A stretch of 64,000 nucleotides of DNA from Paludisphaera rhizosphaerae (GCF_011065895.1 NZ_JAALCR010000018.1:62001-126000), one strand, 5' to 3'. Shown: positions 1-64,000, counted from the first letter of the stretch. The notes: generated by a model from the sequence alone, not told the origin. Numbers and translations are program-made.

Positions 1-1
1 G

Positions 2-1213
2 GCGGTCAGCAACGGCGTCGCCGCGTTTCGCGAACCGACCGTGGTCTACGCCCGTCGCACGCTTACGGTGATCATCGTGCTCCTGGGAGTGATGCTCGCC
101 GGGATCGCCCTGCTCTGTCGGGCCTACGGCATCGGCGCGACCGAGCCGGGGAGCCCCGGCTACCAGAGCGTTCTCTCTCAGCTCGTGGCCGCCGTCGTGG
201 GCCGAGGCATGTTCTACTACATCACGATCGGCTCAGTGCTGGCCGTGCTCTCCCTCTCGGCGAACACCGGATTCGCGGACTTTCCCAGGCTTTGCCGGGT
301 GATCGCGCAGGACGGCTATCTCCCCAACGCCTTCGCGCACCGGGGCCGTCGTCTCGTCTACACCTGGGGGATCCTCGTCCTCGCCGCCCTCGCGGGGGCC
401 CTGCTCGTCGTCTTCGACGGCATCACCGACCATCTGATTCCGCTGTTCGCCGTGGGCGCGTTTCTGGCGTTCACGCTCTCGCAGGCCGGCATGGTGGTGC
501 ACTGGCGGCAGGTCGGCGGCCCGCACGCGGACCGATCCGCGGCCGTGAACGCCGTGGGCGCGTGCTGCACGGCCGTTACGCTCGTCGTCGTCCTCGCCTC
601 CAAGTTCGTCGAAGGCGCCTGGATCATGGTCCTGCTGATCCCGACCCTCCTGGCGTTCTTCGTGGGGATCCGGGCTCATTATCGGGGTGTGGCGAAGGAA
701 GTCGCGACCGACCTCCCGCTCGACGTGGGGGGCCTCCAGCCTCCCCTGGCCCTCGTACCGATCCGGGGCTGGAGCTCAATCACGCGGAAGGCGCTCCGGT
801 TCGCCCTGAAGGTCTCTCCAGAGGTCTACGCCCTGCACGTCGCGGACGACGAGAACGCCATGCTGGCTCTGGAAGAGAACTGGGCAAAGAACGTCCGTGA
901 GCCGGCGAAGGCGGCAGGCCTCATCGCCCCCCAGTTGATCGTCGTGTACTCCCCCTACCGACTCCTCTACGCGCCGCTGAAGCAGGCGGTTTCAGACCTT
1001 CAGGCGGCCCACCCTGGCCGAGATCTGGCGGTCGTCGTCCCCGAGTTGGTCGCCACGCGGTGGTATCATTACCTGCTGCACAACCAGACGGCCACGGCGA
1101 TCAAGTTCTACCTGCTCCTGAGCGGCTTCCGCCGGGTGTTCGTCGTCACCGTTCCGTGGTACCTCTCGGACGGCTCGCCGGCTCCGCCGTCGACGGAGTC
1201 GCCCATCCGCTGA
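2..1213 (+). CDS. APC/KUP-family permease, KimA-like, C-terminal part
   Basis: The reading frame is open from the first full codon, so the gene starts upstream of the window; 403 residues are visible. They hold about six hydrophobic helices, including the conserved loop IAQDGYLPNAF and the helix AVGAFLAFTLSQAGMVVHW. These follow closely the pattern of KimA/YdaO-type potassium importers of the APC superfamily. After the last helix come about 160 soluble residues with a beta-alpha pattern (PLALVPIRGW, LIVVYSPYRLL) resembling the universal-stress-protein-like tail of KimA. It probably acts in the inner membrane as a cation or amino-acid/proton symporter. The KimA assignment rests on recalled family pattern; the substrate is not proven. 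A GC-rich hairpin follows the stop. Confidence 0.8.
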   Translation, partial: AVSNGVAAFREPTVVYARRTLTVIIVLLGVMLAGIALLCRAYGIGATEPGSPGYQSVLSQLVAAVVGRGMFYYITIGSVLAVLSLSANTGFADFPRLCRVIAQDGYLPNAFAHRGRRLVYTWGILVLAALAGALLVVFDGITDHLIPLFAVGAFLAFTLSQAGMVVHWRQVGGPHADRSAAVNAVGACCTAVTLVVVLASKFVEGAWIMVLLIPTLLAFFVGIRAHYRGVAKEVATDLPLDVGGLQPPLALVPIRGWSSITRKALRFALKVSPEVYALHVADDENAMLALEENWAKNVREPAKAAGLIAPQLIVVYSPYRLLYAPLKQAVSDLQAAHPGRDLAVVVPELVATRWYHYLLHNQTATAIKFYLLLSGFRRVFVVTVPWYLSDGSPAPPSTESPIR

Positions 1214-1223
1214 GGCCAAGCCC

Positions 1224-1256
1224 GGCGGGGGCGTGACGTGACGCTCCGCCCCCGCC
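1224..1256. terminator. GC-rich hairpin between convergent genes
   Basis: GGCGGGGGCG (1224-1233) pairs perfectly with CGCCCCCGCC (1247-1256) around a 13-nt loop. It sits between the stop of the permease gene and the stop of the minus-strand aldo/keto reductase. It has no strong T tract, so it may be a bidirectional terminator of modest strength. Confidence 0.6.
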
Positions 1257-1268
1257 TTCGCCTTCGCG

Positions 1269-2303
1269 TCAAACGTCCAGGCTGTCTCCCAGGCCGCCGT
1301 AGACGAGGTTCTTGACCATCGGCAGCGAGTAGAACTCGTGCGGGAAGCCGAGCGGGACGCGGCTCACCGCGTTGAGGCGCTGGAGTTGGGATTCGTCGAG
1401 TTTCACGTCGAGGCAGGCCAGGTTGTCCTGGACCTGCTCCAACCGTCGGGCGCCGATGATCGGGATGATGGGGATCGGACGGTGTCGCAGCCAGGCCAGG
1501 GCGACCTGCGCGGGGGAGCGACCGACCTCGGCGGCAACGGCCAGGACCTCGGCGACGACGGCGTGCGCCTGGTCGTCGGTCCGCTGCCACTCCTTCATCA
1601 TCTCACTGTTCAATCGCGCGTCGGCGCCGGCCTTGTTTCCGACGTACTTGCCGGTGAGCGCGCCGCCCGCCAGGGGGGACCAGGCCGTCACGCCCAGCTT
1701 GAGGGCCTCGGCCATCGGCAGCAACTCGCGTTCGACGGTTCGTTCGAGCAGGCTGTACTCGATCTGCAGGCCGACGAACGGCGACCACCCGCGCAGCTCG
1801 GCCAGGGTGTTGGCCCGGGCCACGGCCCAGGCGGCCATGTCGGAAACGCCGGCGTGCAGGATCTTCCCCTGGCGGACCAGGTCGTCGAAGGCCCGCATCA
1901 CCTCTTCCAGCGGGGTGATCCGATCCCAGATGTGCAGCCAGTAGAGGTCGATGTAATCGGTCTGCAAGCGTTTGAGGCTGGCCTCGACGGCTCGCATCAT
2001 GTTCTTGCGCTGGTTGCCGGCGTTGTTGGGATCGTTCCCGGGCATGGCGTTGGTGTACTTCGTCGCCAGAACCACCCGGTCGCGGTCCCCCTTGAGGAAT
2101 TCACCCAGCAGCGTTTCACTCGCGCCGTTGGTGTAGACGTTGGCCGTGTCGATGAAGTTGCCGCCGGCCTCGAAGAAGGCGTCGAGGACGCGCCGCGACT
2201 CGTCCTTCGACGACCCCCAGCCCCACTCCTCGCCGAACGTCATCGTCCCCAGGCAAAGCTCCGAGACGCGCAGACCGGACCCGCCCAGCAATCGGTATCG
2301 CAT
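1269..2303 (-). CDS. Aldo/keto reductase
   Basis: A 344-residue cytoplasmic NADPH-dependent oxidoreductase of the AKR superfamily, with a TIM-barrel fold. The N-terminal strand ends in LCLGTMTFG. The catalytic tetrad is visible as Asp and Tyr in FIDTANVY, Lys in LATKY and His in LYWLH. The C-terminal part carries the cofactor-loop motif IPIIGARRLEQVQDNL. Length is typical for the YajO/Tas-like group. The ATG at 2303 is preferred over the TTG one codon upstream because AAGGAG lies about 8 nt before it. It follows the MarR gene by about 50 nt on the same strand, so the two are probably co-transcribed. A role in aldehyde or quinone detoxification is inferred from that pairing; the substrate is unknown. 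Confidence 0.93.
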   Translation of the reverse strand: MRYRLLGGSGLRVSELCLGTMTFGEEWGWGSSKDESRRVLDAFFEAGGNFIDTANVYTNGASETLLGEFLKGDRDRVVLATKYTNAMPGNDPNNAGNQRKNMMRAVEASLKRLQTDYIDLYWLHIWDRITPLEEVMRAFDDLVRQGKILHAGVSDMAAWAVARANTLAELRGWSPFVGLQIEYSLLERTVERELLPMAEALKLGVTAWSPLAGGALTGKYVGNKAGADARLNSEMMKEWQRTDDQAHAVVAEVLAVAAEVGRSPAQVALAWLRHRPIPIIPIIGARRLEQVQDNLACLDVKLDESQLQRLNAVSRVPLGFPHEFYSLPMVKNLVYGGLGDSLDV

Positions 2304-2353
2304 CAACGTCTTCTCCTTGATTTCGACATGGCCGGGCGGTCGTGAGGCTGCCT

Positions 2354-2800
2354 TCAGGCGTCGCGCCCCCCGGGACGCGTCAGGACGCCCACGATGCGGT
2401 CGAAGGCCGCCGCCTCGTCGGCGGAGAGGCGCCCCAACCGCTCGCCGAAGCTCCGCCCCATGGCCTCCTCGACGCGCCTGAGCGCCTTGACTCCCGCGGG
2501 CGTCCGGACCAGGCGGAACTTCCGCAGGTCCCCCGCCTCCACCCGACGCTCCAGGAAGCCCCCGGCCTCCAGTTGGTTGATCAGGTACGTCACCGTCGGC
2601 CGCGGCAGCAGCAGTTTTCCGGCCAGCTCGGCCGGGAACGGATGCTCCTCCACGGCGTCCAGCAGGAAGTACGCCTTCACCGAGATCCCCAGAGCCTCGA
2701 AAGTCGACTCCGAGTCGTCGATGATCGACTGCAACAGCCGCCAGAGGTCGGCCAGCGTCCCGTAGGCGTCACGCCCGCCCTTCTTCCTTCCGTTCGGCAT
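2354..2800 (-). CDS. MarR-family transcriptional regulator
   Basis: A 148-residue winged-helix regulator. The recognition region reads KLLLPRPTVTYLINQLEAGGFL followed by the wing RRVEAGDLRKFRLVRT, the usual MarR arrangement. Flanking helices (LWRLLQSIIDD; EEAMGRSFGERLGRLSADE) would form the dimer interface. The frame continues upstream to a TTG at 2836, but that start lies inside a perfect inverted repeat, so ATG 2800 (MPNGRKKGG) is chosen. The aldo/keto reductase gene follows directly, which suggests a ligand-responsive local repressor acting on itself and the reductase. No ligand-binding residue can be named from the sequence. Confidence 0.9.
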   Translation of the reverse strand: MPNGRKKGGRDAYGTLADLWRLLQSIIDDSESTFEALGISVKAYFLLDAVEEHPFPAELAGKLLLPRPTVTYLINQLEAGGFLERRVEAGDLRKFRLVRTPAGVKALRRVEEAMGRSFGERLGRLSADEAAAFDRIVGVLTRPGGRDA

Positions 2801-2829
2801 GGTACGCCCGCCTGATTCCGAAGTCAAAT

Positions 2830-2846
2830 AGTTCAACTATTGAACT
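2830..2846. promoter_or_regulatory. Probable MarR operator, perfect 7-3-7 inverted repeat
   Basis: AGTTCAA-CTA-TTGAACT is a perfect palindrome with a 3-nt centre. It ends 29 bp before the preferred MarR start, in a locally AT-rich patch of an otherwise GC-rich spacer. The position and the 17-bp dyad fit a MarR dimer site that would autoregulate the regulator-reductase unit. Confidence 0.7.
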
Positions 2847-3107
2847 TTCTCCGCGCGCCGACCCATCCGATCGAGCGGCTCGCTCCTGGAAAGCATACAC
2901 CAGGGCCTGCGATTACATGCGTTTCCCCTGCTTGCTCGGCCGATGAAAGTGCTTCGCGAGGGCGGGAGGCGTCGGCCGGACCGTGACAAATGCGACCGGA
3001 GGCCGTTGACTTGAACTGCCGTTCGTTTCCCGATGTCCCGGGATGGCGTAGGATCGTCGTTGCGTGCGTCACGACCCATCAGGGCCGACCCCAGCGGGTG
3101 GGGATCC

Positions 3108-3551
3108 ATGCAGCTTCCGATTCATCACCGGCCGGGTTTGCTCGTGCTGACCCCGGCGTTCCTGGCCCTCCTCTGGGTCGGGCTCGGGATCCTGCTCCTT
3201 CTCGCCCGGGGCGATCTCGAAGCCTTGCTCCGCAGGGACTTCGGCGAGCACGCCCGGCCCGACGCCTTCGATCACCTGAACGGGGTCTCGACGGCCTTCT
3301 GGATCGCGCACACCTGCCTGACCGTGGTCGCGATCGCCGCGGCCCGATCTCGGCGGACGGACGTGCTCGTGGTCCTTCTGATCGGCCCGCTCATCGCCTC
3401 GGGGATCTCCCTGCTCGGCCAGAGCTGGTCGGACCCGAACTGGCTCGTCGTCGCCGCCGTTTGCACGATCGGCTGGCTGGCGTCGACGGTCGTCGGTGCG
3501 ACGTACTGGGCCTTCCGACCGACGGCCCGTCTGAATCGAGGCGACGGATAG
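3108..3551 (+). CDS. Small four-helix membrane protein, unknown function
   Basis: A 147-residue protein, divergent from the MarR gene. Four hydrophobic segments are clear: LLVLTPAFLALLWVGLGILL, STAFWIAHTCLTVVAIAAA, VLVVLLIGPLIASGISLLG and LVVAAVCTIGWLASTVVGA. The ATG at 3108 (MQLPIHH) is preceded by GGTGGGG and is preferred over an upstream in-frame start whose extra residues are not hydrophobic. I do not recognise the family. Bacterial inner-membrane localisation is the only supported statement. Confidence 0.6.
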   Translation: MQLPIHHRPGLLVLTPAFLALLWVGLGILLLLARGDLEALLRRDFGEHARPDAFDHLNGVSTAFWIAHTCLTVVAIAAARSRRTDVLVVLLIGPLIASGISLLGQSWSDPNWLVVAAVCTIGWLASTVVGATYWAFRPTARLNRGDG

Positions 3552-3895
3552 GAGTTTCCCGCCGACGATTCTCGAGAAAACACGACCAGCGCCCTTGAAA
3601 CCCGGGCTCGCGCGCATACCGTCTTTCTGCCTAATAAAACGCTGCATCAGCCCCCCCGGCGGAAGGCGGCGGCGTCAGCGTCGAGCCAGGTCCGGAATGA
3701 ATCTCGGGCCGGCTCCGGTCTCGGATCCCTGGTCCGAGGCGGCAACGCCGTCGGGTTGCGACCTCTCCCAACCATCGACCACGCCATCCGCCGACGGACG
3801 AACCATGCCGTCACCCCGACTTCGGTCGCGGTCGCGCCCCCCCGTGCGCCCGACGACCCAAGGTCACGGGGGCCATCGCGCAAAAGGAGATTGCG
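3552..3895. other. Intergenic stretch with no supported gene
   Basis: This 344-bp spacer holds only short antisense-style reading frames rich in Arg and Pro. The last part carries a strong ribosome site (AAAAGGAGA) for the next gene. I see no RNA gene or clear promoter. Confidence 0.5.
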
Positions 3896-4234
3896 ATGCA
3901 ACACGAATCGTTTCCGGACGAGCATATCGAGGGACTAGAAGATTACGTCGTCGTCTTCAAGGAAGGGCCGAACCACGGCTACGTCCTGCGCGGGGACGAT
4001 GAACTGGCCGGCATCCGATGGATGACGGGCGACACCGGGCTGCTGCCGAACGTGGGAGACCTCTTCCAGAGCCCGGTGATGTCCATCACGATCGCCGCGC
4101 AGCGGTCCGTCGACCGCCGAAAGCTCTGGATGGCGCTCGTCAAAATCGGCGAATCCGGCGCGAGCTACGCCGCGTACCGCGTCGAGTCGATCGTTGAAGG
4201 CGTCATCGTTCTGAGGCATGTTCCCGACGCTTGA
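3896..4234 (+). CDS. Hypothetical cytoplasmic protein, 112 aa
   Basis: An AAAAGGAG ribosome site sits about 8 nt before the ATG, the best one in this region, which supports a genuine gene. The product is acidic to neutral, has no signal peptide or membrane segment, and has alternating hydrophobic residues (DYVVVFKEG, LWMALVKIGE, EGVIVLRHV) suggesting a small beta-rich domain. I do not recognise the family. An AT-rich stretch follows it. Confidence 0.65.
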   Translation: MQHESFPDEHIEGLEDYVVVFKEGPNHGYVLRGDDELAGIRWMTGDTGLLPNVGDLFQSPVMSITIAAQRSVDRRKLWMALVKIGESGASYAAYRVESIVEGVIVLRHVPDA

Positions 4235-4270
4235 CATCGCATTGCATCTACATTCGTTATTACGTCTGCA

Positions 4271-4299
4271 TTGACATTTTCTCATGACATTTCACATCT
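4271..4299 (+). promoter_or_regulatory. Possible promoter region with tandem TGACATTT
   Basis: A consensus -35 hexamer TTGACA (4271-4276) lies in AT-rich sequence about 120 bp before the propeller gene. The octamer TGACATTT occurs twice, 13 bp apart (4272 and 4285). A matching -10 is weak (ACATCT at 17-bp spacing), so the promoter call is tentative. Confidence 0.3.
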
Positions 4300-4396
4300 G
4301 GAGAGGGCGTAGCATCGTTGCCCGCGCCGTCCCGCCGTGGTAAGCCTGAGGCTGGAAAGTCGTTCGATCGAAGTCCGGCCGGTTCATGAGGTGAAG

Positions 4397-5977
4397 ATGT
4401 CGTTCCCGTCACGCACCAAGGCCCGCCCGTCGTCGTCGCCCGCAGCGCGGCTGCGGTGGGCCGTGGGCCTCTTCGTCTGCTCGTCGTGGGCCTACGGGGC
4501 TGATGGGAACGTCGCCGCGCCTCGGCCTTCGGCGAGCGCCGTGAGGCTGATCGGGGGCGAGGCGGTTGAGTTCACGTCGGGCACGTCGCCGGTCCTGAGC
4601 GCGACTCCGAAACCGACGCTGGGAACGCGAGATTTCGCCGTCGGGCTTTCGTTCCGATCGGACGAGACGGCCACCCAGGATCTGGGCGACCTGATGAGCC
4701 TGTGGGACGCGAAGACGCGGCACGGCTTCACTCTCGGCCTGCGCAACAATACGGGGAGCACGACCAGCCAGGCCAACTGGCGGCAGATGCAGTTCGGGAT
4801 CGACGCCGGAACGACGCCGAACTGGCGCGACGAGGGCCGGCCCGGCGCCGCGCTGCTGGGCTTCTCGATCGCCGTCCACGACGGAAAGCTCTATGTCGGG
4901 ACGTGCGAGCCGATGCGGCCGCAGGTTGGGAGGGTTTATCGTTACGACGGCCCGGGGAGATGGACGCCCCTCAGCCCGCTGGACGGCTCGAACTCCGTGA
5001 CCGCCCTGGCCAGTCTGGACGGCCGCCTCTACGCGGCGACGGGCAAGTATCGGGTGGCCGGTTCGTCCCTGCCCGAGTCCGACAACACGGAGCGCGGGGG
5101 TCGCGTCTACCGGCTGATCGAGCCCGACCGCTGGGAGTTTGTCGGCGACCTGGAGACGGAGGCGATCGCCGGCCTGGTGAACTTCGGCGGCAAGCTCTAC
5201 GCGTCCGCTTTGTATAAGCCGGCCGGACTCTACCGCCACGAAGGCGGAGGAGCCTGGACGACGGTTCCCACACCCGATGGCAAACGGGTGAATGCTCTCG
5301 GCGTCCACGGCGGGGCCCTGTACGCCACCAGCTATGACGTCGGGAACGTCTATCGTTACGACGGCAAGGCCTGGAAGGGCCTGGGGCTCGTCGACGCGAA
5401 CATCACCCAGAATTACTCGTTCACCACGTACCAGAACTCCCTGCACGTCTCCACCTGGCCCGCGGGCAAGGTCTATCGGCTGGATGCGAACGACCATTGG
5501 GTCGACGCCGGCCGACTGGGGAACGAGTTGGAAGTCATGGGCATGCTCGTCCACAACGGGACCTTCTACGCCGGCTCGCTCCCCTCGGCCGAGGTCTACC
5601 GTTACGAAGGCGAGCCCCGATGGACCCCTCTGAAGCAGTTGGACGAAACGCCCGACGTGAAATACCGCCGAGCCTGGGCGATGGCCACCTACCAGGGGCG
5701 GCTGTTCACGACAACACTCCCCTCGGGGAAAGTCTGGTCAATGTCCGCGGGGAGCCTCGCCACCGTCGACCGTGAGTTGAGCCCGGGCTGGCACGACGTG
5801 GCCGCCCAGCGGACGGGAGACAAGCTCCGCCTGTTCGTCGACGGCCGTCTGGCCGTCGAGGCCGACGGTGCAGCGCTCGACCTGAATACCGCCGGGCTGC
5901 GGCTCTCGGTCGGCGACGGCCCTCGCGGCCGATTCGTCGGCACGATCAAGGACGCCTGGTTCGACGCGGCTCCGTGA
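4397..5977 (+). CDS. Secreted beta-propeller protein inserted in a lectin-fold domain
   Basis: A 526-residue exported protein. The start at ATG 4397 (MSFPSRTK) is chosen for the GAGGTGA ribosome site; a basic stretch and the hydrophobic run WAVGLFVCSSWAYG follow. Residues of about 45-130 look like the first half of a concanavalin A/LamG fold (FAVGLSFRSDE, LWDAKTRHGFTLGL). The middle has about six Kelch-like blades built on the pattern G-x-L-Y-x-(A/G)-T ... V-Y-R-Y-(D/E)-G. The last 75 residues return to LamG-type strands (GWHDVAAQRTGDKLRLFVDG, GTIKDAWFD). Carbohydrate or matrix binding is inferred from the folds. No catalytic residues are evident. Confidence 0.75.
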   Translation: MSFPSRTKARPSSSPAARLRWAVGLFVCSSWAYGADGNVAAPRPSASAVRLIGGEAVEFTSGTSPVLSATPKPTLGTRDFAVGLSFRSDETATQDLGDLMSLWDAKTRHGFTLGLRNNTGSTTSQANWRQMQFGIDAGTTPNWRDEGRPGAALLGFSIAVHDGKLYVGTCEPMRPQVGRVYRYDGPGRWTPLSPLDGSNSVTALASLDGRLYAATGKYRVAGSSLPESDNTERGGRVYRLIEPDRWEFVGDLETEAIAGLVNFGGKLYASALYKPAGLYRHEGGGAWTTVPTPDGKRVNALGVHGGALYATSYDVGNVYRYDGKAWKGLGLVDANITQNYSFTTYQNSLHVSTWPAGKVYRLDANDHWVDAGRLGNELEVMGMLVHNGTFYAGSLPSAEVYRYEGEPRWTPLKQLDETPDVKYRRAWAMATYQGRLFTTTLPSGKVWSMSAGSLATVDRELSPGWHDVAAQRTGDKLRLFVDGRLAVEADGAALDLNTAGLRLSVGDGPRGRFVGTIKDAWFDAAP

Positions 5978-6019
5978 GCGATCTCGACCGCCGACTTCCA
6001 GGGCCTTCGCCGACGCGGC

Positions 6020-6025
6020 TATACT
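6020..6025 (+). promoter_or_regulatory. Possible -10 element TATACT
   Basis: TATACT sits 56 bp before the GTG start of the DUF1080 gene, in the 104-bp gap after the propeller gene. The best -35 candidate, TTCCAG at 5996 with an 18-bp spacer, is poor. Similar TAAACT boxes precede two other secreted-protein genes in the window. Confidence 0.35.
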
Positions 6026-6081
6026 CGGCGACCGCGGCCGTCGGACGCGTCGAACACTCTCCCAGTCCTGGAGGCTACGCC

Positions 6082-6804
6082 GTGCGCACCCTCGCTGGTT
6101 GTTTCGCCCTGACCCTCGTCGTGACCGTCGGCAGTCTCGTGCGCGAGGCCCGTGCTCAGGCCGCAGAGACGCCCAGTGCGCTCGAAAGCTCGCCCAACGG
6201 TTGGAAGGATCTCCTCGCCGGGGCGGGCGACGGGCTGAAGGGGTGGACGATCGGCAAGCTGCCGTCCAACCCGAAGGCGAAGGCCGAAGCAGCCCCGCCG
6301 AAGCCGAGCGGCTCGCAATGGAAGTACGACGCGAACGCGAAGACCCTCGTCTGCGAGGGGGACGGCGGACACGAATGGCTGCGCTGGGACGAGGAACTCG
6401 GCGACTTCGTCTTCCACGTCGAGTGGCGGTTCGTCCCGGTCGAGGGCAAGAAGGGATACAACTCCGGGATCTTCGTCCGCAACTCGGCCGACGCTTCGAT
6501 CTGGCACCAGGCCCAGACCGGCGACGCCTCTGGCGGCTTCCTGTTCGGCGACACCCTCGTCGACGGTCAGGCCAAGCGGGTCAACCTCTCCAAGCAAATC
6601 CTCGACAAGCGGGTCAAGCCGGCCGGTGAGTGGAACACCTGCGAGGTCGCCTGCAAGGGGAAGGAGATCACCCTCTGGACCAACGGCGCGACGACATGCG
6701 TCTTCGACGCCTGCGAGGTCCCTCGCGGTTTCGTCGGCCTGGAAGCCGAGGGCTGGAAGATCGAGTTCCGAAACGTGAAGGTCAAGCCGCTCGCTGGCCC
6801 TTGA
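6082..6804 (+). CDS. DUF1080 (3-keto-disaccharide hydrolase type) secreted protein
   Basis: A 240-residue secreted protein with the planctomycete DUF1080/PF06439 pattern: GWKDLLAGAGDGLKGWTIG near the start, then LVCEGDGGHEWLRWDEELGDFVFHVEWR given in part, YNSGIFVRNS, and the end strand KIEFRNVKVKPL. The GTG at 6082 is preferred because GGAGG lies about 10 nt upstream and a typical signal peptide follows (VRTLAGCFALTLVVTVGSLV, with Ala-x-Ala cleavage after REARAQA). Family members have a concanavalin-like fold and some hydrolyse 3-keto-disaccharides. Activity here is inferred by family only. Confidence 0.88.
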   Translation: MRTLAGCFALTLVVTVGSLVREARAQAAETPSALESSPNGWKDLLAGAGDGLKGWTIGKLPSNPKAKAEAAPPKPSGSQWKYDANAKTLVCEGDGGHEWLRWDEELGDFVFHVEWRFVPVEGKKGYNSGIFVRNSADASIWHQAQTGDASGGFLFGDTLVDGQAKRVNLSKQILDKRVKPAGEWNTCEVACKGKEITLWTNGATTCVFDACEVPRGFVGLEAEGWKIEFRNVKVKPLAGP

Positions 6805-6841
6805 TCGAGCCCGGAACGACTCAGCGTTTCGGAAAGGTCGC

Positions 6842-6864
6842 CGGCGGGCTGGAGAAGCCCGCCG
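6842..6864. terminator. Hairpin between convergent genes
   Basis: CGGCGGGCT (6842-6850) and AGCCCGCCG (6856-6864) form a 9-bp perfect stem with the 5-nt loop GGAGA. It lies between the DUF1080 stop and the DUF1559 stop on the other strand, so it could serve both. Confidence 0.6.
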
Positions 6865-6889
6865 ACGACGAAGACGAAGGGGAGCTGAA

Positions 6890-7912
6890 TCAGTAGGCGT
6901 CGGAGCTGACGATCTCACCACCCTTGGTCGTGGAGAGAGCGCGATACGTCGGCAGGCTGATCGAGTTCTTGATGAAGTGGACCGAGCCGTCGCCGAACAG
7001 CGTGTTCACGCCGCCGGAGTGCCGGCTGCGGGCGATGTTGTAGAGCGGCACCGAGGCCGTGGGGGCGGTGCACGGCGGGTTCTGCTGGAACGGGTAGATG
7101 CAGTAGCCGCCGCTCTCCAGGACGTCCGGATCCGCCGAGTTGGGGCCAGACCAGGCGGTGTAGTTGCTGGCGCTGCTCCACCAGGAGAAGCCGCGCAGGT
7201 CATACGAAGCGGAGTACTGGCCCAACCCGGCGCCCTTCGTCCCGACGACGCATTCCGAGATGAGCATCGTGTTGCTCAGGCCGTCGACGATGGCGCTGAA
7301 GGGGACGACGTACTGGCCCGACATCCCGAGCTGGGTGCCCAGCGCCTTGCCGTCCAGGTCCGTGTACGGAGCGCCGCCGAAGGCGATGTTGTTATAGGTC
7401 GAAGGCTGCGGCGAGTTCAGGTTGCCGAAGTTGCAGACGTAGTTCTGCGAGACCACGTCGAAGCGAGCGCCGTTGACGGTCGTGCCGATCCCGGTCAGGC
7501 TCGTCCCGCCGCCGTCGCTCGGGCACATGTAGGCGGGGACGCGCGTCGCGGAGACGGTGACGTTGGCCACGCCCGAGTACCGGAACGGGGCGTCGATCGC
7601 CGTGCCCATCCAGACGTAGTCGCCGCCGAAGTTCCAGGAGTTGAACAGCGCCTGCTGCTCAACGCCCGGCAGGGTGAACAGAATCCAGGTTCCCCAGCAG
7701 CAGCTCTTCCGGCCCGGCGGCAGGCAGCCGTTGGAGCTTTCGTAGTTGTGCATGGACAGGCCGATCTGCTTCAGGTTGTTCACGCACTGGGCGCGGCGGG
7801 CCGCCTCGCGGGCGGACTGCACGGCCGGAAGCAGCAGGGCGATCAAGACGGCGATGATCGCGATGACGACGAGCAACTCGATCAGCGTGAAGCCCTTTCT
7901 CCGAATCTTCAT
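6890..7912 (-). CDS. DUF1559 pseudopilin-like protein (H-X9-DG type)
   Basis: A 340-residue protein with a type IV prepilin-like N-terminus: a short basic leader MKIRRKG, then [20 protein letters not shown] and the [20 protein letters not shown] helix. The C-terminus has the signature [25 protein letters not shown] and ends [11 protein letters not shown] prepilin peptidase would cut after the Gly before FTLIE, leaving a membrane-anchored exported protein. AAAGGGGAG precedes the ATG. A lipoprotein gene lies upstream on the same strand, separated by about 200 bp with a short hairpin. Function in planctomycetes is unproven; an extracellular fibre or binding role is commonly supposed. Confidence 0.92.
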
Positions 7913-8016
7913 ACAACTCCCCTTTAAATGAACTTATGACAGACAATGCACGAGATCCGAGGACGCCGTCGAGCCCCGCGGCCGAGGAAAGACGACGTCG
8001 ATGGATTGGGGAAAGC

Positions 8017-8033
8017 CCCGCCGACGCGGCGGG
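8017..8033 (-). terminator. Short hairpin between lipoprotein and DUF1559 genes
   Basis: CCCGCCG (8017-8023), a 3-nt loop, and CGGCGGG (8027-8033). It lies 88 bp past the lipoprotein stop and 105 bp before the DUF1559 start. No T tract is evident, so it would at most attenuate transcription. Confidence 0.4.
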
Positions 8034-8120
8034 ACCTTGGAGCAGCGGCAGGCGGTCTGACGGGCGCTCCCTGTTCGCGCGTATCGATCGGCGATCACGC
8101 GGGAGGGAACGCCGGATCAA

Positions 8121-8597
8121 TCACTTGGCGGGTTTGGTGGTCGACAGCGCGAACTGGAAGTCGTTCGGGATGCCCGGCTTGACCTCGGCGGCAAGCTTGG
8201 AATCGGTGTTGTACATCGGCGGGATGGCGTCCTTCGGGATGACGGGGGGCATCCCCGGGGCGCCGTCGTTGACGGCGGGCCCGTCGGCCTTCTTCTCGGT
8301 CCCGGACGAGGAGATCTTCACCGTGTACTTGCCCGGAACGAGCCCCTGCTCCTTCGGGACGCTGTACTTCCCGTCGATGATCGTGAAGTTCCCCTGGGTC
8401 GGAGACATCGGATCGGAGGGGAGAAAGAGAGCGATCCCCGACTTGAGCGGCTTCCCGTCTACTGTCACGCCGCCGGTGACGCCCTCCCGCGGAAGGTTGT
8501 CGAAGGCTTCTCCGCCGCAACCCGAGAGGCCGAACGTCCCCAAGACCAGCGCCGCAAGGGCGGCATATGCACGAAGAACCGAAGACCGCTTCGCCAT
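8121..8597 (-). CDS. Lipoprotein with transthyretin-like domain
   Basis: A 158-residue lipoprotein. ATG 8597 (MAKRSSVLR) has GAGGAA upstream. The signal is AYAALAALVLGTFGLSGC, with Cys in a lipobox-like LSGC. The mature part begins GGEAFDNLPREGVTGGVTVDGKPL, given in two halves here: a linker, then the VTVDGKPLKSGIALF strand pair, typical of carboxypeptidase-regulatory/transthyretin-like folds. Later strands (YSVPKEQGLVPGKYTVKI) fit the same beta-sandwich. Such small lipoproteins are habitual neighbours of DUF1559 genes, and one follows here. A structural partner role at the cell surface is inferred. Confidence 0.85.
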   Translation of the reverse strand: MAKRSSVLRAYAALAALVLGTFGLSGCGGEAFDNLPREGVTGGVTVDGKPLKSGIALFLPSDPMSPTQGNFTIIDGKYSVPKEQGLVPGKYTVKISSSGTEKKADGPAVNDGAPGMPPVIPKDAIPPMYNTDSKLAAEVKPGIPNDFQFALSTTKPAK

Positions 8598-8919
8598 CGC
8601 TGAGAATTCCTCACGACTATCTGAGCCGAACGGGGCCGATCCCCATCGAGCGACGGGACGGCGCCCACGCATCAATGCGTCCGCAACACCATGAAAGCAA
8701 TGAAAGAAAATCGATCAGGCGGCCAACGCCTCTTCAGGGTGGACGTCGGCGGGAAGGGAGAGAACCGCAGTCGACCTGGAGGAACTAAAGCGGTGACATG
8801 CTCGACGGCGGCCCAAGAAATGTCAAGCAAAAAAAGAATCATCATAAAACCCAAACATCATCACAAATCGTTTTTATACATGATATGAATCCCAACGACT
8901 GCAGATGACGGCCACCGCC
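8598..8919. other. Intergenic stretch, AT-rich centre, no gene
   Basis: The divergent spacer between the lipoprotein and the next plus-strand gene. Around 8820-8890 the composition becomes strongly AT-rich (runs such as AAAAAAAG and TTTTTATA), likely promoter DNA for the minus-strand lipoprotein. No coding frame is convincing. Confidence 0.5.
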
Positions 8920-8948
8920 TTGCGACCGCCGGCCGCGACGGCTAAACT
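8920..8948 (+). promoter_or_regulatory. Putative sigma-70-type promoter
   Basis: TTGCGA (8920-8925), a 17-bp spacer and TAAACT (8943-8948), ending 40 bp before the ATG of the next gene. The spacing is ideal; the hexamers match the consensus at four positions each. Confidence 0.5.
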
Positions 8949-8988
8949 CCCCGGTACGACACATGTCATTCTTCGGAGACTCGCGAAC

Positions 8989-9624
8989 ATGAAAACGGAG
9001 CAAGATCCCGGGCCTCGATGGCGGAGACTCGCGATGGTCGCGACAGCGTCGGCGGCGCTGGCGGCAACGGCGCCGGCGCCGCGCTGGAACTTCGAGGCCG
9101 ATCCCCTCGGCGGACCGGCGAAGGGCTTCACGACCGGGGTCGGCCGCTGGGTGGTCGAGGAACGCGACGGGTCAAAGGTGCTGGCGCAGCAGGCGGCCAA
9201 CGACGACCCGGTCTTCAACGTCGCGCTGGTGGACGAGACGAGCTATCAGGAGGTGGACGTCTCGCTGCGCGTGAAGGCCGATGCAGGAGAATTCGACCAG
9301 GGGGGCGGCGTGGTCTGGCGGGCGAAGGACAAGGACAACTATTACGTCGCCCGTTACAATCCGCTTGAGAATAACTTCCGGATGTATCTTGTCGAGAACG
9401 GCCGTCGCACGCAGCTCGACCACGCCGACGCGCCGGGTGACAAGAACTGGCATACGATCCGGATCACGGCCAAGGGGAAGCAGATCGCCGGCTGGCTCGA
9501 CGGCGTCCGACTCCTGACCGCCACCGACCGTACGTTCCTTGGGGCCGGGAAGGTCGGCGTTTGGTCCAAGGCTGACGCCCGCTCGTTCTTCGACGACCTG
9601 ACGGCCACCGAAGTCTCGCCATGA
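8989..9624 (+). CDS. Secreted concanavalin-fold protein (DUF1080-like)
   Basis: A 211-residue protein starting at ATG 8989 (MKTEQDPGP), with a signal region RRLAMVATASAALAATAPA. The mature part is a lectin-like beta sandwich: WNFEADPLGG, EVDVSLRVKADAGEFDQGGGVVWR, DNYYVARYNPLENNFRMY, HTIRITAKGKQIAGWLDG and VGVWSKADARSFFDDL. This is the pattern of PF06439/LamG-like single-domain secreted proteins. It has no obvious catalytic site. The nearby promoter-like element fits this start rather than the upstream in-frame ATG at 8905. Confidence 0.78.
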   Translation: MKTEQDPGPRWRRLAMVATASAALAATAPAPRWNFEADPLGGPAKGFTTGVGRWVVEERDGSKVLAQQAANDDPVFNVALVDETSYQEVDVSLRVKADAGEFDQGGGVVWRAKDKDNYYVARYNPLENNFRMYLVENGRRTQLDHADAPGDKNWHTIRITAKGKQIAGWLDGVRLLTATDRTFLGAGKVGVWSKADARSFFDDLTATEVSP

Positions 9625-10005
9625 ACCCGGGGGATGATCCTGGGCGTCCATAAGATCGGCGACGTCCTGCTCGGCCACTTCATGCCGGCCGAAATCACGA
9701 AGACTCATTCATTCTCGCCGACACAATAATCCCCCTTAATGAGCACTTTGTTATCGAACGGGCCGTGTGATCGACGCTGGCTCCCTCCAACATCATCCTG
9801 GTTGTCGACCGCCACTGGATCCGACGGCCGAAAACCCACCGCCGCGCGGACAAATGCTCGCCACATTAATTTGTAACTTTCTTTTCATGATCGATTCTGA
9901 TCGTGAATCGGCAGCATGTTGCGCGATTCCACCGCATCGGCGCGGCGATTGCCAAGCCTCAGCGCGTCCCCCATTCAACCAGTCCGACACGCAAGAGGCC
10001 CCCAC
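9625..10005. other. Intergenic stretch upstream of a DUF1559 gene
   Basis: This 381-bp spacer has AT-rich patches at about 9715-9760 and 9855-9905. A 31-codon frame (9634-9729) is too short to support. The DUF1559 promoter is probably here, but I cannot fix its hexamers. Confidence 0.45.
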
Positions 10006-11037
10006 ATGAGACTTCGCCGCGCTTTCACCTTGATCGAACTGCTCGTCGTCATCGCGATCATCGCCGTGCTCATCGCACTCTTACTGCCGGCCGTGCAGGC
10101 GGCCCGAGAGGCGGCCCGCCGCATTCAGTGCACGAACAACCTGAAGCAGTTGGGCCTCGCGCTGCATAACTACGAGTCGGCCGTCGGCGCCTTGCCCATG
10201 GCGTTGACCATCTCGGGGACGGGGACGACGGTGAGGTGGACGAACTCGTGGGGAGCCCATGCTCGGGTCCTACCCTACTCCGAGCAGGGTTCGCTCTTTA
10301 ACAATTGCAATTTCGCCGTCGATATGCAGACGCCCGAGAACACCACGGCGACGGCCGTCGTGATCCCGTACCTGATCTGCCCCAGCGAGGTCCGCCCCCC
10401 GACCCGCGCCACGACGACCGCCGGGGCGCAAACTTATGGGTTGGCGAACTACGCCTACTGCGAGGGCGACTGGTTCGTCTGGGGTGGTTTCGCGAACCCG
10501 ATGAAGAACCGTTGCGTCTTCGGGGTGAATCAGAGCCGCCCCCTGGCCGAACTCTCCGACGGGACGAGCAACACGCTGTTTATGTCCGAGGGAAAGGGGT
10601 TCTTCACCTACTATCGGGACTGCCCGACCTTCAGCATCGTCAACGACCCACACAACGTGCCGCCGCCGTCCGCCGAGCCCTTGGCCGTCGTCCCCGAATA
10701 CAGCGGGACCTGCGCCGTCAGGGTTGAGGAAGGGCGGACGCAGTGGTTCGAATCGGGCGTGCATCACAACGGCTTCACCACCGCCTGGCCCCCTAATAAG
10801 AAGACGCCGGGCGGTCCGAACAAGATGTACGCCGACGTCGACATCAACAGCAGCCGCGAAAAGCTCGGCCGCCCTTCGTTCGCCGCGGTCACCGCCCGCA
10901 GCTACCACGCCGGCGGCGTCAACGCGTTGCTCGCCGATGGGTCCGTCCGGTTCGTCAAGGATTCGATCAACGGCCTGACCTGGCGGGCTCTCGGCAGCGT
11001 CGCCGGCGGCGAGGTCGTCTCGGCCGACTCGTACTGA
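10006..11037 (+). CDS. DUF1559 pseudopilin-like protein, GDWFVWGG subtype
   Basis: A 343-residue protein; leader MRLRRA, then [20 protein letters not shown] and the [20 protein letters not shown] helix. The body has the landmarks [17 protein letters not shown] and [10 protein letters not shown], and the C-terminus [20 protein letters not shown] ends [10 protein letters not shown]. It shares these landmarks and the RIQCTNN helix with the gene at 13265, so the two are close paralogues. The start is placed next to the leader; the upstream in-frame ATG would add 30 residues of non-leader sequence. A perfect terminator hairpin follows the stop. Confidence 0.92.
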
Positions 11038-11051
11038 GACCGTTGCAGAAC

Positions 11052-11085
11052 CCGGCGCGGATCGGCCGCCACCGATCCGCGCCGG
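11052..11085 (+). terminator. Terminator hairpin, 14-bp perfect stem
   Basis: CCGGCGCGGATCGG (11052-11065) pairs with CCGATCCGCGCCGG (11072-11085) around a 6-nt loop, starting 14 bp after the DUF1559 stop. TCTCATTTC follows, a weak T-rich tail. Confidence 0.75.
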
Positions 11086-11424
11086 TCTCATTTCGAACAC
11101 CGCGTCCCTCGCGGCACCCCAGTGTGAAACGTGCGGAATCAGGCCGGAGAAGGCGAACCACCGCCCCGCCCGTCTGATCGTTTTACAACTGTAGGTTTAA
11201 TAAATTAGTATTTATGTGCCGCTTTTTTCGAAAAGACCTATGGAATTCCGAGTCAAGGCGGATTAAGTTCCAATCACTCTCCCTTCACGCCGAAGTGATG
11301 AACGACACGCCGGCCCAGATCGACCGGGCCGTCGTTGTACCGGTCCGTCCCAACGGCGGGTGCCGCGCATCGCGTCCTACATACGATCGTTCGATCTCTT
11401 GTCTATCGTAGGAGCCTTCCGAGC
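11086..11424. other. Intergenic stretch with AT-rich promoter-like segment
   Basis: Between two DUF1559 genes. TTTACA (11182-11187), an 18-bp spacer and TAGTAT (11206-11211) form a plausible promoter in an AT-rich block, about 213 bp before the next ATG. The leader after it would be long; I see no conserved RNA structure in it. Confidence 0.4.
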
Positions 11425-12534
11425 ATGTCCTCACGTCGCGGGTTCACGTTGATCGAACTGCTGGTGGTGATCGCCATCATCGCCGTTCTGATCGCCCTTC
11501 TGTTGCCCGCCGTTCAGTCGGCCCGCGAGGCCGCTCGCCGGGCGCAATGCGTCAACAACCTGAAGCAGATCGGGCTGGCGGTGCATAATTTCGAGAGCGC
11601 CAACAACGAGTTCCCGCCGGGGATGGGTCCGGCGCCGCTGGCGGCGCCGAGCCTGGGATCTGGTACGCGGGTTGGCGTGCAAGCCCTGATTCTGCCGTAC
11701 CTGGAACAGGCGTCCCTGTACGGGACGTTCAACCTCCAGCTTGAAATCAATTCGACGGGCGAGAACGACACGGCCCGCTGCCAGCAGATCGGTGCGTTCC
11801 TCTGTCCTTCCGACGGCAAGGGCTTCCGCAGCCCCGGAACGCGGACGTACGCCAACAGCATCGGCAGTTGGGGCCAGAGCAACTATTACGGCAGCAACGG
11901 GGCGACGGCCTCACAGATCTACAATACGGTGAGCACGTCGTTCCCTTACAACGAGACCAACTCGGGGACCCTGGGGGTCTTCAACGTCTCGCTGAACGTC
12001 TCGGCGCCCGCGCCGACGACTGCGGTGCCCAGTCCGGATTTTCGCAAGGTGACGAGCAAGACGACGATCGCCTCGATCTCCGACGGCACCAGCAATACGG
12101 CGATGTTCGCGGAGATTCGGATCTCCAACATCCCCTACCCGGTGACGGCCAACATCCCCGGCGACTACAACACCGTGTATCTGCCGTCTTCGTGGACCGT
12201 CCCGGTCGACAATTACGTTCCCCAGGCGGGCTGCTCCGGAGTGCCGTACAACACCCGGATCACCTATAAGGGCCAGCAATACTATCGCGGCAACATCCCC
12301 GAACTGGCCTACTACAACCACACCCAGACGCCCAACACGAAGCAGATGGATTGCGGCGACGTGACCTACTTCACGTCGGCCCACATGGCGGCCCGGAGCT
12401 ACCACTCCGGCGGCGTGAACGTGGCCTTCTGCGACGGCTCCGTGAAGTTCATCAAGGACTCGATCAGCCTGACGACCTGGATGGCGCTCGGAACCAGGGC
12501 CGGCGGCGAGGTCGTCTCGGCCGACGCCTATTGA
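11425..12534 (+). CDS. DUF1559 pseudopilin-like protein
   Basis: A 369-residue protein with leader MSSRRG, then [20 protein letters not shown] and the [20 protein letters not shown] helix. It has [14 protein letters not shown] in the middle and the C-terminal signature [20 protein letters not shown], ending [15 protein letters not shown] ribosome site precedes the ATG. It is the longest of the seven copies except for 18355-19485, with a longer variable middle section. A textbook terminator follows, then a lipoprotein gene. Confidence 0.92.
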
Positions 12535-12552
12535 TCGTTCCCCTCGCTTCCG

Positions 12553-12581
12553 CGGGCCGCTCGGAGAGCGAGCGGCCCGCT
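12553..12581 (+). terminator. Rho-independent terminator
   Basis: GCGGGCCGCTC (12553-12563), a 7-nt loop and GAGCGGCCCGC (12571-12581), immediately followed by TTTTCTCCTTTT. An 11-bp perfect GC stem plus T-rich tail. It lies between a DUF1559 gene and a lipoprotein gene on the same strand. Confidence 0.9.
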
Positions 12582-12607
12582 TTTCTCCTTTTGCCTGCGA
12601 GTCACGA

Positions 12608-13066
12608 ATGCCGTCTTCCCGCATTCCCTCAGCCTGGATCGTCGCCGCGGCCCTGGCCGCGGCTGTGACGCCCGGCTGCGGTCCGCCGCAGTCGGTCACC
12701 AACGCCCCCGAACACTACGACATGGGCTCGCTGGACGAGGTGGCCGACCTGTATAATTCCGCCTACAACGCCAAGAAGAAACCTCCCGCTTCGATCAAGG
12801 ATTTCGTCCGGGGCGACCTCTTCGTCGGCGGCATGAACGCCATCAAGAAGGGCGAGGTCGTCGTCTACTGGGGAGTCACCCCCACCCCCGGCGAACCCAC
12901 CCAGGAGATCCTCGCCTACAAGGCTGACGTCCCCGAGAAGGGCGGTTACGTCCTGCTCAAGGATCTGACCACCAAGGCCATGACCGCCGACGAGTTCAAG
13001 GCCGCTCCCAAACCTTCCGGCCCCACCTCGGCCGACACGGCGAAGCCCGAAGCCAAGAAAAGCTGA
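12608..13066 (+). CDS. Small lipoprotein, unknown function
   Basis: A 152-residue protein with an N-terminal export signal (SAWIVAAALAAAVTPGC) and Cys at a lipobox-like position. The mature part has GSLDEVADLYNSAYNAKKKPP, quoted in part as SLDEVADLYN, and a C-terminal charged Lys/Pro/Ala-rich tail. There is no transthyretin-like pattern, unlike other DUF1559 partners in this window. It begins 73 bp after the DUF1559 stop, beyond a strong terminator, so it may need read-through or its own promoter. Function unknown. Confidence 0.75.
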   Translation: MPSSRIPSAWIVAAALAAAVTPGCGPPQSVTNAPEHYDMGSLDEVADLYNSAYNAKKKPPASIKDFVRGDLFVGGMNAIKKGEVVVYWGVTPTPGEPTQEILAYKADVPEKGGYVLLKDLTTKAMTADEFKAAPKPSGPTSADTAKPEAKKS

Positions 13067-13264
13067 ACTACGCTCCTCCACACCGACGCCGCCGCGGACG
13101 ATAACCATACCTTCCGCCCCGGCGTCTTTGTATTTCGAAGACAAACCGGCCGATCTCCTCCCCTCACCGCCCTTGACGAACGAGGCGAAATGGGATGAAA
13201 TGGTTTTCATGATCGCCAAAACGAGTCTCGATGGTTCCGCCGACGTCGCTTTCGAGATTCCGTC

Positions 13265-14299
13265 ATGAATCCCAAACTCTTTCCTCGCCCCGGCTTTACG
13301 CTGATTGAGCTGCTCGTCGTCATCTCGGTCGTGGGTTTGCTGATCGCGCTGGTCTTGCCGGCGGTGCAGGCCGCACGGGAGGCGGCCCGGCGGATTCAGT
13401 GCACGAACAATCTGAAGCAGATCGGGCTGGCCCTGAACACATATGAGAGCCTGCTCGGCGGCTTCCCCCCTTCGCAGGTGCTCGCGGCCTCGGCGACCGG
13501 GGACCTGGCGTGGTACAGCGGCTGGAGCGTCCACGCCCGGATTCTTCCGTACCTGGACCAGCAGCCGATGTTCGCCGCGATCAACTTCGCCTCGCCGTTC
13601 AACGACCCCGGCAATCGGACGGTGGTGGCGAACAGTCTCTCAACCTTCATCTGCCCCAGCGAGATCAACCGCGACCGTCAGATGACGCCCTACGGCCCTG
13701 TCGGAATTACCAGTTACGGGTTCACGATGGGGGACTGGTTCGTCTGGGGAGGGGTCGGCGGCGACCACAACGTCTCCGCGTTCGGTCCCAACCGCTCGAC
13801 CTCGCCGGCGGCGATCACGGACGGCCTCAGCCTGACGATGCTGGCGGCCGAGGTGAAGACGTATCAGCCGCGCGTCGTCGGCTGCCCGCTGGCCGGGATC
13901 GACGACCCTCACGACGTCCCTTCCCCCGACGCCGACCTGTACGAGGTCGCTCCGGAGTTCGCCAGCCCCTGCGCCGCCGGCCGGGTTCTGCCGGTCGGCC
14001 ACACGGAATGGCCCAACGGCAACGCGACCATGTCCGCCTTCACGACCGCCTGGACCCCCAACAAGCGGACGATGGGGGGGCTCTACAAGGAACACGACCT
14101 CGACTTCATGACGCTCCACGAGCGCGAGTTGTCCCCCACGTTCGGCTCGCTGACCGCCCGCAGCCATCACGGCGGCGGCGTCAACGTGCTCCTTGGCGAC
14201 GGCTCCGTCCGGTTCGTCAGGGACAGCGTCGCCGGCCCCCTCTGGCGAGCGTTGGGCACCATCGCCGGCGGCGAAGTGGTCACCGCCGGCTCCTACTGA
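13265..14299 (+). CDS. DUF1559 pseudopilin-like protein, GDWFVWGG subtype
   Basis: A 344-residue protein: leader MNPKLFPRPG, then [20 protein letters not shown] and the [20 protein letters not shown] helix. Its body repeats the landmarks of the 10006 gene: [20 protein letters not shown] and FTTAWTPNKR. The C-terminal signature is ARSHHGGGVNVLLGDGSVRF, ending GGEVVTAGSY. The membrane helix is slightly altered (ISVVGLLIALV rather than [11 protein letters not shown]). Paralogue of 10006-11037; the pair flanks one member of the other subtype. Confidence 0.92.
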   Translation: MNPKLFPRPGFTLIELLVVISVVGLLIALVLPAVQAAREAARRIQCTNNLKQIGLALNTYESLLGGFPPSQVLAASATGDLAWYSGWSVHARILPYLDQQPMFAAINFASPFNDPGNRTVVANSLSTFICPSEINRDRQMTPYGPVGITSYGFTMGDWFVWGGVGGDHNVSAFGPNRSTSPAAITDGLSLTMLAAEVKTYQPRVVGCPLAGIDDPHDVPSPDADLYEVAPEFASPCAAGRVLPVGHTEWPNGNATMSAFTTAWTPNKRTMGGLYKEHDLDFMTLHERELSPTFGSLTARSHHGGGVNVLLGDGSVRFVRDSVAGPLWRALGTIAGGEVVTAGSY

Positions 14300-14416
14300 C
14301 CGACGCTCTGCCGCCCGAGCGCCGCACAGTTTCGCCCGGAGCGCGTCACCTCAAAGGAAAAGCCGGGTTTCATACTCCGTGGGAATGTTCCGTCCCGAGG
14401 AAAGGAGACGTCGACG

Positions 14417-15358
14417 ATGAGCCGGCTCCGCACGACGGTCGGCGCGATGATTGTCCTGGCGACGACGGCGGCCGCCGCGCCCGCGGCCGATGAAGGCGGC
14501 GGTCGAACCCTGCGCGACGTCGCCTATTCCGATGTCAGCCCAAAGACGCGACTGAACGTCGACGCTCCGATGGAGGGCGAGAATCATCCGATCATCGTCT
14601 GGATCCACGGCGGCGCCTGGACGTTCGGCGACAAGGATTTCGTCCAGTCCCAGCCCAAGGCGTTCCCGAAGCGGGGATACGTCTGGGTCGGCGTGGAGTA
14701 TCGGTTCGTCCCCGAAGTCACCTACAAGGAACAGGCCGGCGACGTGGCGAATGCCGTCCGATGGGTTCGCGACCACGCCCGGGAGTTCGGCGGCGACCCC
14801 AAGAAGATCTTCCTGATGGGCCACAGCGCCGGCGCCCACCTGGCCGCCCTGACCGGCATCGACGAGCGTTACCTCAACGACGCCGGGATGAAGCTCGACG
14901 AGATCTCCGGCGTCGTCCTGCTCGACGGCGCCGGCTATGACGTGGCGCGTCAGATTCGCGACTCCGCCCTGCCGGTGATCCGCTCGATGTACGTCAACGT
15001 CTTTGGGACCGACCCCAAGATCCAGCAAGACGCCTCGCCGATCGCGCACGTCGAGAAGGACAAGGGGATTCCGCCTTTCCTGCTGCTGCACGTCGGCCGG
15101 GTCGATTCCAAGGCCCAATCCACCACTCTGGCCGCCAAGCTCCGCAAGGCGGGCGTCGAGGCGACCGTGGGGGCCTTCCCGTCCAAGACCCACATGACCA
15201 TCAACCGCGAGATGGGCCTCCCCCACGACAAGCCCACTGAGGCCGTCTTCAACTTCCTCGATCGGCTCTCCAGCGACGAGGACGCCAAGAAGCCAGACGC
15301 CCTGAAGGCCGACGACGCGAACCAGCCCGAATCCTCCCGGTCACCCAAACGCGACTAG
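14417..15358 (+). CDS. Secreted alpha/beta-hydrolase, carboxylesterase/BD-FAE-like
   Basis: A 313-residue exported hydrolase. AAAGGAG precedes the ATG; the signal is TVGAMIVLATTAAAAPAADE. The oxyanion motif HGGAW follows strand IIVWI, the nucleophile elbow is GHSAGAH, and the late Asp and His of the triad probably lie in HVGRVDSKAQ and SKTHMTI. This layout matches the hormone-sensitive-lipase/BD-FAE-type esterases common among polysaccharide-degrading bacteria, so deacetylation of plant or algal polymers is a reasonable guess. The tail (last 35 residues) is hydrophilic and disordered-looking. Confidence 0.88.
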   Translation: MSRLRTTVGAMIVLATTAAAAPAADEGGGRTLRDVAYSDVSPKTRLNVDAPMEGENHPIIVWIHGGAWTFGDKDFVQSQPKAFPKRGYVWVGVEYRFVPEVTYKEQAGDVANAVRWVRDHAREFGGDPKKIFLMGHSAGAHLAALTGIDERYLNDAGMKLDEISGVVLLDGAGYDVARQIRDSALPVIRSMYVNVFGTDPKIQQDASPIAHVEKDKGIPPFLLLHVGRVDSKAQSTTLAAKLRKAGVEATVGAFPSKTHMTINREMGLPHDKPTEAVFNFLDRLSSDEDAKKPDALKADDANQPESSRSPKRD

Positions 15359-15372
15359 CGACGCGCGTGAGA

Positions 15373-15397
15373 CGGCGGGAACCGCGGCCGCCCGCCG
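15373..15397 (+). terminator. Terminator hairpin after esterase gene
   Basis: CGGCGGG (15373-15379) pairs with CCCGCCG (15391-15397); ATTCTTCCTCCCTT follows. A 7-bp GC stem with a T-rich tail, 15 bp past the esterase stop. Confidence 0.6.
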
Positions 15398-15538
15398 ATT
15401 CTTCCTCCCTTCACCAATTTCTCGCTTGCGACCAGGTCAGCGCGCGTCTCCAAATGATGGTTCGGGGGCCAGGGGTTCCGGCATGGCTGGGCGCCTGTCG
15501 CGCATGCCCCTCCCGAGCCGTCATGGGGAGCGTCAGCG

Positions 15539-17779
15539 ATGTCCACTCCGAGGGTGCCGGAACGCATCGCGTCCGCCGCAAAATCGCGGATGGACGAGCA
15601 GGAGGCCAGGAAGCAGCGAGACAAGGTCCTGAAGGCCACTGAGAGCGGCAAGCCGCTCTCGGCCGAGCCGGACGCCGAAAGGAAGATCAAGCGGTTCAGC
15701 GCGGTCGCCCACGTGAGCGAGGAGCGAGCCAAGACTCTCGTCAGGGGGACCGCCCCCGAACGGCTCGGGCTCGCGGGCGAAGTCGCGTTGGGGGCCGAGC
15801 GAATCCAGGGCAAGACCACTGATTTCGTCGGCGTCTCATTCCTCGACCGCGCCAGGGCGGCGTCGGGAAGCGTGGCGAGGGTGATCAGCAGGGACGGATC
15901 GCCGATCGGCAGCGGGTTCATGGTCTCCGACCGGCTGTTCCTCACGAACAACCACGTCCTGCTGAGCGAGGCCGACGCCGCGGGTATGCTGCTGGAGTTC
16001 AACTACGAGCTCGACATCCAGGGCCGCACCCGCATCGTGACCCGCTTTGAAATCGACTCCCGGGCGTTCTTCGTGACCAACCTGGAAGACGACCTGGATT
16101 TCACGCTCGTCGCCGTCGGCAGGCGGGAATCCGGGCCGAACTCGCTCGCCGACTTCGGCTACTGCCCGATCCTGGATTCAGACGACAAGCACATCCTCGG
16201 CGAGTTCGTGAATATCATCGAGCACCCCGACGGCGACTTCAAACAGGTCGTCCTGCGCGAGAATCAACTCGTCACGCGGCTCGAGACGGTTCTGCATTAC
16301 ATGGCCGACACCTCGCCAGGGTCCTCGGGCTCTCCGGTCTTCAACGACCAGTGGGAGGCCGTGGCCCTCCACCACTACGGGGAACCGTTCCGGCAAACGG
16401 TCGACCAGGACGGCAAGCCCATCGATCGCCAGTTGAACGAGGGCATCCGCATCAGCGCGATCGTGAAGGCGCTGGGGGATGTTCGACGCGGATTGTCGGA
16501 CGCACAACGGGGGATCCTCGACACCGCTCTGAACACGTCCGAACGAGGACCAAGTCGGGCCGACGACATCGCGGACCTGCTGTCGGGGACAGGCCAATCG
16601 AACCGTAACGACGATTCCACCTCCAACGAACGGGAGCCAGCACCGATGAACGGCGGCGACGCACGCTCCAACGCGGACGGCTCGGTCACCTTGACGGTCC
16701 CGCTTGAGATCACCGTCCGCCTCGGGGGCGCTGGCTATTCGGCCAGGGTTACGCCGAACGAGCCGACGACGTCGAGTGCGGAGCGCAAGCCCCCTCCCGA
16801 CAGCGACTACTCCAACCGCAAGGGCTACGATCCCAATTTCCTCCCCGGATTCGTCGTCCCTTTCCCTGCGATCACCGACGATGCGCCGGGCACGCCGGCC
16901 AGGCTCAGCCGAACGAGCCGCAACGAAGACCCGACCATCCTCAAGTACGAGCACTTCAGCATCGTCATAAACGCCGACCGAAAGATGGCGTTCGTGACGG
17001 CAGTCAACATCGACGGCGCGTTGTCTCGATCGGTCAATCGCGATACCGGAAAAGCCAAGCCCGGCTTCGAGCGGTTCGTCGTCGAGGCCGCCCCGGAGTC
17101 GGCCGAGGCCACCGAGAAGTGGTATGAGGATCCGCGAATCCCCGCCGGGGTTCAAACCACCCAGGCCCTCTACGACAACCAACGCCCGCGCGTGTTCGAC
17201 CGGGGCCACATGGTCCGGCGCGAGGATCCGAACTGGGGGACGGACGAGTCGGCGGAACGCGCCAATGCCGACACGTTCCACTTTGCGAACTGCTGCCCGC
17301 AGGCGTCCCCGTTCAACCAGCAGGCTCGATTCTGGCAGGGCATCGAGAACTTCGTCCTGGACAACGCCCGCTCCGAGGACGCCAAGGTCTCTGTCTTCAC
17401 GGGGCCGGTCTTCGCTCGCAACGACCCCCGCTACCGCGACGTCCGGGTGCCGGTGCAGTTCTACAAGATCGTCGCCCATGTGGACGGAGGCGAGTTGCGG
17501 GCCATCGCCATGCTCGCCAGCCAGGCGGACTTCCTGAACCGTCTTCCCGAGCGGATCGGCGGAGAGCGCTTCGACGATCTGGGGGACGTCGAGCAGTATC
17601 AGACGACCGTCGCCGAGATCGAGGAGCTGACGGGCATCGACTTCGGCCCGCTTCGCGACGCGGACGTATTCGGCGATCGAGAATCGCTCGGCTCGCCGCT
17701 TCGCCTCCTCCGATCGTTCGACGATCTTGTCCTGAACGGCCGACCGGAACGCCGACCGGCATCGCGTCGTCGCTATTGA
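15539..17779 (+). CDS. Trypsin-like protease fused to DRGH-type DNA/RNA endonuclease
   Basis: A 746-residue protein. GGGGAG lies 8 nt before the ATG, and there is no signal peptide, so it is probably cytoplasmic. Residues 1-90 are a charged helical prodomain-like region. Residues 105-285 form a trypsin-like protease with all three catalytic residues: His139 in LTNNHVLL, Asp187 in DDLDFTLVAV and Ser263 in TSPGSSGSPVF. A linker of about 100 residues follows, rich in Asn, Ser and Asp. Residues 460-720 form a NUC1/EndoG-like beta-beta-alpha-metal nuclease with DRGHM (His557) and the companion segment HFANCCPQASPFNQQ. Such protease-nuclease fusions suggest a proteolytically triggered nuclease effector; that role is inference. 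It stands alone, with no obvious partner gene. Confidence 0.88.
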   Translation: MSTPRVPERIASAAKSRMDEQEARKQRDKVLKATESGKPLSAEPDAERKIKRFSAVAHVSEERAKTLVRGTAPERLGLAGEVALGAERIQGKTTDFVGVSFLDRARAASGSVARVISRDGSPIGSGFMVSDRLFLTNNHVLLSEADAAGMLLEFNYELDIQGRTRIVTRFEIDSRAFFVTNLEDDLDFTLVAVGRRESGPNSLADFGYCPILDSDDKHILGEFVNIIEHPDGDFKQVVLRENQLVTRLETVLHYMADTSPGSSGSPVFNDQWEAVALHHYGEPFRQTVDQDGKPIDRQLNEGIRISAIVKALGDVRRGLSDAQRGILDTALNTSERGPSRADDIADLLSGTGQSNRNDDSTSNEREPAPMNGGDARSNADGSVTLTVPLEITVRLGGAGYSARVTPNEPTTSSAERKPPPDSDYSNRKGYDPNFLPGFVVPFPAITDDAPGTPARLSRTSRNEDPTILKYEHFSIVINADRKMAFVTAVNIDGALSRSVNRDTGKAKPGFERFVVEAAPESAEATEKWYEDPRIPAGVQTTQALYDNQRPRVFDRGHMVRREDPNWGTDESAERANADTFHFANCCPQASPFNQQARFWQGIENFVLDNARSEDAKVSVFTGPVFARNDPRYRDVRVPVQFYKIVAHVDGGELRAIAMLASQADFLNRLPERIGGERFDDLGDVEQYQTTVAEIEELTGIDFGPLRDADVFGDRESLGSPLRLLRSFDDLVLNGRPERRPASRRRY

Positions 17780-17939
17780 GCAGGATGGAATCGAGCCATC
17801 GAATCGCCCGAAAACCCCGGAGCCTCTCGAGGCGGACTGCTCCGGGAGGCGCCTCTCGGCCCGGGGCCGCCGTCAACCGCTCACGCCGCGGCGACGTGGA
17901 GCGACCGCGGGGCGTCCCCTGAGCCGTGGGCGGAGGGCC

Positions 17940-18323
17940 TCATTTCAGGTCGACGGTGTACGCCCCCTTCTCAGCGGAAACGACGACCTCGATTCCGGAG
18001 GAAGCCAGGTTCTGGTACTTCAGGGGGAGGACGGACTTTGAGATGTTCTTGACGGCGACCCGGTGCGAGCCGGGGACGGCGCCGTCGTCCTTGGCGAAGG
18101 TTGAGAGGGTGAACGAGCCGTCAGGGCCGACCTCCCCCTGGGCCTCGCGACCGGCGTCGGGCTCGAAGACCACGGTCCCCTGCGCCAAAGGCTTCCCCTT
18201 GTAGGTGACGATCCCCTTCACGGGAACCGTCATCCCACCGGGGGGCGTTGACGAGGAATCGCCGCAGCCGACGAAGATCAGGGAGAGGGCCAGGGCGACG
18301 ACGGATCGGCAGAAACGGCGCAT
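17940..18323 (-). CDS. Lipoprotein with transthyretin-like domain
   Basis: A 127-residue lipoprotein: signal SVVALALSLIFVGC with Cys in FVGC, a short Ser/Thr/Pro linker, then a single beta-sandwich domain (VPVKGIVTYKGKPLAQGTVVF, DGSFTLSTF, VPGSHRVAVKN). AAAGGA lies about 10 nt before the ATG. It starts only 31 bp after the stop of the upstream DUF1559 gene on the same strand, so they are very likely one operon. A surface partner for the pseudopilin is inferred. Confidence 0.87.
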   Translation of the reverse strand: MRRFCRSVVALALSLIFVGCGDSSSTPPGGMTVPVKGIVTYKGKPLAQGTVVFEPDAGREAQGEVGPDGSFTLSTFAKDDGAVPGSHRVAVKNISKSVLPLKYQNLASSGIEVVVSAEKGAYTVDLK

Positions 18324-18354
18324 TGGGCTGTCGTCCTTTCGTGGGCCGGGTCGA

Positions 18355-19485
<1,131 letters not shown>

Positions 19486-19552
19486 GGGAGTTGATGCTCT
19501 GGGACGTGTGGATGACATCCTGACGACGCGAGCATCAGACTAACGTCCAAAA

Positions 19553-19605
19553 GCGAACGACCCGGGAGGAAGCAGTGAAGCTCCCATGAATCCCGGGTCG
19601 TTCGC
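19553..19605 (-). terminator. Strong rho-independent terminator, 15-bp stem
   Basis: GCGAACGACCCGGGA (19553-19567) pairs perfectly with TCCCGGGTCGTTCGC (19591-19605). Read on the minus strand, the stem is followed at once by TTTT. It ends transcription of the 65-residue gene whose stop is at 19630. The loop is 23 nt and contains a smaller GGA/TCC pairing. Confidence 0.85.
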
Positions 19606-19629
19606 CCTGGTTGATTCGGCGGGACGGAC

Positions 19630-19827
19630 TCAGCGGCCTGGAGGCGACTCACCAACCGGACGACTGACGTGAAGCACCGTGCGATGCATCCCACCCCGAG
19701 AGGTGGATTCGATGGAGAGTCTCGGGTCGGCCATAAAGTAATCAGCCACGATCGGCGTAAAGTAAACGACGCCCACCGCAAGCACAATCATTCCCATCCA
19801 CACGGCGAGATCAGCGAGTTGACGCAT
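19630..19827 (-). CDS. 65-aa single-pass membrane peptide
   Basis: A very small gene supported by a perfect AGGAGG ribosome site 7-8 nt before the ATG and by the strong terminator 24 bp after its stop. The product has one transmembrane helix (LAVWMGMIVLAVGVVYFTPIV) followed by a polar tail ending VSRPVGESPPGR. No family is recognised. The complete signal set (ribosome site, short frame, terminator) indicates an independent transcript; candidate roles include a membrane regulator or small toxin, but nothing in the sequence decides this. Confidence 0.7.
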   Translation of the reverse strand: MRQLADLAVWMGMIVLAVGVVYFTPIVADYFMADPRLSIESTSRGGMHRTVLHVSRPVGESPPGR

Positions 19828-20393
19828 GCCGGCACCCCTCCTGTCCTGTCCGTTTCGCCACGCCCCTGACTAGTTCCAGTCCATGATTCCCCCGACGACG
19901 CCCTCGATCGCTGGCGATCTGAAAGCAACTCGATTCACGCGACCGCTGCGTCTTCGACCTCGAATCTTCACCTCGTCGGGATTACGCGAGCCCTTCCTCG
20001 CACTTCTCCACTCCGAGCGTCGTTCCTCATTAGCACGAACCCAAGGCCCCTTCAACCCAGATCACCGAACCCATCACCTGGTTCGGGGATCAGAGGCCCC
20101 CTGCCGACCAGCGTACGACTCGGATCGCCTGGCGCGATGTCCATTTCCAAAAATCAACGGATTTCATCGCATGCGATGTCTAACAACGCGCGGTGAGTTC
20201 ATCTCGGGGATGCTGCTTCTCATGCAAAAGTCGATCCAAACTCCCGACGCCTCCGTACTTTGCCAGGATTTTCATCGGTCGTGATCTGGAAAAGGCGGGA
20301 AGGATAACCCCATTGCGCGATTCAGAGGTTCCGACGCAAGCGATGCAACATGGAGGGATTGCGCCGGATCGCGGCGGCCGTGCTGACAAGAGC
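19828..20393. other. Intergenic stretch with no supported gene
   Basis: About 570 bp between a terminator-like hairpin and the small membrane gene. The two longest frames (19883-20284 plus, 20180-20497 minus) are Arg/Ser/Pro-rich with no ribosome site and no recognisable pattern. I see no RNA gene. It probably contains the promoter of the 65-residue gene. Confidence 0.45.
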
Positions 20394-20426
20394 GGCGGCT
20401 CCCCCCGCGTGAAGGGGGAAACCGCC
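20394..20426 (-). terminator. Hairpin downstream of the GH127 gene
   Basis: GGCGGCTCCCCC (from 20394) and GGGGGAAACCGCC (to 20426) form an imperfect stem of about 12 bp with a 7-nt loop, 37 bp past the GH127 stop on the minus strand. There is no strong T tract. Confidence 0.5.
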
Positions 20427-20462
20427 TGGCTCCTGATCAAAGGCGATGTTCGCCCCTCCCAA

Positions 20463-22847
20463 TCACTCCTCGTCTGACTCCTGCACCGTCCATTCATGAA
20501 CCCCTGCGGCCCAGCCCTGGGGGAGCTGGACGACGAGTCGGAGAGCGTCGGTGGTCACGGGGGCGAAGGCGACCTCGTTCCAGCCGTCGAGGGCCAGCTT
20601 GTACGGCCCCCTGGCCTCGACGGGCTTCCAGGTCCCGTTGTCGCGGTATTCGAGCCGCCATGAGGACGGGACGCGACACTCGCCTCGGCCGGTGTCGTCG
20701 AACCAGTAGACCTTCGACGAGCTGAACGTCCGGGGCGAATCCCAGGCGTACTGGAGCCATTCCTCGGTCCCCTTGCGCGGCCACCAGTGGCTGTTGACCG
20801 GCGGCGTGACGTTGCTCCGCGGCGGCACGACCCCGTCGTTGGCGCCCTCGGTCTGGGCGTTCGAGCTGACGTGCGACATCGTCACCCGCGCGGCTTTCTC
20901 GCCCACGCCCGCCGTCCCCGGCGAGGGCTCCGTCGGCAGCCACACTTTCATGGGGCTGGGTTTGCGATTGTCCCAGGCATAGTAGGGGATGGCCCGGATG
21001 GGCGTCGCGTCGCCTTCGCCGACGGTCCGATAGAGCGTCCGGTCCCACTTCGGGGCCGGGACGCTTCGCGCCTCCCCCTTGAGGGCGACGATCCCGCCGA
21101 GGTCCGACGACTTATCCGGCGTCAGCGAGGCGTCACGCGGGAGGTAGAGCGAAGCCAGATCGGCCTGCGCGTCGACCCCTTCCAGGCAGTAGACGATCGG
21201 CCCGCGCTGGATGGCCAGCAAACCGCGATCGGCCTCGACGTTCGGGTTGGCGGCGACCCGGCGCACGGGCATCGGCAGGTCGAGCTTCGCGACGTCGCCG
21301 GGCTTCCACGTTCTCGCGACGACGAAATACCCTCGCTCGGTCATGGGCGACGAGACGGGCTCGCCGTTGATCGCAACGGTCGCCCCCTCGCACCAGCCCG
21401 GGACCCGCAGCCGCAGGGCGAAGGTCGTCGGCGCGTCGACCTTCGGCGCGATGGCGACCGAGCCGTCCCAGGGGTAGTCGGTCTTCACGTCGAAGGTTAC
21501 GTCCTTGCCGCCGAACTTCGCCTTCACGGAGCCCTGGATGTACAGGTTGACCCACAGCGAATCCGCATCGTTCGCGTAGGCGTAACCGCCCAGCGAGGCC
21601 AGCGTCCGGGTGACGTTGGGCGGGCAGCAGGCGCAACTGAACCAGTCGGACCGATGGTGCCGCCCCACGCTCTCCAGCGGATTGACGTAGAAGAACCGCT
21701 TACCGTCCAGCGAGACCCCCGCGAGAACCCCGTTGTACAGCGACCGCTCGTAGACGTCGGCGAAGCGGGCGTCGCCGTAGAGCAAGGCCAGACGGTGGTT
21801 CCACTGCGCCAGGGCGATCGAGGCGCAGGTCTCCTGGTAGGCGGATCGGTTCGGGAGGTCGTAGTCCTGGGTGAACCCCTCGTTGTGAGCGCTCGGGCCG
21901 ATCCCTCCCGTGATGTACATGTTCTTCTCGGTCGTATTCCGCCAGACGCGGTTGATCATCTTCAACAGCGCGGGGTCGCCGGTGCGAGCGGCGACGTCGG
22001 TGGCGCCGCTCAGCAGGTACGCGGCGCGGACGGCGTGGCCCTTGATGTTCTTGTGGTCGCAGATCGGGACGTCGTCCTGCCAGTACGTGCCGTCGTAGCG
22101 GGCGGGATCGGTGTGGTGCTCCTCGGCGAAGAAGTGCTTGCCGCGATTGTTGATGAAGAACTCGGCGAGCTTCGCGTAGCGGTCCTCGCCGGCGGCCTTC
22201 GCCAGCTTGATCAGGGCCAGCTCGATCTCCGGATGTCCCGGATACCCCATCCGCTTGCCGGGCCCAAAGGCAGCCTCGATGTGGTCGGCCAGCTTGGTTG
22301 CGACGTCCAGGAAATTGCGCTTGCCGGTCGCCCGGAAGTGCGCGACGGCCCCTTCGAACATATGCCCCGCGCAATACAACTCGTGCTGGTCGCGGAGGTT
22401 CGTCCAGCGGCGATCGGGGGCGTTGACGGTGAACCACGAGTCGAGATAGCCGTCGGCCTGCTGGGCGGAGGCGATCCGGGCGATGACCTCGTCGACCTTC
22501 TTGTCGAGGACCGGGTCGGGGTGAGCGGCCAGCGAGTACGAGGCGGCCTCGAGCGCCTTGTAGAGGTCGGAGTCCATGAAGACGGGCCCCTTGTAGCCCG
22601 ACTTCGCCCCCCTGGCGGCGAGGTCCAGGTTGGCGAGGTTCCCGTACTCGTCCAGCTTGGCCAGGCTGAGGGGGATGGAGACCGTGCGGTTGGTCTCGAT
22701 CCGGGGCGCCCAGAAGGCGTCGGCGATGGCGACGTCGGTGAACGGCACCCCCTGCAACTTCGCCAGCGGCTGATCCCCGCCCCGCGCCGAGGCGACGAGC
22801 GACAGCCCGACCACCGCCCAGAGCGCTGGATTCCGAAGAAGTCTCAT
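20463..22847 (-). CDS. GH127 (beta-L-arabinofuranosidase family, DUF1680) secreted enzyme
   Basis: A 794-residue exported glycosidase. ATG 22847 is followed by the signal RLLRNPALWAVVGLSLVASA; the frame continues about 94 codons upstream without sense, so that extension is rejected. The (alpha/alpha)6 barrel carries the GH127 zinc-site residues: Glu and Cys in YQETCASIA, and the CxCC cluster in WFSCACCPPNVT. The catalytic nucleophile of this family is the first Cys of the CC pair. The last about 140 residues (EEWLQYAWDSPRTFSSSKVYWFDD given in part, SWRLEYRDNG, DALRLVVQLP) look like an F5/8-type carbohydrate-binding beta-sandwich. Likely removes beta-L-arabinofuranose from plant glycans. Monocistronic. 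Confidence 0.9.
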   Translation of the reverse strand: MRLLRNPALWAVVGLSLVASARGGDQPLAKLQGVPFTDVAIADAFWAPRIETNRTVSIPLSLAKLDEYGNLANLDLAARGAKSGYKGPVFMDSDLYKALEAASYSLAAHPDPVLDKKVDEVIARIASAQQADGYLDSWFTVNAPDRRWTNLRDQHELYCAGHMFEGAVAHFRATGKRNFLDVATKLADHIEAAFGPGKRMGYPGHPEIELALIKLAKAAGEDRYAKLAEFFINNRGKHFFAEEHHTDPARYDGTYWQDDVPICDHKNIKGHAVRAAYLLSGATDVAARTGDPALLKMINRVWRNTTEKNMYITGGIGPSAHNEGFTQDYDLPNRSAYQETCASIALAQWNHRLALLYGDARFADVYERSLYNGVLAGVSLDGKRFFYVNPLESVGRHHRSDWFSCACCPPNVTRTLASLGGYAYANDADSLWVNLYIQGSVKAKFGGKDVTFDVKTDYPWDGSVAIAPKVDAPTTFALRLRVPGWCEGATVAINGEPVSSPMTERGYFVVARTWKPGDVAKLDLPMPVRRVAANPNVEADRGLLAIQRGPIVYCLEGVDAQADLASLYLPRDASLTPDKSSDLGGIVALKGEARSVPAPKWDRTLYRTVGEGDATPIRAIPYYAWDNRKPSPMKVWLPTEPSPGTAGVGEKAARVTMSHVSSNAQTEGANDGVVPPRSNVTPPVNSHWWPRKGTEEWLQYAWDSPRTFSSSKVYWFDDTGRGECRVPSSWRLEYRDNGTWKPVEARGPYKLALDGWNEVAFAPVTTDALRLVVQLPQGWAAGVHEWTVQESDEE

Positions 22848-23556
22848 CGTGGTTCGTCCTTGTCGAAGGAAACGGTCGCACGCCCTTTGCGGACGCCCCG
22901 CGCGCCGAAGACGCGCGCCGACTTGCTCCCTTCGACGATATCCCCGACCACCCCGCGCCGACAGTCCCGACCGCCTCGCTGATTCCGTCTCCTCGCTCCA
23001 CCGGCTTCGATTGGGTTCGGCCGCCATCCGACCCAGGCGAACCCGCTCAACGCAACGCCATAAACGACAGCCAATTACGCAAACGCCCAGGGCTACGAAA
23101 TTGGCTTCGATCGACACGTTTTCGACCATCCCAACGTATCTCCCCGGACGCCTCAGCGCTGAACCGACGTGGAACGCCTCTCGACCTACGAATACGGCCC
23201 TCCTCTCAATACCATGGTCTCTGAACGCTTGAGTTGTTCCGAGAAAAGCCAGGGGTCGAACAGAGAATCTGACTCTTGCCCAGGCATTCGAAATTGAAGT
23301 TCGAGCCGCGACCTTGTTACCCTTCGTTAATGCCTGGCCGATATGCTCTCGGTCAGGTCATCCCTCTTCAGGTTCTGGCCACGGTTTCGCCCAGGCCGAC
23401 GCTTGGCCCCGTCGATGACCGACCCTTGGGGCGTTTGGTGCGGACCTGAGGATAGTGATTGAGCCCCCCCAATCGGCGCAGACGCCGTTGACGCCCGCCC
23501 CCCCGACGTATTCAAGGCCCGGAGCACGCCGTTCCTCAGAAGACGGGCTGACCTCA
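22848..23556. other. Divergent intergenic stretch, no gene seen
   Basis: A 709-bp spacer between the GH127 gene (minus) and a kinase gene (plus). The frames across it are shadows or lack ribosome sites. Around 23210-23330 the composition is more balanced, probably promoter DNA. The kinase frame is open back to a GTG at 23455. Confidence 0.45.
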
Positions 23557-25254
23557 ATGCCATCCAAGAACTCGCCCGACGATCGAACGGTTCGCGCTGA
23601 CGTGACGATGGATTTCGACAGCAGCCAGGATGATGCGCCGCCGTCGGCCGTGACCATCGACGACGCGTCGGGGGAACTCGTCGGCAAGCCCGCCGAAGGT
23701 CGGCAGGACGGCGACCGGCCCGAACGGAATCCGAGGGCTCCCAGGCGGATTGGATTCTACGAGATCCTGGAGGAGATCGGCCGCGGGGGCATGGGCGTCG
23801 TTTACAAGGCGCAGGACCTGCGGTTGAAGCGAACCGTCGCCCTGAAGGTCATCCTGGCGGGCGGCCACGCGGGGGAAGTCGAGCTGGCCCGATTCCAGAC
23901 GGAGGCCGAGGTCGTCGCGCGGCTCAAGTACCACAACTTCGTCCAGATCTACGAGGTGGGCTCGGACGAAGGGCTGCCGTTCCTGGCACTGGAGTACTGC
24001 CCCGGCGGGAGCCTTGAGGACCGCGTGGCGGAGGGACCGCTGGGGCCGCACGAATCGGCCGAGCTGATCGCCAAGCTTGCGGACGCCATGGATCATGCGC
24101 ATCGGGCCCAGGTGATCCACCGGGACCTCAAGCCCGCCAACGTCCTCTTCGACGAGGCGGGCGATCCGAAGATCACCGACTTCGGGCTGGCCAAGAAGCT
24201 CGGCGATAAGGACAGCGACAGCCACACCCGGACCGTGTCGGTCATGGGGAGCCTCGGCTACATGTCCCCGGAGCAGGCCAGCGGCCACACCCGAGACGCG
24301 ACGCCGGCCGTCGACATCTATTCCCTGGGCGCCGTCCTCTACCGCCTGCTGACGGGGAAGACCCCGTTTGAAGGTTCGTCCACCGCCGAGTCGCTTCAAC
24401 TGGTTATCAACGGCGTGCCGGTCCCCATCCGGCGCCTGCGGCCCTCCTGCCCTCGCGACGTCGACACCATCTGCCTGAAGTGTCTGGAGAAGTCGCCCGT
24501 CGATCGCTACCGGTCGGCCTCGGACCTGGCCGACGACCTGCGTCGGTTCATCAACGGGGAGCCCATCAAGGCCCGGGCGGCCACTCCGCTGGAGCAACTG
24601 ATCAGTTGGTCGAGGCGCAACCAACTCCCCACGACGATCGCCGTCGCGAGCATCGTCATGCTGGCCGTCCTGGCCGGCGCCATGGCGTGGACGACCTATC
24701 GCAACTACCGCGTGATCGAAACGATCCAGCACCGCGAGATGCGGATCCAGGAACTGCGCGGACAGATCCTCTACCTGGATGAAGTCCTGACGAGTTCCTG
24801 CTCGCTCGCGGCTGTGACCGGCGAACCACGATGGGAAGAACGCTACCGACGGCACCTCCCCGCCCTGGACGACGCCATCAAGCAGGCCGTTGAACTGGTC
24901 CCCGACGCGAAGGACGAGTTGGCCAAGGTCGACGGCGCGAACGCGTCGCTCGTGCGACTGGAAGACCAGGCCTTCGCCCTGGTCCGTCAAACGCAGACCG
25001 CCAGGGCCTGGGAACTCCTGAACGGCCTGGAATACCGGGACACCAAGCACAAGTACGCCGACGGCCTCGAGTCGTTCTCGGACAAATTGAAGGAACACTC
25101 CGAATCGGCGCTTCACACGGCGCACCGTGAAGCAATGTGGTTTCTCTTCGCGGCGATCGGCCTGGCAGCCCTTGTAGCGCTCATGATGCTCGTCGGGCTT
25201 TACGGCACTCTCCGCGTCCTCCGCCGGAGCGCGTCGTTCGACGTCGGCCGCTGA
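23557..25254 (+). CDS. Membrane-anchored Ser/Thr protein kinase (PknB-like)
   Basis: A 565-residue Hanks-type kinase. Glycine loop [12 protein letters not shown] (about 75-86), lysine in VALKV (Lys97), catalytic loop HRDLKPANV (188-196), DFG at 208-210 and the SPEQASG activation/P+1 segment are all intact, so the enzyme should be active. A transmembrane helix lies at about 359-381, and a second at the C-terminus (about 530-556). The roughly 150 residues between them form a helical sensor-like domain. The GTG at 23455 is possible but its GAGG lies too close, so ATG 23557 is preferred with moderate confidence. The domain between the two helices would face the periplasm. No substrate can be named. 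Confidence 0.88.
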   Translation: MPSKNSPDDRTVRADVTMDFDSSQDDAPPSAVTIDDASGELVGKPAEGRQDGDRPERNPRAPRRIGFYEILEEIGRGGMGVVYKAQDLRLKRTVALKVILAGGHAGEVELARFQTEAEVVARLKYHNFVQIYEVGSDEGLPFLALEYCPGGSLEDRVAEGPLGPHESAELIAKLADAMDHAHRAQVIHRDLKPANVLFDEAGDPKITDFGLAKKLGDKDSDSHTRTVSVMGSLGYMSPEQASGHTRDATPAVDIYSLGAVLYRLLTGKTPFEGSSTAESLQLVINGVPVPIRRLRPSCPRDVDTICLKCLEKSPVDRYRSASDLADDLRRFINGEPIKARAATPLEQLISWSRRNQLPTTIAVASIVMLAVLAGAMAWTTYRNYRVIETIQHREMRIQELRGQILYLDEVLTSSCSLAAVTGEPRWEERYRRHLPALDDAIKQAVELVPDAKDELAKVDGANASLVRLEDQAFALVRQTQTARAWELLNGLEYRDTKHKYADGLESFSDKLKEHSESALHTAHREAMWFLFAAIGLAALVALMMLVGLYGTLRVLRRSASFDVGR

Positions 25255-25282
25255 ACCTGGCTCATGGGTGGAAGTGAATTGA

Positions 25283-25304
25283 CGGCCGCCGTCCCTCGCG
25301 GCCG
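25283..25304. terminator. Small hairpin in convergent spacer
   Basis: CGGCCGC (25283-25289), 8-nt loop, GCGGCCG (25298-25304). It sits in the 66-bp gap between the stops of the kinase gene and the next minus-strand gene. Confidence 0.45.
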
Positions 25305-25320
25305 GATGCTCTCCTTCAGG

Positions 25321-25917
25321 CTACTTCGTCGTGATTACCCAGATTCCGTTCGGCGCGAGAGAGATCGAACGGATGCCGATCCTCCTCTGGCTGAACTCCT
25401 GAATCTTGGCGAGCAGATTCGGGGGCACGGCTCCGCCGGTTTTAACCGCGCGATCCGTAACGACCACCCAGCCGTTCCTGTTGCACGAAACGCTCTGCAG
25501 CCTTGATCCCCCGTTCAACGCCCCCTGAATGAATTCATCCGCGTCGGGGGGGAGAGGGTGGCCTTCGATCTTCAAGCCTCCGTGTTCGTCGAGAACGTAC
25601 CACCCGTCGCCGCTGAACTGCACCGCCCTTGGCAGCCGGCCGTTTGATTTGAGCCCTTCGATATAGTTTACCATTCGCTGGGGAAGCGGGCCGCCGGATC
25701 TGATCTCGTTCGGCGTGAGGGTGACCCAAGATTGAGCCCCGTCGAAACAGACGCCCTCGATGGGCACGCCGTTGTTCGCCAGCGTGTCGAGTCGCTCCCT
25801 CAAGTCATTGGGCAGCGGGCCGCTGGTGAAGTAACCGCTGGCTAAGCAAGCGTCACTAGAAGCCAGCAGGATTGATCCAACCAAGAAGAACCTAGAAAGT
25901 CTCGCGAGTCTCGTCAT
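25321..25917 (-). CDS. Secreted protein of four 43-residue repeats
   Basis: A 198-residue exported protein. ATG 25917 (MTRLARLSR) has AGGATG upstream and is followed by the signal FFLVGSILLASSDACLASG. The mature part is four tandem repeats starting near residues 33, 76, 119 and 162. Each begins G-x-(L/V)-P, continues with an amphipathic helix of about 15 residues, and ends with a strand pair around G-W-(Y/V)-V-(L/V) (first copy: QSWVTL). The last repeat ends at the C-terminus, GIWVITTK. I do not recognise the family. The regular alternation suggests a small solenoid or propeller-like binding protein. Confidence 0.7.
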   Translation of the reverse strand: MTRLARLSRFFLVGSILLASSDACLASGYFTSGPLPNDLRERLDTLANNGVPIEGVCFDGAQSWVTLTPNEIRSGGPLPQRMVNYIEGLKSNGRLPRAVQFSGDGWYVLDEHGGLKIEGHPLPPDADEFIQGALNGGSRLQSVSCNRNGWVVVTDRAVKTGGAVPPNLLAKIQEFSQRRIGIRSISLAPNGIWVITTK

Positions 25918-26500
25918 CGGTGACACATCCTGGTGAAGTGCCCATCTGTAGATTCGAACCTTGCCCAAAACCGAATAGAAAAACAAAGAACGCACCAGTC
26001 AAGCAGTTTTCGCCTAAACAGAACAACCCCGAATACAACATTCCAAACACAAGGGACAAAAATGCAGGTCACGCCACCCGAACCGGCTGTCGTCACCTCC
26101 GCGACGGAGACGAGCGAAACAATCACCGGGTGACGACACGCCAGCAGAAACGGTCGCCTCGCGGTGCCGCGACAAGTCGATCGTGATGCCGGCCGCCGTT
26201 CCGCTGAACGTAGGTCAGCCGAATTCGCGCGTCTTGCAATCCACAATCACGAACTTTGCGTTTTGCACGATACGAGCACGCGCAATGGCGCGATGCACTT
26301 TCGGGGAGGAGGACGCAACTCCCGGACAGCGAATCGTTTGCGAATCCGATATCGAATCGGCCCGACGGTTGCTACGATGCGCCTAGCGGCCGCAGCGACT
26401 TCTTGCAGGCGTGTGATCTCCGAGAAGCTCGTCGCGTCGGTCCGGTTTTGCCTCGTGCGACCTCCCTGATTCGAGGGATTGCGAGACGGGGCGATGGGGA
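25918..26500. other. Divergent intergenic stretch, AT-rich part, no gene
   Basis: About 580 bp. The first 200 bp (25940-26130) are markedly richer in A than the surroundings. Remaining frames are Arg-rich shadows. It probably contains promoters for both divergent genes; no RNA gene recognised. Confidence 0.45.
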
Positions 26501-26860
26501 ATGGTCATGAGCGCCAAGAAGGATCCGAACACGATGGGCGACGAGGCCGCTCGGCACGACGAAGGCCGGCGCTCCTCCCTGGCGAAGATCGAGGGGGCGT
26601 TGATCGCCCGTCGGCTCGACGAGGCCGTCGAGCTTTTGGAACGGTTGACCGACGTCGAGCCGGATTGCGCCGAGGCTTTGGCCCTGATGGGCGCAGTCCT
26701 TGAAGCTCGCGGCAACGAACACGGGGCCTTCCACGAATACCGCCGGGCCCTGGCCCTCGACCCCAGTCTCGCCCGCGCCCGGGACGGGCTCCTCCGCTAC
26801 TGCCAGCGCAAGGGGCTCGATTTCAACGACCCGCGCATCAACCCCGCCGCCTCTCAGTGA
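26501..26860 (+). CDS. Small TPR-repeat protein
   Basis: A 119-residue cytoplasmic protein. After a charged N-terminus come two to three tetratricopeptide helical pairs: ALIARRLDEAVELLERLTDVEPD, quoted in part as RRLDEAVELLERL, then AEALALMGAVLEARGNEHGA and FHEYRRALALDPSLARARDGLL. A second ATG lies two codons downstream and could equally be used. A protein-protein scaffold role is all that the fold supports. A family B palindrome lies 34 bp past the stop. Confidence 0.8.
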   Translation: MVMSAKKDPNTMGDEAARHDEGRRSSLAKIEGALIARRLDEAVELLERLTDVEPDCAEALALMGAVLEARGNEHGAFHEYRRALALDPSLARARDGLLRYCQRKGLDFNDPRINPAASQ

Positions 26861-26893
26861 GAGGACGGCCCAACGCTTTTCCTCCGCTGGTCC

Positions 26894-26915
26894 ATGGCCA
26901 CGCAAGCGTGGCCAT
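26894..26915. repeat. Family B palindrome (ATGGCCACGC / GCGTGGCCAT)
   Basis: Perfect 10-bp arms around an AA centre, flanked by CC and GCCACCC. It lies between the converging TPR and DUF1501 genes and may terminate both. The same palindrome occurs at 46494 and 55975. Confidence 0.85.
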
Positions 26916-26953
26916 GCCACCCGACCGGCGAGAAGACGGCTGAATACTTCTCT

Positions 26954-28225
26954 TTATCCGAAGAGCGCCTTGATAGGTATTCCGCCGTCGGTCATGGGAA
27001 CGGGGCGGTCGCCGTCGTAGAGGCTCTTGGTGTAGTCCACGCCCACGGCGGCCTGGATCGTGGCGAAGAAGTCGGGGACGCTCACCGGATCGGCGACGAT
27101 CTTCTTGGACAGGTCGTCGGTCGCGCCGAAGGCTCCCTGGTGCCGCAGCCCGCCGCCGGCCAGGACGCAACTGAAGGCTGTCCCCTGATGGCCCCGCCCG
27201 CCGCCGCCGTCGAACTCCGGGGGCCGGCCGAACTCGGTGGCGACGACGATCAGGGTGGAGTCCAGCCGCCGTCGCGATTCCAGGTCGACGATCAGGGCGG
27301 CCAGGGCGGAGTCCATCTCTCGGATCAAGGCGTGCTGCTGGAGGATGCCGCCGTTGTGGACGTCCCAGCCGGCGCCGTTGAGGAAGTTCAGGTTGTGCGA
27401 GACCTCGATGAACCGCACCCCGCGCTCGGTGAGCCGGCGAGCCAGCAGACAGCGACGGCCGAACTCGCCGCCGTACGAGGCCCGCAGGTCGGCCGGCTCC
27501 TCGTCGACGTGGAAGGCTGAGAGGAACTCCGGCCCGCTGAGCTTCAAGCTGCGGTCGAGGGCCTCCGCGTAGTCGCGAACGCCCGGATCGGCGTCGGCCG
27601 GGCCCGAGGATCGGAGCGTCGCCAGCAGCGCATCGCGACGCCGCAAGCGATCGGCCGCGACGTTCTCCGGACGGGCGAGGCCGGCGGGCCCCTGGGTAGT
27701 GTCGGTCAGATAGAGGTAACCGTGGCGAGCCCCCAGGAAGCCAGGCCCGCGCGTGACGTTCGGGTAGCCGATCACGACATAGGGCGGGACCCCGTCGGCC
27801 GCGGCGCCGCGCTCGTGGGCGATCATCGAACCGATCGACGGATAAACGACCGTCCCGCTGACGGGCCGGCCCGTGTGCATCCGGTTGGAGGCCGCGGCGT
27901 GCTCGTCGATGACGTCGTGATGGAGGCTGCGGACCACGGTGATCCGATCCATCAACGGGGCGGTGCGGGCCAGATGCTCACAGACGCGGACGCCGGGGAC
28001 GGACGTTTCGACCGAATCATAATAGGCCCCAGGCGTCTTCGCGGCCGGGTCTCCTTTACGCTTGGGGTCGAAGGTGTCGATCGCCCCCATGCCGCCCCCC
28101 AGCCAGAACATGATCACGTGCTCCGCCTTGCCCCGGATCACGACGTCGGCGAGGGCCCGGCGGGGGGCGATCGTTGCGGAGGCCGCGGCCGTCGCGGCCG
28201 CCCCGAGGAATCGACGTCGGTTCAT
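26954..28225 (-). CDS. DUF1501 protein with Tat signal
   Basis: A 423-residue member of the planctomycete DUF1501 family (sulfatase/alkaline-phosphatase-like fold). ATG 28225 gives a twin-arginine signal [20 protein letters not shown]; the longer frame runs through repeat DNA and is rejected. Family motifs: [54 protein letters not shown] (each given in part) and [21 protein letters not shown], quoted as [11 protein letters not shown]. It is exported folded. It follows the PSD1 gene by about 240 bp that contain a family A repeat, the usual PSD1-DUF1501 pairing. Confidence 0.9.
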
Positions 28226-28264
28226 GCCTGGAATCCTTGTGATGAGAGGCTCCGTCGCAATCGT

Positions 28265-28424
28265 CCCCTCTCCCGCCGGGAGAGGGTGCCGCGGAGCGGC
28301 GGGTGAGGGTCGTGGGAATTCAAAGGGCATGTCGGGTCGAAAAGTTGCCAAACCAGGCTGAGCTTACAGTCCGACGACCCTCACCCTGCCCTTCGGGCCA
28401 CCCTCTCCCGATGGGAGAGGGGAC
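28265..28424. repeat. Family A repeat, inverted pair of arms
   Basis: The left arm starts with the palindrome CCCTCTCCCG-C-CGGGAGAGGG (28266-28286) followed by GGTGAGGGTCGT. The right arm is its inverted counterpart, ending in a second palindrome at 28401-28421. The whole is about 160 bp and lies between two genes of the same operon. Confidence 0.85.
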
Positions 28425-28467
28425 TAGTTGGGGCCGGCCGGCTCTTACGTCAGTATCACCTCAGCGG

Positions 28468-31400
28468 TCACGGGCTCCAGACGAACTCAGGCAAGTTGAC
28501 AACGCTCCACACGACGTCCTCGAACCGCTCGCGCCAGGCGTCGCGGAGCCTGGGGTCAACGGGGGGGCCGGAGCGGGTGCGACGTTCCAGCTCCAGGACG
28601 GCGAGGTTCGCCTCCGACCGCAGGTGGTTCGACCAGGTCACGGCCGGCAGCGCCGGGGGCGGCTGGATCGGCCGGATCTCGTTCGCGGGCGTCCGGCGGT
28701 CGGCGAAGCCGTCGGCCAGCGCGGAGGTCAGCGGAGCGCGTTCGACGTCGGTCGGGAAGCGTCCCAGGCAGCGGAGGAAGACCGAATCGACCAGCCCGCC
28801 GGGGGAACTTGCCGCGAGAGCCAGCTCGGCCAGCCCGCCGCCGGCGGCGACGCGCGTCAGGCGGGTCGCCGCGACGCCGTTGCCCAGCGCGCCGGGCTGG
28901 AGGACGTTGGGGGAAGCGTCGCGATCGGTCCGCGGGTTCTGCCGGGCGCCGGTCCAGCCGAAGGCCTCCATCACGTCGGCGACGGCCGTGGCGTTGGGCA
29001 GGGCGAGGCTGGGGCGGTCACGTTCGTTGGCCAGGTTGGCGAGCATCCAGGCCCGCTCGGGCCGGCCGAGGCTCACGCGCTCGCCGTTGGTGCGCCGGCC
29101 GTCGGGGTCGAAGGTCAGCTCCTCCAGGTCCATGGGCCGCCCCGCCGCGGCGAAGAGCGAGTCGACCACCTGCTCCGCCGAGAGCCGACGACGATCCGGA
29201 GCGGCGAAGAAGCGAGACTCCGGCGGCGCGTTCCGGTTCGCCCCGGTCGCCCGCCGCTGGTAAACGTCCGAGGTCAGGATCAGCCGGGCGAGGGCCTTGA
29301 GGCTGTAGCCGTCGCCCACGAACCGCCGGGCCAGCCAGTCGAGCATCTCCGGATGGCTGGGGACGCGGCCCTCCCAGTCGTCGGGGGGCTCGACGATCCC
29401 CGCACCCAGGTACCGCCGCCAGACGCGGTTGACCGTCACCCGCGCGAACCGCGCATCGGCCGGCGAGGTCACCAGCGCGGCCAGGCGTTCGCGGGCGTCT
29501 TTCGGGTCTTCCACGGGAGCCGCGGCGAGGGCCTCCGAGGCCGCGACGAGATCGTCGAACGGCCACTCGGCGGCGATCGGTTCGTCGGGCTTCAGCGTGA
29601 CCTTGATGAGCGACTCGCGGGCCTTCTTCTCGAAGAAGCCGGCGGGAACGCGGCTGGTCTTGGGCACGATCACGGGCTTCCCCGCGAACATCGCCGCCAG
29701 CGAATAAAGGTCGCGCTGGGTGGTGCTGTGATAGGGGGAATCGTGACACCGGGCGCATTGCAGCTCGACGCCCAGGAACGCGGAGGCGACGATCTGCCCC
29801 TTGGCGGCGAACGGGGCGTCATTGTCGCCGGCCAGGCCGAAGCCGGCGGCGCCCCCGTCGGCGGAAGACCCGCGCAACTGGATCAGCTCGGCGACCATGC
29901 GGTCGATCGGCTTGTCGTCGCGGAGCGACTCGTAGAGGAACCAGCGGAACGGGCCGGTGGTGTTCAGGCTGGCGTTGATGAGCGTGGGGTTCTCCGCCAG
30001 CACGTCCTGCCAGTAGCCCATCCAGCCGCCCGCCCATCGGGGATCGGCGAGAAGGCGATCCACGGCCCGCATCCGCTTGTCGGGGGAAGCGTCAGCCAGG
30101 AACGCGCGGACCTCGGCCTCGGTCGGCGAGACCCCGACGACGTCAAGCGTCAGCCGGCGGAGGAAGGCCGCATCGTCGAGGGCCGGCGGCGGCGTGAGAG
30201 CCTCCTCGGCGACCGGCGGCGCGGGCCAGGAGGCGCCGTCGCGGACCCAATCGGCCAGGGCCTGGATCTCGGCGTCCGGCATCGCCTCGGCGCCGGGGGG
30301 CATCCGTTCCTCGGCGTCGTCGGTTCGGAGCCTCCGCAGCAGCTCGCCCGAATCCGGATCGCCGGGAACGAGGGCCGGCTCGCCCGATTCGCCCCCTTGA
30401 AGAGCGGCAGCCAGCGAGTCGAGCTTCAGCCCCCCCTTCGACTTCTCGCCGTGGCAGCGCTGGCAACGCTCGCGGAGGATGGGGAGGATCTTCGCCTGGA
30501 ATCGGCCGCCGTCGCCAACGTCCTTCGCCGCACGCTCGCGAGCCTTCTTGATTCGGGCGTCGAGGAAGGCGTCGATCGGGTGGCCGGCGGCGGGGGGTTC
30601 CGAACCGGGATGGGCGGCCAGCCAGGCGCGGGCGGCCTCCCGGCGTTTGTTCCAGTAGGGCTCGCGGTTCATCGCCTGGGCTCGCCGCGTCATGTCCTCA
30701 AGTTCGCGGAGCGACGCTTCCAGGCGAGCCAACGCCGGTTCGACGTCCGCGTCGGTCAACTCGACGGGCGAGGCCCCGACCGGCGTCAGGACGTGGTACG
30801 TCCGCCCTTTCTCGGATTCGACGGCCACGCAGGTTTCGCCAGGGTCGGGCTTGAGCGTCTTGCCGCCGATGATGGCTTCCAGGACGACCCGATGCGCGCG
30901 GTCGGGGGCGAGTTCGACGACGGCCGTGATCTCCTGCTGGCGATGCTCCGCCGGACGAAGTCCCGGATGCGGCGGCTCGGCCGGCGGCGTGATCGGCTCC
31001 TCGCCGTTGGGAGAGCCCGTCATCGCCGCGCCCCGGGCGACGACGACGCCGTCGACCCAGAGCCGGCTCAATCCGCGAACTCTCGCCAGAAGCCTGCGAG
31101 ACCCCGCGCCGGGATCGACGTCCGCCGCCATCCGGACGAGGACAGGCGCCTTCCACGCCCGGCGGACGCCCCAATCGTCATAGCCGTGCGGGAGGCGGTC
31201 GATGAGGAACGAATCGGCGGTGAAGCGAGCGGACTCCCCGGGCGGCGTTTCCCCCTGGAGGAACCACCGTTGATGCGCCGGCATCCCTTCATAAAGCGTG
31301 ACCAGGACGCGGCCGGCGGGGATTGGACCGACCTCGGGCGCCACTTCGGGGGCCGGCTTGTCGGCCAGGTCTTCCCCCACGCGCTGGTAACGCGACTTGA

Positions 31401-32187
31401 TCGCCGCGTCGTCGAACGCCCGGCGGTGGACGGCGACGGAGTCGAGCGCCCCTCGGAAGCTCGCGGAGGCCGCACCGCCCATCGAGGACCCGATCCAGAC
31501 GGGCGCGTCGTCGACCACCGGCCCCTCGTCGGTCGCCCCCCCCATGTCCCAGACGCCCTCGCGAGGGACTCCGTCGATCCAGGCCCGGATGCTGGCAGCA
31601 TCGCCAAAGCGATAGGTGACGGCCAGGTGATGCCACCCTTTGCCGGGCGTGAAGCCGTTCTTGGAGGTCCAGCGGTGCCAGTGGGCGTCGCCCGCCGTGC
31701 CCGGCCGCTTCGGGGAAGCGAACAGGAAGTTGACGCAGGCCCGACCGCCCCCCTCGCGGACGCGGAGGGCCCAGCTCTGGTTGTCGGCCGGGAACCCAGG
31801 GGCTCCGGTCCTCCCCTTGCCGACGACGTAGGCGGCCTCGCCTCGATTCAACTCATCGACCTGGACCCAGGCCTCCAGCGTGATCGCGTCCCCCTTGGCG
31901 AAATCAAGCGGGCTGCCGGGCCCGGGGTCGTCGAAGGAGAAGTACGCGCCCCGGCCGTCGAGCTTCACCGCCGTGTTGTCGGGCGCGAAGTCCGGGTAGG
32001 TCGGCGGTCGCGGCCCGGGGACGTCGCGATGGACCCCGCCGTGTGGTTCCAACCGGGTGGACTCCTCGGCGTCGAACGTCCAGAGGAACGCCGGCGGCGC
32101 GTCGTCGGGCCCTGCCCCGGCGAGCACGAGGCAGGCGAGGACGAGAACGAAGGACCGGGTGCGAGTCCGTGGGGAGGGCGGGGTCAT
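28468..32187 (-). CDS. PSD1 protein: LamG, cytochrome c-like, DUF1549 and DUF1553 domains
   Basis: A 1239-residue secreted protein. Signal SFVLVLACLVLAGAG. Residues 30-270 form a LamG/concanavalin domain (ITLEAWVQVDE, GWHHLAVTYR). Residues 565-665 form a cytochrome c-like (PSC1) module with one haem-binding motif, CQRCH (Cys575, Cys578, His579), and a late MPPG axial-ligand motif. DUF1549 follows at about 690-890, with a second CxxCH-type motif CARCHDSPYH, and then DUF1553 at about 935-1225 (VNRVWRRYLGAGIVEPPDDW, YQRRATG). This is the standard planctomycete PSD1 architecture. It overlaps the FecR gene by 4 nt (ATGA). A haem-dependent role in polymer breakdown is presumed, not proven. Confidence 0.93.
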   Translation of the reverse strand: MTPPSPRTRTRSFVLVLACLVLAGAGPDDAPPAFLWTFDAEESTRLEPHGGVHRDVPGPRPPTYPDFAPDNTAVKLDGRGAYFSFDDPGPGSPLDFAKGDAITLEAWVQVDELNRGEAAYVVGKGRTGAPGFPADNQSWALRVREGGGRACVNFLFASPKRPGTAGDAHWHRWTSKNGFTPGKGWHHLAVTYRFGDAASIRAWIDGVPREGVWDMGGATDEGPVVDDAPVWIGSSMGGAASASFRGALDSVAVHRRAFDDAAIKSRYQRVGEDLADKPAPEVAPEVGPIPAGRVLVTLYEGMPAHQRWFLQGETPPGESARFTADSFLIDRLPHGYDDWGVRRAWKAPVLVRMAADVDPGAGSRRLLARVRGLSRLWVDGVVVARGAAMTGSPNGEEPITPPAEPPHPGLRPAEHRQQEITAVVELAPDRAHRVVLEAIIGGKTLKPDPGETCVAVESEKGRTYHVLTPVGASPVELTDADVEPALARLEASLRELEDMTRRAQAMNREPYWNKRREAARAWLAAHPGSEPPAAGHPIDAFLDARIKKARERAAKDVGDGGRFQAKILPILRERCQRCHGEKSKGGLKLDSLAAALQGGESGEPALVPGDPDSGELLRRLRTDDAEERMPPGAEAMPDAEIQALADWVRDGASWPAPPVAEEALTPPPALDDAAFLRRLTLDVVGVSPTEAEVRAFLADASPDKRMRAVDRLLADPRWAGGWMGYWQDVLAENPTLINASLNTTGPFRWFLYESLRDDKPIDRMVAELIQLRGSSADGGAAGFGLAGDNDAPFAAKGQIVASAFLGVELQCARCHDSPYHSTTQRDLYSLAAMFAGKPVIVPKTSRVPAGFFEKKARESLIKVTLKPDEPIAAEWPFDDLVAASEALAAAPVEDPKDARERLAALVTSPADARFARVTVNRVWRRYLGAGIVEPPDDWEGRVPSHPEMLDWLARRFVGDGYSLKALARLILTSDVYQRRATGANRNAPPESRFFAAPDRRRLSAEQVVDSLFAAAGRPMDLEELTFDPDGRRTNGERVSLGRPERAWMLANLANERDRPSLALPNATAVADVMEAFGWTGARQNPRTDRDASPNVLQPGALGNGVAATRLTRVAAGGGLAELALAASSPGGLVDSVFLRCLGRFPTDVERAPLTSALADGFADRRTPANEIRPIQPPPALPAVTWSNHLRSEANLAVLELERRTRSGPPVDPRLRDAWRERFEDVVWSVVNLPEFVWSP

Positions 32188-33764
32188 TCAGGGGCTCCGT
32201 TCGGCAGGCCGGAGATGAGGACCGGGTCGACGCGCTGGTCGTCGTCGGCCGCGTCCTGGAGAAAGAGGTCCTGGACCGATTCGCCCTCGGCGAAGCCCAG
32301 GTCGGAGAGATCGATCCCCACGGCCAGGGTCCGGAAGCCGCTCCGGATCCGGGTGGTGATCAGGGGGGATCGTTCCAGGTCCTCCAGGTTCAGGACCGGG
32401 TCGGGGGAGCGATACAGGTGGAAGCCCGACGTCCGCAGGGCTTCCGGCGAGTTCATCGTCAGGTCCCACGCCCGGATCGTGTGCGACCGTCGGCCGCCCT
32501 GGAACGACAGGGGGGCGACGTGGAAGGCGTCGCCGTCGAGCGAGTTCGTCAGGCATTGGATCTCGAAGACGACGACGTCCGGCCCCGGCCCGTTGACCAC
32601 GGGTTTGCGGAAATGGACGGCCATCCCGGGCGTGCCGCCGCCGTCGGCCGAGGAGTCGAGGATCGGGTCGGAGCGAAGCGGCTCGCGGCTCCCTCCTGGG
32701 TTGATGACGCCGGTGTCCAGGGCGTCGTCCGAGAGCAGGTTGCGACGAGGAAGGAAAAGGTCCGGCCCGCTGGCCAGGTGGCCGTTGGGATCTCGGCCCG
32801 GATCGGGACGGAACCACGTCAGGCCGACGGGGATGAGCCACTCGATCGGATAGGTCCGAATCACGCCCCCGCGCTGGACGGTCACCGACCTCAGCCGGCC
32901 GACGCCGCCGTCGGCGCGGGGCTCGGCCTTGTAGGAGACGACGCGGTCCGGCAGCCGAGGGCGATACATCTCCGGCCGGAAGCCCATCGCCGAGGTGCTC
33001 CCCACGTCCGCGGCGGCGAACCGACGGGCCTGGTTCTCGACCAGCCGCGCCTGGAGCGCGGGCTCGGCCTCGCCGTCGGGGCGGCGGTAGACGTCGGCGG
33101 CGCCCTCGACGACCTGCACCTCGGTCTCGTTCGTCTCGCGGACGTTGACGACGAACCGGGTGCCGCGGTCGATCACCCGCGTCGCCGGGGTCTCGACGCG
33201 GAACCCGGCGGCGTTCCCGGGGGCGTGGACCGAGCAACGGCCGATCTCCAGCGCCAGGACGTCGGCCGCCTCCACGCGAAACGAGGCCGGCGCCTCCAGC
33301 ACGGCCGAGGCCCCAGCCGGGAAGCTCAGCTCGACGAGCCCATCGGTCAGGACGTAGTCACGACCCCGCTCCAGCGCCGCACCGACGTCCGGGACCGGCT
33401 GGCCGAGGAACCGGGCCCGCGAGGCCCCCGCGAGCCGGGCCGCTTCGACCGGCCCCTCGGTTCGACGTTCCATCCGCCGCAGCGCCGCCACGCCCAGGAG
33501 GGTCGCGAGCAGCAGCACGGCCGCCGCCGCGAGGGGGATCGCCCAGGGGAAGCGTCGGATGGGGACGGCCGGTCGTTCCGCGTGCTGGTAAGCCTCGCGA
33601 CGGGCGACCTCGCGGACGAGGGCCGCCTGCATCTGGAGTTCGGCGAAGGCCCGGAGCTTGTCCGGGTCGGAGCGCAGCTCGTCCTGAAAGGCGGCGGCCT
33701 CGTCGGGGGCGGCCGCGCCGTCCTGGAATCGGATCGCGCGTTCGAGGAAGTCGAGGTCGTTCAT
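32184..33764 (-). CDS. FecR-like membrane regulator (anti-sigma partner)
   Basis: A 526-residue protein. ATG 33764 has GGAGGG upstream and overlaps the sigma-factor stop by 4 nt. The N-terminal 70 residues are cytoplasmic and helical (DLDFLERAIRFQDGAAAPDE), then one transmembrane helix at about 73-95 (WAIPLAAAAVLLLATLLGVA). The periplasmic FecR domain follows at about 145-235 (LTDGLVELSFPAGA, FRVETPATRVIDRGTRF). The last 290 residues are a planctomycete-specific extension with short beta strands. It very likely senses an extracellular signal and controls the sigma factor encoded just upstream. Confidence 0.88.
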   Translation of the reverse strand: MNDLDFLERAIRFQDGAAAPDEAAAFQDELRSDPDKLRAFAELQMQAALVREVARREAYQHAERPAVPIRRFPWAIPLAAAAVLLLATLLGVAALRRMERRTEGPVEAARLAGASRARFLGQPVPDVGAALERGRDYVLTDGLVELSFPAGASAVLEAPASFRVEAADVLALEIGRCSVHAPGNAAGFRVETPATRVIDRGTRFVVNVRETNETEVQVVEGAADVYRRPDGEAEPALQARLVENQARRFAAADVGSTSAMGFRPEMYRPRLPDRVVSYKAEPRADGGVGRLRSVTVQRGGVIRTYPIEWLIPVGLTWFRPDPGRDPNGHLASGPDLFLPRRNLLSDDALDTGVINPGGSREPLRSDPILDSSADGGGTPGMAVHFRKPVVNGPGPDVVVFEIQCLTNSLDGDAFHVAPLSFQGGRRSHTIRAWDLTMNSPEALRTSGFHLYRSPDPVLNLEDLERSPLITTRIRSGFRTLAVGIDLSDLGFAEGESVQDLFLQDAADDDQRVDPVLISGLPNGAPE

Positions 33765-34282
33765 GCTTCGCCCTCCGCCGCCAGTCGCAGCCGGATGCAC
33801 TCGCCGAGCGTCTTGTGGATGCGGGCGAGCGCCTGGTAGACCGTCTCGACCTTCCGGCCGAGGGCCTCGGCGACCTCGCGCCCAGAGCGGCCTTCGAAGT
33901 AGCGGAGTTTGAGGATCTCGCGGTTGTTCAGCGTCAACTCGCCCATGCAGCGGGCCAGGGCCTCGCGACGGCGGCCCAGGCTGTCGGCGGATGCGTCGGG
34001 CCAGGCGTCGGCCAGGGCGGCCAGCAGATCCTCGTCCAGTCCTTCGTAGCGGCCGTCCCGGGCGCGGAGGAGGTCGACGGCCCGATTGCGCCCGGCCGCC
34101 CGAGCCCAGTTGCGCAGGTGGGCCGGCGACTCGAACGGCTCGCGACGGACGATCGCCTTGACGCAGACGTCCTGGTACACGTCCTCCGCGATCTGGTAGT
34201 CGCGGGCGACCGTCGCCAGGTACGCCGTCAGCGCCAGCCGCTCGCTCAGGAGCAGCGTCGTCGTCTCCTCGGCCGTGAGCAT
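33761..34282 (-). CDS. ECF-type RNA polymerase sigma factor
   Basis: A 173-residue sigma factor. ATG 34282 has GGGAGGAA upstream; the frame extends 17 codons further but without support. Region 2: LATVARDYQIAEDVYQDVCVKA, quoted as YQIAEDVYQDVCV, followed by LRNWARAAGRNRAVDLLR. Region 4: LTLNNREILKLRYFEGRSGREVAEALGRKVETVYQALAR, quoted as EILKLRYFEGRSG and VETVYQALARIHK. It resembles the RpoE-type sigma factors paired with FecR proteins in planctomycetes. It heads the operon sigma-FecR-PSD1-DUF1501 and probably drives its own operon. Confidence 0.92.
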   Translation of the reverse strand: MLTAEETTTLLLSERLALTAYLATVARDYQIAEDVYQDVCVKAIVRREPFESPAHLRNWARAAGRNRAVDLLRARDGRYEGLDEDLLAALADAWPDASADSLGRRREALARCMGELTLNNREILKLRYFEGRSGREVAEALGRKVETVYQALARIHKTLGECIRLRLAAEGEA

Positions 34283-34620
34283 CGCGTCGGGTTCCTCCCA
34301 GGGAATACGATCGCCCCGGCGATCACTCGACACGAAATCGCGTTTTCTGACGGGAAGCCAGGCCGATAGCCTCTGGCGGACCCAGGCTATCGTCTCGCCG
34401 TCATTTCCACGAGAGCGAGCCCAGTAGGTTGCACTCCCTCGCGCATGTCGCTAAAAATAAATATCCTCTCCCACCCGTTCGGAAATGCGGCGAACCTTCA
34501 AGGCCGGTCTGCTTACCGGTCAATCCGACGCCCCCCTCCCTCCGCGCGTCCGGTCGATGGATTCGACGCGATGTGGCTCTTTCTTCCCTGCCTTCGCACC
34601 GCGAATCGAGGGTGGATCCC
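34283..34620. other. Divergent intergenic stretch, no gene seen
   Basis: Between the minus-strand sigma factor gene and a plus-strand unknown gene. An AT-rich patch lies near 34445-34475 (AAAAATAAATATCC). Three frames run across it but none has a ribosome site or protein-like composition. Confidence 0.45.
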
Positions 34621-35454
34621 ATGTCACCAGAGACTGCCCAAGTCTGGAAGCTCCTTCACTCCGTGGCGTGGAACGTCTCTTGCGAGCGAAATCTGATCTG
34701 GGATGACAAGCGATGTGTGAACGTATCCGCTCGAGCCTGGCGCTGGTTGTTGGGGTCGAACCTTCATCCTGATATCTGGCGGCAGGCACTTCGTTCCCAG
34801 GACGACACCCCCCGATCACCGGCCGCCGAACTCTATAAAGTCTGGTTCATTTATGCGGTCATCTGGATCATCAACCTCGCCAATCGAGACCTTAAGGCTC
34901 TCAACATGGGCGTCGATCTAGACGCCGACGAGTCGGACGATCCGCCTAAGGGGGCGACGAAGCAGGCTTCTCTGCTGCGCGATCTGCCCCCCTTTATCGC
35001 GGCCCAGATGTTGCTTTTGCTTCTCTACGATGAACACAAGGATGCTTACGAAGTTCTGATCCGGTGGAATACATGTTCGATCGACGACATCATTAGGGAT
35101 ACGAAGCTCCCGTCCGAGGATATCGTCCGCAAACACTACGAATTGGCGATAGAGTTTTTGATGGACTACGTCCAGAACGGCTTCGAAAGTCTGAGGTTTA
35201 AGAAGTCCAAGCTGTGGTCTCCCTCGCTGAAAAACCTGGAACATCCCGCTCCTCCCAACAGCGGGTTGTTGAAGGGGGTGCTCCATAAGTACGAAAGGAG
35301 AATCCGACAAAGAAGCGAAAGAGACCGGGGCCTCGCCCAAGTCGCCCGAGAATTCGAGCTAACCGTCGAGGAAAATCCCTCTCTCGATTCGGTACTGGGG
35401 GCATTATACGCCCTGTTCCCTGATCAACCCCAAGGTGAAAAATCGTTGGAATGA
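34621..35454 (+). CDS. Unrecognised 277-aa protein
   Basis: A cytoplasmic-looking protein from ATG 34621 (MSPETAQVWKLL), with GAGGGTGG upstream. It has a hydrophobic helical stretch (VWFIYAVIWIINLAN) that may be a buried helix rather than a membrane segment, a second at AAQMLLLLLYDEH, and a helical middle (IDDIIRDTKLPSEDIVRKHYE, quoted as LPSEDIVRKHYELAIEF) that could be an HTH. The C-terminus is charged. Codon usage is less GC-biased than in neighbouring genes, consistent with accessory DNA. I cannot name the family; it converges on the next gene. Confidence 0.65.
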   Translation: MSPETAQVWKLLHSVAWNVSCERNLIWDDKRCVNVSARAWRWLLGSNLHPDIWRQALRSQDDTPRSPAAELYKVWFIYAVIWIINLANRDLKALNMGVDLDADESDDPPKGATKQASLLRDLPPFIAAQMLLLLLYDEHKDAYEVLIRWNTCSIDDIIRDTKLPSEDIVRKHYELAIEFLMDYVQNGFESLRFKKSKLWSPSLKNLEHPAPPNSGLLKGVLHKYERRIRQRSERDRGLAQVAREFELTVEENPSLDSVLGALYALFPDQPQGEKSLE

Positions 35455-35489
35455 GCTTCCAGCGAGGAGATTTGGAATTCGAAACCGAT

Positions 35490-35894
35490 CTAGCCTAAGA
35501 AACCTTCCGTCGACGCTCGTATGGCAGCGATACGAGGACGAACGATTGCAGGGGCGAGGACGTCGTCGAGCGGGCATCGAACGCGCCCAAAACGCGTGAC
35601 GTACCCATGGATCTCTTCGCGAATGATCCTCTTATGCTCTTCCCTTCGTGGGAATTGGGCCCAGGGCTCTACACTGAACAGGTCATGAAGGTTCTGTCTT
35701 TCGCTCCATTCTCGGATCCTATTCACAACCTTCTGAAGGGCATTGAGAGCATTCCCTCCCGTAAAACCAAGCACCCACGCACTCGCATAAGTGCTTACGC
35801 AGACTTCATGGGCCTCCTCTTTGGGGACGAACTCGCTTAGCGAGCGGATCATCGCATCAATCTGAGGATCGGCCTCTGTCCGAACGTCCGACAT
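35490..35894 (-). CDS. Unrecognised 134-aa protein
   Basis: ATG 35894 (MSDVRTEADPQI) has an excellent AGGAGGG ribosome site. The product is helical, with SEFVPKEEAHEVCVSTYASA and NALNALQKVVNRIREWSERQ as amphipathic segments, and a C-terminal part ending RASTEGFLG. No signal peptide or known motif is seen. Its stop faces the stop of the 277-residue gene 35 bp away. Confidence 0.65.
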   Translation of the reverse strand: MSDVRTEADPQIDAMIRSLSEFVPKEEAHEVCVSTYASAWVLGFTGGNALNALQKVVNRIREWSERQNLHDLFSVEPWAQFPRREEHKRIIREEIHGYVTRFGRVRCPLDDVLAPAIVRPRIAAIRASTEGFLG

Positions 35895-36195
35895 CGTGGG
35901 GTCCCTCCTAACCATCGTTGGTTGCCGGCCGTCGATGTGAAAACCGCCCGGGAGAGGGACCTGACAGTCTTCCTATAGAAAAGGGCCCGAATGTTCAAAT
36001 TCTGCGACGCCAGCCGAAGATCTGTTGTAATCGAACCTCAGAGTACGATTTCTTCGAAAACCCCCCTCGTTAATTGCAGAATTCGCGGATTCGGGCCCCA
36101 TTGATAGTGGCAAGGACGACCAAGGAATTCAGTCGAGAGACAGTCCAACATCACCAGACGCGAGAAGCGTCGCCCCTATCGAAGGAGACGAGACC
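35895..36195. other. Divergent intergenic stretch, AT-richer, no gene
   Basis: About 300 bp with lower GC around 35980-36110 and a small dyad GACGC-GAGAA-GCGTC at 36158-36172. It should contain promoters for both sides, but I cannot assign hexamers with confidence. Confidence 0.4.
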
Positions 36196-36429
36196 ATGAG
36201 AATCGCATTCGTGGGTCTGAGCGTATTCGGTTTGATCGGGGAGTACCTCGCGGCATGGACGTACCGACCTTACACGACATTCGCAACGCCGCGCTCGAAC
36301 GGTTTAATCCCCATTCGGAAGCGACTCTTCGCGAACTCAGACGCTGTGAACTTCGATGGAATCCACGCGATCTTCGACGGCGGGCGCCCGAGCCGGCTCA
36401 ATCGACTTGCGACGTTCCTTCACGCCTGA
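36196..36429 (+). CDS. Possible small protein, 77 aa
   Basis: Supported mainly by a strong AAGGAGA ribosome site 8 nt before the ATG. The N-terminus is hydrophobic (IAFVGLSVFGLIGEYLAAW) and could be a signal or membrane segment. The rest is polar with no known motif. The frame ends 51 bp before the zinc-finger gene of the nitrilase operon. It may be a short membrane peptide or a decayed gene. Confidence 0.45.
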   Translation: MRIAFVGLSVFGLIGEYLAAWTYRPYTTFATPRSNGLIPIRKRLFANSDAVNFDGIHAIFDGGRPSRLNRLATFLHA

Positions 36430-36480
36430 GGGGCGGGGTTTTCCACGTCACGAGCCGTTGGTTATTGGAGGATGATTGGA

Positions 36481-37107
36481 ATGCCCGCTTCTGCCGAACC
36501 CCGTCAGTCGGACTCGGTTAAGCACACGTCCACCCCTTTCGAGACTCTTGAATACCTCGTCTTCAAGGAGAGCGTTGAGGCGTCGGACGCCCTTGCGTCG
36601 CTGGGTTTCTGCAACCCCGCGATCGATCGCATCCGGAAAATCGACGCAGAAAACATCCGAGAAGACGACGTCGAGTGGTTTCACGTTCACGTCGAAGGGG
36701 GCTGCCCGGCGTGCGCCGAGGCGCTGCGTCGCATGGAAGAGACGCTCGCGGCCGACCAAGGATCAGGCCCGAAGAGCGGTCAGGATGTTGCAAATTCTCA
36801 AGCCGGCGCCCCCGCCGACTGCAACACCGTCAAGGCCCAGATGTCGAAGTACCTCGACGACTCCCTGGAGATCCAGGACCGAGACAATTTCAATGAACAC
36901 GTGCGTGAATGTCGTTCCTGTTTCGACCTGGTCGAGAAGCTGGAATGGACGCTCTATCTGGCCGCGGCCGCTTTTGAGGGCCGCCCGGACGCGCCTCGCG
37001 AGGAAGAGTCGCCCGAGGCAGACCCTGGACCATGCGACGGCCCCGGCGATCTGACAAGTGATGCGGCACGGAGAGCCGCCAGGACCGGCGCTGCCGGTCG
37101 TGTATAA
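36481..37107 (+). CDS. Soluble double zinc-finger (anti-sigma-like) protein
   Basis: A 208-residue protein without signal or membrane helix. ATG 36481 has GGAGG 10 nt upstream; the ATG at 36472 overlaps that site and is rejected. Two Cys/His clusters are visible. The first, HVHVEGGCPAC, is followed by an amphipathic helix. The second, NEHVRECRSCFDLVEKLEW, has the canonical zinc anti-sigma spacing His-x3-Cys-x2-Cys. Tandem ZAS-type fingers usually bind a sigma factor's region 2. The C-terminal about 50 residues are acidic and probably disordered. A sigma-like gene ends the same operon, making it the natural partner (inferred). Confidence 0.72.
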   Translation: MPASAEPRQSDSVKHTSTPFETLEYLVFKESVEASDALASLGFCNPAIDRIRKIDAENIREDDVEWFHVHVEGGCPACAEALRRMEETLAADQGSGPKSGQDVANSQAGAPADCNTVKAQMSKYLDDSLEIQDRDNFNEHVRECRSCFDLVEKLEWTLYLAAAAFEGRPDAPREEESPEADPGPCDGPGDLTSDAARRAARTGAAGRV

Positions 37108-37206
37108 ACCCCTCTCGGTTTCCCGTAAGGATCTCAGCGGACTTCGGCGCACGTCGAAGACGGCTCGTTTTGTCTTCACACCGATAGTACGAGACGAGGT
37201 TTCGAC

Positions 37207-39375
37207 ATGCCGACGATCGCGGCCGTCATCGACCGGATGTTTCCCGAGGGGACCAACCCGAGCGGTGGCGGCCCAGTCGACAGAACCCAGGCTCCGCAAT
37301 GGCCTCCCGACGCGTTCGCCGTCGCGGCGACCCTCGTCGGGCGATCCGGCTGCTACAGCCGTCCTGAATCCACAGGCCTTCAAAATCAGACGTTCGACGA
37401 GCAGTTCGTCGACCGCGCCGAACGCCTCGGCCGCCTGTGGGCGGGGGAACTCGACGTCCAAAGCGAAGGGTCGCGAGGACCCGTCTCGCCGAGGGAGGCT
37501 CCTGAACTGTTCCACGAGTTGGAGGCGTTGTGGAGCGTTCTGACGAACCACCGTGAGCTACGGATCTCGGATTCGAAAGCCGAAGTCTGCTGGCGAGCGG
37601 CCCTGCAACTGATGGCCATCGCCGACGAGGCTTGCCGGGGAGTCGGCTTCGCGTCGATTGCCCGAAAGCCCAAAGACGCCCCCTCCCCCAAAACCACCCG
37701 TCTGATGGCGCTCGTCCACGCAGTGAATCTTGAGCGCGAGGCGAACATCACGTACGGCCCTTCCGATCAGAAGTTCTCCCTTCCCTACCTGCCGAACAGC
37801 CTCTGCAGGATGGTCCCGCCCGACGAGGCCTGCGTCCATCCGAAGACCCGCGCGCCGCGAGCGGGAATCACGCTGCGGTCGTTCTCGCACTACCTGGCGC
37901 TGGTGCCGCCGATCGGCGAGGTCGAATCCTCCTGGCGGAATGTCAACGAGGGAATCGCCGCGGAGTCTCCCGCCGAACCGTGGCTCAACGTGCTGGTCGT
38001 CCCCTTTCCCTACCATGTCCCGAAAGGCTGCTTCCGCGTCGGTCGCCGAACAAGCTGCGACGCCGTCGCCGAACTGCAGGCGGCGCGCGACTTCCATTCG
38101 TTCTTCTTTGACGCCGAGGCAAAGTGGCTGAAGGACCAGGAACGGGCGCTCGACCCCAAGGCCCTCGGCCATTTTCTGGTGGACCTCGTCAAGGAGGCGA
38201 ATGCGGCCCCCCAAGGCGGTCGGGTCGACGTCATGGTCTTGCCTGAGCTGGCGCTGGAGGCCAACATCGCGGAGAAGGTCGCCGAGATTCTGGCTGAACG
38301 AACTTCGCTCAACATGTTCGTCAGCGGCGTCTACGAACAACCGGCCGACGCCGACCCGATCAACGCCGTGGATTCCTACCTGCTCTTCAACGGCGAGGTC
38401 GTCGACAAGAACCGTCAGACCAAGCATCACCGCTGGAAGCTCGATCCCCGACAGTGCCAGGACTACGAGCTCGGCCCAGACTTCGACGCGTTGCAGTCGA
38501 CCGTCGCGGCGGCGCCGGCGGGCCAGGACGACGAGCCTGACCCAGACTTCGATGCACGAGATGAACAGACGGCGTTCTGGGAGCACATCGACATCACCCG
38601 TCGCACCGCCTCGTTCTGGGTCTTTCGTCCCGGCGTCAGCGTGACGACCCTGATCTGCGAGGACCTGGCCCGTGTCGACCCCGTCCACACCTACATCAGG
38701 ACCATCGGCCCGACTCTCGTCATCGCCCTGCTTATGGACGCGGCCCAGAAGCGAACCCGATGGCCGGGGCGGTATGCGACGAACCTTCGGGACGACCCGG
38801 GATCGTCCGTGCTCACGGTCAGCTCGCTGGGGATGATCCGTCTCGTCCGCAAGTATTACGACGCCGAGGCGCCGCAGGCGGTGGCGTTCTGGGCTGATGA
38901 GCACGTCGCCCGCGAACTTTGGCTCGACCCGGGGAGCCATGCCCTGCTGCTCAAGCTCAAGCCTGTGTTCTCCACGAATTACACGCTCGACGGGCGGGGC
39001 AACGACGGACGAACCATCAGCCTCCGCCTACCGTCCCACGAAGAAGGGCGGGAGGCGGAAGACGCCTTTGAAGCGGCGAAGGCGGGGGCCGCGGCCGCCT
39101 CCTGGGCCCTGGACGCCGCCGACAAGGCCGTGAGAGGAGCATCGGATCGGACGGGGAAGGAGTCGATCGAAGCGGTCAAGAAAACCGCGATTGCGGCGGC
39201 CTCGGCCGCCCAGGACGCGTTGAAGGCGGCCCACGAGGCGGTGAAAGCGGCACGGGCGGCCGGTCTGCACCGTACCAAGAACAAGCGGGTGATCCAGATC
39301 CAGCATCCGCGACCGCCGGCGTGGCTCGGCATGAATGCGCCGTCGGAGACCTCTTCTCAGGGCGCCGCCTCATGA
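37207..39375 (+). CDS. Large nitrilase-fold (CN-hydrolase) protein with helical extensions
   Basis: A 722-residue cytoplasmic protein. Residues 1-230 are a helical N-terminal region with no known match. From about 260 the nitrilase fold begins (LNVLVVPFPY) and keeps all three catalytic residues in order: Glu347 in VMVLPELALE, Lys406 in RQTKHHRWK and Cys484 in TTLICEDLAR. An acidic insert lies between Lys and Cys (430-455). Residues 620-695 are Ala/Lys-rich and strongly helical, probably a coiled coil. Family members cleave or form amide bonds. It is flanked by a zinc-finger anti-sigma-like gene and a sigma-like gene; the stop of this gene overlaps the sigma start by 4 nt. Confidence 0.72.
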   Translation: MPTIAAVIDRMFPEGTNPSGGGPVDRTQAPQWPPDAFAVAATLVGRSGCYSRPESTGLQNQTFDEQFVDRAERLGRLWAGELDVQSEGSRGPVSPREAPELFHELEALWSVLTNHRELRISDSKAEVCWRAALQLMAIADEACRGVGFASIARKPKDAPSPKTTRLMALVHAVNLEREANITYGPSDQKFSLPYLPNSLCRMVPPDEACVHPKTRAPRAGITLRSFSHYLALVPPIGEVESSWRNVNEGIAAESPAEPWLNVLVVPFPYHVPKGCFRVGRRTSCDAVAELQAARDFHSFFFDAEAKWLKDQERALDPKALGHFLVDLVKEANAAPQGGRVDVMVLPELALEANIAEKVAEILAERTSLNMFVSGVYEQPADADPINAVDSYLLFNGEVVDKNRQTKHHRWKLDPRQCQDYELGPDFDALQSTVAAAPAGQDDEPDPDFDARDEQTAFWEHIDITRRTASFWVFRPGVSVTTLICEDLARVDPVHTYIRTIGPTLVIALLMDAAQKRTRWPGRYATNLRDDPGSSVLTVSSLGMIRLVRKYYDAEAPQAVAFWADEHVARELWLDPGSHALLLKLKPVFSTNYTLDGRGNDGRTISLRLPSHEEGREAEDAFEAAKAGAAAASWALDAADKAVRGASDRTGKESIEAVKKTAIAAASAAQDALKAAHEAVKAARAAGLHRTKNKRVIQIQHPRPPAWLGMNAPSETSSQGAAS

Positions 39376-40022
39376 ATGAATCGTCCCCTCGCCCCGACGA
39401 GGCCCCGGGCGAAACAGCGGCCGCGGAAGCAAAACGCCTGCAAGAAGAGGGGCGCCGGCAGATCGCCAACCTGCTGCGTTCCACCGCCGCGAAGCGCCCC
39501 TGGATCCAGAGCGAACTGGACGACGCCGAGAACGAGGTCGTTCTGATCCTGCTCGATCGCGTGGGGTCCAACATCTGGGAGGATCTGAGCCCACGGAAGT
39601 TCGGCTCCGAAGCAGCTCGACAGGCGCGTCGAAGCCTTTTCCAGGCGGTGCAGATCGTCTCCGATCGCCTCCGAAATCGCCGACGGGTCGAGATCAAGCC
39701 GGGAGACGCTGACTACGACCCCGACGCCGACAAAACGCGTCGCCAGCGGCGGACGATCGCCCCCGACTGGCATCTCGGCGACGACGCCGAACGGGTCGTC
39801 GACGATGCTGTCGAGGACGGGGTGCGCATCGACGTCCGCACCGCCCTCGACGGCCTGCAACCGCAACAACGTCGGATCGTCGTCCAGCGCGTCGTTCAGG
39901 GGCTGACCTGGGAGCAGATCGCCGCCGAGCTCAAGGTCACAGCCTCTCAAGCTCGTTCCCAATTCTCGAGCGCCCGGTCTGTGCTCGCCGATTGGCTGCG
40001 GGCCTACAGCGACGACCTCTGA
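39372..40022 (+). CDS. Sigma-70 family (ECF-like) factor
   Basis: A 216-residue protein starting at ATG 39372, which overlaps the nitrilase-like gene's stop (ATGA), so translation is coupled. The region 2-like part includes SELDDAENEVVLILLDRV and ARQARRSLFQAVQIVSDRL. Region 4 is clear at the C-terminus: ALDGLQPQQRRIVVQRVVQG, then the HTH LTWEQIAAELKVTASQARSQF. Region 2 is divergent from standard ECF factors and the linker is long and charged, so a sigma-like regulator is the safest call. Cognate to the zinc-finger protein two genes upstream by context. Confidence 0.72.
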   Translation: MNESSPRPDEAPGETAAAEAKRLQEEGRRQIANLLRSTAAKRPWIQSELDDAENEVVLILLDRVGSNIWEDLSPRKFGSEAARQARRSLFQAVQIVSDRLRNRRRVEIKPGDADYDPDADKTRRQRRTIAPDWHLGDDAERVVDDAVEDGVRIDVRTALDGLQPQQRRIVVQRVVQGLTWEQIAAELKVTASQARSQFSSARSVLADWLRAYSDDL

Positions 40023-40093
40023 AATCCTCGGACGACCGAGATCGGGGATGGAAGAAGTCGGAGCTGAGGCCTACGTCCCGGGAGAGTCCGCGG

Positions 40094-40099
40094 TAAACT
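40094..40099 (+). promoter_or_regulatory. Possible -10 element TAAACT
   Basis: TAAACT 85 bp before the sulfatase ATG, in the context GCGGTAAACTG. No convincing -35 is visible at 16-18 bp. Listed because the same box precedes the genes at 8989 and (as TATACT) 6082. Confidence 0.3.
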
Positions 40100-40183
40100 G
40101 ACCGTCGTCCCTGCGAACTCATGAATCTTTCCAGAGACTCGCTCCCTCGGGCTCCTCCCGCAGTCCTCTCCAAAAGCGGCACC

Positions 40184-41689
40184 ATGAAGCGTCCATCGGC
40201 CCTCGTCCTCGCAAGCGTTCTGGCGTTCACCGCGTCGCACCACCGCGCGAACGCCGAGGACCATCCCAACATCGTCTTCATCCTGGCCGACGACCTGGGG
40301 TGGAACGACACCACGATCAACGGCGAGAGCCAGTTCTACGAGACCCCCAACATCCAGCGGCTGGCGGATCGGGGGATTCGGTTCACCAACGCCTACGTCG
40401 CCAACCCGCTCTGCTCGCCGACGCGCGCCAGCATTCTCACCGGGCTGTATCCCGGGCGGGTCGGGATCACGGCTCCCAACTGCCATCTCCCGGCGGTGCG
40501 TTTGAACCCCGTCAGTCAGCCGACGGCGCCTCCCGATCAGAAGGCGCTTCCCCAGATCAGCGCGACCCGGCTGAAGACGACGTACCCCAGCCTGGCGAAG
40601 ACGCTGAAGCAGGCGGGATACGCCACGGGACACTTCGGCAAGTGGCATCTGGGTCGGCCCCCCTATTCGGCGCTCGAGCAGGGGTTCGACGTGGATCTGC
40701 CGCATGCGCCGATCCCCGGTCCGGGCCCCAGCTATCTCGGCCCCTGGCCCTTCTGGCCCGACAAGGGAGCGGAGGGAGAGCACATCGAGGACAGGATGGC
40801 CAAGGAGGCCTCCGCGTTCATCCGCGAGCACAAGGACGGGCCGTTCTTCCTGAACTACTGGGCGTTCTCCGTCCACAGTCCGTGGACGCCCAAGCCGGAC
40901 CTGGTCAAGAAGTACGAGGCCAAGGCGGCCAAGCTCCCTCCCGGCGAGCGCCGGCGGAACCCGATCTACGCCGCGATGATCGAGAGCCTGGACGACGCCG
41001 TCGGCGTGTTGCTGGAGACGCTGGACGAACTCAAGATCGCCGACCGGACGATCATCGTCTTCACCGGCGACAACGGCGGCGTGAACTGGTTGGACCTCAA
41101 GTGGCCCCAGATGTTCGGCCTGAAGACTCCGCCCACGTCCAACGCCCCGCTTCGCGGCGGCAAGGCGTGCCTCTACGAAGGGGGCACGCGTGAGCCCACG
41201 GCCGTCGTCTGGCCGGGACGGATCGCCCCAGGAACCGTCACCGACGCCATCCTGTCCAGCGTCGACTGGCATCCCACGCTGCTGGAGATGGCCGGGCTCA
41301 AACCGCTGGAGGGCCAGAAGCTCGACGGGATCTCCCAGGTGTCGACCCTCCTGGGCAAGGGCCCCGTCCGGGAGGTCGCCTACTGCTTCTTCCCCCACTT
41401 CCTGGGTCACGGCGGCGGCGACCCGCGTTTCGACCTCCTCGCCTGCGTCCCCGGGACGTGGGTCCGCAAGGGAGACTGGAAGCTGATCCGCTTCCACCAC
41501 GACAACGACGACCAGACCGACCGATTCGAGCTGTACAACCTCAAGGACGACCTCGGCGAAACCAGGAACCTCGCCGCCGACCGCCCCGACCTCGTCAAGG
41601 AGCTGGACGCCCTCATCGATCGCCACCTCGAAGACATCGGCGCGATTGTCCCGCCCAGGAACCCGGCCTACAAGCCGAAGGGGTCGTAA
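40184..41689 (+). CDS. Secreted arylsulfatase-type sulfatase
   Basis: A 501-residue type I sulfatase. ATG 40184 gives a signal RPSALVLASVLAFTASHHRANA. The N-terminal metal site is in NIVFILADDLGWND. The formylglycine motif Cys-x-Pro-x-Arg is present as CSPTR in NPLCSPTRASILTG, so a maturase is needed. Further motifs are GKWHLG and FTGDNGG. It most likely removes sulfate from polysaccharides, acting outside the cytoplasm. It is not in an operon with another sulfatase; the second copy lies at 53559. Confidence 0.92.
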   Translation: MKRPSALVLASVLAFTASHHRANAEDHPNIVFILADDLGWNDTTINGESQFYETPNIQRLADRGIRFTNAYVANPLCSPTRASILTGLYPGRVGITAPNCHLPAVRLNPVSQPTAPPDQKALPQISATRLKTTYPSLAKTLKQAGYATGHFGKWHLGRPPYSALEQGFDVDLPHAPIPGPGPSYLGPWPFWPDKGAEGEHIEDRMAKEASAFIREHKDGPFFLNYWAFSVHSPWTPKPDLVKKYEAKAAKLPPGERRRNPIYAAMIESLDDAVGVLLETLDELKIADRTIIVFTGDNGGVNWLDLKWPQMFGLKTPPTSNAPLRGGKACLYEGGTREPTAVVWPGRIAPGTVTDAILSSVDWHPTLLEMAGLKPLEGQKLDGISQVSTLLGKGPVREVAYCFFPHFLGHGGGDPRFDLLACVPGTWVRKGDWKLIRFHHDNDDQTDRFELYNLKDDLGETRNLAADRPDLVKELDALIDRHLEDIGAIVPPRNPAYKPKGS

Positions 41690-41857
41690 CGACTCTCCAA
41701 GAAGGATCGCGACTCCGCCGAGCCCTCGCCGCCGAGGGAATCGCGCGGATGGTGCGTCGATTTCGGAGTTTTTTCCTGCGACAATCCCACCGTGGGGGCC
41801 CCGTCGCCCCTCGCCTCCCTCGAGTCCGAAGCTGTTCCGAGGAGCCCACCGTTGAAC

Positions 41858-44800
41858 ATGGGATCGATCCCTTGCGCTCGATGTGGAGTGATGTGCTCAC
41901 CGGCGGATACAACAGACGGGCTCTGCTCGGATTGCCGGATGAAGCGTCGGCACGGGCCGGAGACGGAGCTCGATGAAGAGACGATCCCCGGCCCGTCGAG
42001 CGATGCCGGCCAGGAACCGACCGATCGGATGGGGCCGGACGAGACGTCGACGCCTCAGCCGGACGGCGCGGTCGAGGACGACAGCACGACCCTGCCGCCG
42101 GACGGCCTCACGGTGAGCGCCGGGGCTGGGGCCAAGGCCCCGGTCGACCTTGGACGAGGGACCACGGTCCATTACTTCGGCGACTACGAGATCCTGAAGG
42201 AACTGGGTCGCGGCGGGATGGGGGTGGTCTACAAGGCCAGGCAGCTCAGCCTCAATCGGGCCGTCGCGTTGAAGGTCGTCAAGGCCGGGGTTCTGGCGGA
42301 CGACGAGGAACGCCGCCGATTCCAGAATGAGGCGGAGGCCGTCGCGCTGCTCGATCACGTCGGGATCGTTCCGGTCCACGAGGTCGGCGAGCACGAGGGG
42401 AAGCCGTACCTTTCGATGAAACTCATCGAGGGGGGCAACCTGACGGCAAGCCTCGCCAGGTACAAGCAGGACCCTCGCGCAGCCGCCGCTCTGACCGCCG
42501 AGATCGCCGAGGCCGTCCACCACGCCCATATGCGCGGGATTTTGCACCGCGACCTGAAGCCCGCGAACATCCTGCTCGACGCCGGGGGCCACCCCCACGT
42601 CACGGACTTCGGGCTCGCCAAGCGCGTCGAGGAGGACCTCGAACTGACCGCGAGCGGCGCGATCCTCGGGACGCCGTCCTACATGAGCCCGGAACAGGCC
42701 TCGGGTCGCCGAGGCGCGATCACGACGGCGTCCGACGTTTACGGCCTGGGGGCGATCCTCTACGCGCTCCTCTCCGGCAAGGCGCCGTTCGGCGGCGGGA
42801 GCGTCGTGGAGACCATCGACGCGGTCAGGAATCAGCCGCCAGTCCCTCCGCGTCGGGCGAACCCCGACGTCCCCCGCGACCTCGAAACGATCTGCTTGAA
42901 ATGCCTGGAGAAAGACGCGCGACGAAGGTACTCCTCGGCGTCCGCCCTGGCGGACGACCTGAAAGCCTGGCTGGAATCCCGGCCGATCTCGGCCCGCCCC
43001 GTCGGCGCCTTCGAGAAGCTGCGACTCTGGTGCAGGCGGAACCCGGCCGTGGCGGCGTCAGCGGCGGCGGTCGTCATGGCGCTCGTCCTGGGGACGGGGT
43101 CGGTGATCGCCGTACAGACCCGGGCGAACGGCCTGCTGGAGAAGAAGAACCTCGACCTTCAGGCGTCGAATGCGGAACTCGACAAACAGCGGCTCCGCGC
43201 CGTCTCGGCTGAGGCCGAGGAACGCCGCCGCGCCGCGGAGGTCCAGGAGACCGCGGACTTCCAGTCGAAGATGCTCGCCCAGGTCGATCCCGCCCAGGCC
43301 GGCCTGAACCTCTCCCAAGACGTGAGAGCCCGGTTCGTGGAGGCCCTAGCGAAGGCGGAGACCTCCGACGTTGAGCGGGCGCGGCAGGAAGAGGCCTTCG
43401 TCAACGCCTGGAGCCGGGTCAACTCCACCGACGCCGCCCGCACCCTGATCGACGGCGCCATTCTCAAGCCGGCCGCCGAGGCGATCGACGTCCAGTTCAA
43501 GGACAGGCCCTTAATCGCCGCCACGCTGCGGCAGACTCTGGGAGAGCGATACGAAGACCTCGGCGACTACGAGGCCGCGGCCCTCCAGATGAAAGCCGCG
43601 ATCGACGCCAGACGACGAACGCTTGGGGACGACCACCCGGAGACGCTCGAGGCGATGGTCGAATTGGGTCGCATACTCACGTCGCAGGACAAATACGACG
43701 AGTCGTCGCGGCTCTTGAAGCAGGCCATGGATACGGGCCGAAAAGTCCTCGGCGACGATCATCGCACGACCCTGAGCGCCACCCACGGCATGGGGGTCGT
43801 GCTCAGCAAGCAAGGGCGATGGGACGAGGCGGCCTCGCTTTTGAGCGAGGCCTACGAGCGACGTCTACGGCTGTTCGGAGAAGACGACCGCGACACGTTG
43901 ACGGCGATCGCCTCGATGGGAGACATCCTCAAGGCGCAGAGCAAGCTGAACGAGTCGCTGCCCTACCTCAGACGGGCGGTCGACGGGAGGCGGAAGGTCC
44001 TGGGCCCGGACGCCGACGCCACGCTGAACTCCCTGAATAACCTGGGCACGCTGTACGTCGACCTGAAACGGCACGCGGAGGCCGTCGCGTGCTTTCGCGA
44101 AGTGTGCGACAAACGGCGCGTCCTGCTCGGCGCGGTCCATCCCCGGACCATGAACGCCCTCCGAAACCTCGCCGGAGCCCTCTCCCGCGAAGGGAACGAC
44201 GCGGAGGCCGAATCCCTGATGCGTGAGGCGCTCGCCGACGACCGCCGGATCCTCGGGGACGATCACCTGTCCACGCTCGTGTCGCTGAACAACCTCGGCG
44301 CGTTCCTGCTCGAAAAGAACAGACCGGACGACGCCGAGCCGTTCTGCCGCGAGTCGCTGGAGAAAAATCGGCGAATCCTCGGCCCCAACCACCCCAGGAC
44401 CCTGGTCGCGACGAACGTGATGGGCTACGTCTACTCGCGAAAGAAGCGGCCCGCCGACGCCGAGCCCTTGCTGCGCGAAGCCATCGAGATCAGCCGACGC
44501 ATCAACGGGGAAAATCATCAAGACACCCTCGTATTCATCCAGAACCTCGGAACGTCGATCATGGATCAGAAGAAGCCGGCCGAGGCCGAGCCGGCGTTCC
44601 GCACTGTCGCCGAGAAAGCCTCCGCGGCGCTCGGCGATCGACATCCGCTCGTCGTCGGCGCCAGGACCAATCTGGCGCGCGTCCTCCTCGACCAAAAGAA
44701 GTTCGCCGAGGCGGTCGAGGTCCTGGCGTCCAGCGAGAAGACGGCCCGTGCGATCGGCGGTCGAGAGGGAGATCGATCGCTCGCCATGACCCTGCAGCGG

Positions 44801-45052
44801 TTGGGGACGGCTCGAATCGGCCTCCACGAATTCGAGAGGGCGGAAGCGACCCTCCTCGAAGCCCACGGCGTCGTCCTCAGGATGCGAGCCGCCGGCGTCG
44901 CCGACTCGCGCAACTGCGAACGGACGCTCGTGCAGCTCTACACCGACTGGGACGCCGCCAAACCGGGGAACGGTTACGACGCGAAGGCCGCCGAGTGGAA
45001 GAAGAAACTCGAAGAACCGGCGTCGCCGTCCCCCACTCCCAAGGCGAGCTGA
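41858..45052 (+). CDS. Ser/Thr kinase with N-terminal zinc ribbon and C-terminal TPR array
   Basis: A 1064-residue kinase. Residues 1-30 have two CxxC pairs (Cys6/Cys9 and Cys23/Cys26) of a zinc ribbon. The kinase domain at about 108-375 keeps [12 protein letters not shown], Lys139 in [15 protein letters not shown] (230-238) and DFG (250-252). A transmembrane helix lies at about 396-419, followed by a short coiled coil. The C-terminal 480 residues are about ten kinesin-light-chain-type TPRs (42-residue units with RRxLGxDHPxTL). An in-frame TTG at 41852 has better spacing to GAGGAG and may be the true start. A periplasmic TPR sensor linked to a cytoplasmic kinase is inferred. Confidence 0.9.
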
Positions 45053-45180
45053 CGGCTTCCGGAGCCGGTCGAGACGTCCCATTTCGGCCGATGACGTCCT
45101 CGGCCCGTTTGACAGGGTTGGCGGTTCTGGGGTGCAATCGGATCCACCAGGGCCGTCTTGTTCCCGCTCCGGAGCCTTCG

Positions 45181-45993
45181 ATGTTCAGGATTCGTCGTTT
45201 CATCGCCGCGATTCTCGTCGGCGTGGTTTCTTTGCAGTCTGCGCCGCAGGCGTTCGCCTGGGGGCGGGTCGGGCATCGGGTGATTGGGAGGGGGGTGGAG
45301 GCCCGGCTCTCGCCGAAGGCGAAGGCTGCGGTGGCGGCGCTGCTTGCTCCGGGCGAGACGCTCGCGGACGCCTCGGTCTGGGCGGACGAGCACAAACGCG
45401 AGCTGCCGCAGACGGCCTCGTGGCACTACATCGACGTTCCACTGGACGAGCCCCGCTACGACGCCCGGTTCTCGGGCGAGGATCCGGCGAAGGGGTGCAT
45501 CGTCGCCAAGATCCGCGAAGAGATCGCCGTCATGAAAGATCCCGGCCGGTCGATCGACGAGCGTCGGATCGCCTTCCGATTCGTCGTGCACCTGGTCCAG
45601 GATCTGCACATGCCGATGCACGTCGGCGACAACAGCGACAAGGGAGGGAACCTCACCCAGGTCCAGTTCTTCGGCGAAGGGTCGAACCTCCACCGCGTCT
45701 GGGACTTCGAGATGATCGAGCGCGACGGCGCGACCGAGGAGGCGTGGCTCGCCATCCTCGCCAAGGAGCCCGCGGCCGAGGCAGACGCCGCCGGCTCGCT
45801 TGAGGACTGGGCCACCGAAAGCCTGCTCGCCGCCCGCGCCGCGTACCAGGCGCCCGGCACGACCCAGCGAATGAAGTCGGGGGCCAAACTCGCCGAGGCC
45901 TACCTCGAAGCCAACCGCCCCGTCGTCCGTCGTCGCCTTCACCTGGCCACCGTTCGGCTCGCCCGGGTTCTGAACGAGGCGTTCGGGGGGTGA
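45181..45993 (+). CDS. S1/P1-type zinc-dependent nuclease
   Basis: A 270-residue exported nuclease. GGAG lies 7 nt before ATG 45181; the signal peptide ends AFA and mature Trp27 begins WGRVGHRV. Zinc ligands of the P1 family are in place: Trp27, His32, Asp69 in SVWADE, His82 in ASWHYIDVP, His137 and Asp141 in VVHLVQDLHMPMH, His147, and the late His171/Asp175 in LHRVWDF. All nine usual ligands can be matched by pattern. It cleaves single-stranded DNA and RNA (and 3'-nucleotides) in the periplasm or medium, probably for phosphate or nucleoside scavenging. Confidence 0.92.
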   Translation: MFRIRRFIAAILVGVVSLQSAPQAFAWGRVGHRVIGRGVEARLSPKAKAAVAALLAPGETLADASVWADEHKRELPQTASWHYIDVPLDEPRYDARFSGEDPAKGCIVAKIREEIAVMKDPGRSIDERRIAFRFVVHLVQDLHMPMHVGDNSDKGGNLTQVQFFGEGSNLHRVWDFEMIERDGATEEAWLAILAKEPAAEADAAGSLEDWATESLLAARAAYQAPGTTQRMKSGAKLAEAYLEANRPVVRRRLHLATVRLARVLNEAFGG

Positions 45994-46139
45994 GCCGAAT
46001 CAGGGAGGGGGTGGATTTCCAAACCGTCGACAGCCCAAAATAGATAAGTCCGAGAACGGAGATTGAAGGTCGTGGAAGTCGGAGGGCGTGCGGGTCGCGA
46101 TCCTATCCATAACGGCCTTCCCCCCTCGCGGGGGAAGGT

Positions 46140-46383
46140 GGCCCGAAGGGCAATACTGTTCGGCACGACTTGCATAGAAGCCATCGGAGGCGATTGCCTC
46201 CCTTCTCCCCTGGTGGGAGAAGGTGCCCCGTAGGGGCGGATGAGGGGGGTCATAACCGTCGGCGGACGTTGGGATCCCCCTCATCCGACCTTCGGCCACC
46301 TTCTCCCACCAGGGGAGAAGGGAGGTTTCCATCGCTTCTTCTGAAGCTCAATTCCCGTGCCGAACAGTATTGGCCCGAAGGGC
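46140..46383. mobile_element. MITE-like 220-bp element with flanking direct repeat
   Basis: AATACTGTTCGGCAC at 46152-46166 and its exact reverse complement at 46357-46371 form 15-bp terminal inverted repeats. GGCCCGAAGGGC occurs directly outside each end (46140-46151 and 46372-46383). Inside, a 29-bp perfect inverted repeat lies at 46197-46225 and 46297-46325. There is no transposase gene. The element splits a family A arm that is intact at 49480 and 57112, so removing it restores a normal arm. The exact target duplication length is uncertain because the target is itself palindromic. Confidence 0.75.
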
Positions 46384-46432
46384 CGGATGAGGGGGGATCG
46401 GCGTCGCATCAAGAGCCAGCCGCCTGGGTGCC

Positions 46433-46515
46433 ATGGCCACACTTGTGTGGCCATGCGATCGGCGACGGTCGCGCTGGCTTCCCACACCGGTTCATGGCCA
46501 CGCAAGCGTGGCCAT
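46433..46515. repeat. Inverted pair of family B palindromes
   Basis: One palindrome at 46433-46454 (arms ATGGCCACAC, centre TT) and one at 46494-46515 (arms ATGGCCACGC, centre AA). They are flanked outward by GGGTGCC and GGCACCC, so the pair is itself inverted. The spacer contains a 21-bp segment at 46455-46475 that recurs exactly at 53492-53512. Confidence 0.8.
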
Positions 46516-46688
46516 GGCACCCGGAGTCACCTTGTGAACCAGTCGCCGGAGTGCATCCAACGGCGGTCGTCCCCCTCATCTGATCGCTTCGCGATCTGTC
46601 TTCCCCCGCGAGGGGGGAAGACTGTAATCCTCTTCGACACGCTCAATCCAAACCGGTCGACGCCCTCTCCCGCTACCGGAGCCCCGCC

Positions 46689-48161
46689 ATGAATCCCCTC
46701 GAAGAATACGCCCTGTCCGAAACGCGTCGGCAGTTCTTCCGTCGGGGGGGCAACGCCGTGGGATGGGCGGCGTTGGCGGCGCTGCTGGGTCGGGAGGGCC
46801 GTGTGCTGGGGGGCGACGTCCTGGCAAAGCCCGCGGCGCACGTGCCGCCGATCCCGACGCACTTCGCGCCCAAGGCGAAGCGGGTCGTCTATCTGCACAT
46901 GGTGGGCGGGCCTTCGCAGATGGACCTCTTCGACTACAAGCCGAAGATGGACGCGATGTACGACAAGGACCTGCCCGAGTCCATCCGCAACGGCCAGCGT
47001 CTGACCACCATGACCAGCGGCCAGGCCCGGTTCCCGATCGCGCCGTCGAAGTACAAATTCCAGCAGCACGGCGAGAGCGGCATGTGGGTCAGCGAGATGC
47101 TCCCCTATACCGCGAAGATGGTCGACGACCTCTGCTTCATCCGGAGCATGCACACCGAGGCCATCAACCACGAGCCGGCCGTCTCCATGCTCCAGACCGG
47201 CAACCAGATCACCGGCCGCCCCTGCCTGGGCTCGTGGGTCAGCTACGGCCTGGGCTCGCTCAACGAGGACCTCCCCACGTTCGTCGTCCTCGTCGCCCGG
47301 CCGACGAATACGGAGCAGCTCCAGGCGATCTCCGCGCGGCTCTGGTCGTCGGGCTACCTGCCGGGCGAGCACGCCGGGGTCTCGTTCCGCAACGCGGGCG
47401 ACCCAATCCTTTACATCAACAACCCGCCGGGCGTCCCCAAGGAGGTCCGGCGCAACACGCTCGACGGCCTCCGGGCCCTCAACGAGATGAACCTCCGGCA
47501 GGTCGGCGATCCCGAGACCCGCACCCGGATCGAGCAGTACGAGTTGGCCTTCCGCATGCAGGCCAGTGTCCCCGAGCTGACCGATACCAGCGGCGAACCC
47601 GAATCAACCTATCAGCTCTACGGCGAGGACGCCCGCAAGCCCGGATCGTTCGCGAACTCGATCCTGCTGACGCGACGGCTGCTGGAACGCGGCGTCCGCT
47701 TCGTGCAGATCTACCACAACAACTGGGACCACCACGCCAACGTCGGCGGCCGGATGCCCTTCCAGTGTCGGGACGTCGACCAGCCCTGCCACGGCTTCAT
47801 CCAGGATTTGAAGCAGCGCGGGATGTTCGACGACACCCTGGTGATCTGGGGCGGCGAATTCGGCCGCACCATCTACAGCCAGGGGGGGCTCTCGCACGAC
47901 AACTACGGCCGCGACCATCACCCCCGATGCTTCACCATGTGGATGGCCGGGGGCGGCGCCAAGCCGGGAGCCGTGTACGGCGAGACCGACGAGTTCAGCT
48001 ACAACATCGTCAAGGACCCCGTCCACATCCACGACTTCCACGCCACCATCCTGCACCTGCTGGGCTACGACCATGAGCGGTTCACATACCGCTACCAGGG
48101 CCTCGACCAGAAGCTGACGGGCGTTGAGCCCGCCCACGTGATCAAGGCCCTGTTGGCCTGA
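46689..48161 (+). CDS. DUF1501 protein with Tat-like signal
   Basis: A 490-residue DUF1501 protein, longer than the copy at 26954. The N-terminus [20 protein letters not shown] has the twin-arginine pattern RRQFF. Family landmarks: [52 protein letters not shown], quoted as [19 protein letters not shown] and the late [19 protein letters not shown], quoted as [10 protein letters not shown]. The fold is alkaline-phosphatase-like, exported folded. No PSD1 gene lies beside it here. CGGAG precedes the ATG. Confidence 0.9.
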
Positions 48162-48230
48162 TTCAGCCCGTGCTCGACACGGCCCTCCGATCGCCGCGTC
48201 GAGAGCGCCCATCCTTGAGGCAACAGCCGC

Positions 48231-49310
48231 TTACTTCGCCTGCGCGGCCGCCGGCGTCTTGGCTCGGGCGAGGTAGTCGGGCAGCAGCGTTTCCAGATCC
48301 TTGCGGGCGTCGAGGCTGGCGAGCCGGCCGTCGGCGTCGATCAGGAGGAGGCGGGGGATGGAGTCGATCCCCAGGCCGGTGACGAGCGAGGCGTCGAAGC
48401 CGTCGCCCGGGCAGTACTGGGGCCAGGAGATCTCGTTCTTGGCGACGAAGGTCTTGACCTTCTCGCGGCCCTCCGCGCCCTCGTCCAGGCTGACGCCGAG
48501 GAACTCGACGCCCTTGTCCTTGAACTCGGCGTAGAGCTTCTTCATGCGGGGCATCTCGGCGACGCAGGGGCCGCACCAGGTCGCCCAGAAGTCAACCACG
48601 ACAACCTTCCCCTTGAGCCCGGCGATCGAGACCGGCTTGCCGGAGACGACGTCGTCGAAACCCAGCTCGAACGGCTTGCCGACGCGGTCCAGCGCGGCGA
48701 TCGAGGCGACGGCCGCCTTGGCGGAGGGGTGGTCGGGATAGTCGGCGATCAGGCGATCGAGAAGTTTGCGCTTCACGGCCGGGTCGCCGGTCGTTGAGGC
48801 GAAGCCGTTGAGGAGATTGGCGCCCATCCGGTCCCTGGGGAAGTCGGCGAGGAACCGCTCGACCTCGGGGAGAGCCGCCTCGGGATCTTCGCGGTGGGAC
48901 GTGACGGTCGCGATCGCCCGCATCATCCGGGCGTTCTTGACGAAGCCCGGGGCCTTCTGATTCTCCAGGGCCCGGTCGATCTCGGCGACGGTCGCCGCCG
49001 CGGTCGCGGGCGCCATCATCGTGTTCGTCCAACGGCCGACGAGCATCTCAGGGAGCCGTTCGTTCTTCGGGTCGGCGTTGAGCAGCTCCAGAGCGAGCTC
49101 GCCCTTGCAGAGAGCGGCCTTGCCGTAGGCCTCGCGAAAGGCGCGAATCTCTTCGGGCGTCTTGACCTTCTGGTCGGGATCGCTGGCGGGGAAAACGACG
49201 GCGTCGTAATCGGCGAGGATCGCGGCGGACTTCCGCACGGGTTTTGGGTCGTCGGCGAGAGCAGCCGTCGCGAGCGATGCGGCGGCGATCCAGGCGAGGG
49301 CGGCTTTCAT
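48231..49310 (-). CDS. TlpA/ResA-like thioredoxin-fold protein
   Basis: A 359-residue exported protein. Signal ALAWIAAASLATAALA. Residues about 35-215 are helical, TPR-like. The thioredoxin domain follows at about 220-345: VVVVDFWATWCGPCVAEMPR, quoted as FWATWCGPC with the redox Cys pair, then FLGVSLDE, and cis-Pro in SIPRLLLID. It should act in the periplasm in thiol reduction, for example in cytochrome c maturation, which fits an organism rich in secreted haem proteins. Start ATG 49310 is preferred over 49334 because it gives a standard signal peptide. Confidence 0.88.
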   Translation of the reverse strand: MKAALAWIAAASLATAALADDPKPVRKSAAILADYDAVVFPASDPDQKVKTPEEIRAFREAYGKAALCKGELALELLNADPKNERLPEMLVGRWTNTMMAPATAAATVAEIDRALENQKAPGFVKNARMMRAIATVTSHREDPEAALPEVERFLADFPRDRMGANLLNGFASTTGDPAVKRKLLDRLIADYPDHPSAKAAVASIAALDRVGKPFELGFDDVVSGKPVSIAGLKGKVVVVDFWATWCGPCVAEMPRMKKLYAEFKDKGVEFLGVSLDEGAEGREKVKTFVAKNEISWPQYCPGDGFDASLVTGLGIDSIPRLLLIDADGRLASLDARKDLETLLPDYLARAKTPAAAQAK

Positions 49311-49376
49311 CGGGGAGCGGCTCCGTGAGTGCATCTCAACCTTTACATACAGTGGCGACTACAAGGTTTTGAAGTT

Positions 49377-49682
49377 CCCTCTCCCGCCGGGAGAGGGCAG
49401 CCGCGCAGCGGCGGGTGAGGGTCGTGGTAGTTCGGAGGGCAGGTCGGATGAAATCCGGAACCATAACGGCCTTCCCCCCTTGAGGGGGAAGGTGCCCCGA
49501 AGGGGCGGATGAGGGGTGGAGATCCAGAAGCCTTCGAACTCGGTGCCTCGCTTCAAGCCGACGCCGGTCGTCCCCCTCATCTGACCGCTTCGCGGTCTGT
49601 CTTCCCCCTCCGGGGGGGAAGACGTCCTCGCCTCCAGTCCTATGCTTGCAAGTCCGACGACCCTCTCCCGGCGGGAGAAGGG
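49377..49682. repeat. Family A repeat element, nested inverted arms
   Basis: The outer arms are CCCTCTCCCG-C-CGGGAGAGGG (49377-49397) and a shorter inverted partner ending at 49682. The inner arms are AACGGCCTTCCCCCC..GGGGGAAGGTG (near 49466-49493) and CCCCCTCATCTGACC..GGGGAAGAC (49570-49622). The order matches the element at 46066-46622, but this copy has neither the 220-bp insert nor the family B palindromes. Confidence 0.8.
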
Positions 49683-49712
49683 ACGATGGCGGCGGCTGGT
49701 TGCTGATCGGGC

Positions 49713-50765
49713 TCAGTAGGCGTCCGACGAAACCACTTCGCCGCCGTTGCGGGTGGAGAGCTTCTGCCAGACGCCCATGTAGGCGCCGTTCTGGAGGGTG
49801 AATCCGTAGTCGCCGGGGCCAACAGAGGAGTACATCTCGGCGTTGGCGCCGACGGGGAGGCCGGTGGTCGGCGTGGGGATCGTCCAGGAGTCGATCGAGT
49901 CCTTGATGAAGTGGACCGAGCCGTCAGCGTAGGCCGCGTTGACGCCGCCGGAGTGGAAGCTCATCGCGACGTTGATCAGGTAGTAGCTGGGGATGTTCTT
50001 GTACTTCTTCAGGCCGTTGGGCGGGAAGCGGGTCTCGAAGACGCTGGAACCCGGGTCGCCGTCGTTCCACCAGTGGTAGCCCTTGCTGGTGGAAGGATTG
50101 AAGAAGCCGTGGCCGTTCTCAGAGAAGGCCAGGGTGTTGCTGGTGCCGTCGGTGATCGAGGCGATCGTCACCGGGCCCTGGTCGACGATCACGCCCTTCT
50201 GGTAGGCCGGCAGCGCGGGGTCCGCGCCGACGCCGCCGACGACCTTGAAGCCGTTGGCGTTCCAGGGGCCGCCGCAGCCGAAGTAGTGGGTCAGGCCCTG
50301 GTTCAGCGTGAGGGTGGCCGGCAGGTAGTAGTAGTCGCCCGTCAGCTGGACCGGCGTCGAGGAGGTGGGATCGCTCGGGCAGAGGAGCATCGAAAGGCTG
50401 ACCGACGTGATCGTCGTGTTGCCGGCGTCGATGTAGCTGTACATGAAGTTCGCCGAGTTGTAGATCGCGCTCTGCTCCAGGAACGGAGCCATCCGCACGA
50501 ACTCCGAGAAGCCGAACTGGGACTTGCCGTTGAAGTTGTAGATGTTCGCCGGCGGGTAAGAGCCGTTGCTGCTCTCATAGTTCGCGGCGGCCAGGCCGAT
50601 CTGCTTCAGGTTGTTGACGCACTGGGCCCGGCGTGCGGCCTCGCGGGCGCTCTGCACGGCGGGAAGCAAGAGGGCGATGAGGACGGCGATGATCGCGATG
50701 ACCACCAGCAGCTCGATCAAAGTAAAGCCGCGGCGGCGAGGCTTCAGGGGTTGCGTTCGAGACAT
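49713..50765 (-). CDS. DUF1559 pseudopilin-like protein
   Basis: A 350-residue protein from ATG 50765 (leader [13 protein letters not shown]) with AGGAG 8 nt upstream. Standard [20 protein letters not shown] helix with [20 protein letters not shown]. Middle [21 protein letters not shown]-terminal signature [18 protein letters not shown], ending [10 protein letters not shown]. There is an extra segment between the DGSV motif and the end (about 45 residues) compared with other copies. It is the last gene of a minus-strand run headed by an ECF sigma factor (51392-52009), which may control it. Confidence 0.92.
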
Positions 50766-50875
50766 GGGGGGACTCCTGCGGGGACGAAACGGAAGAATGA
50801 CGAGGTGACGGACGGCCCTGGAGAGAGGAGGGAGGAGGGGCCGGTTGGTTGCGGTCTGGGTCGGCTGGCTCTGGC

Positions 50876-51088
50876 TCAATGGGTCTGGGCGGCCTTCGCG
50901 GCCTTGGCCTTCGCCTTGACGTCGGCGGCGGCCTGCTTGGCGTCGAACTGGCCGGCGGGTTTGCGTTCGGGGAGGTCGATCGTTCCGGCCATGCGGGACG
51001 TCTCGTCGCCGCAGCCGGCGAGGACGACGGCCAGGGCGAGCCCAAGGGCGGCGAGGCGACGTTGCTTTCGGGGCCGTTCAGAGGTCAT
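50876..51088 (-). CDS. Small lipoprotein, 70 aa
   Basis: ATG 51088 has AAGGAG about 12 nt upstream. Signal [13 protein letters not shown] with a canonical LAGC lipobox. The mature part is only about 45 residues: a short linker and a Lys/Ala-rich helix ([19 protein letters not shown]). It lies between the kinase-remnant gene and a DUF1559 gene, all on the same strand. It may anchor or coat the pseudopilin; function not known. The Lys/Ala helix resembles Braun-type or histone-like tails but no family is claimed. Confidence 0.78.
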
Positions 51089-51137
51089 GACGACGGGTCC
51101 ACTCCTTTTGCTGGGCGACACGTAGGACTCGGTTCGA

Positions 51138-51395
51138 TCAGAGCCCGGAGGTCGTCCGGGGGTCGGGGTCGATGAGGCGTCGGCGGTTGAGTTTGGGATC
51201 GACGGCGCGGGTCAGTTCGGCGAGCCGCCGCAGGGTCGGAAGCATGGCGCGAAGGGCGCCGGCCTGGGCCGGGTGCCGCTCCAGGATGGCGTCGACGGCG
51301 AGCGTCTCCCCCTCCTGAAGCCTGGCGGTGATCTGTTCGGCCAGGACGGCCAGGGCGGCGTCCAGGGCCTCGTCGGAAAGGGGAGGTTCGTTCAC
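51138..51395 (-). CDS. Truncated Ser/Thr kinase N-terminal module, kinase domain missing
   Basis: An 85-residue protein from GTG 51395, overlapping the sigma-factor stop by 4 nt (GTGA). The sequence AVLAEQITARLQEGETLAVD, then AILERHPAQAGALRAMLPTL with RRLAELTRA, matches the N-terminal segment that precedes the catalytic domain in planctomycete kinases encoded next to ECF sigma factors. Here it ends after PDPRTTSGL with no kinase domain, and the next gene begins 49 bp on. Either the kinase was lost or the module works alone, for example as a sigma-binding piece. The relation to kinases is from recalled family pattern. Confidence 0.65.
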   Translation of the reverse strand: MNEPPLSDEALDAALAVLAEQITARLQEGETLAVDAILERHPAQAGALRAMLPTLRRLAELTRAVDPKLNRRRLIDPDPRTTSGL

Positions 51396-52009
51396 GCGTC
51401 GAGCCCCTCCAGCCGGGCTCGGAGTTTGACCAGGGCGCGGTAGAGGCGGACCTCGGCCGCGCCCGGCGTACAACCCAGGGCCTCGGCGATCTGGGCCGCG
51501 CCGAGTTGTTCGATGTGGCGCATCACGAGAATCTCACGGTCCTTGGTCGGCATGCCGTCGAGCGCGGCCATGACTCGCTCGATCCGCTCCTGGCGGGCCA
51601 ATCGCCCGCTGGGGCTGGTGTCGTCGGCGGCCAGGCGGCGGCTTAGGGCCGACCGCGAATCGTCCCACGACTCCGGCGCGGCCTCGCGGCGGACGCTTCG
51701 CGCCTGCGCCGTGATGTGCCGTCGGTGGGCGTCGACGACTCGGTCGGAAGTCAGCTGCCGCAGCCATCCCAGGAACGGCAAGGGGCGGTCGCGGAGGAAG
51801 TCGTCCAGCCGCGTCGAGGCTTCCGCCAGCGCGTCCTGGACGACGTCCGAGGGGTCGATTCGCGAGGCCAGCCGACGATCCAGCCGGGCCCGGACCATCC
51901 GCCGCAGATCGTCGCGGTGCCGCTCCAGCAGCTCCCGACGCGCGGCGTCGTCCCCAGCCAGGCTCCGTTCGATCAGCGCTTCCACGGCGGCGGCCCCCTC
52001 AATGGTCAT
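51392..52009 (-). CDS. ECF-type sigma factor
   Basis: A 205-residue sigma factor; GGGAGAAGG precedes the ATG. Region 2: RRMVRARLDRRLASRIDPSD, then DVVQDALAEASTRLDDFL and LGWLRQLTSDRVVDAHRRH, quoted as FLGWLRQLTSDRVVDAH. Region 4: LDGMPTKDREILVMRHIEQL followed by GAAQIAEALGCTPGAAEVRLYRALVKL, quoted as AQIAEALGCTPGAAEVRLYR. This is the planctomycete type normally followed by a Ser/Thr kinase gene. Here the following gene retains only the kinase's N-terminal module. It heads a run that includes a lipoprotein and a DUF1559 gene. Confidence 0.92.
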   Translation of the reverse strand: MTIEGAAAVEALIERSLAGDDAARRELLERHRDDLRRMVRARLDRRLASRIDPSDVVQDALAEASTRLDDFLRDRPLPFLGWLRQLTSDRVVDAHRRHITAQARSVRREAAPESWDDSRSALSRRLAADDTSPSGRLARQERIERVMAALDGMPTKDREILVMRHIEQLGAAQIAEALGCTPGAAEVRLYRALVKLRARLEGLDA

Positions 52010-52145
52010 CGCCTTCTCCCTCTATCGCTTACCCCGCAGAGCGTCGCGATTCCTTACACGATTCTTCGGAGAATCTTCCGGATCGTCGAGGGGGGAAGAT
52101 TTGCAGGGAGTCATGCACTTCCCAAAAACCGTGGCGCAGCGAGCC

Positions 52146-52181
52146 GAGCCCCCTGGCCACGCGAGCATGGCCAGGGGGCTC
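52146..52181 (-). repeat. Family B-related hairpin with 14-bp stem
   Basis: GAGCCCCCTGGCCA (52146-52159) pairs perfectly with TGGCCAGGGGGCTC (52168-52181) around an 8-nt loop. The inner TGGCCACGCGAGCATGGCCA resembles the family B core. It lies 45 bp past the stop of the 346-residue gene on the minus strand and may terminate it before the sigma-factor gene. Confidence 0.75.
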
Positions 52182-52225
52182 GTCCAGGTATCCGTTATCC
52201 GTCCGAGGATGCGGCCTCACTGGTT

Positions 52226-53266
52226 CTATTTGTCCGAATCCGCCTTGCCGTCCGCCCGAGCCGTCAGCCCGTGGAGCAGATCCACGGCCTTTTGGAGGTG
52301 CGAACCCGCCTCGTCGAGAGCATCGCGGGCCCTGGGGTTCCGGTTCATTACGCCGTAGCCCTTATTCATGGCGACCGCTTCGTCGAGTAGCTTCGAGGCG
52401 TCCTCACCCTGATCGAGCTTGCCGATGGCATTCTCGATGAGCTTGATGGTGTCGTTGCGCCGCTTGTCTCGTTCCTCGAACTGATCGGCCCCCTTCCTGA
52501 ACGGCACGGTCTTCAGGGCGTCGCGCGCCGATTTCAGTTGGGCGATGGCCTCGTCGATCTCCCTGGGCCGTCGACCGGGGGACTCCGTCAGCGCGTTCGC
52601 CTTCCTGGGCTTCGCGATCTTGAGCACGGCGGCCAGTTTGAGGAAGCCGTCCGAGGGCGTCAGCTTCGCGTCGCCGAGGGCGGTTCGGACGTCGGGATCG
52701 GCGGCGAGCGTCTCGTACTCGCGCACGACTTCCCGGACGCGCTCGGCCAGCGCCGACCGTTTCGACTCCGCTGCCTGGCAGGCCTCCTCGGCCAGCTTCG
52801 CGAGCCGCGCTTCTGCTTTCGGCTGGGCCTTCGTTTTCGCCTGGCCTTGCATCGCTCGCTCTCTCTGCGCGGCTTTGATGTCGGCCTTGCCGGCGCGAAA
52901 GGCGGTCTGTTCTTCGAGCGTCTTGCCGTCCCGCTTGGCAAGCTTCATCTCGCCGACGAACGCGCGATCGAACGCGATGCGTTGGTGAAAGTTGATGATC
53001 GACTGGTTCGTCGCGGCCACCGCGCCCGCCCGTTCGATGGCCTCGGCGGCCGCGTCCATCGCGGCCAGCGTCTCCTCATAGCGCCCGTAGACGTCGGCCT
53101 CCGACGCCAGCCGATACGTCCCTTTGACCTTGTCGACCCCCTTGCTCTTGAGCAACTCGGCCTGGGGGTCAGGCCCTTCGAAGTCGGCGGCCGAATTGGC
53201 TCCGCTGATCGCGACGAGACCACAGACGACGACCGCGAGCGACGATTTAACAGCGGTTGTAGTCAT
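52226..53266 (-). CDS. Secreted alpha-helical protein, unknown function
   Basis: A 346-residue exported protein: signal SSLAVVVCGLVAISGANSAA, then almost entirely charged amphipathic helices rich in Ala, Lys, Glu and Arg (AKLAEEACQAAESKRSALAE, REIDEAIAQLKSARDALKT, HLQKAVDLLHGL). It probably forms coiled coils in the periplasm or at the surface. No family is recognised. AGGTGGG precedes the ATG. It stands alone; a 14-bp-stem hairpin follows the stop. Confidence 0.72.
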   Translation of the reverse strand: MTTTAVKSSLAVVVCGLVAISGANSAADFEGPDPQAELLKSKGVDKVKGTYRLASEADVYGRYEETLAAMDAAAEAIERAGAVAATNQSIINFHQRIAFDRAFVGEMKLAKRDGKTLEEQTAFRAGKADIKAAQRERAMQGQAKTKAQPKAEARLAKLAEEACQAAESKRSALAERVREVVREYETLAADPDVRTALGDAKLTPSDGFLKLAAVLKIAKPRKANALTESPGRRPREIDEAIAQLKSARDALKTVPFRKGADQFEERDKRRNDTIKLIENAIGKLDQGEDASKLLDEAVAMNKGYGVMNRNPRARDALDEAGSHLQKAVDLLHGLTARADGKADSDK

Positions 53267-53399
53267 TATTGGATCCCACCTATGTCTTGTGACGAGCGAC
53301 CCGTACGCCCCCGATTAAATCAACGCCCTCGCCCTCCGCCTACCGAATTCCCACAAACGCGTCGATTTCGATCGCGCGCCGCGGCCCGGTTCGACCAGT

Positions 53400-53558
53400 C
53401 GCGATCGGCGCGGGATCGGGCTTCGGGGCGCTCACCGAAAAGGGGGGGGTCAGAAGCGCCCCATCGCCCCGCGCTCACGCTCGTCGGCAAAGCGATCGGC
53501 GACGGTCGCGCTCATGCGGCGTCGATCGATGGCCCCGCATGGCGAGGCATGCCGCCCG
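53400..53558. other. Degenerate family B relic in spacer
   Basis: This part of the spacer contains GCGATCGGCGACGGTCGCGC and one more T (53492-53512), identical to the spacer of the family B pair at 46455-46475. Next to it lies GCATGGCGAGGCATGCCGCCC (about 53526), a decayed version of the palindrome. No gene is supported. Confidence 0.5.
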
Positions 53559-54992
53559 TCACTTCTCGGCTTCAGCCTTTTTCGGCCTGGGGATGTGCTG
53601 GGGCTTGGCGGGGTCGTAGTTCGGATTCGGCGTCGGCATCTGGGCCCCGCCCTCTTCACGCCAGGCCTGAAGGCGATCCCGCAGGCGGCGGGCGACGTCC
53701 GGCTTCTCAGCGGCGAGGTCGTGCTGTTCGCCGGGGTCGTCGCAGAGGTTGTAGAGTTCGAGCCGGCCGTCGTCGAGTTGCTCGATCAGCTTGAGGTCCC
53801 CCTCGCGCACGGCGCTGTAGGGCATGGTCCCGCCCTGCTGGTAGTGCTGGTGGTGGGGATAGTGCCAGAACAGAGCGTCGCGTTTCAGGTCGCCCGTCCT
53901 GCGAAGCAAGGGGACCAGACTGACGCCGTCGGGGCGATGCTCTGGCGCGTCCTTGAGCCCGGTCGCCTGCAGGAGGGTCGGATAGAGATCGGCTGTGATG
54001 ACAGGCGCATCGCAGACGCCGCCCGGCTTCGTGACGCCGGGCCAGGAGATGATCAAGGGGACGCGGACTCCCCCCTCGTAACACGAGCCCTTGCCGGCGC
54101 GGAGGGGTTTGTTCGAGGTGGTCGGGACGCGTCCGCCGTTGTCCGAGGCCACGACCACGATCGTCCGATCGGCGATCCCAAGATCGGCGAGGGTTTTGCG
54201 GACGCGCCCCACGGTTTCGTCCACGCTCTCTACCATGGCCGCGTACGCGGGGTTGTGGTGCTCGAGCCCGGGACGCAGCTTCTTGTTGTATTTCTCGACG
54301 AGGTCCGCGCGGCCCTGGATCGGCGTGTGGACTCCGTAGTGCGGGAAATAGAGGAAGAACGGCCGGTCCTTGTGGTCTTGCAGGTATCGGACGGCCTCGT
54401 CGCCCAGGCGGTCGGTGAGGTAGTCGCCCGGCTTCCCTTCGGAGAGGGTGTCGATTTTCCACGGGGCGAAGTAGCCGACGGGAGGCTGGGGAAGGTGCGT
54501 GCCGCCGATGTTGCCGTCGAAACCGTGCTTCTCCGGGTAGTATTCCGGCCCGCCGAGGTGCCACTTGCCGAGGCTGACCGTCGCATAGCCGTTCGATCGG
54601 AAGACGTCGGCGAGGGTCGTCTCCTCAAGGGGGAGGTACTTGGTCCAGTCAGGCACGAGCATCTTCGGGTTGGCCGGCATCTGGCCGGGGATCCAGTCGG
54701 TGACGTGCAGCCGCGCCGGGTACTTGCCGGTCAGAAGGCTCGCGCGGGTGGGCGAGCAGACCGTGCAGGATGAGTAGGCCTGGGTGAACTTCACGCCGTC
54801 GCGCGCCAGTTTGTCGATGTTGGGCGTCTCGTGGAGGTCGCTGCCGTAGCAGGCGAAGTCCGTCCAGCCCAGGTCGTCCACCAGGATGAGCACGACGTTC
54901 AGCCGGTCCGGCTGCTGCTGAGCGGGCGCGGATGAAACCATGCCAAGCCACGCCGCCACAGCGGCGAGAACGATGACGCGCCGACCCTTCAT
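53559..54992 (-). CDS. Secreted arylsulfatase-type sulfatase
   Basis: A 477-residue type I sulfatase. Signal RRVIVLAAVAAWLGMVSSAPA from ATG 54992. Metal-site strand LNVVLILVDDLGWTDF; formylglycine motif CSPTR in TVCSPTRASLLTG; substrate-side motifs LGKWHLGG, FPHYGVHTPI and ASDNGG. It differs enough from the 40184 copy (about one-third shared by eye) to suggest another substrate. The C-terminal 45 residues are Pro/Lys-rich and would be flexible. Upstream on the same strand lie a DUF6868 gene and a CPCC gene, probably unrelated in function. Confidence 0.92.
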   Translation of the reverse strand: MKGRRVIVLAAVAAWLGMVSSAPAQQQPDRLNVVLILVDDLGWTDFACYGSDLHETPNIDKLARDGVKFTQAYSSCTVCSPTRASLLTGKYPARLHVTDWIPGQMPANPKMLVPDWTKYLPLEETTLADVFRSNGYATVSLGKWHLGGPEYYPEKHGFDGNIGGTHLPQPPVGYFAPWKIDTLSEGKPGDYLTDRLGDEAVRYLQDHKDRPFFLYFPHYGVHTPIQGRADLVEKYNKKLRPGLEHHNPAYAAMVESVDETVGRVRKTLADLGIADRTIVVVASDNGGRVPTTSNKPLRAGKGSCYEGGVRVPLIISWPGVTKPGGVCDAPVITADLYPTLLQATGLKDAPEHRPDGVSLVPLLRRTGDLKRDALFWHYPHHQHYQQGGTMPYSAVREGDLKLIEQLDDGRLELYNLCDDPGEQHDLAAEKPDVARRLRDRLQAWREEGGAQMPTPNPNYDPAKPQHIPRPKKAEAEK

Positions 54993-55130
54993 GACTGGCC
55001 TCTGCTTGGGAAATCTCTCGTTGGCTGTCAGCTTCGTCACGGCGTCCTTGATGGCGATCGCGACGTGTTCCATCGACCTTGCGCCCTCGTTCTACGCAAC
55101 CTGACTAACGACGCTCCGCATCCAAACCCC

Positions 55131-55382
55131 TCAGCCGCCCTTTCGCATCAGCCAGAGCGCGATCAGCGGGGCCAGGTTGAAGAGTAGAATACCGATCTTG
55201 TAAGCAAGCATCCCGACATAGTGGATCAGGTCGAAGGTCTCGTCCGAGAATCGGAACCACAGGCCGTGCAGCCGATGAATCACATCGCGGGCGAAGGCGA
55301 ACGCGAAGAACCAGGCGAGCAAGAGAGTGTAGTTGACCGCCAACGACCACAGGAGGAAGCGACACAGGAATTCAGTGTCCAC
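55131..55382 (-). CDS. DUF6868-type small membrane protein
   Basis: An 83-residue protein from GTG 55382, chosen for AGAGGAGAT 7 nt upstream; the longer frame upstream is Arg-rich non-coding. Three helices: LCRFLLWSLAVNYTLLLAWF, an amphipathic middle with DVIHRLHGLWFRFSDETFD, and IGILLFNLAPLIALWLM. This matches the DUF6868 pattern seen in many marine and soil bacteria. Function unknown. Confidence 0.8.
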   Translation of the reverse strand: MDTEFLCRFLLWSLAVNYTLLLAWFFAFAFARDVIHRLHGLWFRFSDETFDLIHYVGMLAYKIGILLFNLAPLIALWLMRKGG

Positions 55383-55515
55383 GGTGATCTCCTCTCGCGC
55401 AGCGGATTGGACGACGGCTTGACTCTTCGTTTCAGCTCCAGGTTTGTCGCGGCTGCTCCACCGTTCACGCTCTCCGTTGGCCCGCGATCGGCGAAGGCCG
55501 CGCGATCGCACGCCA

Positions 55516-55866
55516 TCAAGCGTCGGGTTGCTCGGCGGGTAGGGCCGGCCTGACGTGTGGGATCGAATGCTCGTCGCAGGCCGAGAATTTCTGATAGTTC
55601 GCCCGGGCCTGGGTGAGGCTCAACGCTCCATTCGGTCCGCCCCGGACGACGTCGGCGTCGTAATCGTCCTGGCCGTCGTCCTCCCAGAAACAGACGGGGC
55701 AGATGTCGAAGCCGCCGCGTTCCGTGAGCGTCTTGCAGAAGCAGCAAGGACAACGGACGGGCAATTGAGGCGGCTGAGCGTCCATCCGCGAAACGTACTC
55801 AAGGAACCAGGCGATCCCGGCTTCCCTTGAGCTGAGAGCATCGTCGTCGTCCGGTCGCGGCTCCAT
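55516..55866 (-). CDS. Cysteine-rich CPCC-family protein
   Basis: A 116-residue protein with the CPCC signature: CPCCFCKTL followed by GGFDICPVCFWEDDGQDDYD, the standard zinc-binding CPCC-x(12-16)-CPVCFWEDD pattern. The tail NGALSLTQARANYQKFSACD is also family-typical. ATG 55866 (MEPRPDDDD) is chosen over one 63 nt upstream that has no ribosome site. The family is often found near toxin-immunity genes and is thought to be an immunity or regulatory zinc protein; a barstar-like gene lies upstream here. Confidence 0.88.
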   Translation of the reverse strand: MEPRPDDDDALSSREAGIAWFLEYVSRMDAQPPQLPVRCPCCFCKTLTERGGFDICPVCFWEDDGQDDYDADVVRGGPNGALSLTQARANYQKFSACDEHSIPHVRPALPAEQPDA

Positions 55867-55974
55867 CGGTGGGAACTCCGGGGCTGGATCGTCCTGCGCT
55901 CGACTGGTCGCGTCGCCCACACGATTCATGGGCTTGCAACCGGCGACGCTCCCGCGATCATCCCACGCCGATCC

Positions 55975-55996
55975 ATGGCCACGCAAGCGTGGCCAT
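55975..55996. repeat. Family B palindrome
   Basis: ATGGCCACGC and GCGTGGCCAT around AA, flanked by ATCC and GCCACCC, identical to the 26894 copy over the palindrome. It sits between the barstar-like and CPCC genes and could act as a terminator. Confidence 0.85.
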
Positions 55997-56011
55997 GCCA
56001 CCCATCGTGGG

Positions 56012-56302
56012 CTAGGCATATTCGACGGTGGACGCCCACTCAGGAAATTGCTGGCTCATCTCGTCGAGGCAGCCTCGTAGATACCTCGTCTCTTCAGGCA
56101 TGCGATCCTCAAACCTCGACCAGCCAACCAAGCGCAGCCGATGTGGCATGGCCACCAAACCCGTGATGGAATCCCAGAACGCGTTCCAGTTCCTCCCGTA
56201 GAAATCGGGGAACTCAAGGGCCCGAGCCAGTATGGCGTGAAGCTCCGGACCCGATGTGACCTCCGACAGGTCGACGACCACAAGCTCGGCGCGTTCATCC
56301 AT
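56012..56302 (-). CDS. Barstar-like RNase inhibitor
   Basis: A 96-residue protein from ATG 56302, with GGGGAG 7 nt upstream. The pattern ELVVVDLSEVTSGPELHAIL, then LEFPDFYGRNWNAFWDSITG and the late LRLVGWSRFE fits the barstar fold (Barstar/YhcO). The barstar hallmark FP-x-FYG-x-N-x-(N/D)AFWD is complete. It would bind and neutralise a barnase-type RNase, but no such RNase is visible in the window. It starts 50 bp after the epimerase gene on the same strand. Confidence 0.88.
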   Translation of the reverse strand: MDERAELVVVDLSEVTSGPELHAILARALEFPDFYGRNWNAFWDSITGLVAMPHRLRLVGWSRFEDRMPEETRYLRGCLDEMSQQFPEWASTVEYA

Positions 56303-56352
56303 CAACGGCTCCCCGTCAAACGACGTAAAGCGTCGCAGAGGTTCGTCCTGAA

Positions 56353-57036
56353 TTACAGACCCATCGCGCGTGCCAGCCTCTGCATCCCCGCTGTGGGGCC
56401 GTCCGGGGCGCCGTAGACGGAGGAGCCGGCGACGAAGACGCGGGCGCCGGCTTCGATGAGTTTGGGGGCGGTCTCGGCGTCGACGCCGCCGTCGACTTCC
56501 AGTTCGCAAGCGGGGTTCTCGCGGTCGATCATCTGGCGGATGGTCTGGATCTTCTTGAGCGTCCCGGTGATGAACGACTGGCCGCCGAAGCCCGGGTTGA
56601 CGGTCATCGCCAGGACGAGATCCAGATCGGGGAGGACCTCTTCCAGCATCACGGCGGGGGTGGCCGGGTTGATCGCCACGCCGGCTCGCAGGTTCAACGC
56701 CTTGATGCGCTGGATCGTCCGGTTGAGGTGGAGCGCCCCTTCGACGTGGACGATCAGGCTGTCGATCCCGGCCTCGGCGAAGGCGTCCAGGAAGTCGTCC
56801 GGGGCGTGGATCATGAGGTGGCCTTCCAGGTGCAGCGTGGTGACCGGCCGCAGCCACTTCACCAACACCGGGCCGAACGTGATGTTGGGGACGAACCGGC
56901 CGTCCATCACGTCCACATGGATCCGATCCGCCCCCGCCGCCTCCACCTCGCGGACCTGCTCCGCCAACCGCGACAGGTCGGCCGAGAGAATCGAAGGGGC
57001 GATCTTGAAGCGGCGGTCGTCGGTCCGGGGGATCAT
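56353..57036 (-). CDS. rpe: Ribulose-phosphate 3-epimerase
   Basis: A 227-residue TIM-barrel enzyme that interconverts ribulose-5-phosphate and xylulose-5-phosphate. Start ATG 57036 (MIPRTDDRRFKIAPS); the upstream frame runs through repeat DNA. Motifs: IAPSILSADLSRL, HVDVMDGRFVPNITFGP, LEGHLMI, LAMTVNPGFGGQSFI and the second metal/catalytic Asp in ELEVDGGVD. Metal ligands His and Asp of HVDVMDG and LEGHLM are present. Full length. It precedes the barstar-like gene. Confidence 0.96.
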   Translation of the reverse strand: MIPRTDDRRFKIAPSILSADLSRLAEQVREVEAAGADRIHVDVMDGRFVPNITFGPVLVKWLRPVTTLHLEGHLMIHAPDDFLDAFAEAGIDSLIVHVEGALHLNRTIQRIKALNLRAGVAINPATPAVMLEEVLPDLDLVLAMTVNPGFGGQSFITGTLKKIQTIRQMIDRENPACELEVDGGVDAETAPKLIEAGARVFVAGSSVYGAPDGPTAGMQRLARAMGL

Positions 57037-57097
57037 CGGGAGGGGCTCCGTGGGGTCGGTACGAATCTTGAGCAAAGGTCCAGGAGCGCGATGAACC

Positions 57098-57218
57098 TCC
57101 CTTCTCCCCCTGTGGGAGAAGGTGGCCGAAGGCCGGATGAGGGGGACCCCAACGGCCTTCGGTCTCGCACCCCTCATCCGCCCCTTCGGGGCACCTTCTC
57201 CCACAGGGGGAGAAGGGA
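57098..57218. repeat. Family A repeat, inverted pair
   Basis: Left arm CCCTTCTCCCCCTGTGGGAG (57098-57117), then AAGGTGGCCGAAGGCCGGATGAGG in sequence (57119-57142). The right arm is its inverse, ending in the mirror CTCCCACAGGGGGAGAAGGG at 57217 (given in pieces). It is an intact example of the arm split at 46140. It lies between the epimerase and thioredoxin genes. Confidence 0.8.
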
Positions 57219-57280
57219 GGATAGAGGCACCCATTTCATTTTCATGCAAGGAGTGCCGAGCGGTCTTGCGTGTTTCCAGA

Positions 57281-58153
57281 TCAAAGAGCGAACGAGAGCC
57301 GACGACGGTAGTCGACGACGGTCTTGGAGTCCTCGGGCAGGAGCTGGAAGACGGCGAGCATCAGCTTGCGGGCCTCCTCGCCGGTGTTCTTGCGGTCGGT
57401 CTCGACGAGGTCGAGGGCGGTGGCCAGGGCTTCCTCGTGGCGGCCGGCGGCGGCGAGCGCCTCGGCCAGACGGAGCTTCTTCGACTTGTCGCGAGGGTTC
57501 GCCTCGGACTCGGCGCGGGCGGCGTCGAGGTCGGCGGAGCCGACGCCCTGGGCCTTCAGCACGAGTTCGGCCTTGAGCCTCTCGGCCTCGGGCTCCAGGA
57601 ATCCCCGGCGCTCTAACTCAGCCACCGTCGCCTGGGCCTCCTCGATTCGACCGGCCGCCATCGCCAGGCGGCCCTGACCGATCCGGGCGGCGGGAAGTTC
57701 GGGCTCCAGCGCCAGGGCCTCGGCGTATTTCGAGGCGGCGGCGTCGGGGTCGGACGATTCCTGGCCGCGGGCCTCGGCGGCGAGCGTCTCGGCCTTCGTC
57801 GGCAGGAGTCGGTCGAGCCACTGACGGATGAACGACTCCGACTGGACGCCGGTGAAGGCTTCAAGGATCTGGCCGTCGCGGACGCCGTAGACGGCGGGAA
57901 TCGACCGAGCCTGAAGGCCGGCGGCGACTTCGGGCGACTGGTCGGAATCGACCTTCACCAGCACGAACCGGCCGTCGTACTCGCGGGCCAGCTTTTCGAG
58001 CACCGGGCCGAGCATCTTGCAGGGCTGGCACCACTCCGCCCAAACGTCGACCACCACGGGGACCGTTTTCGATCGCTCCGCAACCTCGGTCGGGAACGTC
58101 GCGGTCGTCGCATCCAGAATGTACGGAGAGGGTTCGGACGTCGCGTGGTTCAT
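57281..58153 (-). CDS. Thioredoxin-TPR protein, CnoX/YbbN-like
   Basis: A 290-residue cytoplasmic protein. Thioredoxin domain at about 10-115 with VVVDVWAEWCQPCKMLGPVL, quoted as WAEWCQPCK, and cis-Pro in RSIPAVYGV. Residues 130-285 are TPR-like helices (ASKYAEALALEPELPAARIG, KKLRLAEALAAAGRHEEALA). This is the YbbN/CnoX arrangement, a chaperone-linked thioredoxin active in oxidative stress. The Cys pair is intact (WCQPC), unlike E. coli YbbN. ATG 58153 (MNHATSEPS) is the best of several in-frame starts, though no good ribosome site supports any. Confidence 0.88.
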   Translation of the reverse strand: MNHATSEPSPYILDATTATFPTEVAERSKTVPVVVDVWAEWCQPCKMLGPVLEKLAREYDGRFVLVKVDSDQSPEVAAGLQARSIPAVYGVRDGQILEAFTGVQSESFIRQWLDRLLPTKAETLAAEARGQESSDPDAAASKYAEALALEPELPAARIGQGRLAMAAGRIEEAQATVAELERRGFLEPEAERLKAELVLKAQGVGSADLDAARAESEANPRDKSKKLRLAEALAAAGRHEEALATALDLVETDRKNTGEEARKLMLAVFQLLPEDSKTVVDYRRRLSFAL

Positions 58154-58233
58154 GGTCGCTGGGGTTTCGGTAGAGGATGTTCGGCGGAGGAGGGTCATCG
58201 GGCAGCAACCGCAAAGCCAAGCTATGCCTACAG

Positions 58234-58290
58234 GTCCGACGACCCTCACCCGGCCCTTCGGGCCACCCTCTCCCGGCGGGAGAGGGACGA
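58234..58290. repeat. Single family A arm
   Basis: GTCCGACGACCCTCACCCGG followed by CCCTTCGGGCC and the palindrome CCCTCTCCCG..CGGGAGAGGG (58265-58286). Only the right-hand arm is present. It lies upstream of the thioredoxin-TPR gene. Confidence 0.75.
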
Positions 58291-58370
58291 GGCCCTTGAG
58301 CGCGAGACTTCACCAGATGATACGCCCCTCCGTAGTCCTCGGGAACCGGCCCCCCCCTCGACCGACCGGG

Positions 58371-58376
58371 TATAAT
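58371..58376 (+). promoter_or_regulatory. -10 box TATAAT
   Basis: A perfect TATAAT in GC-rich DNA, 52 bp before ATG 58429. It overlaps the longer reading frame's first codon (58375), which therefore cannot be the translation start. No convincing -35 is present. Confidence 0.55.
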
Positions 58377-58428
58377 GGACCCGAGTTCACGGATCGATCA
58401 GGACGGATGGACGAAGCGAGCGCCACCC

Positions 58429-59772
58429 ATGTCATCCATCGAGAGTGCCCCGAGCGTCGCCGGTTCGCTCCCCGCCGAGCCCCCCTCCCCCGCCTGGGGA
58501 TCCAGCGATTGGCAGGCCAGGCTGGCGGAGGTCGCCGAGTTGATGCGGGAGATGAGCAACCACACGGATCCCCAGGAGATGGTGCGCGCCTACGGCCGTC
58601 GCGTCCGCCAGATCATGCCCTCGGATCGGTGGATCTCCCTTAGCCGCCGCGGGCTCGAATACCCCCAGTACCGCATCACCCGGTCGAGCCTCTGGACGGA
58701 GGAGGTCAACCCCTGGAAGCAGAAGGACAAGCTGCCCGTGCTGGAGGGGGGCCTCCTCGCGGAGCTGATCTACGCCGACCAGCCCAGGATCATCGACGAC
58801 ATCTCCGCCGAGATGAAGCCCGACGACCCCGCCGCCGACCAACTCGCCGGCATGCGGTCGCTGATGGCCATGCCGCACTACGACCAGGGCGTGGGACTGA
58901 ACATGGTCGTCTCGCTGCGCGAGGCCCCCAACGCGTGGGAACCCGAAGAGTTCCCCGAGCGCTTCTGGATCAGCAGCCTGTTCGGCCGGGCCACCCAGAA
59001 CCTCGTCCTCACCGACCAGCTCAAGCAGGCCTACGACGTCGTCGACCGCGAGTTGCGCGTCGTCGCCGACATCCAGCGCTCGCTTCTGCCCAAGAAGCTC
59101 CCCGAGATCCCCGGCGTCGAGCTGGCGACCTACTACCGGACCTCGCAGTGGGCGGGCGGCGACTACTACGACTTCTTCGAGCTGCCCGGCGGCCGCTGGG
59201 GCTTTCTCATCGCCGACGTCAGCGGCCACGGCACGCCAGCCGCCGTGATGATGGCCATCCTCCACAGCCTCTCGCACGGGCACCCGGGACACCCCGACCC
59301 GCCGGGCGCCCTGCTGAAGCACGTCAACCAGCGGCTGGCGACCACCTACACGGCCGAGAACGAGGTCTTCGTCACCGCCTTCTACGGGATCTACGATCCG
59401 TCCTCGCGGACGTTCTCCTACGCCTGCGCTGGGCACAACCCACCCCGGATCCGAAGGTGCTCACAAGGAACGGTGATCGCCCTGGAAGACGTCGGCGGGC
59501 CGCCGCTGGGCCTGTTCGAGGGCCTGGACTACGCCGAGTCGTCCGTCACCCTCGTCCCCGGCGACTACCTGGTCCTGTACACCGACGGCGTCACCGAGGC
59601 CATGAACGCCCAGGGGAACCAGTTCACCCCCGATCGGCTCGACACCATCCTGGGCCTCTGCTCCCTCTCCGCCAAACAGATGGTCGACGCCATCCTCGAA
59701 GGCGTCGACGGCTTCACCGGCCGCCGAGACCCCGACGACGACCAGACCCTGGTGGTGGCGAGGATCTCGTGA
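58429..59772 (+). CDS. GAF and SpoIIE-type PP2C phosphatase
   Basis: A 447-residue response protein. Start ATG 58429 (MSSIESAPS) fits the TATAAT 52 bp upstream. Residues about 25-195 form a GAF-like sensor (MREMSNHTDPQEMVRAYGRR, IIDDISAEM). The SpoIIE/PPM domain at about 210-447 has VVADIQRSLLPKKLPEIPGV, WAGGDYYDFFELPGGRWGF, IADVSGHGTPAA and LVLYTDGVTEAMNAQG. The metal-binding Asp residues are in GGDYYD, DVSGHG and YTDGVTE. It would dephosphorylate an anti-anti-sigma protein in a partner-switching pathway, but no such partner is nearby. Confidence 0.93.
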   Translation: MSSIESAPSVAGSLPAEPPSPAWGSSDWQARLAEVAELMREMSNHTDPQEMVRAYGRRVRQIMPSDRWISLSRRGLEYPQYRITRSSLWTEEVNPWKQKDKLPVLEGGLLAELIYADQPRIIDDISAEMKPDDPAADQLAGMRSLMAMPHYDQGVGLNMVVSLREAPNAWEPEEFPERFWISSLFGRATQNLVLTDQLKQAYDVVDRELRVVADIQRSLLPKKLPEIPGVELATYYRTSQWAGGDYYDFFELPGGRWGFLIADVSGHGTPAAVMMAILHSLSHGHPGHPDPPGALLKHVNQRLATTYTAENEVFVTAFYGIYDPSSRTFSYACAGHNPPRIRRCSQGTVIALEDVGGPPLGLFEGLDYAESSVTLVPGDYLVLYTDGVTEAMNAQGNQFTPDRLDTILGLCSLSAKQMVDAILEGVDGFTGRRDPDDDQTLVVARIS

Positions 59773-59806
59773 CCCGGGATACAACGACACCATAGCTGAG
59801 GCAACC

Positions 59807-60301
59807 GTGGACCTCCCCCGCCCCCGCACGACGATTCGCAGCTTGATGGTCCACGTGCTGAGCATCGCTCTGTTAATGGGATGGTTCGTGGCGTTGCGAA
59901 GCTACGTCGGCGCATGGGAGGCGCGTAGGGTCGAGCTATACCGCCAGCACGACGCCGCCATGGCCGCCGGCGATCAAATGCTGGAGATCGCCGCCACGGC
60001 CGGTCGCACGGCCGTGGCGAGACGGATTGGCGGCACCGGCAAGTCGAGAACCGCAGACTGGACCGTCTGGGCCGAAGCCTACGAGGACGTCAACGGCCGA
60101 AAGCCCTTGATCCGCGTGGCCGCCTTCGGGCGCAACGGCCGCCTCTCATCCGAACTTGATCCCATCCGGATCGAGACCTATGGAGCGCCGCTGGACGACG
60201 CCTGGATCGAAGTCTTTCAGCGGACTTGCCGCGAACGTGGCTGGACGTACGAAATCGTCCGCGCCGCCCCCGCGGCGTCTTTCCCTCCGCCGCCACCCTG
60301 A
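59807..60301 (+). CDS. Membrane-anchored protein, unknown function
   Basis: A 164-residue protein from GTG 59807 (CTGAGG upstream). One N-terminal transmembrane helix (LMVHVLSIALLMGWFVALRS), then an extracytoplasmic domain with a coiled start (WEARRVELYRQHDAAMAAGD) and a beta-rich part (TADWTVWAEAYEDVNGRKPL). The C-terminus is Pro-rich. No family recognised. It is 34 bp downstream of the phosphatase gene and probably in its operon. Confidence 0.68.
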   Translation: MDLPRPRTTIRSLMVHVLSIALLMGWFVALRSYVGAWEARRVELYRQHDAAMAAGDQMLEIAATAGRTAVARRIGGTGKSRTADWTVWAEAYEDVNGRKPLIRVAAFGRNGRLSSELDPIRIETYGAPLDDAWIEVFQRTCRERGWTYEIVRAAPAASFPPPPP

Positions 60302-60374
60302 CCCGCTTGTTCGATCATTGCCCGAGGAGGCGAGCCGTTCGAGATCACTGAGCGCCCGCTGCATGAGTCGATCC

Positions 60375-60662
60375 TCATGGCAGCGGCGGCAGGCCGTGTT
60401 TCCGACGAAGTTCGTCAACGGCCTGGCGCGCCGGGGCGACGCGGCCGGCTTCAGCGTCGGCAAGTCCCTCGCGGATGGCATCGAGGGTCTCCGCGAGTGC
60501 CTCGTCGCTCTGATTCGCAACCTCCCATTGAGCGAGCGTCTCGCCGAGCGTGGGCTCGACCCCACCCTCGACGAGACGTTGTTCGATGAAGCCCTTGAAG
60601 GCCTTGAGGTCGTTGATGCGATCGGTCGCATGATGGACGTTCCTCCCGAGGGATTCTACCAG
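60375..60662 (-). pseudogene. Antitoxin-like frame without a start codon
   Basis: A minus-strand frame open for 95 codons (and further upstream) to TGA at 60375-60377, but with no ATG, GTG or TTG. It reads like a real small protein: INDLKAFKGFIEQRLVEGGV, then TLGETLAQWEVANQSDEALA and ETLDAIREGLADAEAGRVAP, ending ELRRKHGLPPLP. This resembles the helical C-terminal part of short antitoxin-like proteins common in planctomycetes. An ATG at 60631 lies one base out of frame with it, so a 1-nt indel near the start is the simplest explanation. It lies after a DUF1559 gene and has no toxin partner in view. Confidence 0.5.
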
Positions 60663-60711
60663 GGGAGGACGTCCGACGTCGGTCGATATCAGGTACGTAG
60701 ACCGGGCCGGC

Positions 60712-61722
60712 TCAATACGCGTCGGCCGAGATGATCTCTCCCCCGCGGGTGGAGCTGAGGGCTCGCCAGACGCCGAGGTTGATCGAGTTCTTGCAGAACC
60801 GGACGCTGCCGTCGCACATGGCGGTGTTGACGCCGCCGGAGTGTCGGCTGCGGGCGGCGGTGGTGATCAGGGTGACGTCGGGGGCGGAGATGCACGGGGG
60901 GTTGGGGCGCGAGGAGTCGCAGTAGCCTGCGCCGGGCTCCATCTGGTCGGGGATCGGACTGTTGGGCGCCAGCCAGGCCTCGAAGGCCGCGCCGCCGTAC
61001 CACCAGCCGAAGCCGCGGAGGTCGCGCGAGACGACCTGTCGGCCCTGGATCTGTTCGGCGGCCATCAACGTGTTGCTCAGGCCGTCGATGATCTCGCTGA
61101 TCCGAGCCACTCGGTAGCCGCCCGTCGGGCCCGTCAGGACGCTCGATGGGATCGACTGGTTGGGGGAGCCGATGTCGCTGAACGGGGCCCCCAGGAACGG
61201 GTAGTTCTGGAACGTCGCCTGGTTCTGGAACTTGAAAAGGTTGCCGAAGTTGACTGCATAGTTGTGCGACGTGACGGAGCGGGTAATGCCGTTGACGGTC
61301 GAACTGATCGGGGCCTGCGGTTCGTCGGACGGGCACGTGTAGGCCGAGATCCGGCTCGACGACACGGTGATGTTGAACACCGACCCGTAGGAGACCCCCT
61401 GCGTCGTCGAACCGACCATGTTATTGCCCGCGGTGTTCCAGGCGTTGAACAGATTTTGCTGCTCCACATAAGGGAGCACGAAGACCTGCCACGTCCCCCA
61501 GATGCTCCCCTTAATCCCCGGCGGAAACGAGCCCATCGCGGACTCGTAGTTCATCACCCCCAGCCCGATCTGTTTCAGGTTGTTGACGCACTGGGCCCGC
61601 CGCGCCGCCTCGCGGGCGCTCTGGACGGCGGGCAATAGCAGGGCGATGAGGACGGCAATGATCGCGATGACCACCAACAACTCGATCAGCGTGAACGCGC
61701 GGCGCGGCGAGGACGTCGGCAT
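60712..61722 (-). CDS. DUF1559 pseudopilin-like protein
   Basis: A 336-residue protein; AGGAGG about 6 nt before the ATG, leader MPTSSPRRA. Standard [20 protein letters not shown] helix with [20 protein letters not shown]. Middle [21 protein letters not shown]-terminal signature [20 protein letters not shown], ending [10 protein letters not shown]. The body is closest to the 6890 copy ([20 protein letters not shown] compare [20 protein letters not shown]). A lipoprotein gene lies upstream with a hairpin between. Confidence 0.92.
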
Positions 61723-61837
61723 GGGGACCTCCTGGTAACGCTGGATGCGCCGGGCCCGTCGGGGCGGCGCTCGTGGTGTGAGGATGCGCGGAGAGGTCGA
61801 TCGAGGCGGGGAGAAGTTCTTGAGGAGAGAGGAAGGT

Positions 61838-61857
61838 CGAGCCCGGAGAGGGGCTCG
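61838..61857 (-). terminator. Hairpin after lipoprotein gene
   Basis: CGAGCCC (61838-61844), a 6-nt loop and GGGCTCG (61851-61857). Read on the minus strand it starts 3 nt past the lipoprotein stop and is followed by a pyrimidine-rich run (ACCTTCCTCTCTCCTC). Confidence 0.6.
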
Positions 61858-61860
61858 GGG

Positions 61861-62310
61861 TCACTTCTTCTTGAGGTCGAAGTCGTACGAGTTGGGGCCG
61901 CCGGGCCTGACCTCGGCCGTCAGCTCGGTCTGGAGGTTGTAGCGGATCGGGATCTCGCCCGTCCGAGGCGCCGGCTTGGCCTGGATGGCGCCGGGCATCT
62001 CATTGTTGTTCAGCTCGACCGGCTCCTTGGGAACCGATCCCTGGGAGAAGATCATCACCTTGTAGGTTCCCGGCCCCGGGCCGTCGGCCCTGACCACGTT
62101 GAAACGGCCGTCCACGACCGGGCCGCCCGAGGCGACCCCCGCCTCCGCGGCCTCCGGAAGGAACTGGATCGTCCCGATTTTCAGCGGCTGGCCGTCAAGG
62201 TTCACCGTTCCGGAGATCGGCTCGCGAGGAACGTCGTCCACCTCGCTGCAACCACCCGCCGAGGCCAGCGCGACGACCACCGCCGCGACGCCGATTCGCG
62301 CTCGCGTCAT
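61861..62310 (-). CDS. Lipoprotein with transthyretin-like domain
   Basis: A 149-residue lipoprotein. ATG 62310 (MTRARIGVA) has GAGG about 9 nt upstream; the ATG two codons earlier is too close to it. Signal GVAAVVVALASAGGC with Cys in SAGGC. The mature domain has the same sandwich pattern as the 8121 lipoprotein: ISGTVNLDGQPLKIGTIQFL, FNVVRADGPGPGTYKVMIF and the end YNLQTELTAEVRPGGPNSYD. The C-terminal IPIRYN-x-(Q/D)-(T/S) and (L/A)-x-AEV(R/K)PG pattern is shared with 8121, so the two are paralogues and both precede a DUF1559 gene. Confidence 0.87.
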   Translation of the reverse strand: MTRARIGVAAVVVALASAGGCSEVDDVPREPISGTVNLDGQPLKIGTIQFLPEAAEAGVASGGPVVDGRFNVVRADGPGPGTYKVMIFSQGSVPKEPVELNNNEMPGAIQAKPAPRTGEIPIRYNLQTELTAEVRPGGPNSYDFDLKKK

Positions 62311-62615
62311 GAGCATGTCCTCGTCGTCTCGATCGCCGCCGAGCCCGTCCCAGCGGCCCGGGAGTGAGATTCTAATGAAGGCGAAATCGAGCACAACAAA
62401 AATCCAACTATTCTAATCCAATTTCATCAAACAGTATTGCATCAACAACCTCGGCATTATCCTTCGATTTTTTCATACGACGTATCGTCCCTGCGTCGAC
62501 TGCGGGCGGTCGTCGTGTCTCCTCACCCAATCCGGACGGCCTCCGATGTACGTGGTGGCGTCGCCGTCGCCGGCCGTCTATCCTGACGACGGATCAACAA
62601 CGGGAGGACGTCGTC
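62311..62615. other. Divergent intergenic stretch with AT-rich promoter zone
   Basis: About 300 bp. From 62385 to 62480 the DNA is AT-rich (ACAAAAATCCAACTATTCTA), the strongest AT island at this end of the window, likely promoter DNA for the minus-strand lipoprotein. TATCCT at 62579 may serve the plus-strand gene. Confidence 0.45.
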
Positions 62616-63845
62616 ATGAACCGTCGGGATTGGATCCGGTCCGCCGTCGCATCGGCGGCGCTTTCGCGGGGAGCCCTTGGGGCGCGGGTCGAGGCGAAGA
62701 AGCGCATCCTGCTGCGGTCGTCGTGGCAGACGGTGAACATCGGCGACGTCGCGCATACGCCGGGGATGCTGCGGCTGCTGGAGCAGCACCTGCCGGAGTG
62801 CGAGGTCACGCTCTGGCCCAGCAGCGTTGACAACGGCGTCGACGAGATCCTCCGCAAGCGGTTCCCGAAGCTGGCGATCATGCCGAAGACCGGCGAGGCC
62901 AAGGCCGAGGCGTTCAAGACCCACGACTTCCTGCTGCACGGTTCAGGGCCGTCGATCGTCGGGCAGACGAGCCTGGTCGAGTGGAAGCAGAAGACGGGCA
63001 AGCCCTACGGCATCGGCGGCGTGACGTGGACGTACACGCCCGAGGGGTTGAAGGTGATCGACGGCGCCCGGTTCGCGTTCTTCCGCGATTCCGTTTCGCT
63101 GGGCGTGGCGAAGGAGCATGGGGCGACCTGCCCCGTTCTGGAGTTCGGCCCCGACGCCACCTTCGCCTGCGACCTCGTCGCCGACGCTCCCGCCGAGGCC
63201 TGGCTGAAGGAGGTCGGGCTGGAGGAAGGGAAATTCGTCTGCTGCATCGCCCGCCAGCGCAAAACGCCCTACTGGGAGGTCAAACCCGAGCGCAAGTTCG
63301 AGCCCGAGACCCAGGCGTACAACGACCAGATGAAGGAGCACGACATCGCCCCTCTGCGCGAGGCCGTGATCGCCGTGGTCCGCCAGACGTCCATGAAGGT
63401 CCTGCTCTGCCCGGAAGACGCCACCCAGATGAAGCTGAACCGGGAGACGATCTACGACAAGCTCCCCGAAGACGTGAAGCCCCGCGTCGTCTGGCGGAAG
63501 GACTACTGGCTGACCGACTTCGCCCAGAGCGTCTACAACCGCAGCGCGGGCCTGTTCGGCAACGAGCAGCACAGCCCCATCATGTGCATCGGCCACGGAA
63601 TTCCGGCCGTCGTCTGCCGGTTCAAGGAACAGACCTCCAAGGGCTTCATGTGGAAGGACATCGGCCTGGAGGACTGGCTCCTCGACCACGACCACGACGA
63701 GCCCGCCCAGCGCCTGACCCCCATCGTCCTCTCCATCATCAACGATCCCGCCGCCGCAAAGGCCAAGGCCCTCAAAGCCAAGGCCGTCGCCGACGCCCGG
63801 ATGAAGCGGATGATGGACGTGCTGCGCGGGGAGTTGGGGATTTGA
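62616..63845 (+). CDS. Polysaccharide pyruvyl transferase-family protein with Tat signal
   Basis: A 409-residue protein; GGGAGGA precedes the ATG. The N-terminus NRRDWIRSAVASAALSRGAL is a twin-arginine signal. The fold shows the pyruvyl-transferase/CsaB pattern: SWQTVNIGDVAHTPGMLRLL near the start, FLLHGSGPSIVG, KPYGIGGVTWTYTPEG, then ARFAFFRDSVSLGVAKEHG and the late helix GLFGNEQHSPIMCIGHGIPA. Family members add pyruvate ketals to sugars. An exported version is unusual and its activity may differ. The gene is followed by a family A repeat. Confidence 0.85.
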   Translation: MNRRDWIRSAVASAALSRGALGARVEAKKRILLRSSWQTVNIGDVAHTPGMLRLLEQHLPECEVTLWPSSVDNGVDEILRKRFPKLAIMPKTGEAKAEAFKTHDFLLHGSGPSIVGQTSLVEWKQKTGKPYGIGGVTWTYTPEGLKVIDGARFAFFRDSVSLGVAKEHGATCPVLEFGPDATFACDLVADAPAEAWLKEVGLEEGKFVCCIARQRKTPYWEVKPERKFEPETQAYNDQMKEHDIAPLREAVIAVVRQTSMKVLLCPEDATQMKLNRETIYDKLPEDVKPRVVWRKDYWLTDFAQSVYNRSAGLFGNEQHSPIMCIGHGIPAVVCRFKEQTSKGFMWKDIGLEDWLLDHDHDEPAQRLTPIVLSIINDPAAAKAKALKAKAVADARMKRMMDVLRGELGI

Positions 63846-63888
63846 AAGGCTCCAGGCGATCCCATCGAATCCGTCGATGCACTTCAAG

Positions 63889-63996
63889 AAGGTGCCGCGC
63901 AGCGGCGGATGAGGGTCGTTGCACTTCGGATCGAGCCACACACGTCCGACACAGCCTCCGAACTCCGATGACCCTCCCCCGGCGGGAAAGGGTACG
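63889..63996. repeat. Family A repeat, degenerate pair of arms
   Basis: Left arm AAGGTGCCGCGCAGCGGCGG (63889-63908) followed by ATGAGGGTCGTT; right arm CGATGACCCTCCCCCGGCGG with GAAAGGGTACG. The outer palindrome of the left arm is missing. It lies just past the pyruvyl-transferase-like gene. Confidence 0.7.
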
Positions 63997-64000
63997 AAGA

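Follow-up and report, generated by a model that had tools for sequence, protein, structure and literature searches.

The 722-aa protein encoded in the middle of a three-gene locus of Paludisphaera rhizosphaerae was shown, by an alignment of its relatives and a structure model, to be a predicted nitrilase-fold enzyme with a complete Glu-Lys-Cys triad, and it belongs to a so far undescribed family that is widespread, patchy and mobile. The zinc-finger and sigma factor genes on either side of it in the window (the whole stretch of 64,000 nucleotides analysed) are a local addition found beside no relative, and the novelty therefore lies in the enzyme family, not in the trio. In the explanation that we prefer, to which we give slightly less than an even chance, the enzyme would be a horizontally acquired member of this mobile family that acts as a conditional effector under a local sigma/anti-sigma switch. 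The features of the locus are as follows.

36481..37107, plus strand: zinc-finger gene, encoding a 208-aa soluble, ZAS-type, anti-sigma-like protein
36610..36714, plus strand: first Cys/His cluster of this protein, C44-x25-H70-x4-C75-x2-C78, as read from the sequence
36820..36921, plus strand: second cluster, of canonical ZAS form, C114-x25-H140-x3-C144-x2-C147, within the zf-HC2 match
37207..39375, plus strand: nitrilase-like gene, encoding a 722-aa divergent nitrilase-superfamily protein with an N-terminal helical domain (family alignment, model and fold search)
37207..37971, plus strand: N-terminal region peculiar to the family, about residues 1-255, mostly helical in the model and with no Pfam domain
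37972..39036, plus strand: nitrilase-fold domain, about residues 256-610 (model and fold search)
38245..38247, plus strand: GAG codon of the predicted catalytic Glu347, invariant in 75 sequences
38422..38424, plus strand: AAG codon of the predicted catalytic Lys406, in KHHRW, invariant in 75 sequences
38656..38658, plus strand: TGC codon of the predicted catalytic Cys484, in ICEDLAR, invariant in 75 sequences
39037..39258, plus strand: Ala-rich helical hairpin, residues 611-684, in the model; absent from aligned relatives
39372..39375, plus strand: ATGA stop/start overlap of the nitrilase-like and sigma genes, as read from the sequence
39372..40022, plus strand: sigma gene, encoding a 216-aa ECF-type sigma factor (Sigma70_r4_2, 1.2e-8; TIGR02937)
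39831..39977, plus strand: sigma region 4, residues 154-202 (Pfam Sigma70_r4_2)

The three genes were co-directional, with 99 bp between the zinc-finger and nitrilase-like genes and the ATGA overlap thereafter, and the coordinates and anatomy agreed with those given in the preliminary description of this DNA. By this layout, they would constitute one transcription unit.

As a single sequence, the 722-aa protein gave no match at E<=1 in Pfam or PADLOC, no match in NCBIfam, and no meaningful sequence match in the PDB. Among the Pfam profiles put forward in the preliminary description, zf-HC2 and Sigma70_r4 were matched at the locus, while CN_hydrolase (PF00795) left the window protein unmatched and reached at best E 0.21, with one of ten close relatives; as judged by these searches, the family is too divergent for the CN_hydrolase profile. 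The nitrilase assignment, unconfirmed by single-protein profiles, was confirmed by the relatives and the structure model. E347, K406, and C484 were invariant in 75 aligned sequences, together with P346, H407-H408, W410, E485-D486-L487-A488-R489, and about a dozen other positions. An AlphaFold2 model built on this 75-row alignment attained a pLDDT of 85 and a pTM of 0.86 (the single-sequence model reached a pLDDT of only 39), and all 50 PDB matches listed in a fold search with the model were nitrilase-superfamily enzymes, the best at E 7e-6. The modelled triad lay at or just after strands 342-351, 397-405, and 477-483, a placement like that in nitrilases as compared by strand position rather than by atom-level superposition. 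The invariance of the three residues and the nitrilase-like model thus bore out the earlier claim of an intact Glu347-Lys406-Cys484 triad. A search of viral structures with the same model gave no match below E 0.001.

The fold and triad are shared with known members of the nitrilase superfamily such as beta-ureidopropionase, Nit2/Nit3, the glutaminase domain of NAD synthetase, and N-carbamoylputrescine amidohydrolase. Unlike these, the window family carries an extra N-terminal domain and the family motifs KHHRW and CEDLAR, and the window protein itself escapes the CN_hydrolase profile. The N-terminal region was conserved among relatives at W78, D140, E141, K213, G220, and further positions. 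An acidic insert (about residues 430-456) and an Ala-rich coiled coil (residues 611-684), both noted previously, proved to be real; they are private to the window copy, being missing in ten aligned relatives.

With the 722-aa protein alone as query, no relatives were found in genome and viral contigs. A tblastn search of plasmid records yielded 12 long relatives with 27-33% identity, whose hosts were alpha-, beta-, and gammaproteobacteria (Rhizobium, Massilia, Cupriavidus, and Vibrio among the genera) and Deinococcus. A search pattern derived from the alignment of the window protein with these plasmid relatives was run on the GTDB species genomes and gave 183 matches, corresponding to 167 encoding stretches, 80 of which were kept for later work. 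The distribution was patchy, with a member in 3 of 392 genomes of the planctomycete phylum, and the plasmids that carried members included conjugative and mobilizable ones. There was one copy in every one of 24 host genomes (split in two pieces in one case), and no other member was detected in the genomes of 98 relatives. In a tree of 85 sequences, six of them planctomycete, a single planctomycete clade was rejected (AU p 0.00098). The branch that bears the window copy, with 99% support, includes 66 further sequences, none labelled as planctomycete and proteobacterial members among them; horizontal acquisition is the best reading for the window enzyme. A phage-collection search gave no match, and searches of open-access literature turned up no account of nitrilases that form a defence family on their own.

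The 208-aa protein matched zf-HC2 (PF13490) above the Pfam cut-off (6.3e-7, 29.8 vs 22.2 bits) and the RsrA-like model TIGR03988 at 9.2e-7, which is below that model's cut-off. Two Cys/His clusters, one with exact ZAS spacing, had been reported for it. Both were present, and C114, H140, C144, and C147 of the second conform to the ZAS motif Cys-x25-27-His-x3-Cys-x2-Cys; the Cys-x25-His spacing, formerly credited to one cluster, is in fact common to both, making a tandem ZAS-like arrangement. No membrane helix was found, as previously stated, the highest 19-residue Kyte-Doolittle mean being 0.92. The protein is probably the anti-sigma partner of the 216-aa sigma factor because all six zf-HC2 matches in the genome lay within 3.1 kb of one of its 77 sigma region-4 matches, where about 6% would be expected for each. 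Hx3Cx2C motifs are enriched among soluble anti-sigma factors (PMC7406223). The pair thus resembles ECF factors with class I soluble zinc anti-sigma factors of the ChrR/RsrA type in its Hx3Cx2C motif, the lack of a membrane helix, and the sigma gene in the same operon, and differs from them in that one predicted anti-sigma protein bears two ZAS-like clusters and in that the anti-sigma gene comes first, an enzyme gene lies between, and the sigma gene comes last (PMC7406223).

In the 216-aa protein, the region 4 noted earlier was clear, with a Pfam match at 1.2e-8, and region 2 was weak by Pfam. TIGR02937 scored 44.2 bits (cut-off 42.9) over residues 22-206, which makes the presence of region 2 probable as well; by this coverage, the protein would have regions 2 and 4 only, as is characteristic of ECF factors. 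Full-length relatives of the sigma or zinc-finger protein were found neither in the 392 phylum genomes nor in plasmids, the matches to the sigma protein in the phylum genomes being to region 4 only. The ECF/caspase/TPR conflict systems (EACC2/TRADD-N neighbourhoods, PMC8195603) likewise combine an ECF sigma factor and an effector-like enzyme in one operon, whereas at the present locus no caspase, EACC2, or TRADD-N domain was found, and the arrangement was seen at this one locus only.

The neighbourhoods of 85 members (10 plasmid and 75 genome loci, some with flanks ending at contig ends and one pair nearly identical) were probed with the zinc-finger, sigma, and ECF proteins of the window. Neither the zinc-finger nor the sigma protein had a relative in any of them, and two ECF-like matches were located 7 and 10 genes away from the member. 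Clustering of the neighbours revealed no family-wide partner and no conserved metabolic neighbour; most members adjoined ordinary genes, many of them metabolic. A short ORF (45-200 aa, with an ATG start from -30 to +70 bases relative to the stop codon) was commoner after members (48 of 81) than after control genes (56 of 175), with an odds ratio of 3.1 (p 6e-5), and in the window the sigma gene occupies this 3' slot. One such pair of a member and its small downstream gene, on a Massilia forsythiae plasmid, is WP_170205757.1/WP_170205756.1. The small proteins were homologous within clades (Burkholderiales, Bradyrhizobium, an Acidobacteria group, and Phycisphaerales) and mostly without detectable homology across them, and the small gene was missing at many alphaproteobacterial loci. 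By eye, the Acidobacteria group takes in the planctomycete G252. A single family for all of the small proteins was rejected, as only two Burkholderiales groups matched each other convincingly (hhalign probability 94). We regard the small gene as a lead towards a fast-evolving partner.

The defence association of the family was best seen in single cases. In another planctomycete genome (G176), a complete type I-B locus, with cas6, cas7, cas8b, cas1, and cas4 and an array of 10 or more repeats, has a member between its cas5b and cas3b genes. Elsewhere, members were found downstream of type I restriction operons (L044 and L078; hsdM/hsdR upstream, hsdMSR), 0.5 kb from a downstream hsdM (L018), 129 bp from an upstream GajB of Gabija (L029), and near CD-NTases of CBASS (L027 and L042), and the annotations at plasmid loci included TIR, E2, restriction, and DGQHR. 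Strong PADLOC matches (E<1e-100) numbered 5 in 150 near genes, 4 in 150 farther genes, and 1 in 129 genes from control regions of the same contigs, a difference that had the expected direction and was not significant. Because of this and of the many metabolic neighbours, the defence link is suggestive, and a defence role for the family is plausible. The phage-response link proposed for the locus gained indirect support at the level of the whole nitrilase family, from the cas operon member, the hsdMSR, Gabija, and CBASS neighbours, and the plasmid carriage, the neighbour enrichment falling short of significance.

Nitrilases are described as uncommon in anti-phage defence, and without precedent there, in the 2026 paper on DRT1, in which the nitrilase domain is required for phage immunity and the C1116A substitution abolishes it; DRT1 activity leads to abortive infection, and the substrate of its nitrilase is unknown (PMC13275509). 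The RT-nitrilase DRT1 (UG1) and the window protein have in common a nitrilase domain, a Glu-Lys-Cys centre, and a large N-terminal part ahead of it. Unlike DRT1, the window protein has no reverse-transcriptase domain (neither Pfam nor PADLOC gave an RT match), and its N-terminal region comprises only about 255 residues. DRT1 operates in defence, where its catalytic cysteine is essential (PMC13275509), and for the window family a defence role is putative.

Taken together, we propose that the family represents a conditional hydrolase effector, with defence as the likeliest role. The N-terminal domain, in many lineages along with the small downstream partner, would keep the hydrolase quiet. Infection or stress would release the hydrolase, and the freed enzyme might then hydrolyse an essential amide- or amine-bearing metabolite, harming the cell or the invader. 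In the window, the 216-aa sigma factor is probably sequestered by the soluble ZAS protein until a cue from within the cell (redox, loss of zinc, or some other) sets it free, whereupon the sigma factor would drive its own operon and hence the enzyme, whose dose would be set by the sigma/ZAS pair. A sigma gene is usually followed by its anti-sigma gene; the enzyme gene separating the two here departs from this order and counts against the switch, as does the lack of full-length relatives of either protein in the phylum. Counting against a defence effector are the lack of a PADLOC match and of a phage-collection match, the ordinary genes beside most members, and the non-significant enrichment.

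The conserved sigma/ZAS/nitrilase system advanced in the preliminary description would be an undescribed three-gene signalling system, for which the tight operon with its translational coupling and the natural partnership of ZAS and sigma proteins speak. The gene-neighbourhood comparison had been set beforehand as its refuting test, and the outcome was nitrilase homologues without sigma and zinc-finger genes, at 85 of 85 other members; as these genes are absent beside all of these relatives, the three do not form a conserved system. Together with the distance of the sole ECF-like matches (7-10 genes) and a sigma protein without plasmid matches, whose matches in the phylum are confined to region 4, this contradicts the proposal, which we consider highly improbable. 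We also judge improbable, though less so, a toxin/antitoxin-like or effector/adaptor pair of the nitrilase and a small downstream partner, serving selfish plasmid maintenance, the partner of the window copy having been lost or replaced. Such a pair would account for the enriched downstream ORF (48/81 vs 56/175), the homologous small proteins at the same place within clades, and the plasmid carriage; it fits poorly with small proteins that are mostly unalignable between clades, the many alphaproteobacterial loci without one, and the sigma factor filling the slot in the window.

A metabolic or detoxifying amidohydrolase on plasmids and islands, acting on an amide, carbamoyl, or nitrile substrate, placed here under a stress sigma factor and unrelated to defence, is a possibility that we hold to be somewhat unlikely. 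The closest enzymes among the listed structures (beta-ureidopropionase, Nit2, NAD synthetase glutaminase, and carbamoylputrescine amidohydrolase) and the metabolic neighbours at many loci argue for it; however, no metabolic neighbour was conserved in the 85 loci, the family-wide N-terminal domain is not seen in metabolic nitrilases, and one member lies within a cas operon while others end hsdMSR operons. A more specific form of the effector reading, which we regard as unlikely, would make the family a new group of anti-phage effectors. Each enzyme would act as a nitrilase-fold protein in its own right, with a sensing domain at its N-terminus and a small partner that evolves fast, and could plug into other defence operons such as those of type I-B CRISPR-Cas and type I restriction, the partner being replaced in this planctomycete by the sigma/anti-sigma switch. 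Smaller, reverse-transcriptase-free nitrilase proteins would offer a simpler route to what such effectors cut, and proteins annotated merely as hypothetical gain a family worthy of a name.

As for the surroundings of the locus, the flanking sulfatase and ECF genes were missing from congeners too, and therefore no empty site is demonstrable. A promoter scan of the locus gave no match, such a scan being uninformative for an ECF promoter. A tRNA-Arg call at 33407-33490 was set aside as an island marker, as it overlaps a long coding frame. The zinc-finger gene has a second in-frame ATG at 36472. In keeping with mobility, the GC content was 0.56-0.58 at 34-37 kb, just upstream, against 0.66-0.72 on both sides.

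In the window, the region of the operon encoding the zinc-finger protein, the nitrilase-fold enzyme and the sigma factor was flanked by a separate ECF sigma factor and a Ser/Thr kinase, both of types typical of planctomycetes:

33761-34333, minus, ECF sigma factor, Rhodopirellula/Verrucomicrobium type
34429-35915, pair of orphan genes immediately 5' of the operon (one of 341 aa, plus; one of 141 aa, minus)
41792-45052, plus, Ser/Thr kinase with TPR repeats

Neither orphan gene product matched any Pfam family, and both genes were contained in a GC dip (0.56-0.58). The tRNA-Arg (TCG) called by ARAGORN at 33407-33490 fell within a long coding frame and is possibly a false call.

Among the relatives, small genes were observed immediately 3' of the nitrilase gene in L003, L023, L027, L032, L036, L040, L043, L057, L066 and other loci, commonly starting 5-60 bases past its stop codon. 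Their products in Burkholderiales shared an N-terminal motif, F-x-x-G-S/N-R ... E, and those outside Burkholderiales were of other, lineage-specific kinds. In three loci, the nitrilase gene was directly adjoined by a nucleoside 2-deoxyribosyltransferase-like gene, located 12-15 bases downstream in two of them:

L047, 5244-5735
L048, 11807-12304
L017, 1259-3532 (weak match, E 2.6e-4)

Two further loci, from a planctomycete genome (L130, genome G176) and a Deinococcus plasmid (L008), were as follows:

L130, 308-12618, type I-B cas locus with a nitrilase-family gene
L130, 3876-5492, minus, nitrilase-family gene
L130, 11713-12618, CRISPR array
L008, 6929-12401, family member and TPR protein gene

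The nitrilase-family gene of L130 was flanked by cas5b and cas3b within a complete type I-B cas operon, and its 3' end was overlapped by a 192-aa gene of unknown kind. The family member of L008, 808 aa in total including a long C-terminal extension, was followed by a gene whose product, a TPR protein of 995 aa, has an AAA-like N-terminus.
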